NCBI RefSeq assembly: GCF_002210345.1
Contig: NZ_MWQI01000001.1
Location: forward strand, 558,001 to 622,000
Reading direction: 5' to 3'
Length of the DNA stretch: 64,000 nucleotides
DNA from: Fibrobacter sp. UWB4
Lineage (GTDB): Bacteria > Fibrobacterota > Fibrobacteria > Fibrobacterales > Fibrobacteraceae
A model generated the notes under the pieces. The model ran no database searches. It had not been told where the DNA came from and worked only from the letters and a program-made list of their open reading frames with translations. The translations under genes were made by a program, and so were the position numbers. This document shows, piece after piece, positions 1 through 64,000 of the stretch. The first letter of the stretch is position 1; each line of letters starts with the position of its first letter.

Positions 1-130
1 TTTGCAATCTGAAAAGTTCAGCTTTCTTTTTAGGCGAAATGCGTGCTATTTGAATTATTTGTATAGTAAAAAGTATAACGGGTTCACAAAGCAAGATGGA
101 CTGCGTAAAGATAAAATATTGTTGCTGTGT

Positions 131-167
131 TTGGCTAGGAATTGTAAAAAATTCTACATTATAGTAC
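131..167 (+). promoter_or_regulatory. Candidate promoter abutting the start codon
   Basis: A -35-like TTGGCT (131-136) is separated by 18 nt from a -10-like TACATT (155-160). Only 7 nt lie between the -10 box and the ATG at 168, and no Shine-Dalgarno is visible, so a transcript would begin at or next to the start codon. Positions 1-130 hold AT-rich sequence in which I see no gene. Confidence 0.45.
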
Positions 168-548
168 ATGAGTGAAATGGATATCGAATGCCCGCATTGC
201 GGAACGAAATTTAAGGTCCAGATAGACGGTGACTTCTCGAATATGATGGTGTTTCCGTGTGCTAGGTGCCAGACCCCCTTGATGTGCTATCATGGGGAAG
301 TATCTGAGTTAGACCGCGAAGAGTTCTCGAAATTGCGTGAAAAACTTTCGAAGGTTTTGAACGTCGTGATGCGTCAGGATGGCACGGTGGGCGAGGTCGC
401 CAATGCGCTCAAAAAGCTTGTCGATGTCTCGAATGCACGTGCCGACGAACGTGAGCAAAATCACACTGCGATTACGGACGATGAACTTGACGCATTGCAA
501 AAAGACCTTGCGGACCTCGACGTGGACGCTTTCTTGAGTAAACTGTAA
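168..548 (+). CDS. Zinc-ribbon-like small protein, function unknown
   Basis: A 126-residue acidic protein. Its N-terminus carries two CxxC knuckles (Cys8/Cys11 and Cys31/Cys34) about 20 residues apart, the usual layout of a small zinc ribbon. The rest (about residues 45-126) is charged, probably helical and rich in Asp/Glu/Leu, without a motif I recognise. The stop codon overlaps the start of the following LysE-type gene by one base (TAATG), so the two are probably translated together, but nothing in the sequence ties the small protein to transport. The zinc-ribbon assignment is from the cysteine spacing only; the role is unknown. Confidence 0.8.
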   Translation: MSEMDIECPHCGTKFKVQIDGDFSNMMVFPCARCQTPLMCYHGEVSELDREEFSKLREKLSKVLNVVMRQDGTVGEVANALKKLVDVSNARADEREQNHTAITDDELDALQKDLADLDVDAFLSKL

Positions 549-1237
549 TGCTTGAATTTTTCATCGCAGCACTAGTCATCGGGATTGCTCCTGGACCAGA
601 TAACCTTTTTGTACTTGCCCAGAGCGCTACTTATGGGGCGCGTCTCGGTTTTTGCATTATCCTTGGACTTTGCACGGGAATTGCCATACACACTTGCCTG
701 CTTGTGGCGGGCGTTTCGGCATTGATTGCGGCTAGCCCGACGGCGTTTTTTGTCATCCAGTGCCTGGGTGCTGCTTACTTGCTTTATCTCGCGTATAAAA
801 GTTTCGGTGTGAAGGCCGGCGTTGTGGTTAGTTCGAAATTCGGAATTCGGAATTCCGAATCTTGTCATCCTGAGCGGAACGCAGTGGAGTCGAAGGATCC
901 AGTAAAGTCTAGTGATGCAATCTGCGGTGTTCCTTCGGCGCGTAGCCTTTACATGCGTGGCATTATCATGAATCTCACGAATCCGAAGGTGATTCTCTTT
1001 GTGCTTTCGCTGATCCCGCCGGCGGTGCGCTTGGACCGTCCGATCCATCCGAGCTTGCAGATGGCCATTTTTGGCGGTGAATTTATCTTGGCGACGATGA
1101 TCGTTTTCGGGAGCATTGCGCTTTTAGCAGGAACAGTGAAGAAGTTCCTGTTGACATCGCCGAAGGCGAACCGCAATCTGAACTGGTTCAGCGGTGCGGT
1201 GTTCGTCTTCTTGGCTGTCGCGCTTTTCGCACTTTAA
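548..1237 (+). CDS. LysE/RhtB-family exporter with an in-frame repeat insertion
   Basis: A 229-residue polytopic inner-membrane protein of the LysE/RhtB family, which exports amino acids or related small molecules. The N-terminal family signature GIAPGPDNLFV and the second-half motif MNLTNPKVILF are both present, with about six hydrophobic segments. Between them, roughly residues 96-121 are hydrophilic and do not look like the family: they are encoded by a 16-bp perfect palindrome (845-860) and by one arm (864-910) of the dispersed repeat found between genes elsewhere in this window. The reading frame stays open through the insertion and the extra residues fall in a predicted loop, so the protein may still work. 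The substrate cannot be told from sequence. Confidence 0.88.
   Translation: MLEFFIAALVIGIAPGPDNLFVLAQSATYGARLGFCIILGLCTGIAIHTCLLVAGVSALIAASPTAFFVIQCLGAAYLLYLAYKSFGVKAGVVVSSKFGIRNSESCHPERNAVESKDPVKSSDAICGVPSARSLYMRGIIMNLTNPKVILFVLSLIPPAVRLDRPIHPSLQMAIFGGEFILATMIVFGSIALLAGTVKKFLLTSPKANRNLNWFSGAVFVFLAVALFAL
845..910 (+). repeat. Dispersed type-A repeat arm plus palindrome inside lysE
   Basis: A perfect 16-bp palindrome (ATTCGGAATTCCGAAT, 845-860) is followed by a 40-nt type-A repeat arm starting GTCATCCTGAGCGGAACG at 864 and ending at the GGATCCAGT near 903. The arm differs at one position in 40 from the intergenic copy on the other strand at 4359-4401. It lies wholly inside the LysE-family reading frame. 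Confidence 0.85.
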
Positions 1238-1253
1238 AAAAGCGCGAATCTCG

Positions 1254-2204
1254 CTAAAGCTGTTCCTGAATGAGCTTCAATAGCTTTGTAATCGTCTCTT
1301 CGGGCGAATCCTTGGAATTTCCTCCTGCGGCGCGGACGTGGCCGCCTCCACCAAAAGCTCCTGCAACTTTATTGACATCGACAACGTAATTGCTGCGCAG
1401 GCTGATCTTGTATTCACCGTTAACCGGGTAGAGGAATATGGCAACTTCGGTGCCGGTGACTTCGCGCAAGGTGTCGATGACGCTGCTGAGTTCAACGGAC
1501 GTTACGGAATAGTGGTCCATGTCCTCGGGAGTGAGGTAGCTGTAGACAACTTTTCCATCGAGGGCAAGCTTGCTGTTCATCATCACATATCCGGTGACGA
1601 GCGTCTGGGTGTACGTTCTCGTGTAGTACGTTTCGTTGATGATGCGCGTGAAGTCGATTCCTTTTTCGAGCAAGTCTCCGATGACCATCATTGTCTTATG
1701 GCCGGTGCTGCTAAACTTGAAAGCGCCTGTGTCGTGTACGATGCCGAGGTATAAACATTCTGCGGTAGCTTTGCTGATTTTGTTCGGGTCCATTAAAAAG
1801 TACAGGACTTCGCTTGCGGAACTTGCCTTTGCATCAACAAAGTTTACGGTGCAAAGCTGCTTGGCGTTACTGATGTGGTGGTCTATATTGCATGATTTGC
1901 GTGATGTCCTAAGGCAGCTACTTCCATTGGCGCCGATTCGCTCGATTGTAGGAACGTCCATAATGAATGTCAAGTCAAAATCCCCGAATTCTTCGTTATA
2001 GTATTCGTACGTCTCATTCGCGTTTGCGAGAATCTTGTAGTTTTCGGGGAAGCGTTCCAAGAAAATACGGACTTTGATTGTCGGGTAGTTGTCGCTGATA
2101 TAGTTGTAAAGACCGAGCGTAGACCCCACGCAGTCTCCATCGGGGCGGACGTGTCCAAAAATGGCAACGCTTTTTGCTTCGTTCAGTAAATCATCAATTT
2201 GCAT
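1254..2204 (-). CDS. nrnA: DHH/DHHA1 phosphoesterase, NrnA-type (oligoribonuclease / pAp phosphatase)
   Basis: A 316-residue cytoplasmic phosphoesterase. Family members degrade 2-5 nt RNA fragments and dephosphorylate pAp. The DHH domain shows PDGDCVGS (21-28; metal ligands), a central Asp in FIMDVP and the eponymous DHH at 108-110. The C-terminal DHHA1 domain ends with GGGGHVRAAGG (285-295), the substrate-binding loop. Length matches NrnA. A purine-rich AAGGAA precedes the ATG at 2204. It stands alone, convergent with the LysE gene. Specificity between nanoRNA, pAp and cyclic dinucleotide breakdown products cannot be read from the sequence. Confidence 0.9.
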   Translation of the reverse strand: MQIDDLLNEAKSVAIFGHVRPDGDCVGSTLGLYNYISDNYPTIKVRIFLERFPENYKILANANETYEYYNEEFGDFDLTFIMDVPTIERIGANGSSCLRTSRKSCNIDHHISNAKQLCTVNFVDAKASSASEVLYFLMDPNKISKATAECLYLGIVHDTGAFKFSSTGHKTMMVIGDLLEKGIDFTRIINETYYTRTYTQTLVTGYVMMNSKLALDGKVVYSYLTPEDMDHYSVTSVELSSVIDTLREVTGTEVAIFLYPVNGEYKISLRSNYVVDVNKVAGAFGGGGHVRAAGGNSKDSPEETITKLLKLIQEQL

Positions 2205-2243
2205 AAGGCTTTCCTTCTTTTTTGAAAAATGTAAATAAATATT

Positions 2244-2279
2244 TTGGATTGGCTAGACGGACTTTCTATATTTGCCGCG
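2244..2279 (+). promoter_or_regulatory. Promoter with -10 box 7 nt before the ATG
   Basis: TTGGAT (2244-2249), a 17-nt spacer and TATATT (2267-2272), then 7 nt to the ATG at 2280. Spacing and sequences fit a housekeeping sigma factor promoter. There is no room for a Shine-Dalgarno in the transcript, so the mRNA is probably leaderless. Confidence 0.6.
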
Positions 2280-3125
2280 ATGAAACTTTTATTTACTGAT
2301 CTAGATGGTACGCTTCTTGACGACGAGAAGAATATTAGCCAAGCGGACATGGCTTCGATCCGCGCGATGATAGACGCGGGACACAAGTTCGTGATGACGA
2401 CGGGACGTCCGCTCACAAGCGTAAAGCACATTGCCGAAAAGTACGGCTTCTTGAAGCCGGGGTATTTTCTGGTGAGCTTCAACGGCGGTCTCATTTACGA
2501 TTGCGGAACGGGACAGCCGATTTTGACGCGTCGCATTGCTGTGGATCAGGTGAAGTTCATCATGGATGAGGCTCACAAGCGCGGGATGCATGCGCACACG
2601 TATGCCGGCGATTTGGTGGTCTCGGAATACGAAACGGAACAGCTCAAGACGTATTGCCGCTTGATGAAAATGGATTATGTTGTTGTAGACGATATCCGCA
2701 ATTATTATGGTGGGGTAAATTGCAATGACGGCCCGATTAATGTGGTGGTCAAGCCGCCGATCAAGGTGAACGTGATTACGCCGTTTGAACATTCGAGTCT
2801 CGTGGATTTCCGCGCCGAGATGCGGACTGTCACGGCGGGCAAGCTGTTCGACGTGTTCAGCAAGCCCGAAATGCTCGAGTTCTCGCACATGCTTTCGAAC
2901 AAGGGCGCTGCCGTGCGTTACATGGCGGACTTCTATCACGAGCCGATTGAAAATACGATTGCCGTGGGCGATGAAGAAAACGATTGCCCGATGATCGATG
3001 CGGCTGGCGTTGGGGTGGCGATGGCGAATGCGTCACCGGCGGCAAAGGCTGTTGCCAATTACGTGACCGAGCGCGACAACAATCACTCCGGGATTACTGA
3101 AGTTATCGAGAAATTTGTGCTTTAG
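2280..3125 (+). CDS. Cof-type HAD-superfamily phosphatase
   Basis: A 281-residue cytoplasmic HAD hydrolase of the Cof (IIB cap) group, which dephosphorylates small phosphorylated metabolites. Motif I is DLDGT (Asp7 nucleophile, Asp9 acid/base), motif II the TTGRP region near residue 40, and motif IV GDEENDCPM near the C-terminus; a large cap domain lies between. An in-frame ATG 12 codons upstream (2244) exists, but it falls inside the -35 box and the HAD fold begins directly at MKLLFTDLDG, so 2280 is chosen. The substrate is unknown; Cof relatives act on sugar phosphates, nucleotides or HMP-PP. Confidence 0.9.
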   Translation: MKLLFTDLDGTLLDDEKNISQADMASIRAMIDAGHKFVMTTGRPLTSVKHIAEKYGFLKPGYFLVSFNGGLIYDCGTGQPILTRRIAVDQVKFIMDEAHKRGMHAHTYAGDLVVSEYETEQLKTYCRLMKMDYVVVDDIRNYYGGVNCNDGPINVVVKPPIKVNVITPFEHSSLVDFRAEMRTVTAGKLFDVFSKPEMLEFSHMLSNKGAAVRYMADFYHEPIENTIAVGDEENDCPMIDAAGVGVAMANASPAAKAVANYVTERDNNHSGITEVIEKFVL

Positions 3126-3130
3126 GGCTG

Positions 3131-3200
3131 TGGGCAATGGGGTCGGGGCTAAAGCCCCTCTGAGCACGCTTCGCTATGAGCAATCGCCCATACCTCATAC
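3131..3200. repeat. Short-hairpin repeat region (type C)
   Basis: Between the convergent HAD and aminotransferase genes. It contains a GGGGC-TAAA-GCCCC hairpin, a GCACGCTTCGC stretch and the CATACCTCATACC motif that recurs at 11306-11386 and 16260-16275. No open frame of interest. Confidence 0.6.
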
Positions 3201-4310
3201 CTACATTACTTTCTTAAGTCTCGCGATAATCTCATCCACATCTGTAAAGGCGCACATGGGGAGGCTTACGACTTTTTGACAGGCTACCGTGGCGTTGCTG
3301 GCGCAATCTTGTGATGCACTGAGGCTCTCGCACACTTGAGCGAGTTCCTTGAAGCATGGCTGCGTGTGCAACGGCATGGGGTAGTGGATGCAGTACGGCA
3401 CCCCGGCGCTTTCTAGTTGCTTTAAAAAAGTTGCGCGGTCTTCTGCCAATACGGTGTATTGCGCGTACGTGCTCGTGTTGCCTTCTGCAATTTTTTGCGG
3501 CACGATTCCCGGAATGGCTCTGAAAAACTCATTGTACTTGCGGGCGTTCTCGTTGCGCTTCTTCAGCTCGTCTTTGAAATGGCGGAACTTCACGCGCAGT
3601 ATGGCGGCCTGGATGGCGTCTAGCCTGCTGTTCATGCCGCAGATTTCATGAATGTATCGCGTCTGGCTTCCGTGGTTTGAAATGAGGCGGATCCTTTGCG
3701 CAAGTTCGTCGTTTGCGGTGAAGAGCGCGCCACCGTCGCCGTAGCAGCCGAGCGGCTTTGCCGGGTAAAAGCTCGTGATGGAAATGTCGCCGAACGTGCA
3801 GGCGGGTATGCTGTTTTGCATAGCCCCGAACGCTTGGGCTGAGTCTTCAATGAGCCAGAGACCGTTTGCCAGTGCGCATTTTCGAATTTCTGCGTACGGG
3901 GCGCACTGCCCAAAGAGGTTGACCGCGATAATCCCGCGCGTCTTTTCGCCAATCAGCGATTCGATACTTTCTGCGCTGACCTGGAGCGTTTCTGCGTCGA
4001 TGTCTGCAAATTTCGGGATGCCTCCGAGGCGCATCACGCATTCGGCGGGGGCAATAAAGGTGAAGTCCGGGACGATGACTTCGTCTCCCGGTTTTAGCCC
4101 GAGGGCGAGGAGGGCTATGGTCAAGGCGTCCGTTCCGCTACCGCAGGTGATGGCATGCTTTACGCCTGTGAATTCCGCAAGGCTCGATTCCAGCGCCTGG
4201 ACGACCGGTCCTCCGATGAAGCAGCCACTGTCAAGAACCTCGTTTTCGGCTTGTTGAAATTCTTTCAGGTAGGCTTCGCGCTGTGCACGTACATTGATAA
4301 ACGGAATCAT
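3201..4310 (-). CDS. DegT/DnrJ/EryC1/StrS-family aminotransferase
   Basis: A 369-residue PLP-dependent sugar aminotransferase. These enzymes install an amino group on nucleotide-linked keto-sugars for surface polysaccharide or glycan synthesis. Visible features are the GSGTDAL phosphate-binding loop (58-64), the PLP-contacting EDSAQAFGA segment (155-163) and the SFYPAKPLGCYGDGGA motif with the Schiff-base lysine at about residue 185. An ORF start 13 codons upstream exists, but the family begins at MIPFINV. TAAATT sits 7 nt upstream of this ATG (4318-4323, minus strand) with no Shine-Dalgarno. No glycan-pathway neighbours are present, so the sugar is unknown. Confidence 0.9.
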   Translation of the reverse strand: MIPFINVRAQREAYLKEFQQAENEVLDSGCFIGGPVVQALESSLAEFTGVKHAITCGSGTDALTIALLALGLKPGDEVIVPDFTFIAPAECVMRLGGIPKFADIDAETLQVSAESIESLIGEKTRGIIAVNLFGQCAPYAEIRKCALANGLWLIEDSAQAFGAMQNSIPACTFGDISITSFYPAKPLGCYGDGGALFTANDELAQRIRLISNHGSQTRYIHEICGMNSRLDAIQAAILRVKFRHFKDELKKRNENARKYNEFFRAIPGIVPQKIAEGNTSTYAQYTVLAEDRATFLKQLESAGVPYCIHYPMPLHTQPCFKELAQVCESLSASQDCASNATVACQKVVSLPMCAFTDVDEIIARLKKVM

Positions 4311-4358
4311 AAACCGTAATTTAGAAAATAGTGGTTGGTTATTGGTCAATAGGAATTT

Positions 4359-4401
4359 GTCACTGGATCCTTCGACTCCACTACGTTCCGCTCAGGATGA
4401 C
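4359..4401 (-). repeat. Dispersed type-A repeat arm
   Basis: Read on the minus strand this begins GTCATCCTGAGCGGAACG and ends GGATCCAGTGAC. It is 39/40 identical to the arm embedded in the LysE-family gene (864-903). It is followed at 4409-4437 by the CTTCCTACTGTCTACTTCC motif repeated near 26827 and 44143. Confidence 0.8.
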
Positions 4402-4448
4402 ATCATCCTTCCGACTTCCTACTGTCTACTTCCTGCTAAAACATCCCC

Positions 4449-4476
4449 TTGACAACTTCTAAACTTTTACTATCTT
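4449..4476 (+). promoter_or_regulatory. Promoter of rpsT
   Basis: A consensus TTGACA (4449-4454), a 16-nt spacer and TATCTT (4471-4476). It leaves a leader of about 37 nt before the GTG start of rpsT, which holds the Shine-Dalgarno GGAGAA at 4509-4514. Confidence 0.65.
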
Positions 4477-4520
4477 TGTGCTAACATTTTTTAAGTAGGT
4501 TTTCACCCGGAGAATTTAAG

Positions 4521-4781
4521 GTGCCTCAACACAAGTCTTGCAAAAAGCGTTTGCTCCAGGCCGAAAAGGCCAACGCAATGAACCGTTCCACTCGTAGCGC
4601 TATCCGTGCTAGCCTCAAGGTTATCCGCACTGCTGCTACGAAAGCCGCTGCCCTCGAAGAAATGCCGAAGCTCTTCAGCATGCTCGACAAGGCTGCCGTT
4701 TCTCACCGCGCTGGTTTCTGCGCCAACCGTGCTGCCAACTACAAGGCCAAGGTTGCTAAGGTCATCAACGGCCTCGCTTAA
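4521..4781 (+). CDS. rpsT: 30S ribosomal protein bS20
   Basis: An 86-residue, lysine/arginine/alanine-rich helical protein with the S20 N-terminal pattern (QHKSCKKRLLQAEKANAMN) and normal length. bS20 binds the 5' and 3' minor domains of 16S rRNA during 30S assembly. Translation starts at GTG 4521, preceded by GGAGAA; GTG fits the length and the family start. It is monocistronic, with a strong promoter upstream and a hairpin terminator downstream. Confidence 0.95.
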   Translation: MPQHKSCKKRLLQAEKANAMNRSTRSAIRASLKVIRTAATKAAALEEMPKLFSMLDKAAVSHRAGFCANRAANYKAKVAKVINGLA

Positions 4782-4812
4782 TTAAAGCTTTTCTACAGGT
4801 TTTAAGCAAAAT

Positions 4813-4850
4813 GAACCGATATGCTCATGGCGTATCGGGTTGTTTTGTTG
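4813..4850 (+). terminator. Rho-independent terminator of rpsT
   Basis: An AACCGATATG / CGTATCGGGTT hairpin (4813-4841) is followed by a T-rich tail TGTTTTGTTG, about 30 nt after the rpsT stop. Confidence 0.65.
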
Positions 4851-5008
4851 TATAGAACTTTGGGGGTGGGGTTGCTTGGTTAAATACGAGGGGAGTCGAT
4901 ATTAGACGAAATATTGTGATTTTAGTTAAAAAACGCCAAAAATAAAAAATAATTTTTTTGTTACGAAACTTTTTTACTAGATTAAGTATTGGGTTTCAAG
5001 GATTTAGA

Positions 5009-5944
5009 ATGTCGTCTATTAATTTTGCTACAAGAGAGATTAGTTGTAAGGTCGTTTACTATGGTCCTGGTTTGAGTGGAAAAACCACAAATCTTCAGGT
5101 TATCCATCAGAAAATGCCTCAAGATAAGCGTACCGACATGGTTTCGCTCGCTACGGAAGGCGATCGAACGCTGTTTTTTGACTTTTTACCTTTGAATTTG
5201 GGCGACATCAAGGGGTTTAAGACTCGTTTCCAGCTTTATACGGTTCCTGGCCAGGTTTATTATAACAGTACACGTAAGCTTGTGCTTCGTGGTGTCGATG
5301 GGATTGTCTTTGTAGCGGATTCCCAGCGTTCTCGCCAGGCCGAAAACTTGGAAAGCCTTCAGAACTTGCGCCAGAATTTGCAGGACTACGGCATGAACTT
5401 GGACGACATTCCGTTCGTGCTGCAGTACAACAAGCGCGACATGGATAATGTGTTTACTCTGGATGAAATGAACGAAATGCTCAATCCAGATAAGAAAATT
5501 CCATTCTTCCCGGCGACGGCCCATAATGGCAAGGGTGTTGTGACGACTCTTAAGACTATTGCCATGCTGGTGATTGAAAAGTTTAATGTGAAGCAGGGCT
5601 TTTTGCGCAAGGCCGCTGTCGGTGCAACTACGGCAGCTCCTACAAGTGAAACTCCGGCTGAAAAAGTCGATGCCGCTAAGCCACAGAATGAAACCCCGGC
5701 GCCTCAGCCGGCTTCTCCGTTCCGTATGCCGTCGTTTGCCGCAAAACCTCAGACAAATGCGGGTAATTCCGGCGGTGCTGGTTCTGGTTTGTTCCAGAAG
5801 GGAGCAATGTCGTCGCCATTTGCCCGTCCGCGCGTCTCGACCGCCGTGCCAAGAATGCCTACGTTTGGCCGGTCTGTCGATAAACCGACTCAAACGGATG
5901 ACGATGAAATTGTCTTGCGTCCGTACAAGCCGAAGGACAAGTAG
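5009..5944 (+). CDS. mglA: MglA-family small GTPase with a long C-terminal extension
   Basis: A 311-residue Ras-like GTPase of the MglA family, which in other bacteria sets cell polarity and controls gliding or twitching motility. The P-loop is GPGLSGKT (19-26, Lys25 and Thr26), the switch II region is YTVPGQV, and NKRD is the base-recognition motif. The GTPase ends near residue 195; MglA is normally about 195 residues. A further 115 or so Pro/Ala/Ser-rich residues follow, probably disordered, ending in RPYKPKDK. The start at 5009 has AAGGA upstream and gives the family N-terminus; a longer frame from 4958 adds 17 unrelated residues. It heads a same-strand run with its likely roadblock partner and envelope genes. 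Confidence 0.9.
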   Translation: MSSINFATREISCKVVYYGPGLSGKTTNLQVIHQKMPQDKRTDMVSLATEGDRTLFFDFLPLNLGDIKGFKTRFQLYTVPGQVYYNSTRKLVLRGVDGIVFVADSQRSRQAENLESLQNLRQNLQDYGMNLDDIPFVLQYNKRDMDNVFTLDEMNEMLNPDKKIPFFPATAHNGKGVVTTLKTIAMLVIEKFNVKQGFLRKAAVGATTAAPTSETPAEKVDAAKPQNETPAPQPASPFRMPSFAAKPQTNAGNSGGAGSGLFQKGAMSSPFARPRVSTAVPRMPTFGRSVDKPTQTDDDEIVLRPYKPKDK

Positions 5945-5970
5945 TTTTTTATAAACGATAGTGGTGTAAT

Positions 5971-6396
5971 ATGAGCGATTATACAATTTATTCAGATGAT
6001 GCAAACAAGGTGCGTCGCTTGATGACTGCGTATCAGGCCAGTGTCAAGTGCGAATATGTTGTTCTTTGCCATCGAGACGGAAACATCATTGCCGAAGTCG
6101 GCTCTCTTGGCTCGGATCTAGATGCAACGCCTCTTGCTGTGTTGAGTATTGCCGCATTTGACTCGTCACGTCAGATCGGTGTAATGCTTGGCGGAGAAAA
6201 GTTCCAGTCCGTTTCTTTTACAGGCGAGAACCGTTCCGTTTATATTTCTCCTGTAGCTCAGTCGCTCCTGCTCGTGCAGGTGTTTAATGGTGGCCGACTT
6301 CCGAATCGCATAGATGACTTTAATCGCTTGCTGGTTGAAAAGTTGGAAGACGCCGTTCCTGCGTTTACACAGAATACGAGCAGTCTCGTTCGCTAG
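5971..6396 (+). CDS. Roadblock/LC7-domain protein (MglB-like partner of MglA)
   Basis: A 141-residue protein that is essentially one roadblock/LC7 fold. Such proteins dimerise and act as GTPase-activating partners of MglA. The pattern of a helix, then VLCHRDGNIIAEVG, a small-residue helix around LSIAAFDSS, and the strand SLLLVQVFNGG is typical. It begins 26 nt after the MglA-type gene, so an MglA/MglB pair is the natural reading. The exact partner relationship is inferred from position. Confidence 0.85.
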   Translation: MSDYTIYSDDANKVRRLMTAYQASVKCEYVVLCHRDGNIIAEVGSLGSDLDATPLAVLSIAAFDSSRQIGVMLGGEKFQSVSFTGENRSVYISPVAQSLLLVQVFNGGRLPNRIDDFNRLLVEKLEDAVPAFTQNTSSLVR

Positions 6397-6405
6397 GAGG
6401 TGCTT

Positions 6406-6873
6406 GTGGCAGGTAGGTTTCCGCCACTGCGAAATTTGCGTAAGACGACTCTTTTGGCAATGGTCGTCTTTCTTGGTTTCTTTGTACACCGCATTGTCAT
6501 GTTTTTTATTGATGACGATGTCAGCTTTACGGACAGTTCCGACATAGAACTTTCTCCTGCCAATAGTGTGGTCTGCCGTCATATTGTAAATGGGGAACCC
6601 TTTGGTTCTGACAGCGTCTTTGAAGAAAATACAAGGCTTTACGTTTTTTCGTCCATTACAAATTCTGCACGTTATCAGGAAGACACGCTTTTTCACATTT
6701 GGTTCCTGGGGATTGATACGATTTTTGTAGAGCCATGCAATCTTGCTGGAGATGTTTGCAGTTCTATGCTTGCTTCGGACTTGGTTGAGCTTGGCGAATG
6801 GAGCGTTGATTTGGTGGCTGGCCGCAAGTTGCTTGCCAGCAGGCAGTTCCGCGTGGTGGCTCCGTCCCGGTAA
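6406..6873 (+). CDS. DUF2914-type membrane-anchored protein
   Basis: About 155 residues: a short basic N-terminus, one membrane segment (TTLLAMVVFLGFFVHRIVMFF) and an extracytoplasmic beta-sandwich-like domain that fits DUF2914, with the late pattern GEWSVDLVAGRKLLASRQFRV. GTG at 6406 is chosen because AGGAGG (6395-6400) lies 5 nt upstream; GTG 6400 overlaps that Shine-Dalgarno. It lies 9 nt after the roadblock gene and 6 nt before the large outer-membrane protein, which argues for one transcript. Biochemical role unknown. Confidence 0.75.
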   Translation: MAGRFPPLRNLRKTTLLAMVVFLGFFVHRIVMFFIDDDVSFTDSSDIELSPANSVVCRHIVNGEPFGSDSVFEENTRLYVFSSITNSARYQEDTLFHIWFLGIDTIFVEPCNLAGDVCSSMLASDLVELGEWSVDLVAGRKLLASRQFRVVAPSR

Positions 6874-6879
6874 TTTTGT

Positions 6880-9777
6880 ATGCGGTCGATTCCTTGTCTG
6901 GGCCTGCTGCTTGTCAGTTTTGCCTTTGCTTTGGATGTGGATTCGCTTCCTGTCTGGGATCCTTCAATTCTTGAAAAGAATACTTTAGAAAATGCATCCG
7001 GAAATGCGTCTGAATCGGCGATTCCTGTATCAGCTGACGCTCCGGATTCTTCACGTGCAGAAATCGAGACTCACGGCTACAAGACGATGCAAGTCACTGT
7101 GGGCGATGGCGGTACGCAGGTCGATCAGGAACTGCGACTCTCGATTCAAGGGCGCCTAGCTGATAGCGTCTACATTGATGCACTTTTGTCGGATGTGGAC
7201 CGCAAGGCGGGGGATCAGACGACGGCAACGCTCCAGGAAGTGGACCAGATTTATTTCCGTGTAGAATCTCCGTATGCGATGCTCCATTTGGGCGATTTTA
7301 CGTGGACAGACAATTCCATGGGACTCACGTCGTTTAGCCGTTCTACGCTTGGCGCGATGGCGACATTGCGCTACAAGGGTTCGGAAGTGAGCGGGGCGTG
7401 GGGTACGGATGAAGTGACGCGGTATTCGCGTTCGTTTAGCGGTGTGCAGGGGCAGCGCGAAGGCTATTATCTGGATGAGTCTGGCAGCTTTGTTTCGATT
7501 GTACCGAATTCTGAAAAAGTATGGTTGAATGGGGTTGAGCTTGTTCGTGATCGCGATTACGAAGTGAATTACGCCGGCGGTCTCCTGAATTTTAAAAACG
7601 GGATCATTCCCGGAACAGACGACGAAATACGCGTGGAATACGATGCTTACTTAAGTGAAAGTATTTACACGATGTATGCCGTTCGCGGTAGTTTGCGCTT
7701 TGAAAATGTATTCTTTGATGTATCCGGTTTCCATTTGGAAAATGACGTAGACCGCATGCGCAAAAGTTCGCTGGACAGCGTGGATTATGAACGCCTGAAA
7801 AACGATCGCGGCGGGGATTTGCGCGATTCCTCGCTTAACGAACTGCATCGCCCGAAAATGTCGGAACGCCTGGGGGCACGCCTCCGCTTGCAGGCGGAAC
7901 ATCGCTTTTATGCCGATGTCGAACTTGGCTTAAATCGCATGGATTCGAATACAGTCTCGAAAAATGTTGGTGGCCCGAGCGGTCGTGCTTTTAGATGGTA
8001 TGTGACGACAGACTCGACGCAGAACATGAATGCTTTCCCCGTGGCGCTTTCGGTCTATGGAAATTTTGTACAAGATGGGTTTGCTATTTCAGAATTTAAC
8101 GGGAGCGATCGAGACTGGAACTCCTATGCGCTCAAGAATGAATGGGATTTGGACAGCGCTCTTTTGAAAGGCGGCTTGCGCCATGATGAACTTGCGCTTC
8201 GCCTTCGTCTAGGCAAGGACTGGTTTGGAACGGCAAAGTGGGGATACCGCCGTGGCGATGAAGAACGCTGGAATTCCTCGCGGTCTCAGTTGTCGCTTGT
8301 GCACCGCAATTTGGATGTGGCCAGCGAAATTTCTGCAATGTATGTCTCGAGTACGCAGGAAGTGGATCAGAAGCGTTACCAAGGAACTTTTTCGTCGGAA
8401 TTCTTGCGCGGATTCGTTAGACCGTTTGGTCGTGGCGATGTACGCTATTCGGTGCTCGATTCGCTGGGACATAAGTCGGAACGGGGCTATGCAAAAACGT
8501 CCGTTGGAGCGACTTTGAATGATGACCTGTGGAATGTGAAGGAATCGATCGGGACGCTTACGGTGCGCAAACATGAAATCTCAGGGCGTTCCCGCGACGA
8601 GGATTGGCGCGATTCCGTGAATCTCGTGACATGGACTCAGTCGGCAGAAGCGAATTTTCATCGCTTTGGTCTTTCGCACTTGTTGCAGTATACCCATGCC
8701 GTTTCTGATTCGCTGGGCGCCTCGGATTCCTGGGTGGGCGACCTGACAACGAACTTTGGCGATGACGATATGGGCCTGCAAGGTTCTGTTGCGTACCGTT
8801 TCGGAATGACTTCGGAGCAGACTTATACGGCAATATACAAAGCCGTGGCGAAGGGAACGGGCGATGTTCGCTATGACAGCCTTACCGGAAGTTTTATCGA
8901 AGGTGTCGATAACGGCGATTTTGTCTATGAAGGCATGGGCCGCAATGACTCCGTGGGGGCCGTGCTTTCGTCAAACGCAATGTTTGAAGCTTCGATTGAA
9001 TGGAATCCGGGCGTTTCGCTTGGAATTTCGCAGGGGCTGTTGCGCGATATAACGATTAGCGCTTCGTACCATTCCGAAGCCGAAGATACAACGGGTAAAA
9101 AAATTTATTTTCCTCCGGTTTATCCGGCTGCGCTGCGTCGCGTGACGGCGGGAACGGTTTCGTGGGAGGCAAGCCTTGCCTGGGATCATCCGTCGGGAAT
9201 CTCGGCATCGTATAACCCAAGTGCCAGTTACGAAAAGAAGATGTCGTCAATCGGGTACTATCAGGATGTTTTTGACCATAAGCTCACGGCTGGATTTAAA
9301 ATAAACGATGAACATTCTGTGCATGTTGACAATACTTTTGAAAATGTTCACTTGGCTGCATTGCAAAAACTGGACTGGAATATTTGGGAGATTACGGGGC
9401 GGTATACTTGGAAATTTCCTGCGGGGTTTAGCGTGTCTCCGCGTGTCCGCTATAGGGAAGGTTCTGGCGAAGATAATACCGAAATGTCTTTTGGAGCGCA
9501 TCTCTGGGAAGAGGAACTCCGTGTCGGTTATGAAAAAGAAGGCGTTGTCGATGCGCATGTTTCATTTGCTTCTATACAAATGAATAAACATGATGGCGCA
9601 ATTCCGTACCAGATGATGTCTGGCTTTGGCGATGGTGTAACATTCAGGCTTGAATCGATGGTGTCGGTGGAGGTGAATCACTTTTTGTCGCTTTCGCTCC
9701 GCTATATTTTGCGCTTTGGCAATGCCGAAGAACATATATTCCAGAAACTGGCAACAGAGGCGAAGGCGTATTTCTAG
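6880..9777 (+). CDS. Large outer-membrane beta-barrel protein, function unknown
   Basis: A 965-residue protein with a signal peptide (cleavage near FAFA|LD) and then alternating amphipathic strands rich in aromatic residues to the C-terminus, which ends in a strand-like KAYF. An N-terminal part (about residues 65-260) has features I associate with uncharacterised outer-membrane proteins of Gemmatimonadota and Ignavibacteria: a strand region ending in a HLGDF turn, and a VWLNGVELVRDRDYEVNY module resembling SprA/Sov-type repeats. The family resemblance is from memory and untested. It is followed after 1 nt by an Omp85 protein, which may assemble it or work beside it. It is not full SprA, which is more than twice as long. 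Confidence 0.75.
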   Translation: MRSIPCLGLLLVSFAFALDVDSLPVWDPSILEKNTLENASGNASESAIPVSADAPDSSRAEIETHGYKTMQVTVGDGGTQVDQELRLSIQGRLADSVYIDALLSDVDRKAGDQTTATLQEVDQIYFRVESPYAMLHLGDFTWTDNSMGLTSFSRSTLGAMATLRYKGSEVSGAWGTDEVTRYSRSFSGVQGQREGYYLDESGSFVSIVPNSEKVWLNGVELVRDRDYEVNYAGGLLNFKNGIIPGTDDEIRVEYDAYLSESIYTMYAVRGSLRFENVFFDVSGFHLENDVDRMRKSSLDSVDYERLKNDRGGDLRDSSLNELHRPKMSERLGARLRLQAEHRFYADVELGLNRMDSNTVSKNVGGPSGRAFRWYVTTDSTQNMNAFPVALSVYGNFVQDGFAISEFNGSDRDWNSYALKNEWDLDSALLKGGLRHDELALRLRLGKDWFGTAKWGYRRGDEERWNSSRSQLSLVHRNLDVASEISAMYVSSTQEVDQKRYQGTFSSEFLRGFVRPFGRGDVRYSVLDSLGHKSERGYAKTSVGATLNDDLWNVKESIGTLTVRKHEISGRSRDEDWRDSVNLVTWTQSAEANFHRFGLSHLLQYTHAVSDSLGASDSWVGDLTTNFGDDDMGLQGSVAYRFGMTSEQTYTAIYKAVAKGTGDVRYDSLTGSFIEGVDNGDFVYEGMGRNDSVGAVLSSNAMFEASIEWNPGVSLGISQGLLRDITISASYHSEAEDTTGKKIYFPPVYPAALRRVTAGTVSWEASLAWDHPSGISASYNPSASYEKKMSSIGYYQDVFDHKLTAGFKINDEHSVHVDNTFENVHLAALQKLDWNIWEITGRYTWKFPAGFSVSPRVRYREGSGEDNTEMSFGAHLWEEELRVGYEKEGVVDAHVSFASIQMNKHDGAIPYQMMSGFGDGVTFRLESMVSVEVNHFLSLSLRYILRFGNAEEHIFQKLATEAKAYF

Positions 9778-9778
9778 T

Positions 9779-11161
9779 ATGATGTTGTGGACTCGAAATA
9801 TTTTGTGCGTGATTGCGGCCCTTATATTTGGCGCGGGTGTATGCCTCGCGTCTGAATGCCGTATTGAACGTGTAGAATGGGAGGGTGAACACGACGAGTT
9901 TGATGAACTTTCGATGAGTGTGATTGTCGGCGCTCCGTGCGATTCATGGCAGGGGGCAAGGCAAAAGCTGTTGCGGTTTTACGAGGATCGTGGATTCCTG
10001 GGTGCAAAGTTGCAGGTGAACGTCGATAGCGCGGGTGTGGCTCGTTGCCGTTTTGAACGTGGCAGTGCCTGGGTGTGGGGCGGGTCTGAAAATCTGGATT
10101 CCGGTGCGACGGACATTGGTGTCTTTAGGCTGCTGACGGGGCTTGAAGTTGGCGAAAAAGTGTCGCTTTCGGATTTGGAACGCTCGGAACGCAAGCTCTC
10201 CCGATTGGGCTATTACGAAAAGACTGCCGATGTGCGCTTGTTCCGTGATCCGGTGCGCAACCGCGTGATTCCGGCGTATTCTATGCGGGCTGCCCCGATT
10301 TCTGCGGCAGAAGGTTTTCTCACATATTCGAGCGACGAAAATGTTTGGGAAGGAAAAATCAATCTCGATTTGTACAACATCTTGGGGACGGGTCGCGATT
10401 TGCAAATGAATGGTTATTCGCAAAAGACTTCCCGCCGTATTGAAGGCTCGTATCGTGAACGGTTTATTTTTGGCACCGCCTGGGATGTCCTTGTTCGCGG
10501 GTTCTTTGAAGATGATTCTCTGTCGCGTGATTCCCGCCTGGAACTTGGCGTGTCGAGGAATATCGGGTTCAATCTTGAAATTTCGGCATTTGTGGGTATC
10601 GGCAATGACGAGAAAAGTTCGTCGCTGGAGCTTTCGTACATTTCGCTTGACCGGAGCGTTTTGCCTCGAAGCGGTACGTCGCTAGATGTCTCGCTTGCGT
10701 GGATGATGGATCGCCCGGATTCGCTCGATAGCTATTTGCGGTTGCATGCGTCCTTGGTCCATTACGTGCCGCTGTGGAAAAATTTCATTGTGCGCTACTC
10801 GGCTGCGGCGGGTGCGTTACTTCCGTCGGGAGGCGCGTTTGCGCGTGAGGACTTGTTTAGCCTGGGCGGCATCAATTCGTTTAAGGGGATGATGTATGGC
10901 TTTATGCGGACGCGCGCGTACGGGTTTTCGCAGGCGGCGTTCCTGTGGCAGGATGGCTACGATTTGTCGATTGAGCTGTTCTATCAGCCGGGACTTTATA
11001 GGCGGATGAGGCCGTTCCACGGGTGGGCGCACGAGCATGATTACGGCATCGGGTTTACGCAGTATCGCAAGTCCTGGAGCTTTAGCATTTACTATGCGCT
11101 CCGCAATGGGTGCGATTATTTGGACGGTGTCCTTGGCTTCGGGGTGAAGACGCTGTTTTAA
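9779..11161 (+). CDS. Omp85-family outer-membrane protein with POTRA domains (BamA/TamA-like)
   Basis: A 460-residue protein with a signal peptide (ending LASEC), two POTRA-like domains (about residues 25-85, with the motif FYEDRGFLGAKL, and 95-165, with LSRLGYYEKT), and a C-terminal 16-strand-type barrel. The LFSLGGINSFKG segment near residue 365 corresponds to the conserved loop-6 region, with FKG where BamA has RG(F/Y). The last residue is Phe, as in barrel beta-signals. The start at 9779 lies 1 nt after the preceding stop; a longer frame from 9716 would overlap it. Two POTRAs make it TamA- or TpsB-sized rather than BamA. The substrate is probably the adjacent barrel, an inference. Confidence 0.82.
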   Translation: MMLWTRNILCVIAALIFGAGVCLASECRIERVEWEGEHDEFDELSMSVIVGAPCDSWQGARQKLLRFYEDRGFLGAKLQVNVDSAGVARCRFERGSAWVWGGSENLDSGATDIGVFRLLTGLEVGEKVSLSDLERSERKLSRLGYYEKTADVRLFRDPVRNRVIPAYSMRAAPISAAEGFLTYSSDENVWEGKINLDLYNILGTGRDLQMNGYSQKTSRRIEGSYRERFIFGTAWDVLVRGFFEDDSLSRDSRLELGVSRNIGFNLEISAFVGIGNDEKSSSLELSYISLDRSVLPRSGTSLDVSLAWMMDRPDSLDSYLRLHASLVHYVPLWKNFIVRYSAAAGALLPSGGAFAREDLFSLGGINSFKGMMYGFMRTRAYGFSQAAFLWQDGYDLSIELFYQPGLYRRMRPFHGWAHEHDYGIGFTQYRKSWSFSIYYALRNGCDYLDGVLGFGVKTLF

Positions 11162-11396
11162 GAAAAGAGCTTTTGAAAACAGCTGGAAAAGTACGCTATG
11201 CGGGCGGGGCCCCAGCTCGGAGTTGACGCCTACGGCGTCTGCGGCTTCACTCGGTTATGCCGGTCTGCAAGCAGCCCGTCGCAACACTCGTTTTGCGCGC
11301 TACTGAGGTATGAGCTGTTGTAACAAGAAATGCTCAAAGCGAAGCGTGCTCAGAGGCACAACGTGCCGACCTCATACCCCTTAACTACAGTCTATT
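11162..11396. repeat. Intergenic short-hairpin island (type C)
   Basis: 235 bp between convergent genes, with no credible reading frame. It contains the mini-hairpins GACGCC-TAC-GGCGTC and GGCAC-AAC-GTGCC, the GCTCAAAGCGAAGCGTGCTC stretch, and GAGGTATGAG/CTCATACC arms. The same elements recur at 3131-3200, 16260-16450, 26597-26830 and 54882-55140. Confidence 0.6.
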
Positions 11397-11981
11397 TTAC
11401 AATTTTGGAACGCGGACTTTGTCGCCGGCGTTGAGGTGCTCGAGCATGACGCCCGGGTTCACGGACTGGAGGGCTGAGAGCACGTAGAAGCGGGGGAGGT
11501 TCTGTGTGCCTGCTCCATACGTTCTGCGGAGGAGCTTGAACAGGTCTTCGCCATCGTTAGCGGTGACGACCTTGTAAAGACTCTTGTTCGACGGGTCGGA
11601 CTGCAAGGCGGAGAGCGCGTTCGAGAACTTGGCGACGAAATTTTCGGCGTTGTTGTTTGGCTTTGTGGCTTCTGCCGCTTGCTTGACCTGTTTTGGCGGT
11701 TTGCTCAGCCCGGATTTGCGGCTCGTGCTCTTTCCGGTGACGGACGGCGGGAGCTTGAATGTCGGCGCCTTGAATGCGTTCATCTTGAGGCTCACGTCGG
11801 CGGTGTCTTTGCCCTTTTTGACCGGTTCGAGTTTCAGGATGGAGTCCAGCGAGGCGATGTAGTTGCTGTCAGGCCATTCCTCGAGCACCATGCGCTTGTT
11901 CACCTCGACGATTTTTGCGGTCGGGTGGTCGTTTTCGCAGGCAATCAAAAGTAACGGAAAAAGCAGCAATAAAGATTTCAT
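11397..11981 (-). CDS. Lipoprotein with LysM-like C-terminus
   Basis: 194 residues. The N-terminus MKSLLLLFPLLLIAC is a lipoprotein signal with lipobox LIAC. Residues 20-115 are low-complexity, Lys/Pro/Ser-rich linker. The C-terminal 60 residues (YKVVTANDGEDLFKLLRRTYG through LNAGDKVRVPKL) have the pattern of a LysM-type repeat: an opening V..GD-like turn, two helices, and a closing GDKVRVP strand. A periplasmic peptidoglycan-binding lipoprotein is the likely reading. LysM is assigned by eye, so the domain call is moderate. Confidence 0.75.
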   Translation of the reverse strand: MKSLLLLFPLLLIACENDHPTAKIVEVNKRMVLEEWPDSNYIASLDSILKLEPVKKGKDTADVSLKMNAFKAPTFKLPPSVTGKSTSRKSGLSKPPKQVKQAAEATKPNNNAENFVAKFSNALSALQSDPSNKSLYKVVTANDGEDLFKLLRRTYGAGTQNLPRFYVLSALQSVNPGVMLEHLNAGDKVRVPKL

Positions 11982-12077
11982 GCTATAAAAATACTAAAAA
12001 TGAGGTTGCAACTTGCCAAAATCCTAAAAAACAACTAAATTATAGCTCTCAACAATTACTTCACAGGAAGTTTTATA

Positions 12078-12386
12078 ATGAAAGAAGGTATCCACCCTAA
12101 TTATCAACCGGTCGTGTTCGTCGATGCGAATACGGGTAAAGAATACATCACCCGCTCCACGAAGTCTTCCGCCGAAAAGAAGACTATCGATGGTGTTGAA
12201 TATAACGTGATTTCTTTGGAAATCACTGCTGATACCCATCCGTTCTGGACGGGCAAGCAGCATCGCGTGGATACGGCTGGCCGTATCGACAGCTTCAACA
12301 AGCGCTATGGCGGCGGTGCTAACATCACCTCTGCAAAGCGTAAGACTCGCAAGGCTGCTCCGGTCAAGGCTGAAGAAGAAGCTTAA
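12078..12386 (+). CDS. rpmE2: 50S ribosomal protein bL31, type B
   Basis: A 102-residue L31 of the cysteine-free B type: the N-terminus KEGIHPNYQPVVFVD and the TADTHPFWTGKQ segment are diagnostic, and there are no zinc-ligand cysteines. In species with both forms the B paralogue serves under zinc limitation; no second copy is in this window. The C-terminus has an extra basic/Glu tail of about 15 residues. AGGAAG precedes the ATG. Confidence 0.95.
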   Translation: MKEGIHPNYQPVVFVDANTGKEYITRSTKSSAEKKTIDGVEYNVISLEITADTHPFWTGKQHRVDTAGRIDSFNKRYGGGANITSAKRKTRKAAPVKAEEEA

Positions 12387-12403
12387 TCTTCTTAAATTTT
12401 GGG

Positions 12404-12431
12404 GCCTCCCTAACTAGGGAGGCTTTTCTCT
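12404..12431 (+). terminator. Terminator of rpmE2
   Basis: GCCTCCC-TAACTA-GGGAGGC hairpin (12404-12423) followed by TTTTCTCTT. Confidence 0.8.
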
Positions 12432-12453
12432 TATTTAACCCTGAGGACGCAAA

Positions 12454-13353
12454 ATGAAAAAGAAACTTAGCATTTGTGCCGCTGCCTTCATCGCCCTTGC
12501 TATGACGGCTTGCGATAGCGGTAAGACTGGAACCATCGAAGGCGAAGTTCGTGATGCTTTCACTAACAAGCCGCTGGAAATGCCGACCGTCGGTATGGAC
12601 TCCACGATTTACACCACTCTTTCCAAGAAGTACGAATTCAACCAGGAACTCCGCAAGGGTAAGTTTAAGTTTGTCAAGGTTCCGGTTGGTGCCTATAGAG
12701 TTTATGCTGGTCGTTCTAAGTATGTGAAGACCCGTATGAAGATTGAAACGACGGAACAGAATCCGAACGCTTCGCTCATTCTTTACATCTACAGCGCCCA
12801 GGTTGATCCGGGTCTGTACCAGGGTACTCCGGAAGGCCCGCTCAAGATCGATAACAAGTGGGTGGTTTACTCCACGAACTGCAATGAATCCATTGCCGGT
12901 TACCGTTTGACAATGCCGCAGCAGACGGGTAGCTCCACTGCAAGCATTGCTGAAAAGATTGGTGTCCAGAAGAAAGGCAAGAAGGGCAAGAAGGCTAAGA
13001 AAGCCGCTCCTGCTCAGGTCGCATCTGCTGTTACGAACCTCCCTGAACCGCGCGTCATTGAAGGCAAGCTCGAAGTGTTCTTCCGTAACGCATCTTCTGT
13101 GACGACTCCGCTCATTGCTAAGACCTATCCGGCTGTCGTTGCTCCGATCGCTTCTCACAAGGACTGCAAGGGCTTTGGCGCAGGCGAAACGAAGGGCGTG
13201 TTCCCGGTCAAGGACAAGGCAACCGATCTCAAGGTCGAATACGTTGCTGAAAACCTCTTCAAGATTACTGGCGATCTTCCGAAGGGCAAGCAGATTATCC
13301 AGCTCTCCCAGGACGGAAAGACGGTCCAGACTTACTATTTCGAAGCCAAGTAA
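12454..13353 (+). CDS. Exported lipoprotein, unknown function
   Basis: 299 residues with a lipoprotein signal (lipobox MTAC, Cys20). After it, TIEGEVRDAFTNKPLEMPTV and a GKFKFVKVPVGAYRVYA segment have the look of a carboxypeptidase-regulatory-like (CarboxypepD_reg) beta-sandwich. A Lys-rich linker (KKGKKGKKAKKA) separates it from a C-terminal beta-rich region of unknown type. It follows the rpmE2 terminator and has its own downstream terminator. No enzyme motif is visible. Confidence 0.8.
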   Translation: MKKKLSICAAAFIALAMTACDSGKTGTIEGEVRDAFTNKPLEMPTVGMDSTIYTTLSKKYEFNQELRKGKFKFVKVPVGAYRVYAGRSKYVKTRMKIETTEQNPNASLILYIYSAQVDPGLYQGTPEGPLKIDNKWVVYSTNCNESIAGYRLTMPQQTGSSTASIAEKIGVQKKGKKGKKAKKAAPAQVASAVTNLPEPRVIEGKLEVFFRNASSVTTPLIAKTYPAVVAPIASHKDCKGFGAGETKGVFPVKDKATDLKVEYVAENLFKITGDLPKGKQIIQLSQDGKTVQTYYFEAK

Positions 13354-13376
13354 GTTTTCGAAAATAGCTTGAATAT

Positions 13377-13414
13377 AAAAACTGCATGGCCAAGAGGTCG
13401 TGCAGTTTTTTTTG
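13377..13414 (+). terminator. Terminator after the lipoprotein gene
   Basis: AAAACTGCA / TGCAGTTTT stem around a GGCCAAGAGGTCG loop region, with a T8 tract. Confidence 0.75.
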
Positions 13415-13420
13415 TATAAA

Positions 13421-13447
13421 CAAAAAAACTCCGTTGGAAAACGGAGT
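13421..13447 (-). terminator. Terminator of the slyD-rpiA transcript
   Basis: On the minus strand ACTCCGTT-TTCC-AACGGAGT (13428-13447) is followed by TTTTTTG (13421-13427). It lies about 30 nt after the rpiA stop. Confidence 0.8.
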
Positions 13448-13479
13448 CCGCGACGAAGTCGCCAAACTAAAACTATTGA

Positions 13480-14169
13480 CTAGAATTCAATCAGTCCCTT
13501 AGCTTCGTCAGCGAGGATGACCTTTGTGGCCATGTTAATGAACAGGCCATGTCCGACGATACCTACGATGTGCTCGAGGTCGCGGGCGAGTTTGTCCGGG
13601 TCTGCGATGGGGGCGAACTTTGCATCGGCGATGAGGTTACCGCTGTCGCTAATCACTGGACCGTCCTTGCCTGGAGCGCCCATGCGGACCTTGACTTCAC
13701 CACCGAGCTTTTTCACGCGTTCGGTCACGACGGCGATGGCGCCCGGGATGATTTCAAGAGGGACGGCGAACTTGGTGCCGAGCTGCTGCACGGCCTTGCC
13801 GGAGTCTGCGATGATCACGTAGTTGTCCGTCATGGAGGCGACGATCTTTTCGAGGAGGTGTGCGGCTCCGCGGCCCTTGATGAGGTTACGGTTCGGGTCG
13901 ATTTCGTCGGCGCCGTCAATCACCATGTCGAGGTGGCTCACTTCGCCCATTTCCTTGAGCGGGATGCCGAGGCTACGGCATTGGAGCGTCGTGCTCCAGC
14001 TGGTCGAAACGCCCGTCACGTGGATGCCTTCGGTCTTGATGCGTTCGGCGAGTCGGTTCACCATGTGGGCCGCCGTGCTGCCTGTGCCGAGACCGACAAT
14101 CATTCCGTCCTTGATCATGTCTGCGGCGCGAACGCCTGCAGCCTTCTTGAGTTCATCCATCGATGCCAT
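13480..14169 (-). CDS. rpiA: Ribose-5-phosphate isomerase A
   Basis: A 229-residue cytosolic isomerase interconverting ribose-5-P and ribulose-5-P in the non-oxidative pentose phosphate pathway. Present are GLGTGSTA (phosphate binding), VIDGADEID (catalytic Asp) and the IKGRGAAHLLEK lysine region. Family length is about 220-230. The start at 14169 overlaps the slyD stop (TAATG), with AAAGGAG 9 nt upstream; the in-frame ATG at 14178 would directly abut that Shine-Dalgarno. Co-transcription with slyD is likely; no functional link is evident. Confidence 0.95.
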   Translation of the reverse strand: MASMDELKKAAGVRAADMIKDGMIVGLGTGSTAAHMVNRLAERIKTEGIHVTGVSTSWSTTLQCRSLGIPLKEMGEVSHLDMVIDGADEIDPNRNLIKGRGAAHLLEKIVASMTDNYVIIADSGKAVQQLGTKFAVPLEIIPGAIAVVTERVKKLGGEVKVRMGAPGKDGPVISDSGNLIADAKFAPIADPDKLARDLEHIVGIVGHGLFINMATKVILADEAKGLIEF

Positions 14170-14798
14170 TAGCGCCATCTCCTTTCGTTTGAATCAAAGT
14201 TGTCGTCGCCCATGCGGTTGTCGTAACTGTCATAGTTATCGTAGCCGTCGTAATCGTCTTCGTCCGGGAATCCTGATTCCTGCTCGGTGAAGCTTGCTTC
14301 GACGATGTCTATGACTTCGACATTGAATGTCAAGTCCTTGCCTGCAAACGGGTGGTTCCCGTCTACTATGACCGTATCTTCGAGAATTTCCTTGATGGTG
14401 TAAATGCCGTCGCACTGGTCGTCGTCATCGTCAAGGTTCAAGTCGTTCACAAATTCTTCGGCGGTGTCCGGCAGCTGGAATTCGCGGATATCGTTATCCT
14501 GGTACATTTCGAGTTCCATGCCGAGCCAGAGTTCCCCGACGTCGCGGAGTTCTTCTTTGGGAACCGTAAGGATAAGGTCCTTGCGGTATTCGCCGTAACC
14601 GAGATTCGCCGGAATGCTCACTGTAAACTTTTCGCCCAGACGACGCCCCGTCAGTGCGTCTTCAAGTCCGGGAATGATGTTGTTGTATCCGTGAATGTAC
14701 ACGAACGGCTGAGTGGCGGGAACTTCTTCAAGAATTCGCTTGCCTTCTCTGAGGGTGTAGGCTATGCTCACCTTCATCTTGTCTTGGATGACTACCAT
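14169..14798 (-). CDS. slyD: FKBP-type peptidyl-prolyl isomerase, SlyD-like
   Basis: A 209-residue SlyD-type FKBP: the FKBP fold is split by an insert-in-flap chaperone domain (about residues 70-125). The YIHGYNNIIPGLEDAL motif matches the SlyD active site, and GNHPFAGKDLTF its second FKBP segment. It assists protein folding at proline bonds. Unlike E. coli SlyD, the tail (from about 165) has no histidines: it is Asp/Tyr/Asn-rich (DDYDGYDNYDSYDN), so nickel binding in the classical way is unlikely. Confidence 0.92.
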   Translation of the reverse strand: MVVIQDKMKVSIAYTLREGKRILEEVPATQPFVYIHGYNNIIPGLEDALTGRRLGEKFTVSIPANLGYGEYRKDLILTVPKEELRDVGELWLGMELEMYQDNDIREFQLPDTAEEFVNDLNLDDDDDQCDGIYTIKEILEDTVIVDGNHPFAGKDLTFNVEVIDIVEASFTEQESGFPDEDDYDGYDNYDSYDNRMGDDNFDSNERRWR

Positions 14799-14867
14799 AC
14801 GTGTCCAAATGTAGTAAAATTGGTCAATTTCACCACTTATATTAAATTGTTTTTCTAAATTACGTAC

Positions 14868-15596
14868 ATGCTTTACGGTATTTGTTCAGATATCCATTCC
14901 AACGCCACGGCATTCAAGGCTGTCCTTGAGTCTATGCACGATAACGGCGTTGAACGGAGAATATGCCTTGGTGATATTGTGGGATATGGCGTCGATACCG
15001 ATGAGTGCGTCAATTTGGTTAAAGAGAACATGGATGTGTGCCTGATCGGAAACCACGACAGCGTGGCGGTACGGTACGAATCCAGCGCTGGCTTCAACCC
15101 GTATGCGAAGCAGGCGATTGAATGGACCCAGAAGAACCTTTCCAAGGAGTCTGTGGCGTTTATCCGCTCGCTTCCATATATTCACGAAGAAAACGATATC
15201 TGCTTTGTGCATGCGTCGCCCTTGTCTCCGGCAGATTGGGTCTACGTGACCGATCTTGAGGATGCGCTGAACGCTTTTGACCATTTCTCGGAGCGTTACT
15301 GCTTTGTGGGGCATACGCATAGCCCGGTCATCATTGCAAGCCGTCCTTTGGCGATTCCGAAAATTTTGGATGAGTACGAGTACGTGATTGCGAATACCGA
15401 ACGCTTGCTGGTGAACGTCGGCAGCGTGGGGCAGCCACGCGACCGCGACCCGAGAGCCTGCTGGTGCCTACTCGATACCGAGACCAAGTGTGTACGGCTC
15501 ATCCGCGTGGAATACGACATCCGAGAGACGCAGAACCGCATGAAAAAGCAGGGAATGCCCTCGTTCCTGATTGATAGACTATCGGTGGGGAGATAA
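14868..15596 (+). CDS. Metallophosphoesterase (calcineurin-like, YfcE/MPP type)
   Basis: A 242-residue metallo-phosphodiesterase. Metal motifs in order are SDIHSN (Asp8, His10), LGDIVGYG, GNHD, a His in FVHASP and GHTHSP, the complete set for a dinuclear centre. Family members cleave phosphodiester bonds in nucleotides or small molecules; the natural substrate is not predictable. TAAATT (14856-14861) ends 6 nt before the ATG and there is no Shine-Dalgarno, so it may be a leaderless gene. It diverges from slyD. Confidence 0.9.
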   Translation: MLYGICSDIHSNATAFKAVLESMHDNGVERRICLGDIVGYGVDTDECVNLVKENMDVCLIGNHDSVAVRYESSAGFNPYAKQAIEWTQKNLSKESVAFIRSLPYIHEENDICFVHASPLSPADWVYVTDLEDALNAFDHFSERYCFVGHTHSPVIIASRPLAIPKILDEYEYVIANTERLLVNVGSVGQPRDRDPRACWCLLDTETKCVRLIRVEYDIRETQNRMKKQGMPSFLIDRLSVGR

Positions 15597-15796
15597 CTTA
15601 GACGAGAGAACGGCTCTGCTCCCCATTCGCGGATCATGACCACGTAAGCGCTAAAGCGCAAGTGGTCAAAGAGAGCCTACAGACTAGAGACGAGAGAGGT
15701 GTAAATGACAAGGTTTGGTTGTATGAAAACATGTTTAACTTTAAATGATGTTGAAGGCGATATTCGTCTTTTGTGGTTGCATTCTTTCGTCTGATT

Positions 15797-16258
15797 ATGA
15801 AATGGATCTTAGCAGTTTTTGGTCGTGCCGGTTCCCCGTTCATTGCGGACGAGGTGGAAAAGTATGTGAAGCGCTTGCGCGGTTCCGCGATGCCACTTGA
15901 AGTGGTAGAACTCAAGGAATCGAAAATTGACGACCACGCCCAGGCGCTTGCCCAGGAAGCTGCCGTTTTCGAAAAAAAATTCCCGCGTAACGAGTACCGC
16001 CGAGTGATCCTCTCCGAAGAAGGGAAGCTTATGACGACGGTAAAGCTTGCCGATACGTTACAGGCCCGCTTTACGGGAAATATTGTGTTTTTGATTGGCT
16101 CTGCGTACGGCATCGACGAGAACTTGAAAAAGTCGGCCGACTTGCTGTTAAGCCTTTCTCCGTTGACTTTTACCCATGACCACGCGAGGATTATCACGGT
16201 GGAACAGCTCTACCGCGTCCAGATGGTCATGCAAAACCACCCGTATCATCATAGGTAG
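15797..16258 (+). CDS. rlmH: 23S rRNA pseudouridine-1915 N3-methyltransferase
   Basis: A 153-residue SPOUT methyltransferase that modifies helix 69 of 23S rRNA. The C-terminal trefoil knot shows the FLIGSAYGIDENLKKSAD SAM-binding segment and the family ending with LTFTHDHAR...QLYR and NHPYHH. The start at 15797 (MKWILAVFG) gives the RlmH N-terminus; an upstream frame from 15773 adds eight unrelated residues. Between 15597 and 15796 I see no gene. Confidence 0.95.
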   Translation: MKWILAVFGRAGSPFIADEVEKYVKRLRGSAMPLEVVELKESKIDDHAQALAQEAAVFEKKFPRNEYRRVILSEEGKLMTTVKLADTLQARFTGNIVFLIGSAYGIDENLKKSADLLLSLSPLTFTHDHARIITVEQLYRVQMVMQNHPYHHR

Positions 16259-16259
16259 C

Positions 16260-16450
16260 TTATGAGGTATGAGGGCGCTTCGCTTTGGGGTCGCACCTGC
16301 GGTGCTTTGAGCTCGCTTCGCTTTGAGCTTGTTTTTTTCTTTTTCCTTCCCTCAGAGTTTTATGAATGTGACCATCCAAAAACCTCATGCAGCTTACCCC
16401 ATAACCCCATACCCCAAAGCCCGCTGTAGCGGGCGACCCCATAACCCATT
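16260..16450. repeat. Intergenic short-hairpin island (type C)
   Basis: 191 bp between rlmH and folA. It contains GAGGTATGAG, GCACC-TGC-GGTGC, two GCTTCGCTTTG copies, tandem CCCCATAACCCCATACCCC and the hairpin GCCCGCT-GTA-GCGGGC. No gene is visible. Confidence 0.6.
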
Positions 16451-16942
16451 ATGTTAATTTCTGCAATTGTAGCTGTTTCTGAAAACAATGTCATTGGGCG
16501 CGATGGGCACTTGCCGTGGCACCTTTCGCAGGATCTCAAGCGCTTCAAGGCGATTACCACAGGGCATGCCATCATCCTCGGTCGCAAGAATTACGACGAT
16601 ATCGGTCGTCCGCTGCCGAACCGCACGAACTACGTGCTCTCCCGAAACAAGGAATTTCAGGCCCCGGGCTGCATAGTCTGCTCGTCGCTCGGTGAGGCTA
16701 TCGAGGCCGCCCGCGCCGCAGGCGAGACGGAGTGCTTTATCATTGGCGGTGCCGCCGTGTACCGTGAAGCGATGCCGCAGGTCGAAAAGCTCTATTTGAC
16801 GAGAGTTTTGTCGCATGTGGATGGCGATGTTTTCTTCCCGGAATGGGAGGGAGACTTCGAAAAAGTCAGCGAAGAACCGTTCCAGGCTGACGAAAAAAAC
16901 GATTTTCCGACTGTTTTTCAAATTTGGGTACGAAAAAAATAA
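16451..16942 (+). CDS. folA: Dihydrofolate reductase
   Basis: 163 residues, normal DHFR length. It reduces dihydrofolate to tetrahydrofolate with NADPH. Visible are the N-terminal ISAIVAVSENNVIGRDGHLPWHL (substrate and Met20-loop region; the catalytic acid is Asp in the DLKRFK helix), GRKNYDDIG for NADPH binding, and FIIGGAAVYREAMP. The repeat island lies directly upstream, so transcription may start within it. Together with folC (26901-28238) it shows a tetrahydrofolate pathway. Confidence 0.95.
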   Translation: MLISAIVAVSENNVIGRDGHLPWHLSQDLKRFKAITTGHAIILGRKNYDDIGRPLPNRTNYVLSRNKEFQAPGCIVCSSLGEAIEAARAAGETECFIIGGAAVYREAMPQVEKLYLTRVLSHVDGDVFFPEWEGDFEKVSEEPFQADEKNDFPTVFQIWVRKK

Positions 16943-16978
16943 GATTCTATTGCTTTTAGAATTTCTTATTATATATAT

Positions 16979-18670
16979 ATGCTGATGAAAAACGGAAAGA
17001 GAATTCTTAAGCTTCTCGTTGCAGTGCTTGCCGCTGTAAGTGTTGCTTTGTTTGTCATCAGTTTCAACGGAATGTGTCGTCATGGCACGTGTAATCATGT
17101 TATCAAACTTAACGATGGTTGGTCCGTTTCTTTTTCCGATGTGCATCTCACTCCGTTGAAGCATGTGTCGGAATTCCGGGTGCCTTCAAATGTTGAACCC
17201 GGTGATACCATTATTTACGAACGGAATATGAGGGATGATTCAATCCCTTTGCCGACGACTTTGCGCTTCCATGCGTATCACGTTGCTATTGCCGTTTATG
17301 TCGATAGTATTTGCTATTACCGTTATGGATTTGAACGCTTTAAGGAAGGGTGGCTTGTCGGTAGCGGAATCCATCTTGTGAACATGCCTGAGCATTTGGA
17401 CCAGCATACGATTCGCGTGGTCACAGTTGTCACAGAAAGGGCTGCCGCAAAATCACTGACATCTATAGAACTTTTGCGCTCCGGTAGCATGACGGATTAT
17501 TTTGCGAACAATTCCGATTCCATTACGATTGGAATTTTCCTGATGTTCTTTGGCATGATTGCCTTTATTACCGGGTGTTGTGCAGTGGGGTTTGACCGGG
17601 CGTATTATCGACTTATCCTGATTGGACTTTTTGCAGGGCTGATGGGACTTTGGACGCTCAACTACGCAAAGGGAATTCAGATATTCTCGATGAATTATGC
17701 TCTGGATACGACGCTAGAGTATGTATCGCTTTATCTTGCAGCAATACCGTTTGGGCTTCTCATCATCAATATGCGTTCTGGCAAGATTTCGCCGTGGAAA
17801 ATGAGAATGCTGAAAGGCATTGTCGGTTTTGGCGGCTTGTTCTTTGTTGTGACGACTATTTTGCATGTGGCTGATATTGCTCATTATCCGTCATTTTTGA
17901 TTGTCTATCACAGCTATATTTTTGTTTCGTTCTTGTTCATGGTCGTTTTCAAGGTGCTTTACGATCGCGGTGCCGGCCTCCAGGAAAAGATCCTTACGTC
18001 TGGTACGGTTGTGTTTGTGCTGTTTGGGATTGCGGATGTATTCCGCTATAATATCCAGAATATGCTGGGCTTGGACAAGCCATTCATGGATTCGACATGC
18101 TTGCCTGTGGGGGCACTCCTCTTCATTTTGCTCTTGATGGTGGGTTACCTTGTTTACATGTACGAAGAACTTATGGACAAGACCGAGAAGGAAGTCCTTC
18201 GCCAGATTGCCTATAGAGATGCGCTCACTGGCATATATAACCGTGCTAAGTGCGAACACATTTTTGAAGTCCTCAATCGTGATGATAGCGATTATGCTAT
18301 TGTGAGTATCGATGTGAACGGACTCAAGTACGTCAACGACCATTTTGGACATTCTATGGGCGACAAGCTCCTCTGCGCCTTTGCCGATGTGTTCAAGAAT
18401 GCTTTTAACGGCATTGGAACGACTATCCGCATGGGTGGCGATGAATTTGTGGCAATTGTCCGTGCGGAACATCTTTCGGATCTGAACACTGCGTTAAAGA
18501 CGATGGTGCTCCTGGAAAAAGACGCCAAGTTGCCGATCGCCATGAATGTTGCTTACGGTTATTCTATACGCCGTCGAGGTGATGCCGTGACGGCAATGGA
18601 CGTTTACCGCATGGCCGATGCGAACATGTACGCCATGAAGCTCGCCTCTAAGCAACAGCGAATGGCATAA
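16979..18670 (+). CDS. Membrane diguanylate cyclase (7TM sensor plus GGDEF)
   Basis: 563 residues. An N-terminal membrane segment, an extracytoplasmic domain (about 35-180), a block of about seven membrane segments (about 185-400; 7TMR-DISM-like arrangement) and a C-terminal GGDEF domain. The catalytic motif is intact, GGDEF at 486-490, with DVNGLKYVNDHFGH carrying the first metal Asp, so it should make c-di-GMP from GTP. The product-inhibition RxxD site expected at 477-480 is NGIG, so feedback inhibition is probably absent. ATG codons at 16979 and 16985 are both possible. Confidence 0.9.
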   Translation: MLMKNGKRILKLLVAVLAAVSVALFVISFNGMCRHGTCNHVIKLNDGWSVSFSDVHLTPLKHVSEFRVPSNVEPGDTIIYERNMRDDSIPLPTTLRFHAYHVAIAVYVDSICYYRYGFERFKEGWLVGSGIHLVNMPEHLDQHTIRVVTVVTERAAAKSLTSIELLRSGSMTDYFANNSDSITIGIFLMFFGMIAFITGCCAVGFDRAYYRLILIGLFAGLMGLWTLNYAKGIQIFSMNYALDTTLEYVSLYLAAIPFGLLIINMRSGKISPWKMRMLKGIVGFGGLFFVVTTILHVADIAHYPSFLIVYHSYIFVSFLFMVVFKVLYDRGAGLQEKILTSGTVVFVLFGIADVFRYNIQNMLGLDKPFMDSTCLPVGALLFILLLMVGYLVYMYEELMDKTEKEVLRQIAYRDALTGIYNRAKCEHIFEVLNRDDSDYAIVSIDVNGLKYVNDHFGHSMGDKLLCAFADVFKNAFNGIGTTIRMGGDEFVAIVRAEHLSDLNTALKTMVLLEKDAKLPIAMNVAYGYSIRRRGDAVTAMDVYRMADANMYAMKLASKQQRMA

Positions 18671-18686
18671 TCAGAGTTTCTAGAAT

Positions 18687-18757
18687 GTCACCCCGGATTT
18701 ATTCCGGGGTCGACTTTTTATACGAGAAGGCGATGCCGGAACGGAGTCCGGCATGAC
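18687..18757. repeat. Type-B hairpin repeat
   Basis: Two adjacent hairpins: CCCCGG-ATTTATT-CCGGGG (18691-18709) and GATGCCGGA-ACGGAG-TCCGGCATGAC. The second has the same outer sequence as copies at 44107-44134, 45336-45364 and 48937-48965. It lies just after the cyclase gene and may act as its terminator. Confidence 0.65.
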
Positions 18758-18838
18758 AAATCCATCATTTATCGAATTGGCTAATGACTAAAAACTAATA
18801 ACTCATAGCCGTTTTTTTGATTAGATTATTGAACAAGT

Positions 18839-20122
18839 ATGATTGAGTTCAATATCTTTTATAAGCTTGCGGCGGCGCTGGGTATCGGTTTCATTATCGG
18901 TATGCAGCGTGAAAACTCGTATTCCCGCAATAATTCTAGGCACCCCGCTGGGCTGTGCTCGTTTTCGATTGTGAGCCTTTGTGGCGCCTTGTCTTGCTAC
19001 CTGGGCGACCTGATGGGTTCGATTGTCCCCTTTGTCGTTGGCCTTGTGATTGTCGGGCTTTTGCTCGTGGCAAGCCATATTGCGTATGGTCTTTCGAACC
19101 GCGATAACGGCGGGCCTGCGGGCGTCACGACGAGTGCTGCTCTTATCATGATTTATTTCTTGGGGGCGCTTTGCTGGTTTAACCGCCTCTTGGAAGCGTG
19201 TATCCTCATGATTGTGCTCTTGTGGCTCTTGGCGGTCAAGCGGCAGCTTCACGATTTTGCGAAAAAGATTTCGACTGAGGACATCATTGCGACTGTCAAG
19301 TTTGCGGTGATTTCTCTCATGATTTTGCCGTTCTTGCCGAACCGCGCATTTGGCCCGCCGGGCCTCGAAGTTTTGAACCCGCATACGATTTGGCTCTTTG
19401 TCGTGTTTATTTGCGGCATCGGCTTTGTGGGCTATGTACTCATTAAGCTTGTCGGCCCTGGCAAGGGTATTTGGCTCACGGGGCTTTTGGGCGGGCTTGC
19501 GAGCAGTACGGCACTCACGCTGAACTTGGCGGGGCGTAGCGTTGATAACGAGCAGTATGCGGCGGATTTTACGCTCGGCATTGTGCTGAGCTGGTCGGTG
19601 ATGTATGCACGACTCTACCTCATTTGCGTGTTCCTGATGCCGTCACTTGCGCTCCCGCTCTTGGCGCCGCTACTTGTGCCTGTGGTGCCTGGGCTTGGTT
19701 ATGCGGGTTACTTGAAACTTCGTGAATCCAAGGATCATCGACAGAAGACGACTGATTTTAATAATCCGTTCAAGCTGTTGCCGGCGATTAAGTTTGGCCT
19801 GGTCTTTACGGTGGTCATGTTCATTGCGAATGCGGCTCATGCTTACTTTGGCTCGGGCGCCTTGATGATTTGTAGCTTCTTGGGCGGTGCTGCCGAAATG
19901 GATGCGGTCGCGTTCTCGCTTATCGACATGTGCCGAAAGGCGACTCTTGAACACCACAACTTGATTTTGGCGCTCCTGTTTGCAAGCCTTGCCAATACGC
20001 TTACCAAGGGGTGCCTAGTGTATTTCCTTGGAGCAAAGTCCATGCGCCGCCCGATTCTCCCTGCGGTTGTGCTCATTTGTGGTGTTTCGGTCGTGATGAT
20101 TGGAATTTACTCAGTCGTGTAG
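18839..20122 (+). CDS. MgtC/SapB N-terminal plus DUF4010 membrane protein
   Basis: 427 residues, almost entirely hydrophobic, with about 11-12 membrane segments. The first 150 residues fit the MgtC/SapB domain (GIGFIIGMQREN near the N-terminus, AGLCSFSIVSL), and the rest fits DUF4010, with GGLASSTALTLNLAGRS. Such proteins sit in the inner membrane; a transport role is assumed for the family but not established. No partner genes are adjacent. Confidence 0.85.
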   Translation: MIEFNIFYKLAAALGIGFIIGMQRENSYSRNNSRHPAGLCSFSIVSLCGALSCYLGDLMGSIVPFVVGLVIVGLLLVASHIAYGLSNRDNGGPAGVTTSAALIMIYFLGALCWFNRLLEACILMIVLLWLLAVKRQLHDFAKKISTEDIIATVKFAVISLMILPFLPNRAFGPPGLEVLNPHTIWLFVVFICGIGFVGYVLIKLVGPGKGIWLTGLLGGLASSTALTLNLAGRSVDNEQYAADFTLGIVLSWSVMYARLYLICVFLMPSLALPLLAPLLVPVVPGLGYAGYLKLRESKDHRQKTTDFNNPFKLLPAIKFGLVFTVVMFIANAAHAYFGSGALMICSFLGGAAEMDAVAFSLIDMCRKATLEHHNLILALLFASLANTLTKGCLVYFLGAKSMRRPILPAVVLICGVSVVMIGIYSVV

Positions 20123-20214
20123 TGAAAATGCTGGTATATTTTTTTGTGACAATTTCTCCTCTTGGTTCCCGTTTATATAATTTGGAAATGGGAAAATAAA
20201 AAAGTGGGTGTATT

Positions 20215-20967
20215 ATGTCTAATAAGATGAAATTTGCATTGACCATCGCTGGTTTTGATGGTTCTGCGGGGGCCGGAATTTTGGCCGATGTCAAGGCTAT
20301 GGCTCATTTTGGTGTGTACTGCGAATCTGTATGTACTGCGCTTACTCAGCAAAATGAAGATGAATTTGTGGCGCCTGGCTGGGTCATCTGGGACCGCATC
20401 GAAGCTCAGCTAGAAACCTTATTTAAAAAAAGAACTTTCAAGTACGTAAAAATCGGACTTGTCGAAAAAGCCAAAGTTTTGAAGAAAATTGTTGAATATA
20501 TCCGGACAAAATCTCCAGATGCCTACATTATATGGGATCCGATTGCAAGCGCTTCGGCGGGATTTCATTTTTTGCGAGCTGCCGAACAAGATAAATTCAT
20601 GCCTGTGATGAATCAGATTGACTTGGTCACGCCGAATCAAGATGAATTTGGATTTCTAGGGCTTGGACTTGCCGCATCTCGCGGGCTGGTTAATCTTGGA
20701 AATGATTTTGCGCTTCTCTTGAAAGGGGGGCATTCCAGAGGGAAAGAAGCCGTTGACATTCTCTGGGATCGTGATGGAAAACAGTACAAATTCTCTAGCC
20801 CGCGTTTGCCAGGGCATGGAACGCATGGCACAGGCTGCCACCTCTCTTCTGCGATCCTTGCAAATCTTGTGCTGGGGCACACTCTCCCTGAATCGTGCCA
20901 GATTGCAAAGAATTACCTCACCGAGCTATTGCAGAGCGGTGAAGGCAGGCTTGCAAAAGATATTTAG
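20215..20967 (+). CDS. thiD: Phosphomethylpyrimidine kinase (ThiD-like, ribokinase superfamily)
   Basis: 250 residues, the size of a single-domain ThiD, which phosphorylates HMP and HMP-P for thiamine synthesis. Family features are AGFDGSAGAGILADVK (substrate-binding N-terminus), ALTQQN, the VKIGL strand, WDPIASASAG, LLKGGHS and the anion-hole motif HGTGCHLSSA. The sequence is fairly divergent, and no other thi gene or TPP riboswitch is nearby, so a related pyridoxal or pyrimidine kinase activity is possible. TATAAT (20176-20181) is a likely -10 box. Confidence 0.82.
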   Translation: MSNKMKFALTIAGFDGSAGAGILADVKAMAHFGVYCESVCTALTQQNEDEFVAPGWVIWDRIEAQLETLFKKRTFKYVKIGLVEKAKVLKKIVEYIRTKSPDAYIIWDPIASASAGFHFLRAAEQDKFMPVMNQIDLVTPNQDEFGFLGLGLAASRGLVNLGNDFALLLKGGHSRGKEAVDILWDRDGKQYKFSSPRLPGHGTHGTGCHLSSAILANLVLGHTLPESCQIAKNYLTELLQSGEGRLAKDI

Positions 20968-20980
20968 TTTAGATAGAATA

Positions 20981-21006
20981 AGCCTCCCGTTGGGGAGGCT
21001 CTTTTA
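20981..21006 (+). terminator. Terminator of the thiD-like gene
   Basis: AGCCTCCC-GTTG-GGGAGGCT hairpin (20981-21000), then CTTTTAATAA. Confidence 0.8.
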
Positions 21007-21021
21007 ATAAATTATTCTGTT

Positions 21022-21633
21022 TTACTTTTCAATGCACCTGACGGAAAAGGCGTTGTTTTCTTCGATGGCGCGTTCCGCATAACGTTCATTGTATCCGCCG
21101 ATGGTCACGAAGTTTGCGATGTAGGTCGTTTCTTCGGTTGCTGTCCAGAAGAAGGCTGATTTTTCCATGTCTTCGTAGGCGAAATGTGTGTTGCTTTTGC
21201 CAGACGCGTTAAATGATGCTTTGGTTTCTTCGCAGTACGGACTCCACATTTCGTTGTTGCCGAAGCAGATTCTCTGGCCGGCCTGCTTGACTCTGAAACC
21301 GTTCTTCTTGCTTGAACCGAGGTACTTGCTCAAAAAGTTCCAGTCTTTGCGGTCAGGGAGTCTCCAGCCGGTCGGGCATGCCTTCATGGCAGCTTTCCAT
21401 GTGTAGAGGCGACCGTACTTGTGGCAGTTGGATTTGTCGTCGTTGTAGCAGTAGCTGCCCTTTGTCGTCTTGTAGGTGAGGTTTTCGGCGAGCCAGTTGT
21501 GGTTGCCGATTTTCACGATCTTGTAGGTGTGGCCGTCACGCGGGTCCTTGAATTTTTTTGCGGAGGCCTTCTTAGAGGGGGCTGCTGCGGCGATGCAGGC
21601 AGCCAGAAGCATAAATACGAAACCAATTCTCAT
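21022..21633 (-). CDS. FISUMP-domain exported protein
   Basis: 203 residues: an N-terminal signal (possibly a lipoprotein, LAAC at 10-13, or a type I site after AAAA) and then one Fibrobacter succinogenes major paralogous domain. Diagnostic segments are DPRDGHTYKIVKIGNHNWLAENL, YGRLYTWKAAMKACPTGW, RLPDRKDW, and a C-terminal SVRCIEK. Cysteines probably form disulfides. The family is surface-exposed or periplasmic, strongly expanded in Fibrobacter, with no established biochemical role. Convergent with thiD. Confidence 0.88.
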   Translation of the reverse strand: MRIGFVFMLLAACIAAAAPSKKASAKKFKDPRDGHTYKIVKIGNHNWLAENLTYKTTKGSYCYNDDKSNCHKYGRLYTWKAAMKACPTGWRLPDRKDWNFLSKYLGSSKKNGFRVKQAGQRICFGNNEMWSPYCEETKASFNASGKSNTHFAYEDMEKSAFFWTATEETTYIANFVTIGGYNERYAERAIEENNAFSVRCIEK

Positions 21634-21700
21634 GGACTAAAATTTACAAATTTTCTGTTTTAGAAATTTTGTTATCTTGTAAAATGAAGAGGATTTAAAG

Positions 21701-23026
21701 TTGTTAATTGAAGATGTAAAAAAATCGATTGCTGATGCCGGTTTTCACGATGGCGAAAAAATGCCTTCCGTGCGTAAGATGGCGGAACGTCTTGGCCTTT
21801 CTGTGAATACGGTTCATCGGGCATACAAGATTTTGGCACAAGAAAAACTGGTACAGCTCGTTCATGGCAAGGGTTGCTTTTGGGGTTCGGCTCCGTCGTT
21901 TGAGGTGAAGGCCGAGGAAAGTGTCTATTCTGTGGTCGAGCGCCTGTTCCAGAACGATTTGGATAGCGGGTACCTGAATGCTTTTGATGAATTGCCGTCA
22001 TGCAAGGAGCTTTCGAACCGTTACAATGTTTCGCTTTACATTGTCAAAAAGTTCCTGATGCAAAAATGTGCGCAAGGGATTTTGCGCCATGTGGGACACC
22101 GTTTTTTCTTTAGCGAAGAACGCCCTGTCGAAAAGTCGAATTTTATTTTGTTTGTGCACCGCTCGGATGAATTCGGGCGACTGAAAATCGAATCCGAACG
22201 TGAATCCGATGTGTTCCGCACATTTGCGCAGATTGCCGCAGAACAGAAAATTGCGGTGAAGTTTATCGGGTATCACGAAGCCTCGAACCAGTTTTATTTA
22301 TCATCGGGCGAAACTTTTGTTGTAAAGAACGATGCTCATTGCCTGGGCGTATTCCTCTCGACGTGGCTAGTTTATGATGCCGCGAAGTTGTTTGTGCATT
22401 TTGCTTCGTTTAAAAATCCGATTTCGGTCTGGTGGGAATACGCTCCGGATGTGATTCCGGTGATTGCCCGCAATAAAAAGAAATGGGCGTTTTACAACGT
22501 TGCGTTTGGCAAGGAAGCTGGTGTGATTGTCGGGCGCTATCTCAAGAGCAGGGATATGGGACCTGTTCATTACCTTTCGCCATACCACGCTAGTTTCTGG
22601 TCGAAGGCGCGTTTGCAGGGCTTGCTTGAAGCGGGTACGGATGTGATTCCGCTTGTCGATGAGCGCTTTGCATCTCCGTTTGACTTGGCGGATGCTGCAG
22701 AACACGAGGGCGTTGAACGTCAGGTGCTTTTGGACAACATTCTTGAATCGCTTTTGAAAAATGCGACTTTGGATAAATTTGTATGTTCAAATGACTGGGT
22801 GGCGGCTTCGTTGATTGACTACTTCAAGGCGAAAAAGTTGCCGACGCCGTACGTGGTGGGCTTTGACGATACGATTGAAAGTTACCGCTACGTGTTCGAT
22901 TCTTTTGCATTCAATGTTGGGACAATGGTGAAAGAGGCAATTTACCACATTGTCGCGCCGACCATATATGCAGAACAGCGGCGCCAAATGCAGACGCCGC
23001 TCGGAAGAGTAGTCGAGAAACACTAG
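21701..23026 (+). CDS. GntR-type regulator with two winged helices and a LacI/PBP-like sensor domain
   Basis: 441 residues. Residues 1-70 are a GntR wHTH (PSVRKMAERLGLSVNTVHRAYKIL). Residues about 85-130 look like a second wHTH of the same type (LPSCKELSNRYNVSLYIVKK, then GILRHVGHRFFF). From about 145 to the end is a periplasmic-binding-protein-like fold as in LacI/AraR regulators, with PYVVGFDDTIES near the C-terminus where LacI proteins have the DD ligand segment. The start is TTG 21701 with GAGGA upstream; no ATG gives the wHTH. It probably represses genes for carbohydrate use. The convergent neighbour is a GH8 enzyme, but regulation of it is only a guess. Confidence 0.85.
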   Translation: MLIEDVKKSIADAGFHDGEKMPSVRKMAERLGLSVNTVHRAYKILAQEKLVQLVHGKGCFWGSAPSFEVKAEESVYSVVERLFQNDLDSGYLNAFDELPSCKELSNRYNVSLYIVKKFLMQKCAQGILRHVGHRFFFSEERPVEKSNFILFVHRSDEFGRLKIESERESDVFRTFAQIAAEQKIAVKFIGYHEASNQFYLSSGETFVVKNDAHCLGVFLSTWLVYDAAKLFVHFASFKNPISVWWEYAPDVIPVIARNKKKWAFYNVAFGKEAGVIVGRYLKSRDMGPVHYLSPYHASFWSKARLQGLLEAGTDVIPLVDERFASPFDLADAAEHEGVERQVLLDNILESLLKNATLDKFVCSNDWVAASLIDYFKAKKLPTPYVVGFDDTIESYRYVFDSFAFNVGTMVKEAIYHIVAPTIYAEQRRQMQTPLGRVVEKH

Positions 23027-23042
23027 TTTTTACAGAATCACC

Positions 23043-23150
23043 GTCATTCCGAACGAATGCTTCTTCGTCACCCTGAGCGTAGCGAAGGGTCCAGTAAAGT
23101 CTTGTAATAAAAAATAACTGGATTCTTCCGCCGTTGGCGTCAGAATGACG
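23043..23150. repeat. Type-A palindromic repeat pair
   Basis: Left arm GTCACCCTGAGCGTAGCGAA onward (23067-23104) and an inverted right arm ending CAGAATGACG (23116-23150), both with the GGxTCCAGT core, plus a partial GTCATTCCGAACG at 23043. It sits between the convergent regulator and GH8 genes. Confidence 0.75.
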
Positions 23151-23166
23151 CGTTACGCAATAAGAA

Positions 23167-24285
23167 TCAAGCGTTAAACTTGCCAGAGCAGGCGAGGAGC
23201 CCGAGCATATACAGGAGTCCGTCGTAGTAGCGCCAGAGCCCAGTCGGAATTTCCATATTCCAGAGGTCTTCTGCAAACGGCTTGATAAGCGGATCGCCTG
23301 CGGGGAGCGCGATTGTAGATGCTGCGTTCATGGCGATCAGGCCGCCCGTAGCAGGCCTTGCCTCGCGCGGGAACGCGCTCCCGTCAACACGCATGTCGGC
23401 GAGATACGGGCGACGCCCGTGGAGGTAACCGAGAATCTTTCGGACCGCAGAAACTTCCCATTCGCTCACATCGGCGCGTTCGCCCTTGTCTTGCAATTTT
23501 GCGGCATCAAGACCGATGTTCCACACGACGCGCCAAGCGTCTCCGCAGAAGCAATCGCTTTCCGGGTGCCACGGCGTTTTCTTTGGCGTTCCGTCAAATT
23601 CACTGTAATCGGCGGCAAGTCCCGTGACCGGGTGGCAAGCCTTTTTCAAGTAGGCAACGCTGTTGTCTGCAATCTTGTTCCAAATTTCGTCGCCGCTGGC
23701 TTCGCCGTACATTCTGTAGAATGCGACTGTGTTATAGCTCGGGTCGGTGTAATCGTTCCCTTTCATGGGCGAGAATCGCACGAGGCCCGCGTTCACGTCC
23801 ATCATCGTGTACACATCGCCAGCTTGCGGCTTGTGTGCCATGTCGTTGATGAGTTCGACGGCTTCGCGTTTGTAATTATCGCAATTGAATTTCTTGGCGG
23901 CGTAAAGGAGCGCTGCGGCAAAGTATTCTTCGCCATCCGGGGCGGCTCCTGGGTCCATCATTGAAAAATCGGCTGTCGAAACTTGCCAGGAGTAATAACC
24001 GGCGAGGTCGCCTTCGGTGTTTTTCATGTGCGTCTTGGCGAATTTCCAAAGTTTGTCGAAAAGGTCTTGCTTGCCGAGGAGTGCGGCAACCGTCATGCCG
24101 TAGCTCATGCCTTCGGAGCGGATGTCGTTGTGACCGATATCCACGATGTACGCCATGTCGTTGCCTTTGTCAAAGCAAATGCGTTCGTTTTCGCTGTCGC
24201 CTTCGAACAGTTGCGTGAAAGCCTTGTTGAGTTTTGCCTCGATTTCGGCGGGGGTCTTACCAATTTCTTCAAAAATGTTTCTCAT
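23167..24285 (-). CDS. GH8 glycoside hydrolase, reducing-end xylose-releasing exo-oligoxylanase type
   Basis: 372 residues, the size of Rex-type GH8 enzymes, which trim xylose from the reducing end of xylo-oligosaccharides. HNDIRSEGMSYGM carries the probable catalytic acid Glu; AGYYSWQV, FAAALLYAA and HPESDCFCGDAWRVVWN follow the (alpha/alpha)6 barrel pattern. There is no signal peptide, so it acts in the cytoplasm on imported oligosaccharides. The start at 24285 (MRNIFEEIG) is chosen; a frame open to 24435 adds 50 unrelated residues. TATTTT ends 7 nt upstream of the ATG and no Shine-Dalgarno is visible. Activity on other beta-1,4 glucans or chitosan-type substrates is less likely but possible. 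Confidence 0.85.
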   Translation of the reverse strand: MRNIFEEIGKTPAEIEAKLNKAFTQLFEGDSENERICFDKGNDMAYIVDIGHNDIRSEGMSYGMTVAALLGKQDLFDKLWKFAKTHMKNTEGDLAGYYSWQVSTADFSMMDPGAAPDGEEYFAAALLYAAKKFNCDNYKREAVELINDMAHKPQAGDVYTMMDVNAGLVRFSPMKGNDYTDPSYNTVAFYRMYGEASGDEIWNKIADNSVAYLKKACHPVTGLAADYSEFDGTPKKTPWHPESDCFCGDAWRVVWNIGLDAAKLQDKGERADVSEWEVSAVRKILGYLHGRRPYLADMRVDGSAFPREARPATGGLIAMNAASTIALPAGDPLIKPFAEDLWNMEIPTGLWRYYDGLLYMLGLLACSGKFNA

Positions 24286-24507
24286 GGCATCTAAAATAGA
24301 AATGTATTGGGCCGCTGTCCTGTTTTGTAGATGAAATAATTTAAAAGTGTTGTGAGTGTTTCTTGAAACGCTTGGAAAATTGTTGCAATTGTGAAAAAAA
24401 ACTTGAATAAAATTGGAAATGTCATTATTTGACATTTTACAATTCTATATTCATAAAAAATGATTAATCCCGTTTTTTCAAGCGTGTAGACGGGGAAGGA
24501 GAACAAA

Positions 24508-25044
24508 ATGAAGATTATTGAAGAAAAAATATTAACGATCCGAAATGAACGAGTTATTTTGGATTGCGATGTAGCCAGTCTCTATGGAGTGCCTACAAAA
24601 GAAATAAATCAGGCTGTTAGGAATAATCCAGAAAAATTTCCCAAGGGGTACATATTCCAAACGACGGATGATGAAAAAAGTGAGGTGGTAAAAAATTTTG
24701 ACCACCTCGAGAAGCTGAAATATAGTCCTGTTAATCCAACTGCATTTACAGAACGTGGCTTATATATGCTAGCTACGATATTAAAGGGAAAAATTGCTGT
24801 TCAGACAACGATAAGTATCATAGATACTTTTGTTGAAATTAGGGAATTGTCTCGTGCTGTAGCTAGTATTCCCCATGTCGTAGATGAATCGGAACGAAAG
24901 TCTTTGTTGAAGCGTAGTGGAGAAATAATTTCAAATGTTCTTACGAATGATTTGGAAGAATCCGAAACAGAAACGGAAATAGAATTGAATTTGGCTATGC
25001 TTAAGATAAAACATAAAGTTAAAAAGGAACGTCAGCGAAAATAA
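24508..25044 (+). CDS. ORF6N-domain (KilA/antirepressor-like) protein
   Basis: 178 residues. The N-terminal 90 match the ORF6N domain (LDCDVASLYGVPTKEINQAVRNN, then FPKGYIFQ and NPTAFTERGLYMLATILKG), a DNA-binding module common in phage antirepressors and accessory DNA. The tail is charged and helical. AAGGAG lies 7 nt before the ATG. The gene is clearly richer in A+T than its neighbours, which suggests acquisition by transfer. No integrase or phage gene accompanies it. The function in bacteria is unknown. Confidence 0.85.
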   Translation: MKIIEEKILTIRNERVILDCDVASLYGVPTKEINQAVRNNPEKFPKGYIFQTTDDEKSEVVKNFDHLEKLKYSPVNPTAFTERGLYMLATILKGKIAVQTTISIIDTFVEIRELSRAVASIPHVVDESERKSLLKRSGEIISNVLTNDLEESETETEIELNLAMLKIKHKVKKERQRK

Positions 25045-25047
25045 AAA

Positions 25048-25073
25048 ACGCCCGCATTACTGCGAGCGTCTTT
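25048..25073. terminator. Bidirectional terminator between ORF6N and rpsD
   Basis: ACGCCCGCA-TTAC-TGCGAGCGT stem with one mismatch (25048-25069). TCTTT follows on the plus strand and TTTTTTAT on the minus strand, so it can serve both convergent genes. Confidence 0.7.
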
Positions 25074-25107
25074 AAAAGCTTGAGTCTTGTTGGCTCTAAG
25101 CGGTTTA

Positions 25108-25713
25108 CTACCTGGAGTAGTATTCCACGACGAGCTGTTCTTCGAGCTTGACCGGGATCTGGTCGCGGAGCGGAAGCTTCACGAGAGTACCCTGCATCTT
25201 GCCGAGATCGACAGACAAGTATTCCGGAGCGGCAGCTGCAGAAGCGATTGCTTCCTTGATCTGCACGTGTTCCTTAGACTGTTCACGAACGGCAACCACG
25301 TCGCCAGCCTTGATGAGGCGGCTCGGAGAGAAGCTACGAACACCGTTCACAGTGAAGTGACCGTGTGCAACGTACTGACGGGCAGCGAAGATCGTACGGG
25401 CAAAACCCATGCGGAAGACGACTGCGTCAAGACGAGTTTCGAGCAAGATCATCAGGTTATCACCTGCAGAACCTTCACGACGGTTAGCTTCCTTGTATGC
25501 CTTGGCAAGCTGAGCTTCGGAAATGTTGTAGGTGAAACGAAGACGCTGCTTTTCGACCAACTGCTGCTTGTAAACGGAAGCAGACTTCTTGCGGGTCTGA
25601 CCATGCTGGCCAGGTGCGAAGTTGCGGCGGTCGAGAGCCTTTTGAGTCTTCTGAGAAACGGCAACGCCGAGAGAGCGTGCTACTTTACCTTTAGGTCCGC
25701 GGAAGGAGGACAT
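25108..25713 (-). CDS. rpsD: 30S ribosomal protein uS4
   Basis: 201 residues. uS4 nucleates 30S assembly by binding the 16S 5' domain. The sequence shows the RRNFAPGQHGQTRKK segment, the S4-domain RLDAVVFRMGFARTIFAARQYVAHGHFTVNG and the C-terminal VEYYSR. It lies outside an alpha operon (no rpsM/rpsK/rpoA next to it). A consensus promoter and a leader of about 75 nt with a perfect stem are upstream, a plausible place for autoregulation. Confidence 0.97.
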   Translation of the reverse strand: MSSFRGPKGKVARSLGVAVSQKTQKALDRRNFAPGQHGQTRKKSASVYKQQLVEKQRLRFTYNISEAQLAKAYKEANRREGSAGDNLMILLETRLDAVVFRMGFARTIFAARQYVAHGHFTVNGVRSFSPSRLIKAGDVVAVREQSKEHVQIKEAIASAAAAPEYLSVDLGKMQGTLVKLPLRDQIPVKLEEQLVVEYYSR

Positions 25714-25745
25714 ATTTACCTCTTTGAGGAAGCTCTTTGGTTACG

Positions 25746-25780
25746 CTTGCAAGTTGGCAGAGCTTGGCACGACTTGCAAG
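25746..25780 (-). promoter_or_regulatory. Hairpin in the rpsD leader
   Basis: On the minus strand CTTGCAAGT is followed after 17 nt by its exact complement ACTTGCAAG, a 9-bp perfect stem. It lies between the rpsD promoter and its start codon (25713), not followed by a T tract, so it is not a simple terminator. It could be a binding site for S4 autoregulation; this is inference. Confidence 0.5.
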
Positions 25781-25792
25781 ATTTGGACTTCA

Positions 25793-25821
25793 AATTTAGT
25801 CAAATGTTCACTACTTGTCAA
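25793..25821 (-). promoter_or_regulatory. Promoter of rpsD
   Basis: Minus strand TTGACA (25816-25821), exactly 17 nt, then TAAATT (25793-25798). The -35 box overlaps the last codons of the endonuclease gene. Confidence 0.7.
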
Positions 25822-26554
25822 CAGAATCCTGGCATTTCTCGAAGACGAAGGGGTTGTGGTCGCCTTGGACTTTGAAAATGCGGCGGTCGCGCTCGCATTC
25901 GCGCTCGGTGACGGGGTACATCTTGTCCCAGGCTTCGAAAAGCTTGCGGTCTTGCTTGGAGAGGCTGATGTTGTAGGTCTTTTCCATGTAGAAATGAACA
26001 CGGGCAATCAGGCCTCGGACTTCTTTGCGGGGTTGGACCTTCTTTTCCTTGAAATCAACGATGGTTTCGCACTCGCCGTACATGGGGACCGGGTCGTTTG
26101 TCCACTGGCTGAACATGAAGTTGCTGCGGTCCCCGTTCACTTCGCCGATGGCGGGGTAGAGGTTGTGGAGGTCGCCTTCCATGATCTTGAACGTGGTGTC
26201 GTTGACACTGCAGTTCTTGCGTCCGCCGTCTTGCCAGCAGGGGAGGTGCTTACCCATGTTGTGGGCGGTGACGATGTGTTCCCATTCGATGCGCTTGGTG
26301 CGTTCGGTACTTTTGCGGTTCGGATTTTCGCGCGGCTTGTAGTTGCAAGTGCTAAAGTCCACATGCTTTTTGTCGAGGTAGCGGCAACCGCAGTAGATTG
26401 TCTCCTGGAGTTCCCCGTAGTAGATGCGTCTCATCTGCTTGCCCGCATCGCGGTAGTTGTAATGGCGGGGGGCGGCCTCGGGATCGACTTTCGCAAACGA
26501 AAATGCTGCGAAAACGCAAAGAATCAAAGCGACAGCGCTTGCTGAAACTTTCAT
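25811..26554 (-). CDS. endA: Endonuclease I family secreted nuclease
   Basis: 247 residues with a signal peptide (cleaved near FSFA|KV), then the EndA/Vvn fold. The beta-beta-alpha metal motif is visible as RIEWEHIVTAHNMG (catalytic His in EWEH), with NLYPAIGEVNGDRSNF downstream providing the Asn metal ligand. Several cysteines fit disulfides in an exported protein. It is expected to cut DNA and RNA non-specifically in the periplasm or outside the cell. The start at 26554 gives the signal peptide; an ORF from 26596 adds 14 residues. It is followed by rpsD on its own promoter. Confidence 0.92.
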   Translation of the reverse strand: MKVSASAVALILCVFAAFSFAKVDPEAAPRHYNYRDAGKQMRRIYYGELQETIYCGCRYLDKKHVDFSTCNYKPRENPNRKSTERTKRIEWEHIVTAHNMGKHLPCWQDGGRKNCSVNDTTFKIMEGDLHNLYPAIGEVNGDRSNFMFSQWTNDPVPMYGECETIVDFKEKKVQPRKEVRGLIARVHFYMEKTYNISLSKQDRKLFEAWDKMYPVTERECERDRRIFKVQGDHNPFVFEKCQDSVDK

Positions 26555-26596
26555 ATAAACAAAACCTCTTGTTGTGTGTAGTAAAAATGTAATCAT

Positions 26597-26870
26597 TTTT
26601 GTTATTGGTCACGCTTCGCTTGGGGCTATGAGTACGCTCGTAAACTCGCTCTGGGGTATGGGCTATTGTAATATGAAAAGCCCAAAGCCTTGCAAAGCAA
26701 GGCAACCTCAAAAGCGTACAAAACGAGTGTCGCAAAAATCTGCTTGCATATTTTTATGACCGAGTGCAGCCGCGGACGCCGAAGGCGTCAAAGCGTAGCG
26801 ACCTCATAGTGCTTTAGCACGACCCCACTTCCTACTGTCTACTTCCTACTTCTAACTTCCTACTGCACCG
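26597..26870. repeat. Intergenic short-hairpin island (type C) and CTTCCTAC motifs
   Basis: About 275 bp without a credible gene. Mini-hairpins include GCCTTGC-AAA-GCAAGGC, GACGCC-GAA-GGCGTC and GTGCT-TT-AGCAC, with CACGCTTCGC and GGGGTATGGG motifs. At 26827-26867 come repeated CTTCCTACT/CTAACTTCCTACT units also seen near 4409 and 44143. These run up to the folC -10 box. Confidence 0.6.
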
Positions 26871-26900
26871 CAGGTGCCTCAACTTTCTATATTGTTGTCC

Positions 26901-28238
26901 ATGATTCAGAACGGATTGGAATATTTGAATTCCCGCCTCATATTCGGGATGATGCCGGGTCTTGCTTCTACCCGAAAACTTTGCGAAGCTCTCGGAAATC
27001 CTCAGAAAAAGTTTAAGACGATTCATGTTGTTGGCACGAACGGCAAGGGTTCGACGAGCTATTACTTGTCGGGTGTTTTGCAGTCGCACGGCCTCAAGAC
27101 TGGGCTTTATACGAGTCCGCACTTGGTGAGCATGCGTGAACGCATTCGCGTGAACGATTTGCCGATTGACGATGAATCACTTGATCGCCTGATCATGCAG
27201 GTCAAGGCGGCAGCCGAAGAAATGCAAGTAGAGCCGACGTTCTTTGAAGTGTTGACGATTGTCGCCTTCCTCTATTACGCCGAACAGAACATCGATGTTG
27301 CTGTACTTGAAGCGGGCATGGGCGGTCGTTTGGATAGCACTGCCGTTGCCGATGGCGAACTGATTGTGCTCACGAGCATTGGGCTTGAGCACACGGAAGT
27401 TCTCGGTAGTACGGAATCTGCAATCCTCAAGGAAAAAATGGGTGTGGCAGGTTCTGCACAAAGTATTCTTTCGAATGGCCGTAGCAAGACTTTTGTCTTG
27501 GGCGGCTTGAATGACTCCTTGATTGCTGAAGCCAAGATTTTTGCAGCTTCGCACAGCTGCTCGTGCGTTGTTCCTGTAATCCGGAATGATATTGAACTTC
27601 CGAATTTAGGACAACATTACATCGAGAATGCAAGCCTTTCGCTCAAGGCGGCGGAACTGTTTTTGCAAAGGTCGCGCGACCTTTCTGCTGCGGATGCTGT
27701 TGCAAATCAAGAAATGGTGTACGATGATGCGCTTGCACTCAAGACTCTTGCGACGCGCTCCTGGGCGGGCCGTATGCAAAAGCTCATTGATGCAAACGGC
27801 GTTACGAAGTTTGTTCTAGATGGCGCTCACAATTCCCATGCGGTTCGTCGTTTGGTCGAGACGCTAGACAAGTATTACCCGAATCAGAAGTTCCACTGTG
27901 TGTTTGGAGCGCTCCGAGACAAGGATGTGGGCGAAATGCTCAAGCTTATGGCTCCGCATGTGAGCGCTTGGCATATCACGCGTACACCGTACCCGCGGTT
28001 CCGCGAACTTTCGGACTTGCAGGGCGAACTTGAAAAGCTTGGGCTGAATGTCGCGAGTGCGGGCGAGTTTTCCCGCGAATATTTGAACGATGTTTGCGCA
28101 AGCGTTACGGACTGTTCGCCGGTTCTTATTACGGGAAGCCTTTATATGATCGGGGCGACCGTGCAGGCGCTCAAGGATGATTTTGATGGACTCGCGTTCT
28201 TCCGTGGGATGGAACCATCGACGAACGAACATCGGTAA
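26901..28238 (+). CDS. folC: Folylpolyglutamate synthase / dihydrofolate synthase
   Basis: 445 residues, FolC/Mur-ligase family. It adds glutamate to dihydropteroate and/or folates using ATP. The P-loop is VGTNGKGSTS, followed by TSPHLVSMRERIRVN, the family fingerprint, and DGAHNSHAVRRLV in the C-terminal domain. Start 26901 (MIQNGLEYL) is chosen; TATATT (26888-26893) ends 7 nt upstream, so the longer frame from 26874 is unlikely. It works with folA (16451) in the same pathway though not in the same operon. Confidence 0.93.
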   Translation: MIQNGLEYLNSRLIFGMMPGLASTRKLCEALGNPQKKFKTIHVVGTNGKGSTSYYLSGVLQSHGLKTGLYTSPHLVSMRERIRVNDLPIDDESLDRLIMQVKAAAEEMQVEPTFFEVLTIVAFLYYAEQNIDVAVLEAGMGGRLDSTAVADGELIVLTSIGLEHTEVLGSTESAILKEKMGVAGSAQSILSNGRSKTFVLGGLNDSLIAEAKIFAASHSCSCVVPVIRNDIELPNLGQHYIENASLSLKAAELFLQRSRDLSAADAVANQEMVYDDALALKTLATRSWAGRMQKLIDANGVTKFVLDGAHNSHAVRRLVETLDKYYPNQKFHCVFGALRDKDVGEMLKLMAPHVSAWHITRTPYPRFRELSDLQGELEKLGLNVASAGEFSREYLNDVCASVTDCSPVLITGSLYMIGATVQALKDDFDGLAFFRGMEPSTNEHR

Positions 28239-28245
28239 ACATCCC

Positions 28246-28337
28246 GTCGTCCTGAGCGAAGCGAAGGACCCAGTGAAGTCTTGAGTATGTAGTACAAGAA
28301 ATGACTGGATCCTTCCGCCTTTGGCGTCAGGATGACG
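28246..28337. repeat. Type-A palindromic repeat, complete unit
   Basis: A left arm GTCGTCCTGAGCGAAGCGAA onward and an inverted right arm ending GTCAGGATGACG, joined by AAGTCTTGAGTATG...CAAGAAATGACTGG. Outer ends and the GGAxCCAGT cores pair with each other; each arm has its own variable inner hairpin (the right one is CGCC-TTT-GGCG). It starts 7 nt after folC. Confidence 0.8.
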
Positions 28338-28343
28338 TGTAAA

Positions 28344-28375
28344 AAAAGACATTGGTTTAACCAATGTCTTTTTGC
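28344..28375. terminator. Bidirectional terminator between folC and the LPP20-like gene
   Basis: AAAGACATTGG-TTTAA-CCAATGTCTTT with T/A tracts on both sides. Confidence 0.8.
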
Positions 28376-28395
28376 TTGAAACTTGAGCAGGAAGA

Positions 28396-28935
28396 TTATT
28401 CCATTTCGTCGAGTTCGGCGTAAGCTTTTTCAGCAGCGGCGCGAACCTTTTCGGCTTCGTCCTTTCTTTCTTGTTCTTCGAGCATCTTGACATATTCGGA
28501 GACAAGGTCGGTGTCGAGCGTCATGACGCCATAGACCTTGAACTTGCCATCGGCTGTCGTTTCAACCTTGACGTCGTTGAGCGTTGCACCGTTGAGGCGC
28601 TGGTTCACTGCAGTCTGAGATGTGCTCTGGAAGTGTTCTGCAATTTCGTCGCTCACATCTTCCTTGAAGTTCTTGATGAGTGCCTTTGTCTGAGCGTCGA
28701 TAGACTTGGCGAGGTCTACACGTGCGTTCTGATCGGCCTTTTCAAGTGCAATCTGTTCATCAGCGGATTCGCCAATACCGATGCCTGCCGGAATATGCTG
28801 CTTAATGTAGTTCTTCTTCTGCATCTGCATTTCGATGAGAAGGCCTGCAGACTTTTCTTGCGGGGTCTGCGGAGGATTGCTGGAGCAGCCTACAAAGAGT
28901 GCTGCAATAGCGAGGCATGCGAACAGTTTTTTCAT
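28396..28935 (-). CDS. LPP20-like lipoprotein
   Basis: 179 residues with lipobox FVGC (Cys17). Residues about 45-150 resemble the LPP20/LPP repeat: GIGIGESADEQIALEKADQNARVDLAKSI, the helix typical of that family, then a beta-rich VKVETTADGKFKVYGVMTLD. The C-terminus is a charged helix (EEQERKDEAEKVRAAAEKAYAEL). It is probably attached to the inner leaflet of the outer membrane. No enzymatic motif. Confidence 0.8.
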   Translation of the reverse strand: MKKLFACLAIAALFVGCSSNPPQTPQEKSAGLLIEMQMQKKNYIKQHIPAGIGIGESADEQIALEKADQNARVDLAKSIDAQTKALIKNFKEDVSDEIAEHFQSTSQTAVNQRLNGATLNDVKVETTADGKFKVYGVMTLDTDLVSEYVKMLEEQERKDEAEKVRAAAEKAYAELDEME

Positions 28936-29080
28936 TTTTTTTCTCCTTGGATTAGAAATCCTCTTGTTTATGTGCTTTTAATATACAAAAATATTTTCAC
29001 AAAGATGTAGATTCCTTACATTTGTCGAAAAAGTGATGTTAAATGGTTAGTTGCATTTTTTATAGATGCTTTTTTTGTAT

Positions 29081-29086
29081 TATAAT
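29081..29086 (+). promoter_or_regulatory. Likely -10 box of the tol cluster
   Basis: TATAAT about 38 nt upstream of the tolQ start; the -35 region (TTTTAT) is weak. Confidence 0.4.
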
Positions 29087-29123
29087 ATGTACGTATATTT
29101 TTGTAAAATTTTTGGAGGTTGTC

Positions 29124-29825
29124 TTGAACAATACAGTACCTGTCCTGCAAATGATTACGCAGTCTGATATTGTAACTATGGTTATTCTTGGGATTCTTGC
29201 CTTTATGTCGCTTGGCTCCTGGGGAATCATTATCGTGAAGTTCTTTAAGCATAAATCGAATTTGCGCGCCAACGCCAAGTTCTTTAAGGATTTTTGCAAG
29301 CTGAAACATTTTTCGGAACTTCAGAAACTTTGCACTGTTTCGAGTGACAGTGCTCTTCGTTTGTTGAGTGTTGAAGTCTTGAATGAAGTATCCAAGTTCA
29401 AGGGAAAGGTGACTTACGAATCGATTCAGCATCGTTCCTCCTTGCTTGAAGACGCTATCCAGCGCTCAATTGAAGGCATCCGCATGGGCGAAGACCGCTA
29501 TTTGACTTTCCTTGCCACTAGTTCAAACCTGGCGCCGTTCTTTGGTTTGCTCGGTACGGTTTGGGGCATCATGATTGCGTTCTTCCAGATAGGTCATCAT
29601 GGCTCTGCGGACTTGACTGTTGTCGCTCCGGGTATTGCCATGGCTCTTATCACTACGGTGGCGGGCCTTTTGGTGGCTATCCCTGCCTCTGCCGGGTACA
29701 ATTACTTTACCTCTAAAAATGGAAGTAACGAAACTTCTTATTACAACTTTGGATCGCAAGTTTTGAGCTTGTTCAAGAGAGGTGACATGCTCGCTGTTGA
29801 AGGAGTTGCCGAGGAGGAAGCGTGA
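29124..29825 (+). CDS. tolQ: TolQ/ExbB proton-channel protein
   Basis: 233 residues, MotA/TolQ/ExbB family, inner membrane, three membrane segments. With TolR it turns proton flow into motion of TolA to stabilise the outer membrane at division. NLAPFFGLLGTVWGIMIAFFQIG and APGIAMALITTVAGLLVAIPA are the conserved pore helices. The start is TTG 29124 with GGAGG 5 nt upstream; an ATG-initiated frame from 29043 would pass through the promoter. First gene of the tol cluster; its end overlaps tolR by 4 nt. Confidence 0.92.
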   Translation: MNNTVPVLQMITQSDIVTMVILGILAFMSLGSWGIIIVKFFKHKSNLRANAKFFKDFCKLKHFSELQKLCTVSSDSALRLLSVEVLNEVSKFKGKVTYESIQHRSSLLEDAIQRSIEGIRMGEDRYLTFLATSSNLAPFFGLLGTVWGIMIAFFQIGHHGSADLTVVAPGIAMALITTVAGLLVAIPASAGYNYFTSKNGSNETSYYNFGSQVLSLFKRGDMLAVEGVAEEEA

Positions 29826-30238
29826 AACGCAGCCGCCGTAAGGACTTAAAGCAGGAACTCAACCTCACGAACATGATTGACATCGTGTTCGCTATCTTGA
29901 TTGTGTTTATTTTGTGCGCACCGTTGATGAGTCAAGGCGTGAAGGTCAATCTCCCGCAGGTCAAGGCTCCGACGATGGAACAGCAGAAACTTTTGAAAGT
30001 TTCCATCACCAAGAATCTCGAAATTTTCATCGCCGATATGCAGGTGGACATGGAAAGCTTCGAGAGCATTTTCAAGTCGCTGTGGAACGGCGAAATGGCT
30101 GTGGTCATCAATTCGGACGAAGCAGTAAGTTACGGCTTTGTGATGAAGGTTGTGACGCAGGTACAAAAGCTCGGTGTAACGAAGCTCGGTTTCTTGACAA
30201 TGACTCCAAAAGACGAACTGGTAAATGAAAAGAAATAG
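29822..30238 (+). CDS. tolR: TolR/ExbD biopolymer transport protein
   Basis: 138 residues: a basic cytoplasmic N-terminus, one membrane helix containing NMIDIVFAILIVFILCAP with the proton-path Asp20, and a periplasmic domain. The GTG start overlaps the tolQ stop (GTGA). Forms the stator with TolQ. Confidence 0.92.
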   Translation: MKRSRRKDLKQELNLTNMIDIVFAILIVFILCAPLMSQGVKVNLPQVKAPTMEQQKLLKVSITKNLEIFIADMQVDMESFESIFKSLWNGEMAVVINSDEAVSYGFVMKVVTQVQKLGVTKLGFLTMTPKDELVNEKK

Positions 30239-31157
30239 GGACCATATCCAATATTTCGAGACGGAAAACGATGGATCTTTGTTCAAGATCATCGTGTGTG
30301 CTGTCGTGTTTCATTTGGCGGTTGTCGGGACTTTGATCGCTCTCAACAACATTGATTTGAGCAAGCCTGCCGAAGAAATTCCCGTGTTCGAGATGGTGCA
30401 AGTCGATGAACCGGTGAAAGCTCCTGCGGCTAAGACCGCTTTGCCGGAGCCTGAACCGCAGCAAGCGCCGAAGGTGGAATCTCCACCTCCGCAACCGCCC
30501 GAGCCTGTGCCTGAAACGACTCCGGAACCGGAACCCGCTCCAGAGCCGACTCCTGTGAAAACGCTAGAGCCGGAAGCTCCGCAAGTTCCCGAAGAACCCG
30601 CTCCTGAAGTGAAGCCCGATACGCCGGAACCTGTGCCTGTGCCGGAACCCAAGGCTGAAGAAAAGAAGCCGGAAGAGGATGTCGAAAAGCCAAAGCCTGT
30701 CGAGAAACCTGTTGAAAAGCCGGTGGAAAAGGTTGCGAAGAAAACGGTTGAAAAAAAGAAGGTCGAGAAGAAGCCTGCGAAAAAGCCGAAGGACGACGAC
30801 TTTGATATCGATGACTTGAATTTGCAGAAGTCGTTTGAATTGCCGAGTCTTAAGGCGGTAAATCCGATTGATATGGACCCGCTGATGCAGGTGTTCCTGG
30901 AACGCGCGAAGGCAAAAATCATGAGCAATTTCAATCCGCCAAACGGACTGACGATTGATCGTGATGCAAAAACGACGGTCCAGTTTACAGTTGAACGCTC
31001 GGGTGCGATTACTAGCGTGTTCCTCAAGCGTTCTTCGTCGAACAGTGCATGGGACCACTTGTCGATGCGAGCGGTGAAGATTTCGAAGTTGCCGGAACTC
31101 CCGCCGACGTACAAGGGCTCAAGTCTTGTGTTGCAGTTTAACTTTACGCCGAACTAG
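30225..31157 (+). CDS. tolA: TolA-position protein with TonB-like architecture
   Basis: 310 residues: one N-terminal membrane helix (about 21-41), a Pro/Glu/Lys-rich periplasmic spacer (about 55-200, many PEP and KP units) and a C-terminal domain of about 95 residues with VQFTVERSGAITSVFLKRSSSNSAWD, the TonB_C pattern. Position 3 of a tol cluster says TolA, but the proline-rich spacer is TonB-like, whereas enterobacterial TolA has an alanine-rich helix. It overlaps tolR by 14 nt. It probably links TolQR to Pal; a role as TonB cannot be excluded. Confidence 0.85.
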   Translation: MKRNRDHIQYFETENDGSLFKIIVCAVVFHLAVVGTLIALNNIDLSKPAEEIPVFEMVQVDEPVKAPAAKTALPEPEPQQAPKVESPPPQPPEPVPETTPEPEPAPEPTPVKTLEPEAPQVPEEPAPEVKPDTPEPVPVPEPKAEEKKPEEDVEKPKPVEKPVEKPVEKVAKKTVEKKKVEKKPAKKPKDDDFDIDDLNLQKSFELPSLKAVNPIDMDPLMQVFLERAKAKIMSNFNPPNGLTIDRDAKTTVQFTVERSGAITSVFLKRSSSNSAWDHLSMRAVKISKLPELPPTYKGSSLVLQFNFTPN

Positions 31158-31185
31158 GAGGTGCCTTCGGCACAGTTATGAGTTC

Positions 31186-31269
31186 TAAGTTACTAGTTAC
31201 TAGAGATGTTCTTATAGCAAATTCTAGTAACTAGCCCGAAGGGCGAAGTAACTATTAACTAGTAACTAC
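31186..31269 (+). repeat. TAACTAG palindromic repeat inside the tol cluster
   Basis: GTTACTAGTTACTAGA and the inverted TCTAGTAACTAG, then CCCGAAGGGC and CTATTAACTAGTAACTA, ending 1-2 nt before the first possible tolB ATG (31271). The same element, longer, lies before proB at 39355-39479. A short GTGCC-TTC-GGCAC hairpin (31161-31173) precedes it. Confidence 0.8.
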
Positions 31270-31282
31270 AATGAGGTTTATG

Positions 31283-32557
31283 ATGAATAAAATAAAATTG
31301 CTTTTTGTGTTTGTTGCGATGGCGCTTGCGGCGCCTGCGTTTGCGGCGATTGATACGATTGCTGTGGATGTGGGGATTTCGGTATTCCAGACGATGCCGA
31401 TAGGTGTTGTGCCTTTTGAAGAAGAAGGTAACATCAAGTGGACAAACGAAGCTCCGCACTTGATTTTGACGCGTGATGCAAACCTCACGGGGCGTTTCGA
31501 AGCCGTGAATTCGGACAAGTTTGACTTGGTGCTTTTTAGCAAGAAGCGCGCCCGCCAGTATGTGACCGGCAATGCGACCAAGCTTTCGAACGGGAAAATC
31601 AAGCTTGATTGCTATCTGTATGCCGCCGAAACGAAGGACTTACTGCTCGGCGAGAGCTATACCGTGAAGCCCTATGATGTGCGTCAGGCGATACATTCGT
31701 TTTTTGACAAGGTTGTTTATCGCTTGTTCGGGGAACGTGGTGTCGCATCTACAAAGCTTGCTTACGTCTCGAAAATCGATGGCGTGAAGCAGGTCGTTAT
31801 TTCGGATTACGATGGTTTTTCGCGTAGGCAGATTACGCGCGATTCCTCTATCAACATGATGCCAGTTTGGCAGAAGGGCAACAAGGGCCTTGTGTATGTG
31901 AACTTCCGCAAGCAGCGCCCGAACCTTTACGCCATCACGTTTGGTGGCAAGGAAACCCCGCTCTTTACGCAGTTCAAGCAGACGTTTAGCCCGGCTGTGA
32001 ATCCGAAAACTGGCGAACTCCTTTTCTCGGTGACGGATGGCGGCAAGACGGAACTTTATCGCGGTGATATAAAGACGGGTTCTGCGCAGAAGTTCTTGCA
32101 CTTGAAATCGAATCAGGTGAGCCCTTCCTGGAGTCCGTTTGCAAGCGAAGTGCTCTTTACGAGTGACCGTGGCGGTTCTCCGCAAGTGTATGCGGTAGGG
32201 AAGGACGGTACGGACGTGCGCCGCATTACGTACATGGGCCATTATAATGAACGCGCGAGCTGGTCTCCGGAAGGAGATCGCATTGTCTACACGTCGATGG
32301 ACGATGGTAAGATGAACATTTATACTTGCGCTCTCGATGGTACGGATATTATCCAGCTGACTTCGAACGCGGGGAATAACGAACACCCGACTTGGTCGCC
32401 CGATGGCAAGTTGATTGCATTTGCAAGTGACCGCGGTGGCAATTATCAAATTTATATTATGCGTAAAGACGGAAGTGGCGTGACTCGTATTACGAATGGT
32501 GTTGAAAATACATCGCCGACTTGGTCCTGGTTCTTTGACGATAAGAAATTTAAATAG
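31283..32557 (+). CDS. tolB: Tol-Pal system beta-propeller protein TolB
   Basis: 424 residues from ATG 31283 (ATGs at 31271 and 31280 are in frame; GAGG at 31273-31276 fits 31283 best). Signal peptide cleaved near FAA|ID. The N-terminal domain (to about 150) is followed by a six-bladed propeller with repeated SWSPxxxxIxFTSDRGGxxQIY units, as in TolB/WD40-like PD40 repeats. Periplasmic, binds Pal and TolA. A repeat of about 85 bp separates it from tolA. Confidence 0.93.
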   Translation: MNKIKLLFVFVAMALAAPAFAAIDTIAVDVGISVFQTMPIGVVPFEEEGNIKWTNEAPHLILTRDANLTGRFEAVNSDKFDLVLFSKKRARQYVTGNATKLSNGKIKLDCYLYAAETKDLLLGESYTVKPYDVRQAIHSFFDKVVYRLFGERGVASTKLAYVSKIDGVKQVVISDYDGFSRRQITRDSSINMMPVWQKGNKGLVYVNFRKQRPNLYAITFGGKETPLFTQFKQTFSPAVNPKTGELLFSVTDGGKTELYRGDIKTGSAQKFLHLKSNQVSPSWSPFASEVLFTSDRGGSPQVYAVGKDGTDVRRITYMGHYNERASWSPEGDRIVYTSMDDGKMNIYTCALDGTDIIQLTSNAGNNEHPTWSPDGKLIAFASDRGGNYQIYIMRKDGSGVTRITNGVENTSPTWSWFFDDKKFK

Positions 32558-32568
32558 AGGAGTGAATT

Positions 32569-33147
32569 ATGGGTAAGGTCATTAAACTTGCATTGATGGG
32601 TACGGCTGTTGCACTCTTTGCTTGGGGCTGCAGCAAGGAAAAGCCAGAAACGGATCCGCAACCGCAAACGGCGCCGGAAGCTCCTGCGGATTCTACGCTC
32701 AATCTCGATGCGCTTGTGGCAGATACGCTGAGCGCGGATTCTTTGGCCCGCCTGGAAGCGGAACGCCTCGAAGCAGAACGTGCGCGCTTGGAAGAATTGA
32801 TCAACCGCATCATGCTTGAAGATGTGTACTTTGACTATGACCGCTCCGAATTGACCGAAAATGCAAAGCGTTTGCTCGCGCAAGTGGCTGAGATTTTGGT
32901 CAACGAAACTCGCTTTATCGTGACGGTCGAAGGCCATACGGATGCTCGTGGCACTGAAGACTACAACATTTCTCTGGGCGCTCGCCGCTCGACAGTGGTG
33001 CGCGAATTCTTGATTGCTTATGGTGTGGATGCCAACAGGCTTGTTTCGGTAAGCTATGGCAAGGAACGCCCGAAGGTTCAGGGTTCTGACGAAATGGCGT
33101 ATTCCAAGAATCGCAGAGCGCATTTCCGCGTGTCCATTGATCAGTAG
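32569..33147 (+). CDS. pal: Peptidoglycan-associated lipoprotein Pal
   Basis: 192 residues with lipobox AWGC (Cys21; Trp at -2 is unusual). An acidic spacer (25-80) leads into an OmpA-like domain: VYFDYDRSELTENAKRLL, VEGHTDARGTEDYN and LGARRSTVVREFL are the peptidoglycan-binding motifs, with NRRAHFRV at the end. Anchors the outer membrane to peptidoglycan. It starts 11 nt after tolB. Confidence 0.94.
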   Translation: MGKVIKLALMGTAVALFAWGCSKEKPETDPQPQTAPEAPADSTLNLDALVADTLSADSLARLEAERLEAERARLEELINRIMLEDVYFDYDRSELTENAKRLLAQVAEILVNETRFIVTVEGHTDARGTEDYNISLGARRSTVVREFLIAYGVDANRLVSVSYGKERPKVQGSDEMAYSKNRRAHFRVSIDQ

Positions 33148-33165
33148 TTTGGGGAGAACTTTATC

Positions 33166-34026
33166 GTGAATTTGAAGACTTTATCTCTTAGCGTTGTTTT
33201 GGCGTCTTTTGTGCTTTCGGGATGCAGTAGCATTACGATGTTGCGTACAAAAGAAATGCGCGCGGTCGGTGACGATGTCATTGCTAAAAATGATTCGTCG
33301 TATAAGGCCCTTTCTGCTGAAAATGCATCGCTCCGTGCAGAACTCGATAGCGTGAAGGCTCAGCTTGATGCTTCTGCGGTGGCGCAAAAGCGCTTGCAGG
33401 CCGAAGTGACTGTGCTTTCGAATCGCATGAGCGAAGAGACGGTCCGCCGCGATACGCGCCAGGAAGAAATCATTTACCGCTTGGATTTGCTCCTCGGCAA
33501 GTCTGACAAGATCTTGGCAAAGAAGGTCGTGGTGAACAATGGCGTGGCAAGCGCTGTGATGGAACCGGATGCCAATGCCGAAAAGATGATTGAGGCGGAA
33601 ACGATGTTTAATGCCGCTCATTCGGATTATCACCGTGGCGAATACAAGCTCGCGTACAATGGCTTTAAGCAGGTTTATGAACTTGTGAAAAAGGGAGAAA
33701 TGGCTGAAGGTGCTCTCTACTGGATGTCTCTTTGCTTGATTGAAGCGAACCAGGCGGCCAAGGCAAAGACGCTCCTCACGAATCTCGTGGATTCTAATCC
33801 GAATGGGATGAAGGCTTGCGCGGGCATGTATAAGCTTGCTTCGATTTACGGCAATGAATGCAATCTGGACCGTAAAAAGCAGTATTTGCAGATGATTCTT
33901 TCGAACAATACGTGTGCTTCGACTCCAGAACTGGAGCAGGCGGCGCTTTCGTTGCAGGAAATGCTCGACTTTAAGTCTCCTGACGGGCGCTCGGCAACGG
34001 AGATTTGTAGAGAACAAATGCGGTAA
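33166..34026 (+). CDS. cpoB: CpoB/YbgF-like tetratricopeptide lipoprotein
   Basis: 286 residues, GTG start with GGGGAG 9 nt upstream. The signal ends with lipobox LSGC (Cys20), so it is a lipoprotein, whereas classical CpoB is soluble in the periplasm. A coiled coil (about 45-105) and then TPR-like helices (about 135-270, AEKMIEAETMFNAAHSDYHRGEYKLAYNGFKQV) match the YbgF plan. CpoB coordinates Tol with cell-wall synthesis at division. Last gene of the tol cluster, 18 nt after pal. Confidence 0.88.
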   Translation: MNLKTLSLSVVLASFVLSGCSSITMLRTKEMRAVGDDVIAKNDSSYKALSAENASLRAELDSVKAQLDASAVAQKRLQAEVTVLSNRMSEETVRRDTRQEEIIYRLDLLLGKSDKILAKKVVVNNGVASAVMEPDANAEKMIEAETMFNAAHSDYHRGEYKLAYNGFKQVYELVKKGEMAEGALYWMSLCLIEANQAAKAKTLLTNLVDSNPNGMKACAGMYKLASIYGNECNLDRKKQYLQMILSNNTCASTPELEQAALSLQEMLDFKSPDGRSATEICREQMR

Positions 34027-34035
34027 AAACATCTC

Positions 34036-34157
34036 GTCGTTCTGAGGGGCTATGCCCCGAAGGACCCAGTCAAGTCTTGTTTTGCATTGACGAGATATGA
34101 CTGGACCCTTCACTTCGTTCAGGGTGACGCTGAGGAAAATGTCTTCAGGGTGACGAA
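34036..34157. repeat. Type-A palindromic repeat
   Basis: Left arm GTCGTTCTGAGGGGC-TAT-GCCCC with the GGACCCAGT core, and an inverted right arm with GACTGGACCC and CAGGGTGACG, followed by a second partial CAGGGTGACGAAG (34147-34159). Lies between cpoB and the bidirectional terminator. Confidence 0.8.
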
Positions 34158-34162
34158 GTGCA

Positions 34163-34192
34163 AAAAAAGCCGGCTGGAAGCCGGCTTTTTTG
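34163..34192. terminator. Bidirectional terminator between cpoB and murA
   Basis: AAGCCGGC-TGGAA-GCCGGCTT with A6 before and T6 after, serving the tol cluster on plus and murA on minus. Confidence 0.85.
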
Positions 34193-34213
34193 CGTTTTGG
34201 ATGACGCAATTTT

Positions 34214-35491
34214 TTATTCGTCGCGGGCGTCCGGGTTGAAACGCTTAACGGTCGCACCGATCTTAGCCATCTTGGCTTCGAAATCTTCGTAACCGCGATC
34301 GAGGTGGTAAATGCGGCTGATGGTCGTTTCACCTTCGGCAATGAGGCCTGCGAGTACGAGGGCTGCACTTGCGCGGAGGTCAGAACCCATGATGTCTGCA
34401 CCTTCGAGCGGGAGGCCGCCCTTGATGGTGGCCGTGTTGCCGTTCATCTGGATGGACGCGCCCAGGCGTTCGAGTTCGGCGACATGCTTGAAGCGGTCGT
34501 TATAGACCGTGTCTTGCACGAGGCTGTTGCCTGGAATGGAAAGAAGCGTTGCCATGAACGGTGCCTGCATATCGGTCGGGAATCCCGGGAACGGGAGCGT
34601 CACAAGGCTCATCGGCTTGAGTTCCTGCTGGCGGGCATCGACTTCGGCCCAGTCTGCACCGACGCTTACCTTGCAGCCGATTTCGCGGAAGGCGTCAAGC
34701 GTAGAGGCGATATGTTCCGGGATGATGCGCGTGACTTTCACGCGGCCGCGTGTGATGGCGGCGGCGCAGAGGAACGTGCCAGCTTCAATGCGGTCCGGGA
34801 TGGTGACACCTGTACCCGGGCGGAGGGATTCGACGCCCTGGACGGTGAGGGTGCGCGTACCGCGGCCCTGAATTTTAGCGCCCATGCTGGTGAGGAAGTC
34901 GATGAGGTTATCGATTTCGGGTTCGAGGGCGGCATTCTGCAAGACGCTCACGCCCTTGGCAAGAGTTGCTGCCATCAAGACGTTGACCGTTGCGCCGACG
35001 CTAGAAATCGGGAAGTTGAAGTTACCGCCGGGGAGGCGGCCTTCGCAAGTGGCTTCGACGTAACCGTGCGTGACGGTAATCTTTGCACCGAGCGCTTCGA
35101 GACCCTTGAGGTGAAGGTCCACAGGGCGCGGGCCCCAGGCGCATCCGCCGGGGAGCGAGACGCGGCAGCGGCCGAATCTGGCGACGAGAGGGCCGAGCAC
35201 GTAGAAGCTTGCGCGCATGGTCTTCACGAGTTCGTACGGAGCTTCGAGATGGTCTACACCGCGAGTGTCGATTTTTAGGACGTGGCTACCGCCATTGATA
35301 TGGCAACCGATCACGCGGAGCACATCGGACATGGTCTTCATATCTTTCAGGTGCGGAACATTCGTGATTTCAGAAACGCCTTCGGCGAGAAGTGCTGCTG
35401 CCATGACGGCAAGAACGGCGTTCTTTGCTCCAGAAATTTCAACTTCACCATTGACAGGTGCTTTAACTTGCGGAACGATAAACTGATCCAT
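34214..35491 (-). CDS. murA: UDP-N-acetylglucosamine 1-carboxyvinyltransferase
   Basis: 425 residues, normal MurA length. First committed step of peptidoglycan synthesis: transfer of enolpyruvate from PEP to UDP-GlcNAc. Visible are ISGAKNAVL (Lys23, Asn24), the catalytic loop PGGCAWGPRPVDLH with Cys117, and the repeated inside-out barrel halves. The active-site Cys rather than Asp predicts the usual fosfomycin-sensitive type. It starts 5 nt after the RDD gene and is probably translated from the same mRNA. Confidence 0.96.
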   Translation of the reverse strand: MDQFIVPQVKAPVNGEVEISGAKNAVLAVMAAALLAEGVSEITNVPHLKDMKTMSDVLRVIGCHINGGSHVLKIDTRGVDHLEAPYELVKTMRASFYVLGPLVARFGRCRVSLPGGCAWGPRPVDLHLKGLEALGAKITVTHGYVEATCEGRLPGGNFNFPISSVGATVNVLMAATLAKGVSVLQNAALEPEIDNLIDFLTSMGAKIQGRGTRTLTVQGVESLRPGTGVTIPDRIEAGTFLCAAAITRGRVKVTRIIPEHIASTLDAFREIGCKVSVGADWAEVDARQQELKPMSLVTLPFPGFPTDMQAPFMATLLSIPGNSLVQDTVYNDRFKHVAELERLGASIQMNGNTATIKGGLPLEGADIMGSDLRASAALVLAGLIAEGETTISRIYHLDRGYEDFEAKMAKIGATVKRFNPDARDE

Positions 35492-35496
35492 ATAAA

Positions 35497-36261
35497 TTAA
35501 ACCTCTTTATTTTCTTTTTGTTCGATGGCATTATGAACGACACGTGTTCTTGCTATAAAGTCGTGTAGCGCTCTCTTTTGCGGATCGATAAGGACGATAA
35601 GGTAGCCCAGACCATAAAAAACGAGTGTCGCTTGCGTGACAATGCTTGCGATAAAGCGGAAAATCGAGAACGCCCACGAAAGCTTTTCGCCATTTGCCAT
35701 TTCAACATGGATGTGCAAAAGCTTTTTGCCCGGTGTGGCGCCCCAGACGGCGTGGAATACGATAAAGTAAACAGCCTGTACAAAGCTCCAAATTGTAAAG
35801 AACGCGGACATTCCGGGGAGTTCGAGCGCCTTGGAAACAAGTTCTGTGGAGGTCGGATTTTCGATGTACTGGTTTACGATCTCGGAGACGGCATTCAAGT
35901 CCAGCATGCCTGCCAGGCTCATGACGTAAAGGAATAGTGCCCCAAAAATCGAAAGAATTATGTTATCTATAATAAAGGCGTTCGCGCGTACAAAAAAGCC
36001 GGCGTAACGCTTGCGATTCATCCTGCTCTGGAGAAGCGTTTCAATCGTCTGCTTGAGGAGCTCTTCTTCGCTTGGCTCTGGGGGTTCGCTTGCTTCGGGA
36101 AAATCCTTCCATGCTTTCCAATTAGCTTCGCCGGTGTGCCAGACTAAAGTTTCGTCTTTTATTTTGCCTTCGTTGACAAAATCTCTAATTTCATCGATAG
36201 AATAAGGACCTTGACGCCTATCCCCGTCGGTGATTGATGTGTCGATATAAAACCATTTCAT
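35497..36261 (-). CDS. GYF_2 plus RDD membrane protein
   Basis: 254 residues. The N-terminal 50 (WFYIDTSITDGDRRQGPYSIDEIRDF, then TLVWHTGEANWKAW) are a GYF_2-type domain. Residues about 84-250 are an RDD domain, with RANAFIIDNIIL, GATPGKKLLHIHV and a final DFIARTRVV around three to four membrane segments. The function of RDD proteins is not settled. Upstream partner of murA on one transcript. Confidence 0.85.
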   Translation of the reverse strand: MKWFYIDTSITDGDRRQGPYSIDEIRDFVNEGKIKDETLVWHTGEANWKAWKDFPEASEPPEPSEEELLKQTIETLLQSRMNRKRYAGFFVRANAFIIDNIILSIFGALFLYVMSLAGMLDLNAVSEIVNQYIENPTSTELVSKALELPGMSAFFTIWSFVQAVYFIVFHAVWGATPGKKLLHIHVEMANGEKLSWAFSIFRFIASIVTQATLVFYGLGYLIVLIDPQKRALHDFIARTRVVHNAIEQKENKEV

Positions 36262-36327
36262 GTTGTGGAATAATTTAGTAAAAAGTTCGCAAGCCGAATT
36301 TTCGAAAAAATCCTAAATTTACAGGTT

Positions 36328-39318
36328 ATGATGATGTTTAAAATTGGTCAGCGCTACGTTAGCCAAGCCGAACCTACCCTGGGGCTTGGTATTGTATCTG
36401 AAGTTCAGGGCCGTACTGTTAAAATTTTGTTCCCGTCTATCGGTCAAGCTCGTATTTACAGGACCGATGAAGCTCCGATTGAACGATTTGTGTTGCAAGT
36501 GGGTGAAACCGTCAAGAGTGAAAAGGGTGTCTCCTTCGTGGTGGACTCCGTTCGCGAAGATGCGGGTATTGTGGTTTATGTCGGGCGTAATGGCAAAGAG
36601 ATGAAGGAATCCGAGCTGAGTTCGAAGATTTCGACCGCTCGACCGGCTGTGCTATTTAAGGCCTTGGCCGATGACGAAGTTTGCTCGTCGCGTGATTTTT
36701 TGCGTCATGAAGATGCGATGGAAATGTATTACAAGTGGACGTCTTCGCCGGTTCGCGGCATGATTGGTCCGCGAGTGAACATGATCCCGCACCAGTATTA
36801 CCTTTGCTACCGCGCATGCTCTAGCTCGACACTCCCAAGGCTCATGCTTTCGGACGAAGTGGGCTTGGGCAAGACGATTGAAGCGGGCATGATTTGGCAT
36901 GCTCTCAAGTCGAGAGGCCGCATCCAGCGTACGCTCGTGATTGTCCCGGAAACGCTGAAGCACCAGTGGATGATCGAAATGAAGCGACGTTTCAACCAGC
37001 TCTTTACGCTGGTGGATGAAGGCTACATCCGCGGGCTTTTCGTGGGCGTCGCTAAAGACGAGACGAAACCCAATCCGTTCTTGCAGAGTAACGACATCAT
37101 CGTGTCCATTGACTTTTTGATGGCGCAGCCTGCTTTGATTGAAGACCTTTTGAAGACGAACTGGGACATGACCATCATTGATGAAGCTCACCATCTGGTG
37201 TGCGAGGATGGTTTCACGAGCCACGAGTACATGCTTGCGAACAGGGTGATTGGACGCTCGAAGGGTGTGCTGCTTTTGACCGGTACTCCCTTGCAGCTCC
37301 ATCCGGAATCTCAGTTCAACCGTCTCAAGATGCTCGACCCGGTGCGCTTTGCAGACTATAACGATTTTATCAAGGACCAGGAAGCTTACCTCAAGCTTGT
37401 GCGAGATTTAAATAAGCTTCCGACCGACCCGAACCACCACATGAGCTGGGACGACTTGTACGAATGCGTCCCGAAGAACTCGCAAATCCGTCCGTGGCTT
37501 GAACAGGAAAATTCAAAGTCCATGACCGCAGGCGAATGGATGCGCCGCATTGTCGATGGCATGGGCACGGGTTCTGTGGTGTTCCGCAATACGCGTAAGG
37601 GCGTGGGCGGATTCCCGAAGCGTGTGCTCGATGAAATCCCGCTTGAACCGAATCCGGCTTACCGTGAAATGGTGGATGTCGCTGCCGACCGCGACTTGGA
37701 AGCTTCGACGGACATTCAGGAAAATGGCCTCCTCTGCACGAGGTTCTCCGACGCATGGGCGATGGATGAACGTTTTGTGTGGCTCAAGGGGTTCCTCAAG
37801 GAATACAAGAACGAAAAGGTTTTGCTGATTTGCGAATCTATCCAGGTCGTGCAGGCGCTTGAAACTTTGCTCCTCGAATTCCTGGGCGAAGGTGCGTTTG
37901 TGATGTTCCACGAAGACATGAGCATCATGGCTCGTGACAAGGCTGCGGCAAACTTCAGCAAGCCCGATGGTGCAAACTTGCTCATCGCATCAGAAATTGG
38001 TTCTGAAGGCCGTAACTTCCAGTTCTCGCATCACTTGGTGCTGTTTGACTTGCCGCTTGATGCGGCGCTTGTGGAACAGCGTATTGGCCGCTTGGACCGC
38101 ATTGGTCAGGACAAGGACATCATCATCCACGTGCCGTACGTGAAGGGCTCGGGTCAGGAAGTGATGTTCCGCTGGTACAATGAAGGCTTGAACTCGTTTG
38201 GCGCTCCGCTCATGAGCGGTGGTGAACTCTTCCTCAAGTACACGGAATCACTGATTGAAGCTTTGGCAACGCCGCGCGCTAGCCTTGAAAACTTTGTGAA
38301 GAACGTCATCCCGCAGGTCAAGAAAGACTGCGAGCAGATGCGTAAGCATATTGAAAACGGCCGTGACCGCTTGCTCGAATTCAACTCCCGCAATCCAGAA
38401 AAGGCAAAGGAAATCACGGATGAAATTCGTGAACTTGATGCCGAGCCGGAACTCAAGAATCTCGTGTTTGATTCCTTGATGAATCGCGGACTTGATGTGG
38501 AAAAGAGTTCTGTGCAGGATTGCTTCCTCATCACGATGGGACCGCAGGTTGAAGCGGGTTCTGTGCCGGGCATGCCTGATTTGGCAATGGCTGCGACGAG
38601 TGCTGGCGGTGGCCGCGTGAATAGCCAGACGGATCTCTGTGGCGAAGGTAGTGGAGAAGGTGACGGCGATGGTCGCGTGAGCGGTGGCACTTGCATGACG
38701 GTCACGTTCGATCGCGATGTTGCGATGACGCACGACGATATTGAATTTATCAGCTTGGACCATCCGCTGGCTCAAGGCGTGTTCGATTACGAAACGAGCT
38801 TTGGCCGTGGAACAGTGTCTTGCGCCATTTGGCCGAACTCCGGTTTGCGTGGGCTCATGATGCAGTACAACTTTGCTGTGGAACTCCCGGTGTCCGAAGA
38901 ATGGGGCTGTGCCGATATCGCAGGGCCGAAGTATTTCAAGGTGCTCGTGAATGCGAAGGGCGAAAACATGTCCGGGTATTTCGATGCGCTTTCGAATGCG
39001 GCGCTTAAGGACGTTGGCGTTCCGCAGGGCAATGCGGCTGTCGATATGACGCTCCGTTACTTTGCTAAGGATGGCCTTGCAAAGGCTCGCTTGATTGTTT
39101 CTGAACAGGCTAAGAAGTATGCCGAAGAAGCGGCGAATGCCGTGGAAGCGCGTTCGGAACAGGAATACCAGCGCATGAACCATTTGCTCTCGATGCGTGG
39201 CAAGGCGGGTACGAGCGAAGCTTTGAAGCAGCTCCGCAAGAACGTGCAGGAACGCAAGAAGATTGTGGCGAACCCGCAACTCCGCCTCGATGCAATCCGC
39301 CTGGTGGTGTGTAAGTAA
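36328..39318 (+). CDS. rapA: RapA-type SWI2/SNF2 ATPase (RNA polymerase recycling)
   Basis: 996 residues, near the RapA size of about 968. RapA binds RNA polymerase and promotes its recycling. N-terminal Tudor-like beta domains (about 1-110); helicase lobe 1 with DEVGLGKTIEAG (Lys182) and DEAHH (285-289), then LLTGTPLQLHPESQF; lobe 2 with EIGSEGRNFQFSHHLVLFDLP and QRIGRLDRIGQ; and a C-terminal region with a Gly/Asp-rich linker (near 770-785). TAAATT ends 8 nt before the first of two overlapping ATGs. The divergent neighbour is the RDD-murA pair. Confidence 0.93.
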   Translation: MMMFKIGQRYVSQAEPTLGLGIVSEVQGRTVKILFPSIGQARIYRTDEAPIERFVLQVGETVKSEKGVSFVVDSVREDAGIVVYVGRNGKEMKESELSSKISTARPAVLFKALADDEVCSSRDFLRHEDAMEMYYKWTSSPVRGMIGPRVNMIPHQYYLCYRACSSSTLPRLMLSDEVGLGKTIEAGMIWHALKSRGRIQRTLVIVPETLKHQWMIEMKRRFNQLFTLVDEGYIRGLFVGVAKDETKPNPFLQSNDIIVSIDFLMAQPALIEDLLKTNWDMTIIDEAHHLVCEDGFTSHEYMLANRVIGRSKGVLLLTGTPLQLHPESQFNRLKMLDPVRFADYNDFIKDQEAYLKLVRDLNKLPTDPNHHMSWDDLYECVPKNSQIRPWLEQENSKSMTAGEWMRRIVDGMGTGSVVFRNTRKGVGGFPKRVLDEIPLEPNPAYREMVDVAADRDLEASTDIQENGLLCTRFSDAWAMDERFVWLKGFLKEYKNEKVLLICESIQVVQALETLLLEFLGEGAFVMFHEDMSIMARDKAAANFSKPDGANLLIASEIGSEGRNFQFSHHLVLFDLPLDAALVEQRIGRLDRIGQDKDIIIHVPYVKGSGQEVMFRWYNEGLNSFGAPLMSGGELFLKYTESLIEALATPRASLENFVKNVIPQVKKDCEQMRKHIENGRDRLLEFNSRNPEKAKEITDEIRELDAEPELKNLVFDSLMNRGLDVEKSSVQDCFLITMGPQVEAGSVPGMPDLAMAATSAGGGRVNSQTDLCGEGSGEGDGDGRVSGGTCMTVTFDRDVAMTHDDIEFISLDHPLAQGVFDYETSFGRGTVSCAIWPNSGLRGLMMQYNFAVELPVSEEWGCADIAGPKYFKVLVNAKGENMSGYFDALSNAALKDVGVPQGNAAVDMTLRYFAKDGLAKARLIVSEQAKKYAEEAANAVEARSEQEYQRMNHLLSMRGKAGTSEALKQLRKNVQERKKIVANPQLRLDAIRLVVCK

Positions 39319-39354
39319 GGGTTGAAATTGCGTTATAAGATTTTGAGTTCCGAG

Positions 39355-39479
39355 TTCTGAGTTACTAGTTACTAGATTATCTCATTATGAAATTCTCTAG
39401 TAACTAGCCAAAAGGGCAAAGTAATTAGAAACAGTGCCGAAGGGCACCCTAGTAACTAGAAACTATTAACTAGTAACTA
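39355..39479 (+). repeat. TAACTAG palindromic repeat before proB
   Basis: GTTACTAGTTACTAGA and the inverted TCTAGTAACTAG, GCCAAAAGGGC, a GTGCC-GAAG-GGCAC hairpin and CTATTAACTAGTAACTA, ending 5 nt before the ATG of proB. A longer version of the element before tolB (31186-31269). Confidence 0.8.
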
Positions 39480-39484
39480 AAAAT

Positions 39485-40624
39485 ATGAGTGAATTAAGAA
39501 AGAACATTTTAGATGAAGCTCGCCGCGTGGTGGTGAAGATTGGATCTCGCATTCTCGTGGATTCCGAGCGAGGTGGCGTTCGTACGCGTTACATCCAGAA
39601 GCTCGCGGATTCCGTGGCTCGCTTGATGGATGCCGGCAAGGAAGTCGTCATTGTCACGAGTGGCGCTGTGGGTACTGGCATGGCTGAACTGGGTTACGCT
39701 CAAAAGCCGACCGTACTTGCCGAAAAGCAGGCTTGCGCTGCCGTGGGCCAGATTGACCTCATGTATGCTTATCGCGAAATGTTCCGCTGGGTGCAACTCT
39801 CCGTCGGTCAGATTCTCTTGTCTGCAGAAGACTTCCGCGACCGTGCACGTTACAAGAATTTACAGAACACCATCAAGGCAATGCTTGCTCGCAAGATTGT
39901 TCCGATTATTAACGAGAACGACTCCTTGGCTGTTGCCGAAATCAAGGTGGGCGATAACGACAAGCTTTCGAGCGATGTGGCGCTGTTCTTGGATGCTGAC
40001 TTGCTCCTCATCTTTACGGATGAAGATGGCTTGTTCGATGACAATCCGAAGAAGAATCCGAACGCCCGCTTGTTGAACTTTGTTCCTGAAATTACGCCTG
40101 CCATTTTGGCGCTTGCCGGAAAGCCCGGCGAGGCCGGGTCCGCCGTCAGTACCGGCGGCATGAGGAGCAAGCTCGAAGCCATTCGCAATGTGACGAAGAG
40201 TGGCGCGAATGCATTCCTCGCTAGCGGTATGAAGGTCCTCCCGCATCAGGTGTTCTTTGAAAATGCAACAGGTACGTTGTTTGCTGGTTCCAAGAAAAAG
40301 CTCAATAGCCGTCAGCGCTGGCTCAGCTTTATCACAACGCCGCGTGGAAGCGTGATTGTCGATGAAGGTGGCGTGAAGGCTTTGCGTGAAAATCATTCGA
40401 GTTTGTTGCCGGTTGGCGTGATTGCGGTACAGAAGCATTTCGACAAGGGTGACTTGATTGAAGTCCAGGACGAAAAGAAGAATCCTGTGGCTCGCGGTGT
40501 CGCTGGTTTTGATAGCGAAACGCTCAAGCTTGTGCTCCGCAAGAAGACTGCCCAGGTGCATGAAATCTTGGGCAAGAATGTCCCTGATGAACTTATCCAC
40601 AAGAACGACTTGGTTGTATTCTAA
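39485..40624 (+). CDS. proB: Glutamate 5-kinase
   Basis: 379 residues: an amino-acid kinase domain (about 1-260) and a C-terminal PUA domain (about 280-360), the full-length bacterial form. First step of proline synthesis, ATP-dependent phosphorylation of glutamate. Motifs are VVKIGSRILV, VTSGAVGTGM, NENDSLAV and the DDNPKKNPNARLL region, with STGGMRSKLEA. No proA is in the window. It begins the proB-scpB-mutS run. Confidence 0.95.
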   Translation: MSELRKNILDEARRVVVKIGSRILVDSERGGVRTRYIQKLADSVARLMDAGKEVVIVTSGAVGTGMAELGYAQKPTVLAEKQACAAVGQIDLMYAYREMFRWVQLSVGQILLSAEDFRDRARYKNLQNTIKAMLARKIVPIINENDSLAVAEIKVGDNDKLSSDVALFLDADLLLIFTDEDGLFDDNPKKNPNARLLNFVPEITPAILALAGKPGEAGSAVSTGGMRSKLEAIRNVTKSGANAFLASGMKVLPHQVFFENATGTLFAGSKKKLNSRQRWLSFITTPRGSVIVDEGGVKALRENHSSLLPVGVIAVQKHFDKGDLIEVQDEKKNPVARGVAGFDSETLKLVLRKKTAQVHEILGKNVPDELIHKNDLVVF

Positions 40625-40665
40625 CTAGGTGACTTTAGACCGCTTTAGACAAAAGGATCAAACGT

Positions 40666-41370
40666 ATGGCTGAAGATCAGAATGTCGAAGAACTGGCCGA
40701 AGAATCGGCGGAACTCCCGAAAGTTGAAAGTAGGGAAGACCTGGCTCGCATTATACAGGCGCTTGTGTTTGCGTCTCCGGATGTCGTGACGCTCAAGAAG
40801 CTTCGCGAAATTCTTGGCGATTTTTTGGATGCTCGTTCTGTGGCGGATGCGCTCATCACTGCGAACGATTCTTTGAACAAGATTCAGTCTCCGTTTGAAA
40901 TTGTGGAACAGGCGGGCGGTTACCGCTTTAGAACACGTGCAAAGTATTATCCGTGGGTGCGCAAGCTCTTCCCGGAAGCAAATGCAAGACGCCTCTCGCA
41001 GGCAGCGCTTGAAACGCTTGCCGTGATTGCTTACCAGCAGCCGATTACAAAGGCCGCGATTGAACAGGTTCGTGGCGTTTCTTCTGCGGATGGTCCGATC
41101 CGTAACTTGCTTGACAAGGGCTTTATTACTTTGGGCGCAAGAGCAGAAACGGTCGGTAACCCTTACACTTACGTGACCACGCAGGAATTTTTAAAATACT
41201 TTGGTATCAATCGCATTCCGGAAGACTTGCCGCGTTTGCGCGAATTCAGTGAACTTTTGGAAGCGGGCGCTTTGGTGCCGCAGTACTCCAAGCCTGATAA
41301 CGCTCCGGAAGAACCGACTCCGCTCGAAGAATCGACTGACCAGATTGAATTGTCTATGGGAGATGCTTAA
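40666..41370 (+). CDS. scpB: Segregation and condensation protein B
   Basis: 234 residues, two winged-helix domains: about 24-90, and about 100-180 with ALETLAVIAYQQPITKAAIEQVRGV, the ScpB signature. It is a kleisin-associated subunit of the SMC-ScpAB condensin. An acidic tail follows residue 190. It is 41 nt after proB, and its stop overlaps the mutS start (TAATG). scpA is not in the window. Confidence 0.94.
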   Translation: MAEDQNVEELAEESAELPKVESREDLARIIQALVFASPDVVTLKKLREILGDFLDARSVADALITANDSLNKIQSPFEIVEQAGGYRFRTRAKYYPWVRKLFPEANARRLSQAALETLAVIAYQQPITKAAIEQVRGVSSADGPIRNLLDKGFITLGARAETVGNPYTYVTTQEFLKYFGINRIPEDLPRLREFSELLEAGALVPQYSKPDNAPEEPTPLEESTDQIELSMGDA

Positions 41371-44009
41371 TGGCCGTTACTCCGTTGATGCAGCAATATT
41401 ACGAAATCAAGAAAGAAAATCCTGGCTGCATTTTGTTTTTCCGCATGGGCGACTTCTTTGAACTTTTTGAAGATGACGCTGTAATCGCCTCGAAAATTTT
41501 AGGTTTAACGCTCACGAGCCGCAATAACGGCGCTTCCGGTGCAACGCCTTTGTGCGGGTTCCCGCACCACGCTGCCGAACGCTATGTGCCCAAGATGGTG
41601 GCCGCCGGCTACCGCATCGCCATTTGCGAACAGGTCGAAGACCCGAAACTCGCGAAAGGCATTGTCAAGCGCGACATTGTTGAAATCATCAGCGCCGGCA
41701 CGGCGATGAACGAAGAAAACCTCAATGCAAAAGAGGCAAATTACCTTTGCGCTTATGTGCCTGCGACAAGCGATGACGGCAAGGGCGGAAACGGCGATGT
41801 GGCTGCGTTTGCGATTGCCGATGTGACGACAGGTTACTTGGCCACGTGCCGTAGCAGTGTGCAGGCTTTCGAATGTGAATTCAGCCGCCGCATGCCCAAG
41901 GAAATCGTGATTCCCGAAGGAACGACAATCCCTTCGGCGATTATGGACTTGATCAAGGCCGAAAACGTCTTGGTCACTGAACTCCCGGCGATTTTGTTTG
42001 CTGAAGACCAGGCGAAGGACGTGCTGTTTACGCACTTCAAGGTTGAAGCGCTTGATGGCCTTGGCTTGGATGGTCGCGTTTTTGAAACGTCCGTGACGGG
42101 CGCCTTGCTCCAGTATTTGATCAACCAGAAAAAATCCGAATTGTCGCACTTTACGACGCTCGAGATTTTGAATCTGGACGATTACATGACGCTCGACCCG
42201 AGTACGCTCCGCAACTTGGAACTGGTGCGTCCGCTGAATGCTGACGATTATTCCAGTACGCTTTGCTCGGTGCTCGATTTTACGGTGACGGCGATGGGTG
42301 GGCGTACGCTCAAGGATTGGGTGAGCCATCCGTTGATTGCTGTGGACCGCATCCGCGAACGTGAAGAAGCGGTGGGCGAGCTTGTCCAGAATCCTGTGGC
42401 GCTTGACGAACTCAAGGAATCCTTGACGTCGATTCTCGATATGGAGCGCTTGATGGGCCGTGTCGGTAGCGGTCGTGCAAATGCGCGTGACCTTGCGGGA
42501 ATGGGTCGTTCCCTTTCGCAGGCATCGAAGGTTGCTGACGTTTTGGAAGGCTTGCATGCGCCACTTTTTGAAGGGCTGCGCGAAACGCTGAATGCGGCAA
42601 AGGGCCGTGGCGAAGATTTGCTCAAGTACTTCAATGATGACTTGCCGATGACCGTGCGCGAAGGCGGTATGATCCGCCCGGGTGCAAGTGCTGAACTTGA
42701 TGCGATGAACGAGGACATCAAGGAACGCCGCGAATGGATTGCTTCGCTGGAAGTTCGCGAACGCGAACGCCTTGGAATCCCGTCATTGAAGGTCGGTTAC
42801 AACCGCGTGTTCGGTTACTACATCGAAATCACGAAGGCGCAGATGGCAAAGGCCACGCAGCCGATTCCGGACGAGTATATCCGCAAGCAGACAACGGTAA
42901 ACGGCGAACGCTATATCACGCCGGAAATGAAGGAATGCGAATCCGTCATCAGCAATGCCGAAGTCAACATCCATGCGCTGGAATACAAGATTTTCTGCGA
43001 ACTTCGCGAACGCGTGAACAGCTGGCGTGCCGAACTCCAAGGCATTGCCGATGCGATTGCTCGCGTGGATAGCTTGTATAGCTTTGCCCGTGCGGCCCGC
43101 AAGTACAATTACGTTTGCCCGGAAGTTTTTGAAGGGACGGGTATTGAAATTCGCGGCGGTTTCCATCCGGTGATTGTCGCGGTGAACCCTGATTTGAACT
43201 TTGTTCCGAACGATGTGACGCTCTCGCCGGACGGAACGCGACTGATGCTCATTACAGGCCCGAACATGGCCGGTAAATCGACGTACTTGCGCCAGACGGG
43301 GCTTATTGTGCTCATGGCGCAGATAGGCTGCTTTGTGCCTGCCGAAAGTGCGCGCATTGGCGTGGTGGACCGCATCTTTACGCGTGTGGGCGCAAGCGAC
43401 CGCTTGAGCCGTGGTCTCAGTACGTTCATGGTGGAGATGATAGAAACGGCGAACATCTTGCGCAATGCGACGCCGCATAGCCTTGTGCTGCTCGATGAAA
43501 TCGGTCGTGGTACGAGTACGTTTGACGGACTCTCGATTGCGTGGGCGATTGTCGAGACGCTCCACAGCGAGCCTGCCCGCATGGCGCTCACGCTGTTTGC
43601 AACGCACTATCACGAATTGACGGGGCTTGTGGAATCGTTGGAACATGCCGGGAACTTCCAGGTTGCCGTGCAGGAAAAGGGCGACAAGCTCACGTTCTTG
43701 CATAAGATTCTCGAAGGCGCTTGCGATTCGAGCTATGGTATTCACGTGGCCGAGATGGCGGGACTCCCACCTAACGTGGTGCGCCGAGCTCGCAAGATTT
43801 TGCTCCGTTTGGAAAAGCAGAAGATTGATCCGAGCGACGAGGCGCAAAACAAGAAAATCAAGGCGCAGCCGCAGATGGACTTGTTTGCACCGCCAGACGA
43901 AAACACGCTCTTGCTCAAGGATGAAATTCGCAGGCTCAAGCCCGAGGAAATGACCCCGATGCAAGCGCTGCAGCGCCTCATGGACCTGAAGGAAAATTAC
44001 GGAAAGTAA
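41370..44009 (+). CDS. mutS: DNA mismatch repair protein MutS
   Basis: 879 residues, full MutS1: mismatch-binding domain I with GDFFELF (Phe-x-Glu mismatch wedge), connector, core, clamp and ATPase. Walker A is GPNMAGKST (630-638), Walker B LLDEIGRGTSTFDG, then TLFATHYHEL. The C-terminal helix-turn-helix is followed by a tail with LKPEEMTPMQALQRL for tetramer or MutL contacts. Coupled translation with scpB. Confidence 0.96.
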   Translation: MAVTPLMQQYYEIKKENPGCILFFRMGDFFELFEDDAVIASKILGLTLTSRNNGASGATPLCGFPHHAAERYVPKMVAAGYRIAICEQVEDPKLAKGIVKRDIVEIISAGTAMNEENLNAKEANYLCAYVPATSDDGKGGNGDVAAFAIADVTTGYLATCRSSVQAFECEFSRRMPKEIVIPEGTTIPSAIMDLIKAENVLVTELPAILFAEDQAKDVLFTHFKVEALDGLGLDGRVFETSVTGALLQYLINQKKSELSHFTTLEILNLDDYMTLDPSTLRNLELVRPLNADDYSSTLCSVLDFTVTAMGGRTLKDWVSHPLIAVDRIREREEAVGELVQNPVALDELKESLTSILDMERLMGRVGSGRANARDLAGMGRSLSQASKVADVLEGLHAPLFEGLRETLNAAKGRGEDLLKYFNDDLPMTVREGGMIRPGASAELDAMNEDIKERREWIASLEVRERERLGIPSLKVGYNRVFGYYIEITKAQMAKATQPIPDEYIRKQTTVNGERYITPEMKECESVISNAEVNIHALEYKIFCELRERVNSWRAELQGIADAIARVDSLYSFARAARKYNYVCPEVFEGTGIEIRGGFHPVIVAVNPDLNFVPNDVTLSPDGTRLMLITGPNMAGKSTYLRQTGLIVLMAQIGCFVPAESARIGVVDRIFTRVGASDRLSRGLSTFMVEMIETANILRNATPHSLVLLDEIGRGTSTFDGLSIAWAIVETLHSEPARMALTLFATHYHELTGLVESLEHAGNFQVAVQEKGDKLTFLHKILEGACDSSYGIHVAEMAGLPPNVVRRARKILLRLEKQKIDPSDEAQNKKIKAQPQMDLFAPPDENTLLLKDEIRRLKPEEMTPMQALQRLMDLKENYGK

Positions 44010-44058
44010 AGAAGTGGTTAGTAAGCTGTGGTTAGTAAACAGGAATGTAAAAATGCGT

Positions 44059-44180
44059 GTCATTCCCGACTTGATCGGGTATCACCTTTTCTCCTTTCAA
44101 AAGAAGGAGATGCCCGTTCGGTGACGGGCATGACATCACCAAAAACTTCCTACTGCCTACTTCTAACTTCCTACTAACTT
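44059..44180. repeat. Type-B hairpin repeat with CTTCCTAC motifs
   Basis: GTCATTCCCGACTTGATCGGG (44059-44079) and GGAGATGCCCG-TTCGGTGA-CGGGCATGAC (44106-44134), followed by ACTTCCTACTGCCTACTTC and CTAACTTCCTACTAACTT directly before the next ATG. Between mutS and the HD-like gene; nothing coding. Confidence 0.7.
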
Positions 44181-44684
44181 ATGATCGATTTCGCGGCTTT
44201 AATGAACTTTGCTTTTGAGAATCGGCTCTACGAGTCCGAGGTTCATGGCATTGAGCATTGGCATCAGGTGGAGTACAATGGACTCCTCCTGGCGAAAAAG
44301 ACCGGCGCCGACATTGATGTGGTGCGCTTGTTTGCGATTTTCCATGATTCGCAGCGTTTGGATGATGCTTACGACCGAGAACATGGCGCACGTGGCGCAG
44401 AATTTGCACAGCGTTGCCGCGAAGAAAAACGTTTTGAGCTGGACGATGAACGTTTTGGCTGGCTCTATGATGCGTGCCGCCTCCACACGATTCAGCCGCG
44501 TACGGGAATTATTACGATTGACACTTGCTTTGATGCGGATCGTCTGGATTTGGGCCGCGTCGGGTTCCCGCTGGATCCCAAGAAAATGGCGACGGAATGG
44601 GGTGCAAAAATAGCCCAGAAGTCGCTGACTTCGGGCTATTCCGTATTCCACATGCGCGAGTGGATCCGCAAATTGGTGCTTTAA
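44181..44684 (+). CDS. HD-domain-like putative hydrolase
   Basis: 167 residues. The pattern H22-G-I-E-H-W-H and FAIFHDSQR (His-Asp pair), together with ACRLHT and DADRLDLGRVG downstream, fits the H...HD...H...D metal ligands of HD-fold phosphohydrolases. Substrate unknown; most HD proteins act on nucleotides or phosphorylated signals. No Shine-Dalgarno is visible since a repeat abuts the start. Confidence 0.8.
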   Translation: MIDFAALMNFAFENRLYESEVHGIEHWHQVEYNGLLLAKKTGADIDVVRLFAIFHDSQRLDDAYDREHGARGAEFAQRCREEKRFELDDERFGWLYDACRLHTIQPRTGIITIDTCFDADRLDLGRVGFPLDPKKMATEWGAKIAQKSLTSGYSVFHMREWIRKLVL

Positions 44685-44687
44685 TCC

Positions 44688-44729
44688 GTCATCCTGGAGC
44701 CAAAGGCGATAGGATCCATTATTTCTTGT
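44688..44729. repeat. Partial type-A repeat
   Basis: GTCATCCTGGAGCCAAAGGC and AGGATCCATTATTTCTTG, a degenerate arm lying between the convergent HD-like and RidA genes. Confidence 0.6.
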
Positions 44730-44731
44730 AC

Positions 44732-45199
44732 TTACTCTGCGATTGCCTGGAACGTGCAGCTGATTTCGACAGCGACGTTCTTCGGAAGCGTCGATACGCC
44801 GACTGCCGTACGGGCATGCTTTCCGTTTTCACCGAGAATCTGTACAGCAAGTTCGCTTGCGCCATTCAGCACAATCGGCTGGTCGTGGAAATCGTTTGCG
44901 GACTGCACAAAACCCTGGATCTGAACGAGGCGGAGTGTTTCGCCGGCTTTCAACTGCGTGAGGGCGGCGGCAATGTTGTTCAAGAAGCAAATCTGCGCGG
45001 CTTCCTTAGCTTTTTCCACAGAAATCTGGTTCGGAACAATACCGGTAAAGGCGGAAAAGTCGCCCTTCACGGACGGCAACTGCCCAGAAACAATAATTGT
45101 ATCGCCAAAGCGCGTTGCCGGAACATAAGCGGCAACCGGTGCGGGGCAGGCGGGGAGCGTCAGCCCAAGTTCTTGGAATTTAGAGACAATTTGACTCAT
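44732..45199 (-). CDS. ridA: RidA/YjgF-family enamine/imine deaminase
   Basis: 155 residues, slightly longer than typical RidA (about 130) because of an N-terminal extension. It hydrolyses reactive enamine/imine intermediates made by PLP enzymes. IIVSGQLPS, the KHARTAVGVSTLPKNVAVEISC segment with the conserved Arg and the C-terminal Glu match the active site. A GGAG-type Shine-Dalgarno precedes the ATG. Standalone. Confidence 0.92.
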   Translation of the reverse strand: MSQIVSKFQELGLTLPACPAPVAAYVPATRFGDTIIVSGQLPSVKGDFSAFTGIVPNQISVEKAKEAAQICFLNNIAAALTQLKAGETLRLVQIQGFVQSANDFHDQPIVLNGASELAVQILGENGKHARTAVGVSTLPKNVAVEISCTFQAIAE

Positions 45200-45335
45200 G
45201 TAATCTCCTTGTTTTTGCGCCTTTAATATACAATAATTGAGGTGCGTTTGGGGCGGCGCGATCTTGTTAATTGCTATTCAAAAAATTTTTAGGGAGCCGT
45301 TATATTCTAAGGCTATTGGTGGTGCTTATAAAAAA

Positions 45336-45430
45336 GGTGATGCCCCGTCGGTGCGGGGCATGACACAGATGCGCAGCAGGCATCTCGAATTGTAACTGGA
45401 TCCTTCGTCCCTTTGGTCCTCAGGATGACA
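45336..45430. repeat. Type-B and type-A repeats side by side
   Basis: Type-B GGTGATGCCCC-GTCGGTG-CGGGGCATGAC (45334-45364), a GATGC-GCAGCAG-GCATC hairpin, and an inverted type-A arm AACTGGATCCTTCG...CTCAGGATGAC (45394-45429). They fill most of the 266-bp gap between ridA and the acyltransferase fusion; the remainder (45200-45330) is AT-rich with no gene. Confidence 0.75.
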
Positions 45431-45465
45431 TTTAAGATTTGCCTACTGCGGCGCGGCGGTCGCAA

Positions 45466-48400
45466 TTATTTCTTCTCGACGAGTTCCGTGGCGAGCTTCT
45501 TCATTCCGTTGAAGTCCCACTTGCCGCTTCCGAGCTTCGGAATGGCTTCGACGCCAAATACAGAACCCGGCTGCATGAGTGGCGGAATGCCCGACTTGCG
45601 GAGGCTTCTCGAGATTTCTTCGGTGTCGAGCGTTGCGTCGCCCTTGACGAGGAGCACAATGCGTTCGCCCTTGACTGAATCCGGAACGGCGGTAATGGCG
45701 AATTCGTGGTCGCCCAAGATGCCTGTTTCTGCAATGCGGAGTTCCACGGCAGTAAGCGAAATCATTTCGCCGCCGAGCTTTGCGAAGCGGCTGTAGCGAC
45801 CGAGAATCTTGACGAAGCCGTCTTCGGTGATGGTACACTTGTCTCCGGTCTTGTACCAGCGCCGCCCATCGACTTCAAAAATGACGGCATCAGTTTTAGC
45901 TTCATCGCGGAGGTAACCCTTCATCACTTGCGGGCCTGTGATGACGAGCATGCCTTCTTCACCCGGAGCCAAGAATTCGTTTGTCTCGGGGTTAATAATG
46001 GCACCTGTAGAACCCGGGACGACCATGCCGATGCTCGATGGGTCACTGCATTTTTCCATCGTCAAGAAGTCATCCAGCAAAACGTTCGGAGCATTGAGCG
46101 TGGCAAGCGGCGTGAGTTCCGTGCAACCGTAACCTTCGTAAATGTCCTTGCCGAACTTGAGCTTGAAGGTCTCGCGCATTTCGGGGCGGAGCTTTTCGGC
46201 ACCGGCAATCACGTAGCGCAAAGAGTCGAGGCACATCGGGTGTACCCAGCGGTTGATGGCGATGGCGCGGAGGAACGTCGGGGTGCCCATGAGGATGGTT
46301 GCCTTGTATTCGGCGCATACGCGGGCAAGAGTCTTGATGTCGGTCGGGTCGGGGCAGAGCACCATCGGCACACCGTCCAAAAGCGGCATCATGAATGTCA
46401 TCGTAAAGCCAAACGAATGGAACAGCGGGAGGAGCGATGTCATCACGTCGGTGCGGCAAAGCCTGATGACGTGATCTCCTTGCTGGGCGTTGGAAATCAC
46501 GTTCTTGTGCGTGAGTTCTACACCCTTCGGCGTGCCTTCTGAACCGGAGCTGAACAAGATAACAGCATCGTCGCTCAGCTTTGCGGTCGTGAACCAGAGG
46601 TCTCTCAAAAGTTTCTTGGGGAACGTTAAGACGATGAACGATTCGAGCAGACGGCAGAATGTGCTGATTTTCTGTTCTTCTTCGTCGATGTAGAACATTT
46701 GGCATTTTTCGGCGAGCTGCTTGAAGTCCGGGTTCTTGCCGCAGAGCTTGTCGAAGAAGGCGTGGGACGTGACAATTGTCGAAAGTTCAGCCTTGTCGAT
46801 GCAACCAATGAGCGTGTCTACAGGCGAGGTGTAGTTCAGGTTGACGGTCGTCTTTCCGCAGCCGAGAATAGACATAATGCCGAGAGCGGCGTCGCGGCTC
46901 GTGGGGAGCATGAAGCCTACGTTCTGGTCGTTCTTGGTGAGCGATTTGATCTTTTTGCTGAAGTGGTGGCAGAGGCGGATCATCTCGTAACCATTCACGT
47001 GGCGGCCGGCCGGATCAATCAATATTGGGCGGGAACGGCGCTTGCGCATCGCGCGGTACCAGAGCGGGATGATACTTGCGGAATGGTCCATCGCCATGTT
47101 CCAGATGTCGGTTCCTAGGTTCTGCAAGTCCTTGCGGATCACGTTTTCGGGCGTGGTGGCGGGGAGAGCCTTGCCGAAACCTACGCTGATGACTCGGTTG
47201 AAATACTGCGGGCGGTTCACACATTCGGAGGCGTGGCTGTAGCGGCTGCCCCAAAGACCTTGTATGTAGAACGGGACGATTTGGGCTTCGGTGCCTTCAA
47301 TAGCCTTTGTGTAATCGAGCGAGAACTTGGATACAAATGGAGTCTTTGATACTTCGCCTTCGGGGAAAATCACGACTGCCTCGCCCTTGAGGAGCGCTTC
47401 GTGGATTTTTTCCATCGCTTCACTTGGGTCGCGGCGGTTGATGTCGATGACGGACTTGCCGTGTGCGAACCAGCGCAAATACCAGTCGGCAAAGGTGTTG
47501 CGGTTGCTTGCGATGAGAAGCGGGCGCGGGCTTGCCATCTGGAGCACAGCCCAGTCAATAAAGCTGTAGTGCGGACCGACCAAAAGGAGCGGACCAGATT
47601 CGGGCATATTCTGGATGCCGTGGACCTTGACCTTATAGCGGAACACGAACGAGAATGCGAAACGCAGTCCAGCGCGCAGGAGCGTCATCGGGGTGCGCTT
47701 GAGCGTGAATACGAACGTGAGGGCTAGGATCACGGCGAGGAAGAACAGCTGCTTGTGGAGGCTCAGTTCCGTCATGAGGAAGAGGATGACCTGGAAGCCA
47801 AGCAGGATGAACAGGAAGCTCATCTGGATCATGAACGAGACGGCGTGGATGCGGCCCGAGGTGTCGGGGCGCGTGACGTTCTGGATGACCGTGCGGAGGA
47901 TGACGAATGCGGAACCTGCCCAGAAGGCGATGAACGCATAGAGGAATGCAAGGACGTACTGGTTATTGATGAACGGCGTCACGACCATCGTGATAGAAGA
48001 TGCAATGGCGGCGAGCGGGATAAGGCCTGTTTCCACGAAGTTCTTGGAGGACTTTGCGGCACTGATCGCGCCAATGATGTAGCCGATTCCCGTAAAGATG
48101 AACGTCCACTGGAAAAGAGTCGTGCTCTGTGTACCCGTCATGTTCTGCGAAATCATGATGAGGAACTGCGTCACGCTCCAGAATGCAGCAATGCCGAGCA
48201 TCGAGAGTTTGAGCATCGGGTTTGACCAGGTCGATGCAAAATTACGTCTGGGCGAGCGGAGTTTGACGAACTTGTTCTGCTTGCAGATGCGGATACAGAA
48301 CGACGAAATGGCCGCAACGAGGCCCACAGCTGAGAGAATGAAGGGGAGGATCGAGTAGCTGATTGTCGAGCTGTCGTTCGGGCTGTAGTCAAACGTGAGG

Positions 48401-48864
48401 AAGGATATAATCGTGATGCCGAGCGCCATGAAAATCAGGTGTTTGGCGTTGATTTTCACGAGGTCTTTCCCGTCGGTGATTTCTTTCATGAGGCCGATTT
48501 TGGCCGGGTTGAAAATCGAGAGGAAAATGCCGTACAGGAACAAGAGGGCGAATGCGCCAAAGTCAAGTCTTTCGCCGAAGAAGAAGGCGATCAGTAAAAC
48601 CGAGACCGACATGCCGATGGACGTCCAGCCCATGACTTTGCTTTTGGGGAAGCGGCCGGCAAAGTAACTTGCGACATGCATCATGATGATGCTTGGCGAG
48701 AACATGGCGAACTGAAGTAGAAGGCTCAGCCAGAAAAATCTAGTGCCCTCGGAGTTGAAGGTTATCCATCTTTGGAAATGGATGAATAAGCCGAGTTGCA
48801 TAAATGATGTTAAAAATACAGCAATATAATAGGGAACTTCGCCAGGGCAGGTAGTACGTTTCAT
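45466..48864 (-). CDS. aas: Three-module lysophospholipid recycling protein (LplT-PlsC-AAS)
   Basis: 1132 residues. Residues about 1-400 are an MFS/LplT-like transporter with about 12 membrane segments. Residues about 405-610 are a PlsC acyltransferase with HYSFID (His432 and Asp437 of the HX4D motif) and VVIFPEGEV. Residues about 620-1132 are an AMP-forming acyl-ACP synthetase with ILFSSGSEGTPKG near 767-779, EGYGCTELTP and YKTGDKC. The expected job is to flip lysophospholipid inward and re-acylate it with activated fatty acid. In E. coli lplT and aas are separate genes; here they are one chain. No frameshift is seen. Confidence 0.92.
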   Translation of the reverse strand: MKRTTCPGEVPYYIAVFLTSFMQLGLFIHFQRWITFNSEGTRFFWLSLLLQFAMFSPSIIMMHVASYFAGRFPKSKVMGWTSIGMSVSVLLIAFFFGERLDFGAFALLFLYGIFLSIFNPAKIGLMKEITDGKDLVKINAKHLIFMALGITIISFLTFDYSPNDSSTISYSILPFILSAVGLVAAISSFCIRICKQNKFVKLRSPRRNFASTWSNPMLKLSMLGIAAFWSVTQFLIMISQNMTGTQSTTLFQWTFIFTGIGYIIGAISAAKSSKNFVETGLIPLAAIASSITMVVTPFINNQYVLAFLYAFIAFWAGSAFVILRTVIQNVTRPDTSGRIHAVSFMIQMSFLFILLGFQVILFLMTELSLHKQLFFLAVILALTFVFTLKRTPMTLLRAGLRFAFSFVFRYKVKVHGIQNMPESGPLLLVGPHYSFIDWAVLQMASPRPLLIASNRNTFADWYLRWFAHGKSVIDINRRDPSEAMEKIHEALLKGEAVVIFPEGEVSKTPFVSKFSLDYTKAIEGTEAQIVPFYIQGLWGSRYSHASECVNRPQYFNRVISVGFGKALPATTPENVIRKDLQNLGTDIWNMAMDHSASIIPLWYRAMRKRRSRPILIDPAGRHVNGYEMIRLCHHFSKKIKSLTKNDQNVGFMLPTSRDAALGIMSILGCGKTTVNLNYTSPVDTLIGCIDKAELSTIVTSHAFFDKLCGKNPDFKQLAEKCQMFYIDEEEQKISTFCRLLESFIVLTFPKKLLRDLWFTTAKLSDDAVILFSSGSEGTPKGVELTHKNVISNAQQGDHVIRLCRTDVMTSLLPLFHSFGFTMTFMMPLLDGVPMVLCPDPTDIKTLARVCAEYKATILMGTPTFLRAIAINRWVHPMCLDSLRYVIAGAEKLRPEMRETFKLKFGKDIYEGYGCTELTPLATLNAPNVLLDDFLTMEKCSDPSSIGMVVPGSTGAIINPETNEFLAPGEEGMLVITGPQVMKGYLRDEAKTDAVIFEVDGRRWYKTGDKCTITEDGFVKILGRYSRFAKLGGEMISLTAVELRIAETGILGDHEFAITAVPDSVKGERIVLLVKGDATLDTEEISRSLRKSGIPPLMQPGSVFGVEAIPKLGSGKWDFNGMKKLATELVEKK

Positions 48865-48936
48865 ATAGGTTGTTTTGTATAAAAATTGTTCAAAATTGCG
48901 AGGTAAATATAGTAATGATTGGTTTGGGTATAAAAA

Positions 48937-48965
48937 GGAGATGCCCGCTCGGAGGCGGGCATGAC
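48937..48965. repeat. Type-B hairpin repeat
   Basis: GGAGATGCCCG-CTCGGAG-GCGGGCATGAC, followed by GGCTAATGACTAACAATTAATGACTA (48979-49004), a tract like the one at 18780-18806. Downstream of the small MetS-like gene on minus. Confidence 0.7.
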
Positions 48966-49001
48966 ATTAACGACCAATGGCTAATGACTAACAATTAATG
49001 A

Positions 49002-49106
49002 CTACTTCTTAAACACTTTGTAGAAGCAGAATGCGCAGAGACCAATGATGGCGCCCCAAGCGCTCACCATGAAAACGAGTCCGCCCGTAGTGAATTCAGC
49101 GTCCAT
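49002..49106 (-). CDS. MetS-like small subunit of the NSS transporter
   Basis: A 34-residue frame (MDAEFTTGGLVFMVSAWG..., ending YKVFKK) with one membrane helix and a basic C-terminal end. Its ATG lies 3 nt after the stop of the NSS symporter gene, and the Shine-Dalgarno GGAGG is formed by the last codons of that gene, 8 nt before the ATG, so coupled translation is likely. Size, position and the hydrophobic GxxxxxxWG pattern resemble the MetS family of tiny subunits that accompany MetP-type NSS transporters in Corynebacterium and others. Homology is not proven by eye. Confidence 0.7.
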   Translation of the reverse strand: MDAEFTTGGLVFMVSAWGAIIGLCAFCFYKVFKK

Positions 49107-49109
49107 TTT

Positions 49110-50795
49110 TTAGCCCTCCATGTTTTCGTCAGAGTTACCGATTTCCATCTTCTTGATGCTCTTGCTGCGGCCCTTTTCTGCGGGACCACCCTTGCGCCAG
49201 GCATAGGCTATGGCAAGGTTCAAAAGCAAGAACAGCACGAGCAGGAATCCGCGGAATGCCCATGTGAAACCGACTTGCGGGAACGTGTGTCCGAGGAATG
49301 TGACCGTTGCGTTCGGGTCTACGTTGCTAAGCGTGATGAACGGGAGGCCGTCCGTGAGTGTGAACGAAACTAAGAGCACAATCAGGTAAATCGGGCAGAC
49401 GTAAAGGATAATCGGGCGGAGGAAACGCGGGAGCTTGAGAAGCGAGCCATCGTTCATGGTGGCAAAAGCTTCATTTTCGCCCGGTTCCACAACCACTTCG
49501 GCTGGGAGGTCGCCATTTTCCTGGGCTTTCTTGGCATTGCGGCGTCCGAGCACGAGGCTAAAGAGAACCGCCTGGATCATGCCTACGAACACGATGAGGT
49601 ACGTACCGCCCCAGAAGTCGAGTTCATCGACGGTGCCTGCGGCGAGGCCGAAAATAGCGGTGAGGCTACCGATAAAGGTAATCGTGCTGACCGTCGTGAC
49701 GGACTTTTTACGCGTAAACTTGAGGTCGTCTTCGCAGAAGCTGATGAGCGGCTGGATGATGGAAATGGCGCTTGTGATGCCTGCAAAGAAGAGCATCGTG
49801 AACCAAACCGTCTGAAGCACACCGCCGAACGGGAGCGTTCCGAAAACGTAAGGCATCGTCTGGAATCCAAGACCAAACGTGCCGAGCTTCGCGCATTCTT
49901 CGATGTTAGCACCTGCGATAAGCACTGCCATCGGGATCACGACCGTACCACCAATAATCACCTCGGCGAAGCCGTTCGTTGCGCTTGCCGTGAGCGAAGA
50001 AAGCACGAGGTCTTCTTTCGGTTTGAGGTAGCTTGCGTAGCAGAAAATGATTGCCATACCGAGGCTCATCGTGAAGAACACCTGGCCTGCAGCAGCCATC
50101 CAGACTTTCGGGCTTGCAAGTTCCGAGAAATCCGGGTTCCACATGAAGGCAAGACCCTTGCCAATGCCCGGGAGCGTGAGCACGCGGACCACAAGCACAA
50201 GGCCCAAAATCAAGAGGATCGGCATGCAAATCTTGTTGGCGCGTTCAATGCCCTTGCGCACACCGAACGAAAGCACAACCATGTTCGCGATGAATGTAAT
50301 GAGGAAGAAGATGATGGCAACTGGGATGCCTCCGACGCAAGTCTTGAGCATGATGTAGTTGCCGAAGAATTCCGTCATCTTTTCCGGACCCTGCGCGACA
50401 ACGTCCATCAACGTGCCTGTTGCCGAGTAGAATGCGAATGCCAAAATCCAGGACTGGATAAATCCGTAGTAGAAAATGATGAAAATCGGCGGGAGAAGTC
50501 CGAGCGAACCCAGGTACTTTGCCCACTTCTTTTTCTTTTGGAAAATCACGTGGTAGGTACTCGGGGAAGTGCCGTAATTGTGGTAGCCTGCGTAACGGCC
50601 GAGCGTCCATTCAATCCAAGCGAGCGGAATCCCGAGGAACACAAACGCAATGAGGTAGGGGATGATGAATGCGCCGCCGCCATTGGTCGCCGCTTGCACA
50701 GGGAATCGAAGAAAATTGCCAAGACCGACTGCGGAACCGGCAACTGCGAGGATAACCCCGAGCTTGGAACCCCAGTTTTCACGATTATTTGCCAT
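49110..50795 (-). CDS. Sodium:neurotransmitter symporter (NSS/SNF) family transporter
   Basis: 561 residues with about 12 membrane segments. The N-terminal LGVILAVAGSAVGLGNFLRFPVQAATNGGGAF is the NSS signature that binds Na+ and substrate. Bacterial members import amino acids with sodium (tryptophan, tyrosine, leucine, methionine/alanine). A hydrophilic loop (about residues 440-460) carries an acidic stretch. The tiny MetS-like ORF just downstream points to the MetP type, i.e. methionine/alanine uptake, but the substrate is an inference. Confidence 0.9.
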   Translation of the reverse strand: MANNRENWGSKLGVILAVAGSAVGLGNFLRFPVQAATNGGGAFIIPYLIAFVFLGIPLAWIEWTLGRYAGYHNYGTSPSTYHVIFQKKKKWAKYLGSLGLLPPIFIIFYYGFIQSWILAFAFYSATGTLMDVVAQGPEKMTEFFGNYIMLKTCVGGIPVAIIFFLITFIANMVVLSFGVRKGIERANKICMPILLILGLVLVVRVLTLPGIGKGLAFMWNPDFSELASPKVWMAAAGQVFFTMSLGMAIIFCYASYLKPKEDLVLSSLTASATNGFAEVIIGGTVVIPMAVLIAGANIEECAKLGTFGLGFQTMPYVFGTLPFGGVLQTVWFTMLFFAGITSAISIIQPLISFCEDDLKFTRKKSVTTVSTITFIGSLTAIFGLAAGTVDELDFWGGTYLIVFVGMIQAVLFSLVLGRRNAKKAQENGDLPAEVVVEPGENEAFATMNDGSLLKLPRFLRPIILYVCPIYLIVLLVSFTLTDGLPFITLSNVDPNATVTFLGHTFPQVGFTWAFRGFLLVLFLLLNLAIAYAWRKGGPAEKGRSKSIKKMEIGNSDENMEG

Positions 50796-50960
50796 GTTCT
50801 TTTCCTAAAATTTGAGCCGAAACTCAGTGAATATCGTGATAAATTTAGTTATTCCTCGAAAAATGGCAACTTTGAAAAATGTTACGGATGGAGATTTCTT
50901 TTTGGGCACAAAAATTCCTATACTTTCAGGTAAAATGAATGAGAGGTCTTATAAAGTATT

Positions 50961-51707
50961 ATGAAAAATGGCGTGTTTTTGCTTGCTTTTTGGTGTGTAT
51001 TGTTTACTGCTTGTTCCGAAGATTCTCCTACAGAAGTTGTAAATCCTGTGGTTGAATTTACTTTGGGCTCTATGACGGATAGTCGTGATGGTCAAACTTA
51101 TAAGACTGTGACTATTGGTTCCCAAACGTGGATGGCCGAAAATTTAAATTTTGCCTACACGGGAGTGGCTTTTTATAATGGTGCGTATGCATCTGATTCC
51201 ACAAGTTGGTGCTATTATAACGCAAAAAGCAATTGCGATATTTATGGCCGCTTATACACTTGGTCTGTAGCAATGGATAGTGCCGGGATTGTTTCTCAGA
51301 AAAATGGCGCTGTAGCTTGTGGAGTTGGATCAATGTGTAAGCCAAACAGTCCTCATCGAGGTATTTGCCCCGAAGGGTGGCATGTTCCAACGCAGTCCGA
51401 ATTTGATGCTTTGTATAAAATGATTGGTGGTAAAAGTACTGCTGGTACAAAGCTAAAATCAATTAGTGGATGGGATGAAGAAAAAAATGGAATAGATGCG
51501 TTTGGCTTTGGTCTTTTGCCAGCGGGGTTCCGTTATGATGGTGGACAATATATGGGACTAGGAGAAAATGGTAGTTTATGGTCGGCTTCTGAATATGGAG
51601 CTAATGCCGCTATAATCCAGCTTTTTTCTGGTGGAGAATCTTTAGATTCTGGTATGAGTAGTAAATCTGAGGGTTCCAGCCTTCGTTGCGTCAAAGACAA
51701 CGAATAA
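50961..51707 (+). CDS. FISUMP-domain lipoprotein
   Basis: 248 residues with lipobox FTAC (Cys18). After a short spacer comes one FISUMP domain: DSRDGQTYKTVTIGSQTWMAENLNF, CDIYGRLYTWSVAM, GICPEGWHVPTQSEF, FGLLPAGFRYDGG and a terminal SLRCVKD. Compared with the 21022 copy the domain is full-length, including the central GICPEGWHVP block. The gene is more A+T-rich than its neighbours. Outer-membrane or surface location likely; function unknown. AGAGG precedes the ATG region. Confidence 0.9.
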   Translation: MKNGVFLLAFWCVLFTACSEDSPTEVVNPVVEFTLGSMTDSRDGQTYKTVTIGSQTWMAENLNFAYTGVAFYNGAYASDSTSWCYYNAKSNCDIYGRLYTWSVAMDSAGIVSQKNGAVACGVGSMCKPNSPHRGICPEGWHVPTQSEFDALYKMIGGKSTAGTKLKSISGWDEEKNGIDAFGFGLLPAGFRYDGGQYMGLGENGSLWSASEYGANAAIIQLFSGGESLDSGMSSKSEGSSLRCVKDNE

Positions 51708-51746
51708 GACGAATTTAGCAATGAATCGTTGCTTCAAATGAATTAA

Positions 51747-51776
51747 AAATCCTGACCTTATGGTCGGGATTTTTTA
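51747..51776 (+). terminator. Terminator of the FISUMP gene
   Basis: AATCCTGACC-TTAT-GGTCGGGATT followed by TTTTAG. Confidence 0.8.
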
Positions 51777-51797
51777 GTAACTGCGCCGAGGCGAATG

Positions 51798-51821
51798 CAA
51801 AAAAGCACCCCGCAGGGTGCT
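51798..51821 (-). terminator. Terminator of typA
   Basis: Minus strand AGCACCC-TGCG-GGGTGCT (51804-51821) followed by TTTTTTGC. Confidence 0.75.
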
Positions 51822-51847
51822 TCTTTAAGTTTTGCGCGAAACGCGAA

Positions 51848-53683
51848 TTAATCGTCGTCTTCAGCCGGCTTCTTGGACATCTGCTTACGCTTGATCGGGT
51901 CGAGCTCGGTCTTGCGGATGCGGAGCACTTCCGGAGTGACTTCGATGCATTCGTCTTCGTTGATGAAGGTCACGCATTCTTCCAAAGTCATGCGGCGGTA
52001 CGGCGTGAGCTGGATCATGTCGTCAGCGGACTTCGAACGCATGTTGGTGAGGTGCTTGCCCTTCGTGACGTTCACGGTGATATCGACGTCGCGGTTGTGT
52101 TCACCCACAATCATGCCCGGATAAACTTCGGCACCCGGACCGATGATGAGGTAGCCACGATCTTCCAAGTTAGAGAGAGCATAGCTTGCAGCTTCGCCCG
52201 GTTCCTTGGCGATGAGCACACCGTTGATACGAGACGGAATTTCTCCCTTGTACGGCTGGTATTCCTTGAAGAAGGACTGCGTCACAGCGTAACCCTTGGA
52301 AAGGGAGAGGAGCTTCGGACGGATACCGATAAGGCCACGGGAGGGAACGATAAATTCGAGAGAAACGCGGTCGTTTTCGTCGGTGGTCATGTTGACCATT
52401 TCGCCCTTGCGCTGCTGGATTTCCTGGATGCAGGCGCCGCTGAATTCGTTCGGAACTTCGACCTTGAAGTCTTCGACCGGTTCCAAAAGCTTGCCGCTTT
52501 CGTCTTTCTGGAAAATGACCTGCGGAGAACCGATGGTGAATTCATAAAGTTCACGGCGCATGTTTTCGACGAGAATCGTGAGGTGCAAAATGCCACGGCC
52601 AGAAACCTTGAATGTAGATGCGCCTTCTGCCTTTTCGACGAGGAGGGCCGGGTCTGCCATGTGGGCGCGTTCCAAGCGTTCCTGGAGCTGGTTACCCGTC
52701 ATGAACTTTCCACCGTATTTGCCGGCGAGCGGCGAAGTGTTCACGGTGAAGAGCATGGAGATTGTTGGCGGGTCAATGTGAATACGCGGCAAGTGAACTG
52801 GATTGTTCGTAGAAGAAAGCGTATCACCGATATCGAAGTAGTCAAGACCTGCGATGAGGATGATTTCGCCCGGACCAGCTTCTTCGATCGGCTTCGGGGT
52901 GAGGCCTTCGTAGCGGAGGAGCTTTTGCGGACGGACGTTCTTGACGGTTCCGTCGGGGAATGCCTGAGCGTAGGTCTGGTTCGGCTTGAATACGCCCTGC
53001 TGCACGCGACCCACAGCCAAACGGCCGAGGAAGCTGGAGTATTCGAGGGATGCGATCTGGAGGAGCGGTTCGCCGTTCGGATCGCCCTTCGGAGCCGGGA
53101 TGCGTTCGATGATCTTGTCCATCAAGATGCTGAAGTCGCCATCCGGGTCTTCAAGTTCGGCGCGGCAAATGCCCTTACGGCCACTGCCAAAAACTCTGTC
53201 GAAATCGAGCTGTTCTTCGGTAGCATCGAGTTCGCAGAACAAGTCAAAGACCTTGTCCAAGGCGAGGAGCGGGTTACAACCGTCACGGTCGATCTTGTTC
53301 ACGACGATGATCGGGGTAAGGCCGAGTTCCAAAGCCTTCTTCGTCACGAAGCGGGTCTGGGCCATGGGGCCTTCGAATGCGTCAACGACCAGAAGAACGC
53401 CATCGACTGTACCCAAAACGCGTTCCACCTGGCCACCGAAGTCGGCGTGCCCCGGGGTATCGACGATGTTCACGCGGTATCCCTTGTACATCACGCTCGT
53501 GTTTTTGGAGAGGATGGTAATGCCGCGTTCGCGTTCAAGGTTGTCGGAGTCCATCACGCGGTCCACGATTTCTTCACCTTCATGGAAGGTTCCGCACTGT
53601 TTGAGGAGCTGGTTCACCAGGGTAGTTTTACCGTGGTCAACGTGGGCGATGATGGCAACGTTTCTGATTTTTGATTGATCCAT
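51848..53683 (-). CDS. typA: Translational GTPase TypA/BipA
   Basis: 611 residues. GTPase domain with AHVDHGKT (13-20), [10 protein letters not shown] and NKIDRDG, then EF-G-like domains II, III and V and the TypA-specific C-terminal domain ([17 protein letters not shown] region and the [16 protein letters not shown] motif). It binds ribosomes and helps 50S assembly and stress or cold adaptation. Full-length. It diverges from ruvX. Confidence 0.96.
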
Positions 53684-53775
53684 ATTTTACCGTTTGGCTT
53701 TAATTTTCGGCGCAAAGATAGAAAAGTAAGTGAATTTTTGCAATATTTGACGTTTCGTATTCTATATTTAGGGGC

Positions 53776-54189
53776 GTGAATTATTTGGCTTTGGATTACG
53801 GAGAGCATCGTGTCGGGGTCGCTTTTGGCGATTCCGAACTCAAGATGGCGTTTTCGCGCGAGACGATTGACCAGAAGACGACGAACCTGTTCGAACGTCT
53901 GGACCAACTCGTGCGCCTCAACAAGATTGACGAATTTGTCGTCGGGATGCCTTACCACCCGGATGGCCGCAAGGATGGCAAGAACGTGGTGGTGGAGGCC
54001 TTTATCAAGGATTTGGCGTTGCGATTCCCGGGAATGAAAATCCATACGCAGGATGAATCGTACTCCAGCGTTCAGGCGCAGGAGTTCACCTCGTACATGA
54101 GCAAAAAGAAAAAGCAGAAGAACAAGGCCATTATCGACCGCACCGCCGCCGCTATAATATTGCAACGATGGTTTGATGAGAACCCCTAA
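53776..54189 (+). CDS. ruvX: RuvX/YqgF Holliday-junction-resolvase-like protein (pre-16S rRNA nuclease)
   Basis: 137 residues, RNase H-like fold. YLALDYGEHRVGVAFGD carries the first catalytic Asp, the second motif is FVVGMPYHPDG, DESYSSVQAQ supplies an acidic residue, and IIDRTAAAIILQRWF is the family ending. In E. coli YqgF matures 16S rRNA 5' ends. GTG start; TATATT (53763-53768) ends 7 nt upstream. Confidence 0.9.
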   Translation: MNYLALDYGEHRVGVAFGDSELKMAFSRETIDQKTTNLFERLDQLVRLNKIDEFVVGMPYHPDGRKDGKNVVVEAFIKDLALRFPGMKIHTQDESYSSVQAQEFTSYMSKKKKQKNKAIIDRTAAAIILQRWFDENP

Positions 54190-54204
54190 CCACTTCGCTT
54201 TTTC

Positions 54205-54238
54205 GTCATTCTGAGCGTAGCGAAGAATCCAGTTAAGT
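54205..54238 (+). repeat. Type-A repeat arm
   Basis: GTCATTCTGAGCGTAGCGAA onward with the GAATCCAGTTAAGT core. It overlaps the place where a -35 element for the next gene would lie. Confidence 0.75.
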
Positions 54239-54260
54239 TACTTTTTACTATATTTTAATC

Positions 54261-54719
54261 ATGGCTAAAGAAATCGATAATTTTGATGATGAAGAAATGG
54301 ACGAAGCCAACGGTGCGATGCTCGATGCATTGAACGCCGAAGAAAACTTTGTTCCGCAAGTCCGTGACTACAGCGACCGCCGCATCCTGATCTGGGAAGA
54401 AGACGATGTCCGCCGTGAAGCCTGCCTCGAAGTCCTTTCGGACTTGCTCGTGGGCGCCTACTTCAAGGCTGTGAAGACCGAAGAAGAAGCTCTCCAGCAG
54501 CTCGAAGAAGACGACTGGGATACGTTCGTCGTGGACTTCTACACCGAAGGCGTTTCCGTCAGCGATTTCATCAAGCGTGTGAACAACTATCCGGGTTCTA
54601 TCCTCGTCGCCATCAACATGGGTCCGCTCACGCTCCCGGAAGAACGTGAACCGGCCAAGGCCGAAAACTTGCGCCGCCTGTTCGACATCGAACGCGCCAG
54701 CTCCCAGATCCACGCTTAA
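54261..54719 (+). CDS. Degenerate receiver-domain protein
   Basis: 152 residues. After an acidic N-terminal tail (1-35), RRILIWEEDDVRREACLEVLSDL has the acidic pair of a response-regulator receiver at the end of strand 1, and DTFVVDFYTEG offers the phospho-acceptor Asp position. The conserved Lys after strand 5 is missing (SILVAINMGPLT), so phosphotransfer in the usual way is doubtful. There is no output domain. TATATT (54249-54254) ends 6 nt before the ATG. No kinase is nearby. Confidence 0.7.
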   Translation: MAKEIDNFDDEEMDEANGAMLDALNAEENFVPQVRDYSDRRILIWEEDDVRREACLEVLSDLLVGAYFKAVKTEEEALQQLEEDDWDTFVVDFYTEGVSVSDFIKRVNNYPGSILVAINMGPLTLPEEREPAKAENLRRLFDIERASSQIHA

Positions 54720-54724
54720 GCATT

Positions 54725-54820
54725 GTCATGCCCACCGCTGAGCGGGCACCTCCTTCTTGTCCTGACGCTTCACTCTCGTCATCCTGACGCCGAAGGCGGA
54801 AGGACCCGCTAAAGTCTTGT
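54725..54820. repeat. Type-B and type-A repeat arms
   Basis: GTCATGCCCACCGCTGAGCGGGCACC (54725-54750) and a type-A arm GTCATCCTGACGCCGAAGGCGG with AGGACCC and AAAGTCTTG (54778-54820). First part of a 432-bp stretch (54720-55151) with no gene that I can support. Confidence 0.7.
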
Positions 54821-54829
54821 TAATTGCAA

Positions 54830-54862
54830 AAGGTCGCCCCAAAACGGGACGACCTTGTTATT
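54830..54862 (+). terminator. Terminator-like hairpin
   Basis: AAGGTCGCCC-CAAAAC-GGGACGACCTT with one bulge, followed by GTTATTTG. It probably ends the receiver-like transcript, though 110 nt after its stop codon. Confidence 0.55.
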
Positions 54863-54881
54863 TGTCATGCCGGACTCTCTC

Positions 54882-55140
54882 TCGTCATTCTGAGCGTAGC
54901 GAAGACAACTCAGAAGGCGAGTATGCCCCAAGGCGAAAATGCCTTAAGGCGAGAGATGCAAGATAGCTTGCTATCTTATATCCGAGCCGATAGCATGATG
55001 CGAAGCATCTATGCCGCAGTTGTGCTTGCACAAATATGGCTGAGCCGTTTAGCAAGACGCGAAGCGTCAATGTTGCGACCATGCTTGCATGGTCATAACC
55101 GAGCCAAAGAGTTGGGGCTTTGCCCCATCCAGTGACGATC
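54882..55140. repeat. Tandem short-hairpin island
   Basis: A type-A arm (54882-54912), three 16-bp direct units beginning AAGGCGA (54914, 54930, 54946), then three units of about 60 bp starting near 54960, 55020 and 55079. Each large unit begins with a hairpin centred on GCTTGC (AAGATAGC/GCTATCTT; TTGTGC/GCACAA; GACCATGC/GCATGGTC), has a GAGCC spacer, and ends with another hairpin (GATGC-GAA-GCATC; GACGC-GAA-GCGTC; GGGGC-TTT-GCCCC). An open frame across it (54824-55135) is a by-product of the repeats. Confidence 0.75.
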
Positions 55141-55151
55141 CGTTTTAATCG

Positions 55152-56399
55152 TTAATTCCCGCAGGCAGAAATCACGCCCGGCGTAGGTGCGTCCGTGCAC
55201 CAGGAATCCGGCTCATCGCGCTTGTTCCAGAGCCCGATGTTTAACTGCAAACTCTTTGGTGCTGTTGCCGAGGAGCTTCCAACGGGCAAGGGGGCGCTGT
55301 GGAGCGTATCGGCCTTGCCGTAGTACAGCGAGTCGAGAATATTCCCGTTGCATTGCAACACAAGTGATCCCGAGGATTTGCCAAATGCCGGCATCTTTTC
55401 GGTATGCATGTAGAATCCAGCGATGTCCGCTGATTCATGATCCCCCACGACAAGGACTTCGTTGGGTGGAAGCTCTAGAGTTGCTATTTCTGCGGCGCCG
55501 CTTGCGTTTGATGTTTTCCCTAAGGAACATTTGTCCAAAATGAGCGTGTCTGTGCTGCCATTGTAGAGTTCTACAAAATTGTATTGCGAGGAATCCTTTG
55601 CGTTTGTCCATACAAAGAATTCACTGACCACGATGTCGTTCTTGCCCGGAACGCGTTTCGTTGCAGGGAGCTTGAGCGATACATGCAAGTTTACTTCTTT
55701 TGCAAGTTCGATGGCTAGCGCGATTTTGCTACGCAGCGATTCTATCTGGAAACTTGGAATAGGCGAATTTTCATCGAGCGTGAACTTGTCGTTCAGGCTG
55801 AAGATCGGTTTCCCGCTTTCGTCTTGCATCGCTATTGTTATCTGATATTCGCGGTTAAGCTTGAGTTCGTCGCTTGTGAACGAGACGCTATCCGAATCAA
55901 ATATCATGGGGTAGGTGAAGGTCTCGTCTTTGCTTGTGAGAATCATTTCTCCTTTCTTGATTCCTGCCGGGTTTCCAAAGCCGATCGGAATTTTTACATA
56001 GACAAATCCGACGAGCGCATGCATCGGAATCTTTAAATTCACGGTTGCGCCGGCATCAATAGCGGTTGTGATATCGCCTTCCTGCATCAATGCCCCGTTT
56101 GCGTAAAGCTTTGCCTTAAAAGTCCAGTTCTCGCTTGGGAAAACATCGAGATTGAACGAATTGGTTTCGGCGGAATTTACGAAATGGAGTGTGTCTGGGC
56201 CAAAGCAGTCCAGCACGAGACTGTCGAGCAGCGGCGTTTCGGAGTAATCCAGGTTGAGTGCGACTTTTGCTGTTTCGCCAATCTGGATTGTATCGAGGGG
56301 CGATTCTGCACGGGAATCGCCGGAGCAATTCCACAGGGCAAGGGCTGTTAATGCTGTAGCCGCGCAGCGGCAGGCGTGTTTTCTGATCATAGGACTCAT
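55152..56399 (-). CDS. Lamin-tail-domain lipoprotein
   Basis: 415 residues. Signal sequence with a possible lipobox ending WNC (Cys25; unusual but Trp at -2 is also seen in Pal here). Residues 35-265 are beta-sandwich-like without recognised motifs. Residues about 270-385 fit a lamin-tail (LTD) domain: VVSEFFVWTN, YNFVELYNGSTDTLILD, LELPPNEVLVVGD and LQCNGNILDSLYYG. The end (WCTDAPTPGVISACGN) is typical of secreted LTD proteins. AGGAGG lies 4 nt before the ATG at 56399. Probably a surface or periplasmic binding protein; ligand unknown. Confidence 0.8.
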   Translation of the reverse strand: MSPMIRKHACRCAATALTALALWNCSGDSRAESPLDTIQIGETAKVALNLDYSETPLLDSLVLDCFGPDTLHFVNSAETNSFNLDVFPSENWTFKAKLYANGALMQEGDITTAIDAGATVNLKIPMHALVGFVYVKIPIGFGNPAGIKKGEMILTSKDETFTYPMIFDSDSVSFTSDELKLNREYQITIAMQDESGKPIFSLNDKFTLDENSPIPSFQIESLRSKIALAIELAKEVNLHVSLKLPATKRVPGKNDIVVSEFFVWTNAKDSSQYNFVELYNGSTDTLILDKCSLGKTSNASGAAEIATLELPPNEVLVVGDHESADIAGFYMHTEKMPAFGKSSGSLVLQCNGNILDSLYYGKADTLHSAPLPVGSSSATAPKSLQLNIGLWNKRDEPDSWCTDAPTPGVISACGN

Positions 56400-56510
56400 A
56401 TAACCTCCTGATTGTTTGGGTGGTCCTACTTACTTAACACGCACGAGCGGGCGTTTTATTCCCCCTGCTTTTATGTAAAATTAATTTGACAAAAACTTGT
56501 GGGAACGCTA

Positions 56511-56978
56511 TTACAAATGCAACTTGCTTTTCCCGTTTTCCACGCGGTTGCCCTGTAATTTCGCGGCGCATGATTTGTCCTGGCGCAGTATTTTCACGAG
56601 CGCACTTGGGCTAAGCCCGAATGCAGCCGCTGCGGCTTTCGTGTCGCCGTTCTTTGTAGCCATGATATCAAAAACATGGGCCACAAACAGCGGAAACAGC
56701 GGATTGCTCGGTTGAATGTGCCCGTTGCTTCCCGGGAATTTCATCTCGACCTCGGGAGGATCTTCGCGTACGTTCAGCGCAAGCGCCATTTGCATGCGGT
56801 GCAGCGCGTGAATCTTGTTCTCTTTTGCGCTCCTGCTTTCGGAAGACTTAATTTCTAAATTATATTGTTGTAACGAAAGATGAACGCCAGTATTGGTCTT
56901 GTTCCTGTGCTGACCGCCGGGGCCGCTGCCTTGATAGCCTTTCAGGGAACAGGCGCGTAAAAGTTCATCCAGATTCAT
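56511..56978 (-). CDS. Stand-alone GGQ-domain release-factor-like protein
   Basis: 155 residues from ATG 56978 (an ATG at 57002 is in frame but overlaps the divergent gene). The peptidyl-tRNA hydrolysis motif GSGPGGQHRNKT (near 18-29) and the following strands match release-factor domain 3, so it should act in the ribosomal peptidyl-transferase centre. There is no stop-codon recognition domain and no basic ArfB-type tail; instead the C-terminal 50 residues (GDTKAAAAAFGLSPSALVKIL) look like a helix-turn-helix. It may rescue stalled ribosomes, but the tail makes the mechanism unclear. Confidence 0.82.
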   Translation of the reverse strand: MNLDELLRACSLKGYQGSGPGGQHRNKTNTGVHLSLQQYNLEIKSSESRSAKENKIHALHRMQMALALNVREDPPEVEMKFPGSNGHIQPSNPLFPLFVAHVFDIMATKNGDTKAAAAAFGLSPSALVKILRQDKSCAAKLQGNRVENGKSKLHL

Positions 56979-56996
56979 TTTGAGGTAGGTATCGCG

Positions 56997-57716
56997 ATGC
57001 ATGTACTGAAAAATAAAATTGTTCTTGCGCTTTTGGTGGGCGCTTTTGCGTTAATGGCAGGTTGTGCGGGTTCTTCCAGCAACACTTCAAATGAACTGAC
57101 TGAAACGGCGGCAGTCCGTGATGCCAAGGTGAAGGCGCAAGAGTCCGATAAGCTTACCATGCTTGAAAACACGTTCACGCTTTTCAAGGAGTCGGTCAAG
57201 AACCATGCTCCGTCCGATGTCTTGCTTGATTTTTTGACGGATCCTTCGGAATCCTGGCTCGACGAACTTGAAAGCCATGCCAGATCTTACGATGCAGCTT
57301 CGATAGACACTTGCCAGTTCTATGAAGCTTATGCCATCGTGCTCTATAGGCTGTTCGAACGCGAACACCTCTGGACGGTACCAGATTACCGTATGCTCTA
57401 TTTGCTCCTTTACGAAAGCGAATTCCTGGATCTTGTGGACCGTGTAAACATGGGACCGTTTGAAATCAAGAATGATCGAGGAAGCGTCGGGCTTGCGTCT
57501 AGTCCGAAGGTCCCGATAATGCTTTTCAACTGGGACGACACCAAGTGGAAGCTGGACCTTATTGAAACTCTTCCATTAATCACTAAGGGTATTGAAGCGA
57601 CTGCTGCAAAGAAAAACTGGACAGGCGCAAAGCTTGCTCTTTATTGGCTCGACAAGAAATACCACTTGCAGTATTCACGCCTGGATGAATCGTTGTTCGA
57701 GCCGATTGGGTTCTAG
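56997..57716 (+). CDS. Lipoprotein, unknown function
   Basis: 239 residues with lipobox MAGC (Cys23). The mature part is acidic and helical, with aromatic-rich segments (YAIVLYRLFEREHLW, LLLYESEFLDLV). No domain I recognise. Its stop overlaps a possible GTG of the following exported protein, so both are probably co-expressed, upstream of the PorU-like gene. Confidence 0.78.
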   Translation: MHVLKNKIVLALLVGAFALMAGCAGSSSNTSNELTETAAVRDAKVKAQESDKLTMLENTFTLFKESVKNHAPSDVLLDFLTDPSESWLDELESHARSYDAASIDTCQFYEAYAIVLYRLFEREHLWTVPDYRMLYLLLYESEFLDLVDRVNMGPFEIKNDRGSVGLASSPKVPIMLFNWDDTKWKLDLIETLPLITKGIEATAAKKNWTGAKLALYWLDKKYHLQYSRLDESLFEPIGF

Positions 57717-57727
57717 TGGAGACTGCT

Positions 57728-58612
57728 ATGCGTAAGTTGCTTGCTGTCCTTGTCTTTTTCACGGTATGTGCAACATTCTCCTTTGCGGCCCCGGTGGCTT
57801 CCGCGAAAGCGAACGTGAACTCATCAACAAAAATCTACGGTGCTGTAGAAGCTAAGGAGGGCTTTGCTGGAGGGCGCCTTTTTGATGTCCTTGATTCTGT
57901 TGGCGGCTCTGGAACGTGGATGGAATGGGACGTGAACGGCGTCCGAGACCCTTCGGTGATGAAGGCTATAGACCCTCTTTTGAACTCTTCGAACAAGCCG
58001 AAGATGATCTGGGCCATTACAGAACGCGAAAAGCCTTTGCTTGCTGTGCTTTTGCCGAAGGGCGCAGGCGAGGTTATCGTGTTTTACGAGCTTGGCGCCT
58101 TTGATGCGAAACCGGTTCCGCTGAAACTCAACAAGGTCCTTACGCCTGATGTCGTGTTCAGGGATTACAGACAAATTTCTGAAAAAGAATTTGTGCACTT
58201 GGATCGTTCGAACTTGAAGATCCTGGTAACGGACAAGTTAATCCGCTTTACCTACGACAATCCGGACAAGACTCCACTTCGTTACGATCCCGATTTTGCA
58301 ACGAAAACGCTTGTTGACAAGCATGCCGAAGTGAATGATTATTTGGGTTTCTTAAGGTATGAATATTCGATGATGCTCCGCGCTTTTGTCCAGTCCACCC
58401 GCGGTATTTTTAACTGGCAACCGTGGCATTGGTATATGGACAAGTGGAACTCGAAATTCATGATTACGCCAAAGGAAATCGAGATGATCCTTTCCAAAGG
58501 CGTTCCTCCTGAATATATAACCGTCTTTAAGGCTAAGGCGTCGGGGGGAGAGATGGTCGAAATGCGCACGACGGGCAACGGATTTCTCGAAATGGTCATT
58601 ACAAGGCCATAA
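57728..58612 (+). CDS. Exported protein, unknown function
   Basis: 294 residues from ATG 57728, chosen because GGAG lies 6 nt upstream and it gives a clean signal peptide (MRKLLAVLVFFTVCATFSFAAP); a GTG at 57716 is also in frame. The mature chain is mixed alpha/beta with an amphipathic C-terminal half (WQPWHWYMDKWNSKF). No recognised motif. Paired with the preceding lipoprotein (11-nt gap). Confidence 0.78.
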   Translation: MRKLLAVLVFFTVCATFSFAAPVASAKANVNSSTKIYGAVEAKEGFAGGRLFDVLDSVGGSGTWMEWDVNGVRDPSVMKAIDPLLNSSNKPKMIWAITEREKPLLAVLLPKGAGEVIVFYELGAFDAKPVPLKLNKVLTPDVVFRDYRQISEKEFVHLDRSNLKILVTDKLIRFTYDNPDKTPLRYDPDFATKTLVDKHAEVNDYLGFLRYEYSMMLRAFVQSTRGIFNWQPWHWYMDKWNSKFMITPKEIEMILSKGVPPEYITVFKAKASGGEMVEMRTTGNGFLEMVITRP

Positions 58613-58696
58613 TTTTAGCTTTTAACAGTTCTTACCCTTTGCCGTTCTCGCCACCGGCGGGAAATTCTATTTTCTTTTTTTACTATTTTAGAATTT

Positions 58697-61600
58697 GTGA
58701 AATCTATCATTAAAAAATTTCAGATTCTACTGGTTGCCTGTGCAACGGTCTCCAGCATGGCTTCTTCTGTCATAGAAGATTCCAAGAAACATTTTATCTT
58801 AGACGACGAGGTCCTTGATACGTCTAAAGAATCTTGTGAAGACGGTTCGGGAATGCGCTTTGCTCCCGAAAATGCTTTTTACATGGATTCTAGCAGGGTG
58901 CCGTACCGCTATTACCGAGTGGCACTTCCGTCAGGCGATATGCCTTCGGTCTCGGTAACCAACAATAAGCTTGTTGCGCTTGGAACTTCGTACTGCAAGT
59001 CTACTCCCGTAAAGTCCCAGACCGTCTCGGTTTCAAAACCGTACCTTAAGGATAATCTGTGGATGGCCGATGTGCTGGTTCCGCTATATGTAAAGCAGGC
59101 CGGCTCCATAGCCCTTCGCAAGGATTTCCGCTTGAATGTCGATTTTGCAAGTGCTTCGGCAAGTGGCCGCAATCCGGGCGCTCGTGCACTTATGCAGGTG
59201 GTGAACTCGAAGTCCGCCGCGCAGTTTGGAACGGCCGCACCCCGTACGGCCCTGCGCCGTGAAGCGGCTTCTGAAATCGATGGCGTTGTCAAGCTTGCCA
59301 AACTGGTTGTTGGCGACAAGGATATGGCGACATTCCGCGAAGATGGCTTGTATGCTGTTGGTTTCAATTCCCTTCTGAAATTCACAAGCCGTGATGACTT
59401 GAGCGGAATTCCCGTAGAAAAAATTTGCGTTTACGGAGCCTCGCCGGATACGCTTCCTGACATGGGGCCAGGAGCCAAGCTCCGTAGCCCGAACCAGCTC
59501 TTCGAACTGCCCATAACAGTTGATGACCGCAATTCTAACGGCATCTTTGATGAAGGCGATTCCCTTTATTTCGTGGGATATGGCAATGCGTTTTGGAAAA
59601 GGATCGATTCGGAAGAAGAAAATTATCCCAAAACGAACATGAACTATTTCCATTCATATTCTCCGTATTCTTTTTACCAGCATTTTATTCTCGGGTATAA
59701 AGAAGTGGGGAAGGGCGAACGCCTTGGAACTCTTGCTCAGCCGAAATCGACGCCGAAAAGTATTGAGTGGCTTAGGTATGTGCGAGCCGAGAAAGATGAA
59801 CTCTTGATCGATACCTATTACGGCAAATCGCTCGATTGGGAAAAAACAACTGGAAAAGAGTGGTTCTGGAAATGGCATGATAAAAATGAAACTACGGTCG
59901 TTACGGACTTGAATGCGGAATCGCAGATCGTGGACCTGCCTGGGCTTGTCAAGGATGGCAAGGGATTTGCGTCTGTTACCTATTTCCCGCTTCGCTCGAT
60001 AAATTCAAGCAGTGGTGTGGATCAGTCGATTGGCTATATGTCTGATAGTGCTTACTCATCGCGGATGAAGTCGATTCATTTTAAGCTGAGTGTCAATGGC
60101 GAACAGCATTCAAAGGATCGTGCAGACACCTTTTACTGGTCCGATGGCGTCTTGTTGCCGGGAGGGAACTTCGCTATGGAGTTCAAATCCCTCAAGGCTT
60201 CTGGGAACGAGTATGAATTGACCATGCTTCCGAACGAAAACCAATACGACCGCTTTGATGGCGTTTCCGTAGCCTACCAGTGGGATCCGGCTTCTGTGTC
60301 TATCGATTCTGCGGAATGGCTATTGCCTGGGTTTGCGACCGGAATTGTTCGGATCCCTGTCGGTAAAGATTCCGATCTGCGCCTGATGAAGTTTGTGAAC
60401 TTTAAGCCGGTTGGACTTCTGAAAATTTCGAATGGAACCGCTATCGATAGTATTGGCTTTAATGAAGATGTTCGATACTTGCTTTATAACGAGAAGGACC
60501 GCCGTAACTCCACTCTCAGTATTGAAGCTATACCTGCGCCATCCCCAAATGCAGTCCAGAAGCTTGCGCAGATTTCATCTAAGACGGAATACCTGATTAT
60601 TACGCCAGAAGAATTCCTTGAACCGGCGGAAGATCTTGCTTCGTTCCGTTCCAGTGATTCTGCGATAAGCCCGCTTGTCACAGCCGTTGTTGCTGTAGAA
60701 AACATTTACAGGCATTACACCGGTGGATCTCCTTCTCCGATTGCGATTCGAAACTACATCGCCTACGCTCGAAGTGTCTGCCCGGATTTGCGGTTTGTGT
60801 TGCTCGCTGGTTCTGGCCATTATGACTATCGAGGCGTTAATCCTAGACTCGGAAAAAATTATATGCCTCCGTTTGAAAAGGAGTCGGCGGTGACCGAAGA
60901 CTTTTTTGCGGTCCTGGATTCTGGAGAAATGGTTAGAAGTCCCCGCATATATGATGTAGACCTTGCTGTTGGCCGTATTCCTGTATCGTCCGTCGATGAA
61001 TTTTATACGTACAACGAAAAAGCTCGTGATTACGAAAAAGTGGGCCGTTTTGATCATGGGGAATGGAGGTCTACGATGCTGCTTGGGGCTGATGATGCCC
61101 GCAATAGCGGTGCGGTAGATAGGATTGCACATACCGAAGACCAGGAAATGTTGGCCAGGACGATTGATGCGATTTCAGATAAACTTAATTATCGTATGAA
61201 CATGAAAAAGGTTTATCTCCTGAATTACGAGTATGATGCCGCTGGACAGAAACAGGAAGCAAATAACGATTTCCTGAATATTATGAATCAGGGTGCCTTG
61301 ATGACCATATATTACGGTCATGGATCCAAGTCCACATTGGCTTCGGAAGGCTTGTTCAGAACATCGGACATTGCAAAGCTTTCTAATGAAAAAAAATACA
61401 CGATAATAAGTTCGTTTGCATGTACCGTGGGACGCTTTGATGAAGGGGATTCTAGGTCAATGACTGAAGCTATGGTCCTTCAGAAAAGCGCAGGCGCTAT
61501 TGCTGGAATTGGTGCGGCTCGTGAAACGTATGAATCTTACAATAATCAATTTTCGAAGAACTTGATAAATAACGCTTTGTCCAAAGACGGAAATTATCTT

Positions 61601-62794
61601 GGTGTCGCCTATATGCTAGCTAAGGATAATGTTGTTCATAACCGTCAGGAATCGGATTCGCATGATAATGTGCATAATACGGAACATTATGTGTTTATGG
61701 GCGAACCTGTGATTCAGTTGCCTTTGGCGAAAATGAAGATTACTCTTGATTCGCCGGTGAAGTCCATCAAGGCTCTTGATAAAATGAAACTTTCTGGAAA
61801 AGTGTCCGGAATGACTTCGGGAAACATCGCCCTTACGCTTAGGGAAGGCCGTTATACGAAGGCTCTTGACTTGATTTCTATCGAAAAGATTATTGATGTG
61901 AATTATGATGGCGCGCTTATTTATTCAGAAGTCGTTCCCGTTGCCGATGGACGTTTTGAAACGGAATTCGTGACTCCGAAGAAGTTGAATATCGGCGATT
62001 CGCTTGCGGAATTCCGCGCATGGGCATTCTCGTCGAAAGAACCTGCTGTTGGGCGCTATCTTGAAAAGAATATTAAGATAACTGGTATTTCTAACTATGC
62101 AGATTCCTTGAATGATAATACTCCGCCGACGATCAAGATCCAGTCTTGCAATGCCGGGGAATTGACATCGTTTGCCGATAATCAGTATGTGAAATTGAGG
62201 ACCCCGGCCTGTTTGCAGGTTGTTGTTGAAGATGAAACAGCTTTGGATTACCGTGAACAGGCCGATGAAGGCATTTCTTTTGAAATGGTCGGGCTTGAAA
62301 ACCCCTATCATCCGGCTCCATTCTTGGAACAGTCCTCGAAACGTGCTGTTGCCCGCAAGTCGTTAACGACGGAAGCGTATCCGGCTGGCGATTACACGTT
62401 CAGGGTCCGTGCCCTGGATGTGCTTGGAAACATTGCGATAAAGACCGTCAATGTCCAGATTATAGAAGATTTGCAGACCGGGCTTGCCGATGTATTCAAT
62501 GTCCCGAATCCGATGGGCAAGAAGGGGACGACGTTCTACTTTAAGAACCTTTCTGTAGACAAGGACCCGGAAGTGACGATTTTCATCTATAACCAGCATG
62601 GTAGACTTGTCAAGGTCATTAAGGATGCCAAATCTGGCGTAACGCATTGGAATGGCAAGGACAATTATGGCCGGTTGCTTGCCAATGGGCTGTATCACTA
62701 TGTTGTCCGAAGCAAGGCGAAAGTTAGCGTTTCGGATTCTAAAACAAAAAATAAAACTTGGACTAAAAAACAAAAACTGTTGATCTCGAGGTAA
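58697..62794 (+). CDS. porU: PorU-like C25 (gingipain-family) protease, type IX secretion
   Basis: 1365 residues. Signal peptide, a beta-rich N-terminal half (to about 620), and a caspase-like C25 domain (about 640-1010) with the catalytic pair His875 (YYGHG) and Cys909 (SFACTVGRFD), 34 residues apart as in gingipains. A C-terminal FlgD/T9SS-type Ig domain ends the protein (VFNVPNPMG, IYNQHGRLVKVI, WNGKDNYGRLLANGLYHYVV). PorU is the T9SS sortase that removes sorting domains and attaches cargo; length and layout fit. It could instead be a secreted C25 protease carrying its own sorting domain. GTG start with TATTTT ending 7 nt upstream. Confidence 0.82.
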   Translation: MKSIIKKFQILLVACATVSSMASSVIEDSKKHFILDDEVLDTSKESCEDGSGMRFAPENAFYMDSSRVPYRYYRVALPSGDMPSVSVTNNKLVALGTSYCKSTPVKSQTVSVSKPYLKDNLWMADVLVPLYVKQAGSIALRKDFRLNVDFASASASGRNPGARALMQVVNSKSAAQFGTAAPRTALRREAASEIDGVVKLAKLVVGDKDMATFREDGLYAVGFNSLLKFTSRDDLSGIPVEKICVYGASPDTLPDMGPGAKLRSPNQLFELPITVDDRNSNGIFDEGDSLYFVGYGNAFWKRIDSEEENYPKTNMNYFHSYSPYSFYQHFILGYKEVGKGERLGTLAQPKSTPKSIEWLRYVRAEKDELLIDTYYGKSLDWEKTTGKEWFWKWHDKNETTVVTDLNAESQIVDLPGLVKDGKGFASVTYFPLRSINSSSGVDQSIGYMSDSAYSSRMKSIHFKLSVNGEQHSKDRADTFYWSDGVLLPGGNFAMEFKSLKASGNEYELTMLPNENQYDRFDGVSVAYQWDPASVSIDSAEWLLPGFATGIVRIPVGKDSDLRLMKFVNFKPVGLLKISNGTAIDSIGFNEDVRYLLYNEKDRRNSTLSIEAIPAPSPNAVQKLAQISSKTEYLIITPEEFLEPAEDLASFRSSDSAISPLVTAVVAVENIYRHYTGGSPSPIAIRNYIAYARSVCPDLRFVLLAGSGHYDYRGVNPRLGKNYMPPFEKESAVTEDFFAVLDSGEMVRSPRIYDVDLAVGRIPVSSVDEFYTYNEKARDYEKVGRFDHGEWRSTMLLGADDARNSGAVDRIAHTEDQEMLARTIDAISDKLNYRMNMKKVYLLNYEYDAAGQKQEANNDFLNIMNQGALMTIYYGHGSKSTLASEGLFRTSDIAKLSNEKKYTIISSFACTVGRFDEGDSRSMTEAMVLQKSAGAIAGIGAARETYESYNNQFSKNLINNALSKDGNYLGVAYMLAKDNVVHNRQESDSHDNVHNTEHYVFMGEPVIQLPLAKMKITLDSPVKSIKALDKMKLSGKVSGMTSGNIALTLREGRYTKALDLISIEKIIDVNYDGALIYSEVVPVADGRFETEFVTPKKLNIGDSLAEFRAWAFSSKEPAVGRYLEKNIKITGISNYADSLNDNTPPTIKIQSCNAGELTSFADNQYVKLRTPACLQVVVEDETALDYREQADEGISFEMVGLENPYHPAPFLEQSSKRAVARKSLTTEAYPAGDYTFRVRALDVLGNIAIKTVNVQIIEDLQTGLADVFNVPNPMGKKGTTFYFKNLSVDKDPEVTIFIYNQHGRLVKVIKDAKSGVTHWNGKDNYGRLLANGLYHYVVRSKAKVSVSDSKTKNKTWTKKQKLLISR

Positions 62795-62798
62795 ATAA

Positions 62799-63668
62799 AT
62801 GGAATTACGTGAAAAACCGGGCAAAGTGCAAAAGCTTTTGGAACTTTCCCTCCGCTTTCGCCTGATTTTTGTGCTGTTGATGGTTGGCTTTTCGGTGGCG
62901 TTTCTCGCTACGGGCTGGCAACAGATGGCATCCCTTCCGCTTGGGGCTTCTGAAGCGCTTGGTATGTGGATTGCTAAGTTCACGAATTTGGCCTCGGCTT
63001 GGAATTCTGCGCAGTATTTCTTTGTTGCCGGGCTTTCCCTGATTGTGCTCTACTTTGTCTTTGGCGGTGTGCGTGGCGGCTTTGGCGGCCTGCTTGCGCT
63101 TGCGGCTTTTGTGGGGGCGCTGTTTGCGTTGGGCGGCGATGAAGATATGCTTGTGATTTTCTTTGCTGTGTTTGCGGGTGTTGCACTTTTGCTTGTGCTT
63201 TTGGCCAAGTGGAGTGTTGCCTGTGCGCTGTTCCCGTTTGCGCTTTCATGGCTTTTGCTTACGGGATTTGTAAGCTGGTTCCCGCTGATGATTGGTAAGG
63301 CTTGGCTCATGTGGGCTGTGCTTAGTGCCATTGCGTTCTCGGGCGTTGTTGCCTGTGCGTTGCTTGCAGGGAAGGAACTCGGTGAAGGAACGCCCTCTGC
63401 TGGCGCCCTCGTGAAAGCGGGCAAGAAAATGCTTGCTCCGGTCATGATCGCATCGCTCCTTGCTCTTTCGGCACTTGTAATCGACATGAGCGTCGTCGTG
63501 GACTGGAGAAGAATCGGCATTGCCGCCATTCTCTGGATTGCTTTTAACGTCTGGTTTTTCGGGTTTACGTTCGGGACGATGTCCTTTGCCCCGTGGGAAC
63601 GCATCCGCTCCGGCTCCCGCCGCGTCAAGATGAACGACAAGAAAAAGAAATCTTCAAAGAAGAAGTAG
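62799..63668 (+). CDS. Polytopic membrane protein, unknown function
   Basis: 289 residues, about eight hydrophobic segments rich in Ala/Gly/Val/Leu, a cytoplasmic-looking N-terminus (MELREKPGKVQKL) and a strongly basic C-terminal tail (DKKKKSSKKK). It begins 4 nt after the PorU-like stop, which suggests one transcript and perhaps a role in the same secretion process, but no family is recognisable. Confidence 0.78.
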   Translation: MELREKPGKVQKLLELSLRFRLIFVLLMVGFSVAFLATGWQQMASLPLGASEALGMWIAKFTNLASAWNSAQYFFVAGLSLIVLYFVFGGVRGGFGGLLALAAFVGALFALGGDEDMLVIFFAVFAGVALLLVLLAKWSVACALFPFALSWLLLTGFVSWFPLMIGKAWLMWAVLSAIAFSGVVACALLAGKELGEGTPSAGALVKAGKKMLAPVMIASLLALSALVIDMSVVVDWRRIGIAAILWIAFNVWFFGFTFGTMSFAPWERIRSGSRRVKMNDKKKKSSKKK

Positions 63669-63696
63669 ACCGTAGGAAGTCGGCGGTAGGAAGTGT

Positions 63697-63925
63697 CATG
63701 CCCGCCGGAGCCTGTGCTGAGCGCAGTCGAAGTAAGCGGGCAACGCCTTCTCGTCACCCATACGTACGCTCGTCACCCTGACGCGAAGCGGAAGGGTCCA
63801 GTCAATTCTCGCTATCGCAATACAAGAAATGACTGGATGTTTCAGGGCTTCGCCCCTCAACATGACGAAGACGCAGGTCGCACTCGTCACCCTGAACGAA
63901 GTGAAGGGTCCAGTTAAGTCTTGCA
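63697..63925. repeat. Cluster of type-A/B repeat arms
   Basis: GTCATGCCCGCCGG with inverted CGGGCAACGCC; a type-A left arm GTCACCCTGACGCGAAGCGG with GGGTCCAGTCAA; an inverted arm GACTGGATG...CAACATGACG; and another left arm GTCACCCTGAACGAAGTGAA with GGGTCCAGTTAAGTCTTG. They fill most of 63669-63930; I see no gene there. Confidence 0.7.
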
Positions 63926-63928
63926 TTA

Positions 63929-63964
63929 CGAAAAAGCGTCTTGTGCTGTTTGCACGAGACGCTT
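63929..63964 (-). terminator. Terminator for a gene beyond the right edge
   Basis: AAGCGTCT-TGTGC...GCACGAGACGCTT stem; the T tract is on the minus strand (reading CTTTTT), so it should serve a leftward gene. A minus-strand TAA at 63985-63987 preceded by codons N-Q-K-E could be the end of that gene, but too little is visible to call it. Confidence 0.5.
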
Positions 63965-64000
63965 GTTGTTGGAGTGTGGATGTTTTATTCTTTCTGATTA

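Follow-up and report, generated by a model that had tools for sequence, protein, structure and literature searches.

Nested hairpin modules in Fibrobacter with drifting stems and a fixed unpaired core: a probable mobile element defined by its fold

The stretch of DNA analysed here (the window, 64,000 nucleotides of the genome of Fibrobacter sp. UWB4) carries at 54960-55136 a run of hairpins that an earlier note had described as three tandem units, each built of a hairpin, a spacer with GAGCC and a second hairpin. A check of the sequence bears out the stems, the loops and the GAGCC between the hairpins of each unit, all of which lie where they had been placed. The description of the units as tandem was rejected: the modules are nested, and modules 1 and 2 have their left halves at 54906-54937, upstream of the units as named. 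Tandem duplication as the source of the units was also rejected, as P1, P4 and P5 differ between units and left and right halves interleave. Dinucleotide shuffles fold worse than the region whether it is treated as DNA (z = -5.1) or as RNA (z = -4.5); in both treatments none of the 200 shuffles folded as well. The window copy consists of three nested modules, each situated at the bulged base of the next outer one, and all lie within a REP-like palindrome.

All parts of this copy are given on the plus strand. The left part of the CGTC-tagged palindrome (CGTCATTCTGAGC-GTA-GCGAAG), which carries the modules, occupies 54883-54904 and was recognized from the sequence and from module-free REPs at other sites; its right part, ATCCAGT (55127-55133), is common to REP copies with and without a module. 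Module 1, the outermost, was delimited by an alignment of 18 paralogues and by pair counts. Its left half (54906-54921) comprises the 5′ strand of P1, CAACTC (54906-54911), and the P2/core segment GGCGAG (54916-54921). The right half (55072-55126), assigned from pair counts and sequence, runs through GTT-GC, P4, AT-AAC-CGAGCC, the 3′ strand of P1 and P5; within it lie the P4 hairpin (GACCATGCTTGCATGGTC, 55077-55094), the P1 3′ strand GAGTTG (55109-55114) and the P5 hairpin GGGGC-TTT-GCCCC (55114-55126). The left half of module 2 (TATGCCCCAAGGCGAA, 54922-54937) sits at the bulge of module 1, as judged from orthologous pairs with and without it elsewhere (the EF-P locus of G000/G075; L017/L258; L020/L257). 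Orthologue comparison and sequence place its right half, with P4, CTGAGCC, P5 and AAT, at 55012-55071, including the P4 hairpin at 55018-55035 (TTGTGCTTGCACAA within) and the P5 hairpin GACGC-GAA-GCGTC at 55056-55068. Module 3, the innermost, is complete. It occupies 74 bp at the bulge of module 2 (54938-55011, a placement ambiguous by 1 base), and exactly these 74 bp are missing from the orthologous element in G052 (L188), which has modules 1 and 2 only and an otherwise exact junction. The core of module 3, GGC-GA-G-A-GAT-GC-(P4)-AT-ATC-C-GA-GCC (54948-54988), was assigned by a pattern whose reversed control gave 0 matches in the genome; its P4 hairpin, AAGATAG-CTTG-CTATCTT (AAGATAGCTTGCTATCTT), lies at 54960-54977 and its P5 hairpin, GATGC-GAA-GCATC, at 54997-55009.

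Three other islands in the window had been named as sisters of this one, and two of them carry the same core (chance expectation 0.00). The island near 11162 has its core at 11250-11290 on the minus strand, within a module of a different family (P5 GACGCCGTAGGCGTC) that spans 11222-11310, and the genome holds several further copies of this core. The island near 26597 has its core at 26724-26764 on the plus strand, in a module (P5 GACGCCGAAGGCGTC) with approximate limits of 26710-26794. The third, at 16260, gave no match to the core; the interval 16260-16340 holds other hairpin repeats (GCTTCGCTTTGGGGTCGC..., GAGCTCGCTTCGCTTTGAGC) and is probably a different repeat. Beside the same gene as the nested copy are module-free REP-like palindromes (TCATTCTGAGCGTAGCGAAGAATCCAG) at 54206-54234 and 54780-54800.

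A sequence search of the UWB4 genome with the window stretch returned 42 matches, and a covariance model built from 18 copies returned 69, as well as matches in 80 of 80 Fibrobacter genomes. Most copies are a single unit inside the REP-like palindrome GTCATCCTGAGC-loop-GCGAAG / ACAACTCAGAAGGCGAGTGTTGC(hairpin)ATAACCGAGCCAAAGAGTTGGGGCTTTGCCCC / ATCCAGT, whose tag is CGTC, whose stem opens with AT and whose tail is CCA (CGTC-AT-TCTGAGC...GCGAAGA-AT-CCA). An inverted REP follows some copies (L009, L010 and L016), and none follows many others (L011, L017, L019 and L020). The weaker matches of the covariance model led to a wider family in which P1, P2, P3, P4 and P5 all differ yet pair; each genome contains dozens of copies, which fall into several families that share the core and the plan and have different stem sequences. 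The copies are mostly intergenic, and many lie directly 3′ of a stop codon. A large share of the intergenic repeats in Fibrobacter, a main cellulose degrader of herbivore guts, is accounted for by the element.

At L109, L111, L113 and L114 of the UWB4 genome a module separates the stop codon of a gene from a repeat of that gene's last 20-25 codons, and the duplicated gene ends differ at many synonymous sites (for example KELAYCHV.RLEAAGA, stop, module, then the peptide repeated). Modules of family 2 (P1 ACAAATGC/GCATTTGG; L102, L103, L107, L118 and L120) are embedded in low-complexity repeats of two types, AGTAGGAAGTAGACAG and AGACGAGAGACGAGAG. One module resides in frame in an SNF2-type helicase gene (L310:5241-9317, minus strand; G000:C1:245241-249317), where it adds about 40 codons between the SNF2 and helicase C domains.

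The modules follow the plan P1[P2-CGAG-N-GNN-GC-(P4 hairpin)-AT-N'N'C-CGAG-P2']P1', with the P5 hairpin directly after P1. Between the strands of P2 are C-GA-G, one bulged base, a helix of 3 bp that begins with G, then GC, the P4 hairpin (often with a CTTG loop), AT, the partner strand of the helix and C-GA-G. The unpaired core comprises the tandem GA/GA, the bulge and the GC/AT loop, and it is fixed while the helices drift. When written as the pattern CGAGNGNNGC...ATNNCCGAG, the core has 88 matches in the UWB4 genome (G000), against 0 for the reversed control. Both N positions, which the pattern does not force to pair, are paired in 66 of 71 distinct matches when G-C and A-T alone are scored as pairs, and the bulged base of the distinct matches is A, T or C and in none of them G. 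We also searched 864 kb of the UWB4 sequence with P2, P3 and P4 required to pair and with either the inner loop or the tandem pair left free. The free inner loop proved to be GC/AT in 20 of 20 cases and the free tandem pair GA/GA in 20 of 20, the reversed control giving 0 in each search. Fixed unpaired bases thereby sit between helices that have been rewritten.

Covariation was scored only at positions that the pattern does not fix, with one sequence retained per distinct P4. Free helix positions of the resulting 102 distinct cores, a set from which chance hits to coding sequence of unrelated species were not removed, are paired in 88.4% of cells, compared with 54.5% after shuffling and 32-38% in slid controls, the latter being the safer comparison because related copies inflate shuffle tests. 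The covariation score of these cores is 0.790 versus 0.213 for the shuffled set, and 0 of 500 shuffles scored as high. Chance matches in coding DNA account for part of the 11.6% of helix-by-copy cells that are unpaired. Homologous islands and a covariation analysis had been suggested as the check on the original observation, and in them pairing is kept at every helix while the sequence drifts. G-T pairs make up 10 of 978 pairs (1.0%) in P4 stems versus 14 of 220 (6.4%) in tRNA stems of the same DNA (Fisher p = 2e-5). The loops of the REP hairpins are of the form C(GNA)G in 22 of 47 cases.

Orthologous sites differ in the number of modules that they hold. At the EF-P locus the REP is free of modules in G045, G001 and G007, as it is at 54206-54234 of the window, whereas it contains one module in G000 and two nested modules in G075; gain versus precise loss is not polarised there by an outgroup. 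Module 2 is present at the bulge in one member and absent from the other in the orthologous pairs L017/L258 and L020/L257. A module of this type also occupies the bulge of a different outer family (family 3, L265) that has little sequence in common with family 1. Modules in reverse orientation or a REP are found within P4 loops in L248, L249 and L260, those of L260 and L249 being reverse-oriented modules. In G066, three-module composites are found elsewhere at 89-98% identity, although its orthologue of the window site carries no element. Because composites of two modules without module 3 are spread over many genomes, gain rather than exact loss would be the simplest reading for module 3. The presence of two- and three-module composites at non-orthologous sites shows that nested products spread as units. 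Orthologous sites either have or lack a module as a precise unit, which supports mobility. No target-site duplication was seen, and gene conversion between copies could account for part of the spread of module 2.

Within the phylum, all or nearly all Fibrobacter genomes exceed the control in core matches, as do some other genera of the family (g5, g6, g10 and g11); genus g4 and genomes outside the family are at control level. Among the matches listed by a GTDB scan are fully paired cores from Candidatus Saccharibacteria (L354, L371, L373 and L445), from Treponema and another spirochaete (L366, L368, L392 and L434) and from Bacillota (L429, L431 and L436). One spirochaete has as many as 36 cores, a Clostridiales bin 10 and a Treponema bin 7, with 0 or 1 in controls. 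Most positives outside Fibrobacter are bins, and single copies on short contigs (L368 and L445) could be binning errors; genomes with multiple copies are harder to explain in this manner. The core recurs in gut bacteria of four phyla, namely that of Fibrobacter, Spirochaetota, Bacillota and Saccharibacteria. Viral contigs were rejected as carriers: they gave three matches, with paired helices in 0 of 3. In bins of Clostridia and a spirochaete (L483, L490 and L462), several cores closely follow a TATAAT-like sequence, as if near a transcript start, with inconsistent neighbours. AT-rich leaders in Clostridia led us to consider a riboswitch-like cis-regulatory leader, which was rejected given the differing neighbour genes and mixed orientation.

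Candidate movers and known classes were then considered. PF01797 (Y1_Tnp, RAYT) occurs in 44 of 111 genomes of the family and not in the element-rich G001, G007 and G017; a RAYT or Y1 transposase was rejected as the mover, many element-rich genomes being without this domain. The two PF01797 copies in G000 have equal scores and equal frames of 162 aa, which fits an insertion sequence. RVT_1 occurs in 18 of 80 Fibrobacter genomes and not in the element-rich G000, G066, G075, G042, G046 and G071, and a reverse transcriptase, or membership in a retroelement class, was rejected because the domain is missing from most genomes. No autonomous copy with a gene between the halves was found in 864 kb of the UWB4 sequence. 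At the curated gathering score, Rfam gave 0 matches in the window and only tRNAs at 20 loci from several phyla, the best score below threshold being 14.9 bits where 48 are required; a known Rfam family was rejected on this basis. An integron attC site was likewise rejected: the order is GNN ... NNC inside CGAG/CGAG, not RYYYAAC ... GTTRRRY, and there is no AAC...GTT order.

We hold with high confidence that the element is mobile and structurally constrained. The earlier note had proposed either a selected structure or an element copied by hairpin-dependent means, and this proposal is supported by the paired drift, the fixed unpaired core and the precise presence or absence of modules. We favour, at a probability of roughly 60%, a non-autonomous mobile hairpin element whose identity resides in its fold and which is moved by a putative enzyme acting in trans, with single-stranded DNA favoured over RNA as the moving form. 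The enzyme would bind the folded single strand through the core and cut at or near the ends of helices, after which the module would be joined to another folded copy at an unpaired position. Stems would be free to drift since only the shape and the core are read. Where an existing module has received a further one, the latter lies at the bulge N or in the P4 loop. The single strand could be, for example, the lagging-strand template. A C(TT)G loop is favoured in DNA, and GCUUGC forms a stable loop in RNA as well. The DNA mini-hairpin GCGAAGC is employed on account of its stability, and C(GNA)G is a class of very stable DNA mini-hairpins (PMC4686876). The scarcity of G-T pairs together with loops stable in DNA leads us to lean towards single-stranded DNA, a route in which our confidence is moderate.

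The same architecture might instead be carried by RNA, in one of two ways that we regard as unlikely. The somewhat stronger of these holds that the module is transcribed, folded, inserted by reverse splicing or ligation and then reverse transcribed. Insertion into bulges and loops of folded copies and the stability of GCUUGC as an RNA loop would suit such a route. RNA-mediated transposition and ligation have moreover been proposed for the GC clusters of yeast mitochondria (PMC4478555). However, RVT_1 is confined to a minority of Fibrobacter genomes and missing from element-rich ones, G-T pairs are far rarer than in tRNAs, and the bias in gene orientation is weak (the upstream gene is co-oriented for 32 of 50 copies). 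Slightly less probable still is a selected cis-acting RNA, such as a stabiliser of mRNA 3′ ends, a terminator or a protein-binding site, that was amplified by recombination and is mobile only incidentally. Functional RNAs are usually recognised by just such a fixed core amid covarying helices, and the many copies right behind stop codons fit it as well; yet the neighbouring genes vary between copies in several phyla, presence at the same site varies among close relatives, one copy lies in frame within the SNF2-type helicase gene, and Rfam has no match.

Two explanations that dispense with module transposition or with selection on structure appear distinctly improbable. REPs and module variants might have spread by homologous recombination or gene conversion among similar copies, as the approximately 90 bp common to outer modules and the recurrence of the same module 2 in several outer copies would allow. 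Against this, module 2 is also found in the bulge of family 3, despite the little sequence shared with family 1, and new families whose P1 and P5 are unrelated nonetheless arrive at the same place in the structure. Marginally the least probable of all is mutational self-templating, in which template switching perfects imperfect palindromes and the structure is under no selection. The perfect stems of P4, P5 and REP hairpins alike and the scarcity of both G-T and A-C intermediates agree with it, but a fixed unpaired core would not survive if palindromes were repaired on their own template. With GA/GA, the bulge and GC/AT left free in the search, all copies found have them unpaired amid rewritten helices (20 of 20 each), and the same core is present in four phyla.

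Beyond the mobile hairpin element that we favour, we put forward more tentatively, and with some doubt, a class of mobile nucleic acids defined by a folded core and not by sequence. In single-stranded, folded form they would be recognised by a putative new enzyme and moved into other folded copies of themselves at unpaired positions; the nested products would become new spreading units, and the class would be common to four phyla of animal and termite guts. The element described here offers a natural case in which a mobile sequence keeps its fold and a few unpaired bases and rewrites nearly everything else. The orthologous before and after states make the movement directly testable, and the core may serve as bait for finding the enzyme, which could also explain REPs of the CGTC type.

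Dispersed folded repeats are also represented by the small dispersed repeats of cyanobacteria, BOX elements, which are modular, and the Rickettsia palindromic elements, which are sometimes in frame inside genes; we know of none among them with the present core or with nesting at a bulge. REP and REPIN sequences with their RAYTs (PMC3116915) are similarly short, dispersed, mostly intergenic palindromes with compensatory stem changes and a proposed movement as a folded single strand, and the palindrome flanking our modules is REP-like. The module described here differs in being longer, with a fixed internal core and nesting at the bulge, and many element-rich genomes are without Y1_Tnp. CGTC-tagged REPs, which have been reported without a dedicated transposase (PMC3733652), resemble the flanking palindrome in the tag, the AT-starting stem and the CCA tail, whereas modules inside the REP fall outside that description and the paper makes no mention of Fibrobacter. 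Mitochondria harbour comparable elements, namely the GC clusters of yeast and the hairpin elements of fungi and sponges (PMC4478555, PMC2800124); these have no conserved non-canonical core, and the stems of yeast GC42 and the sponge elements are conserved where those described here drift. Within the small folded mobile repeats, the present element is set apart by its fixed non-canonical core, its freely drifting helices, its insertion into its own copies at unpaired positions and its spread over four phyla.
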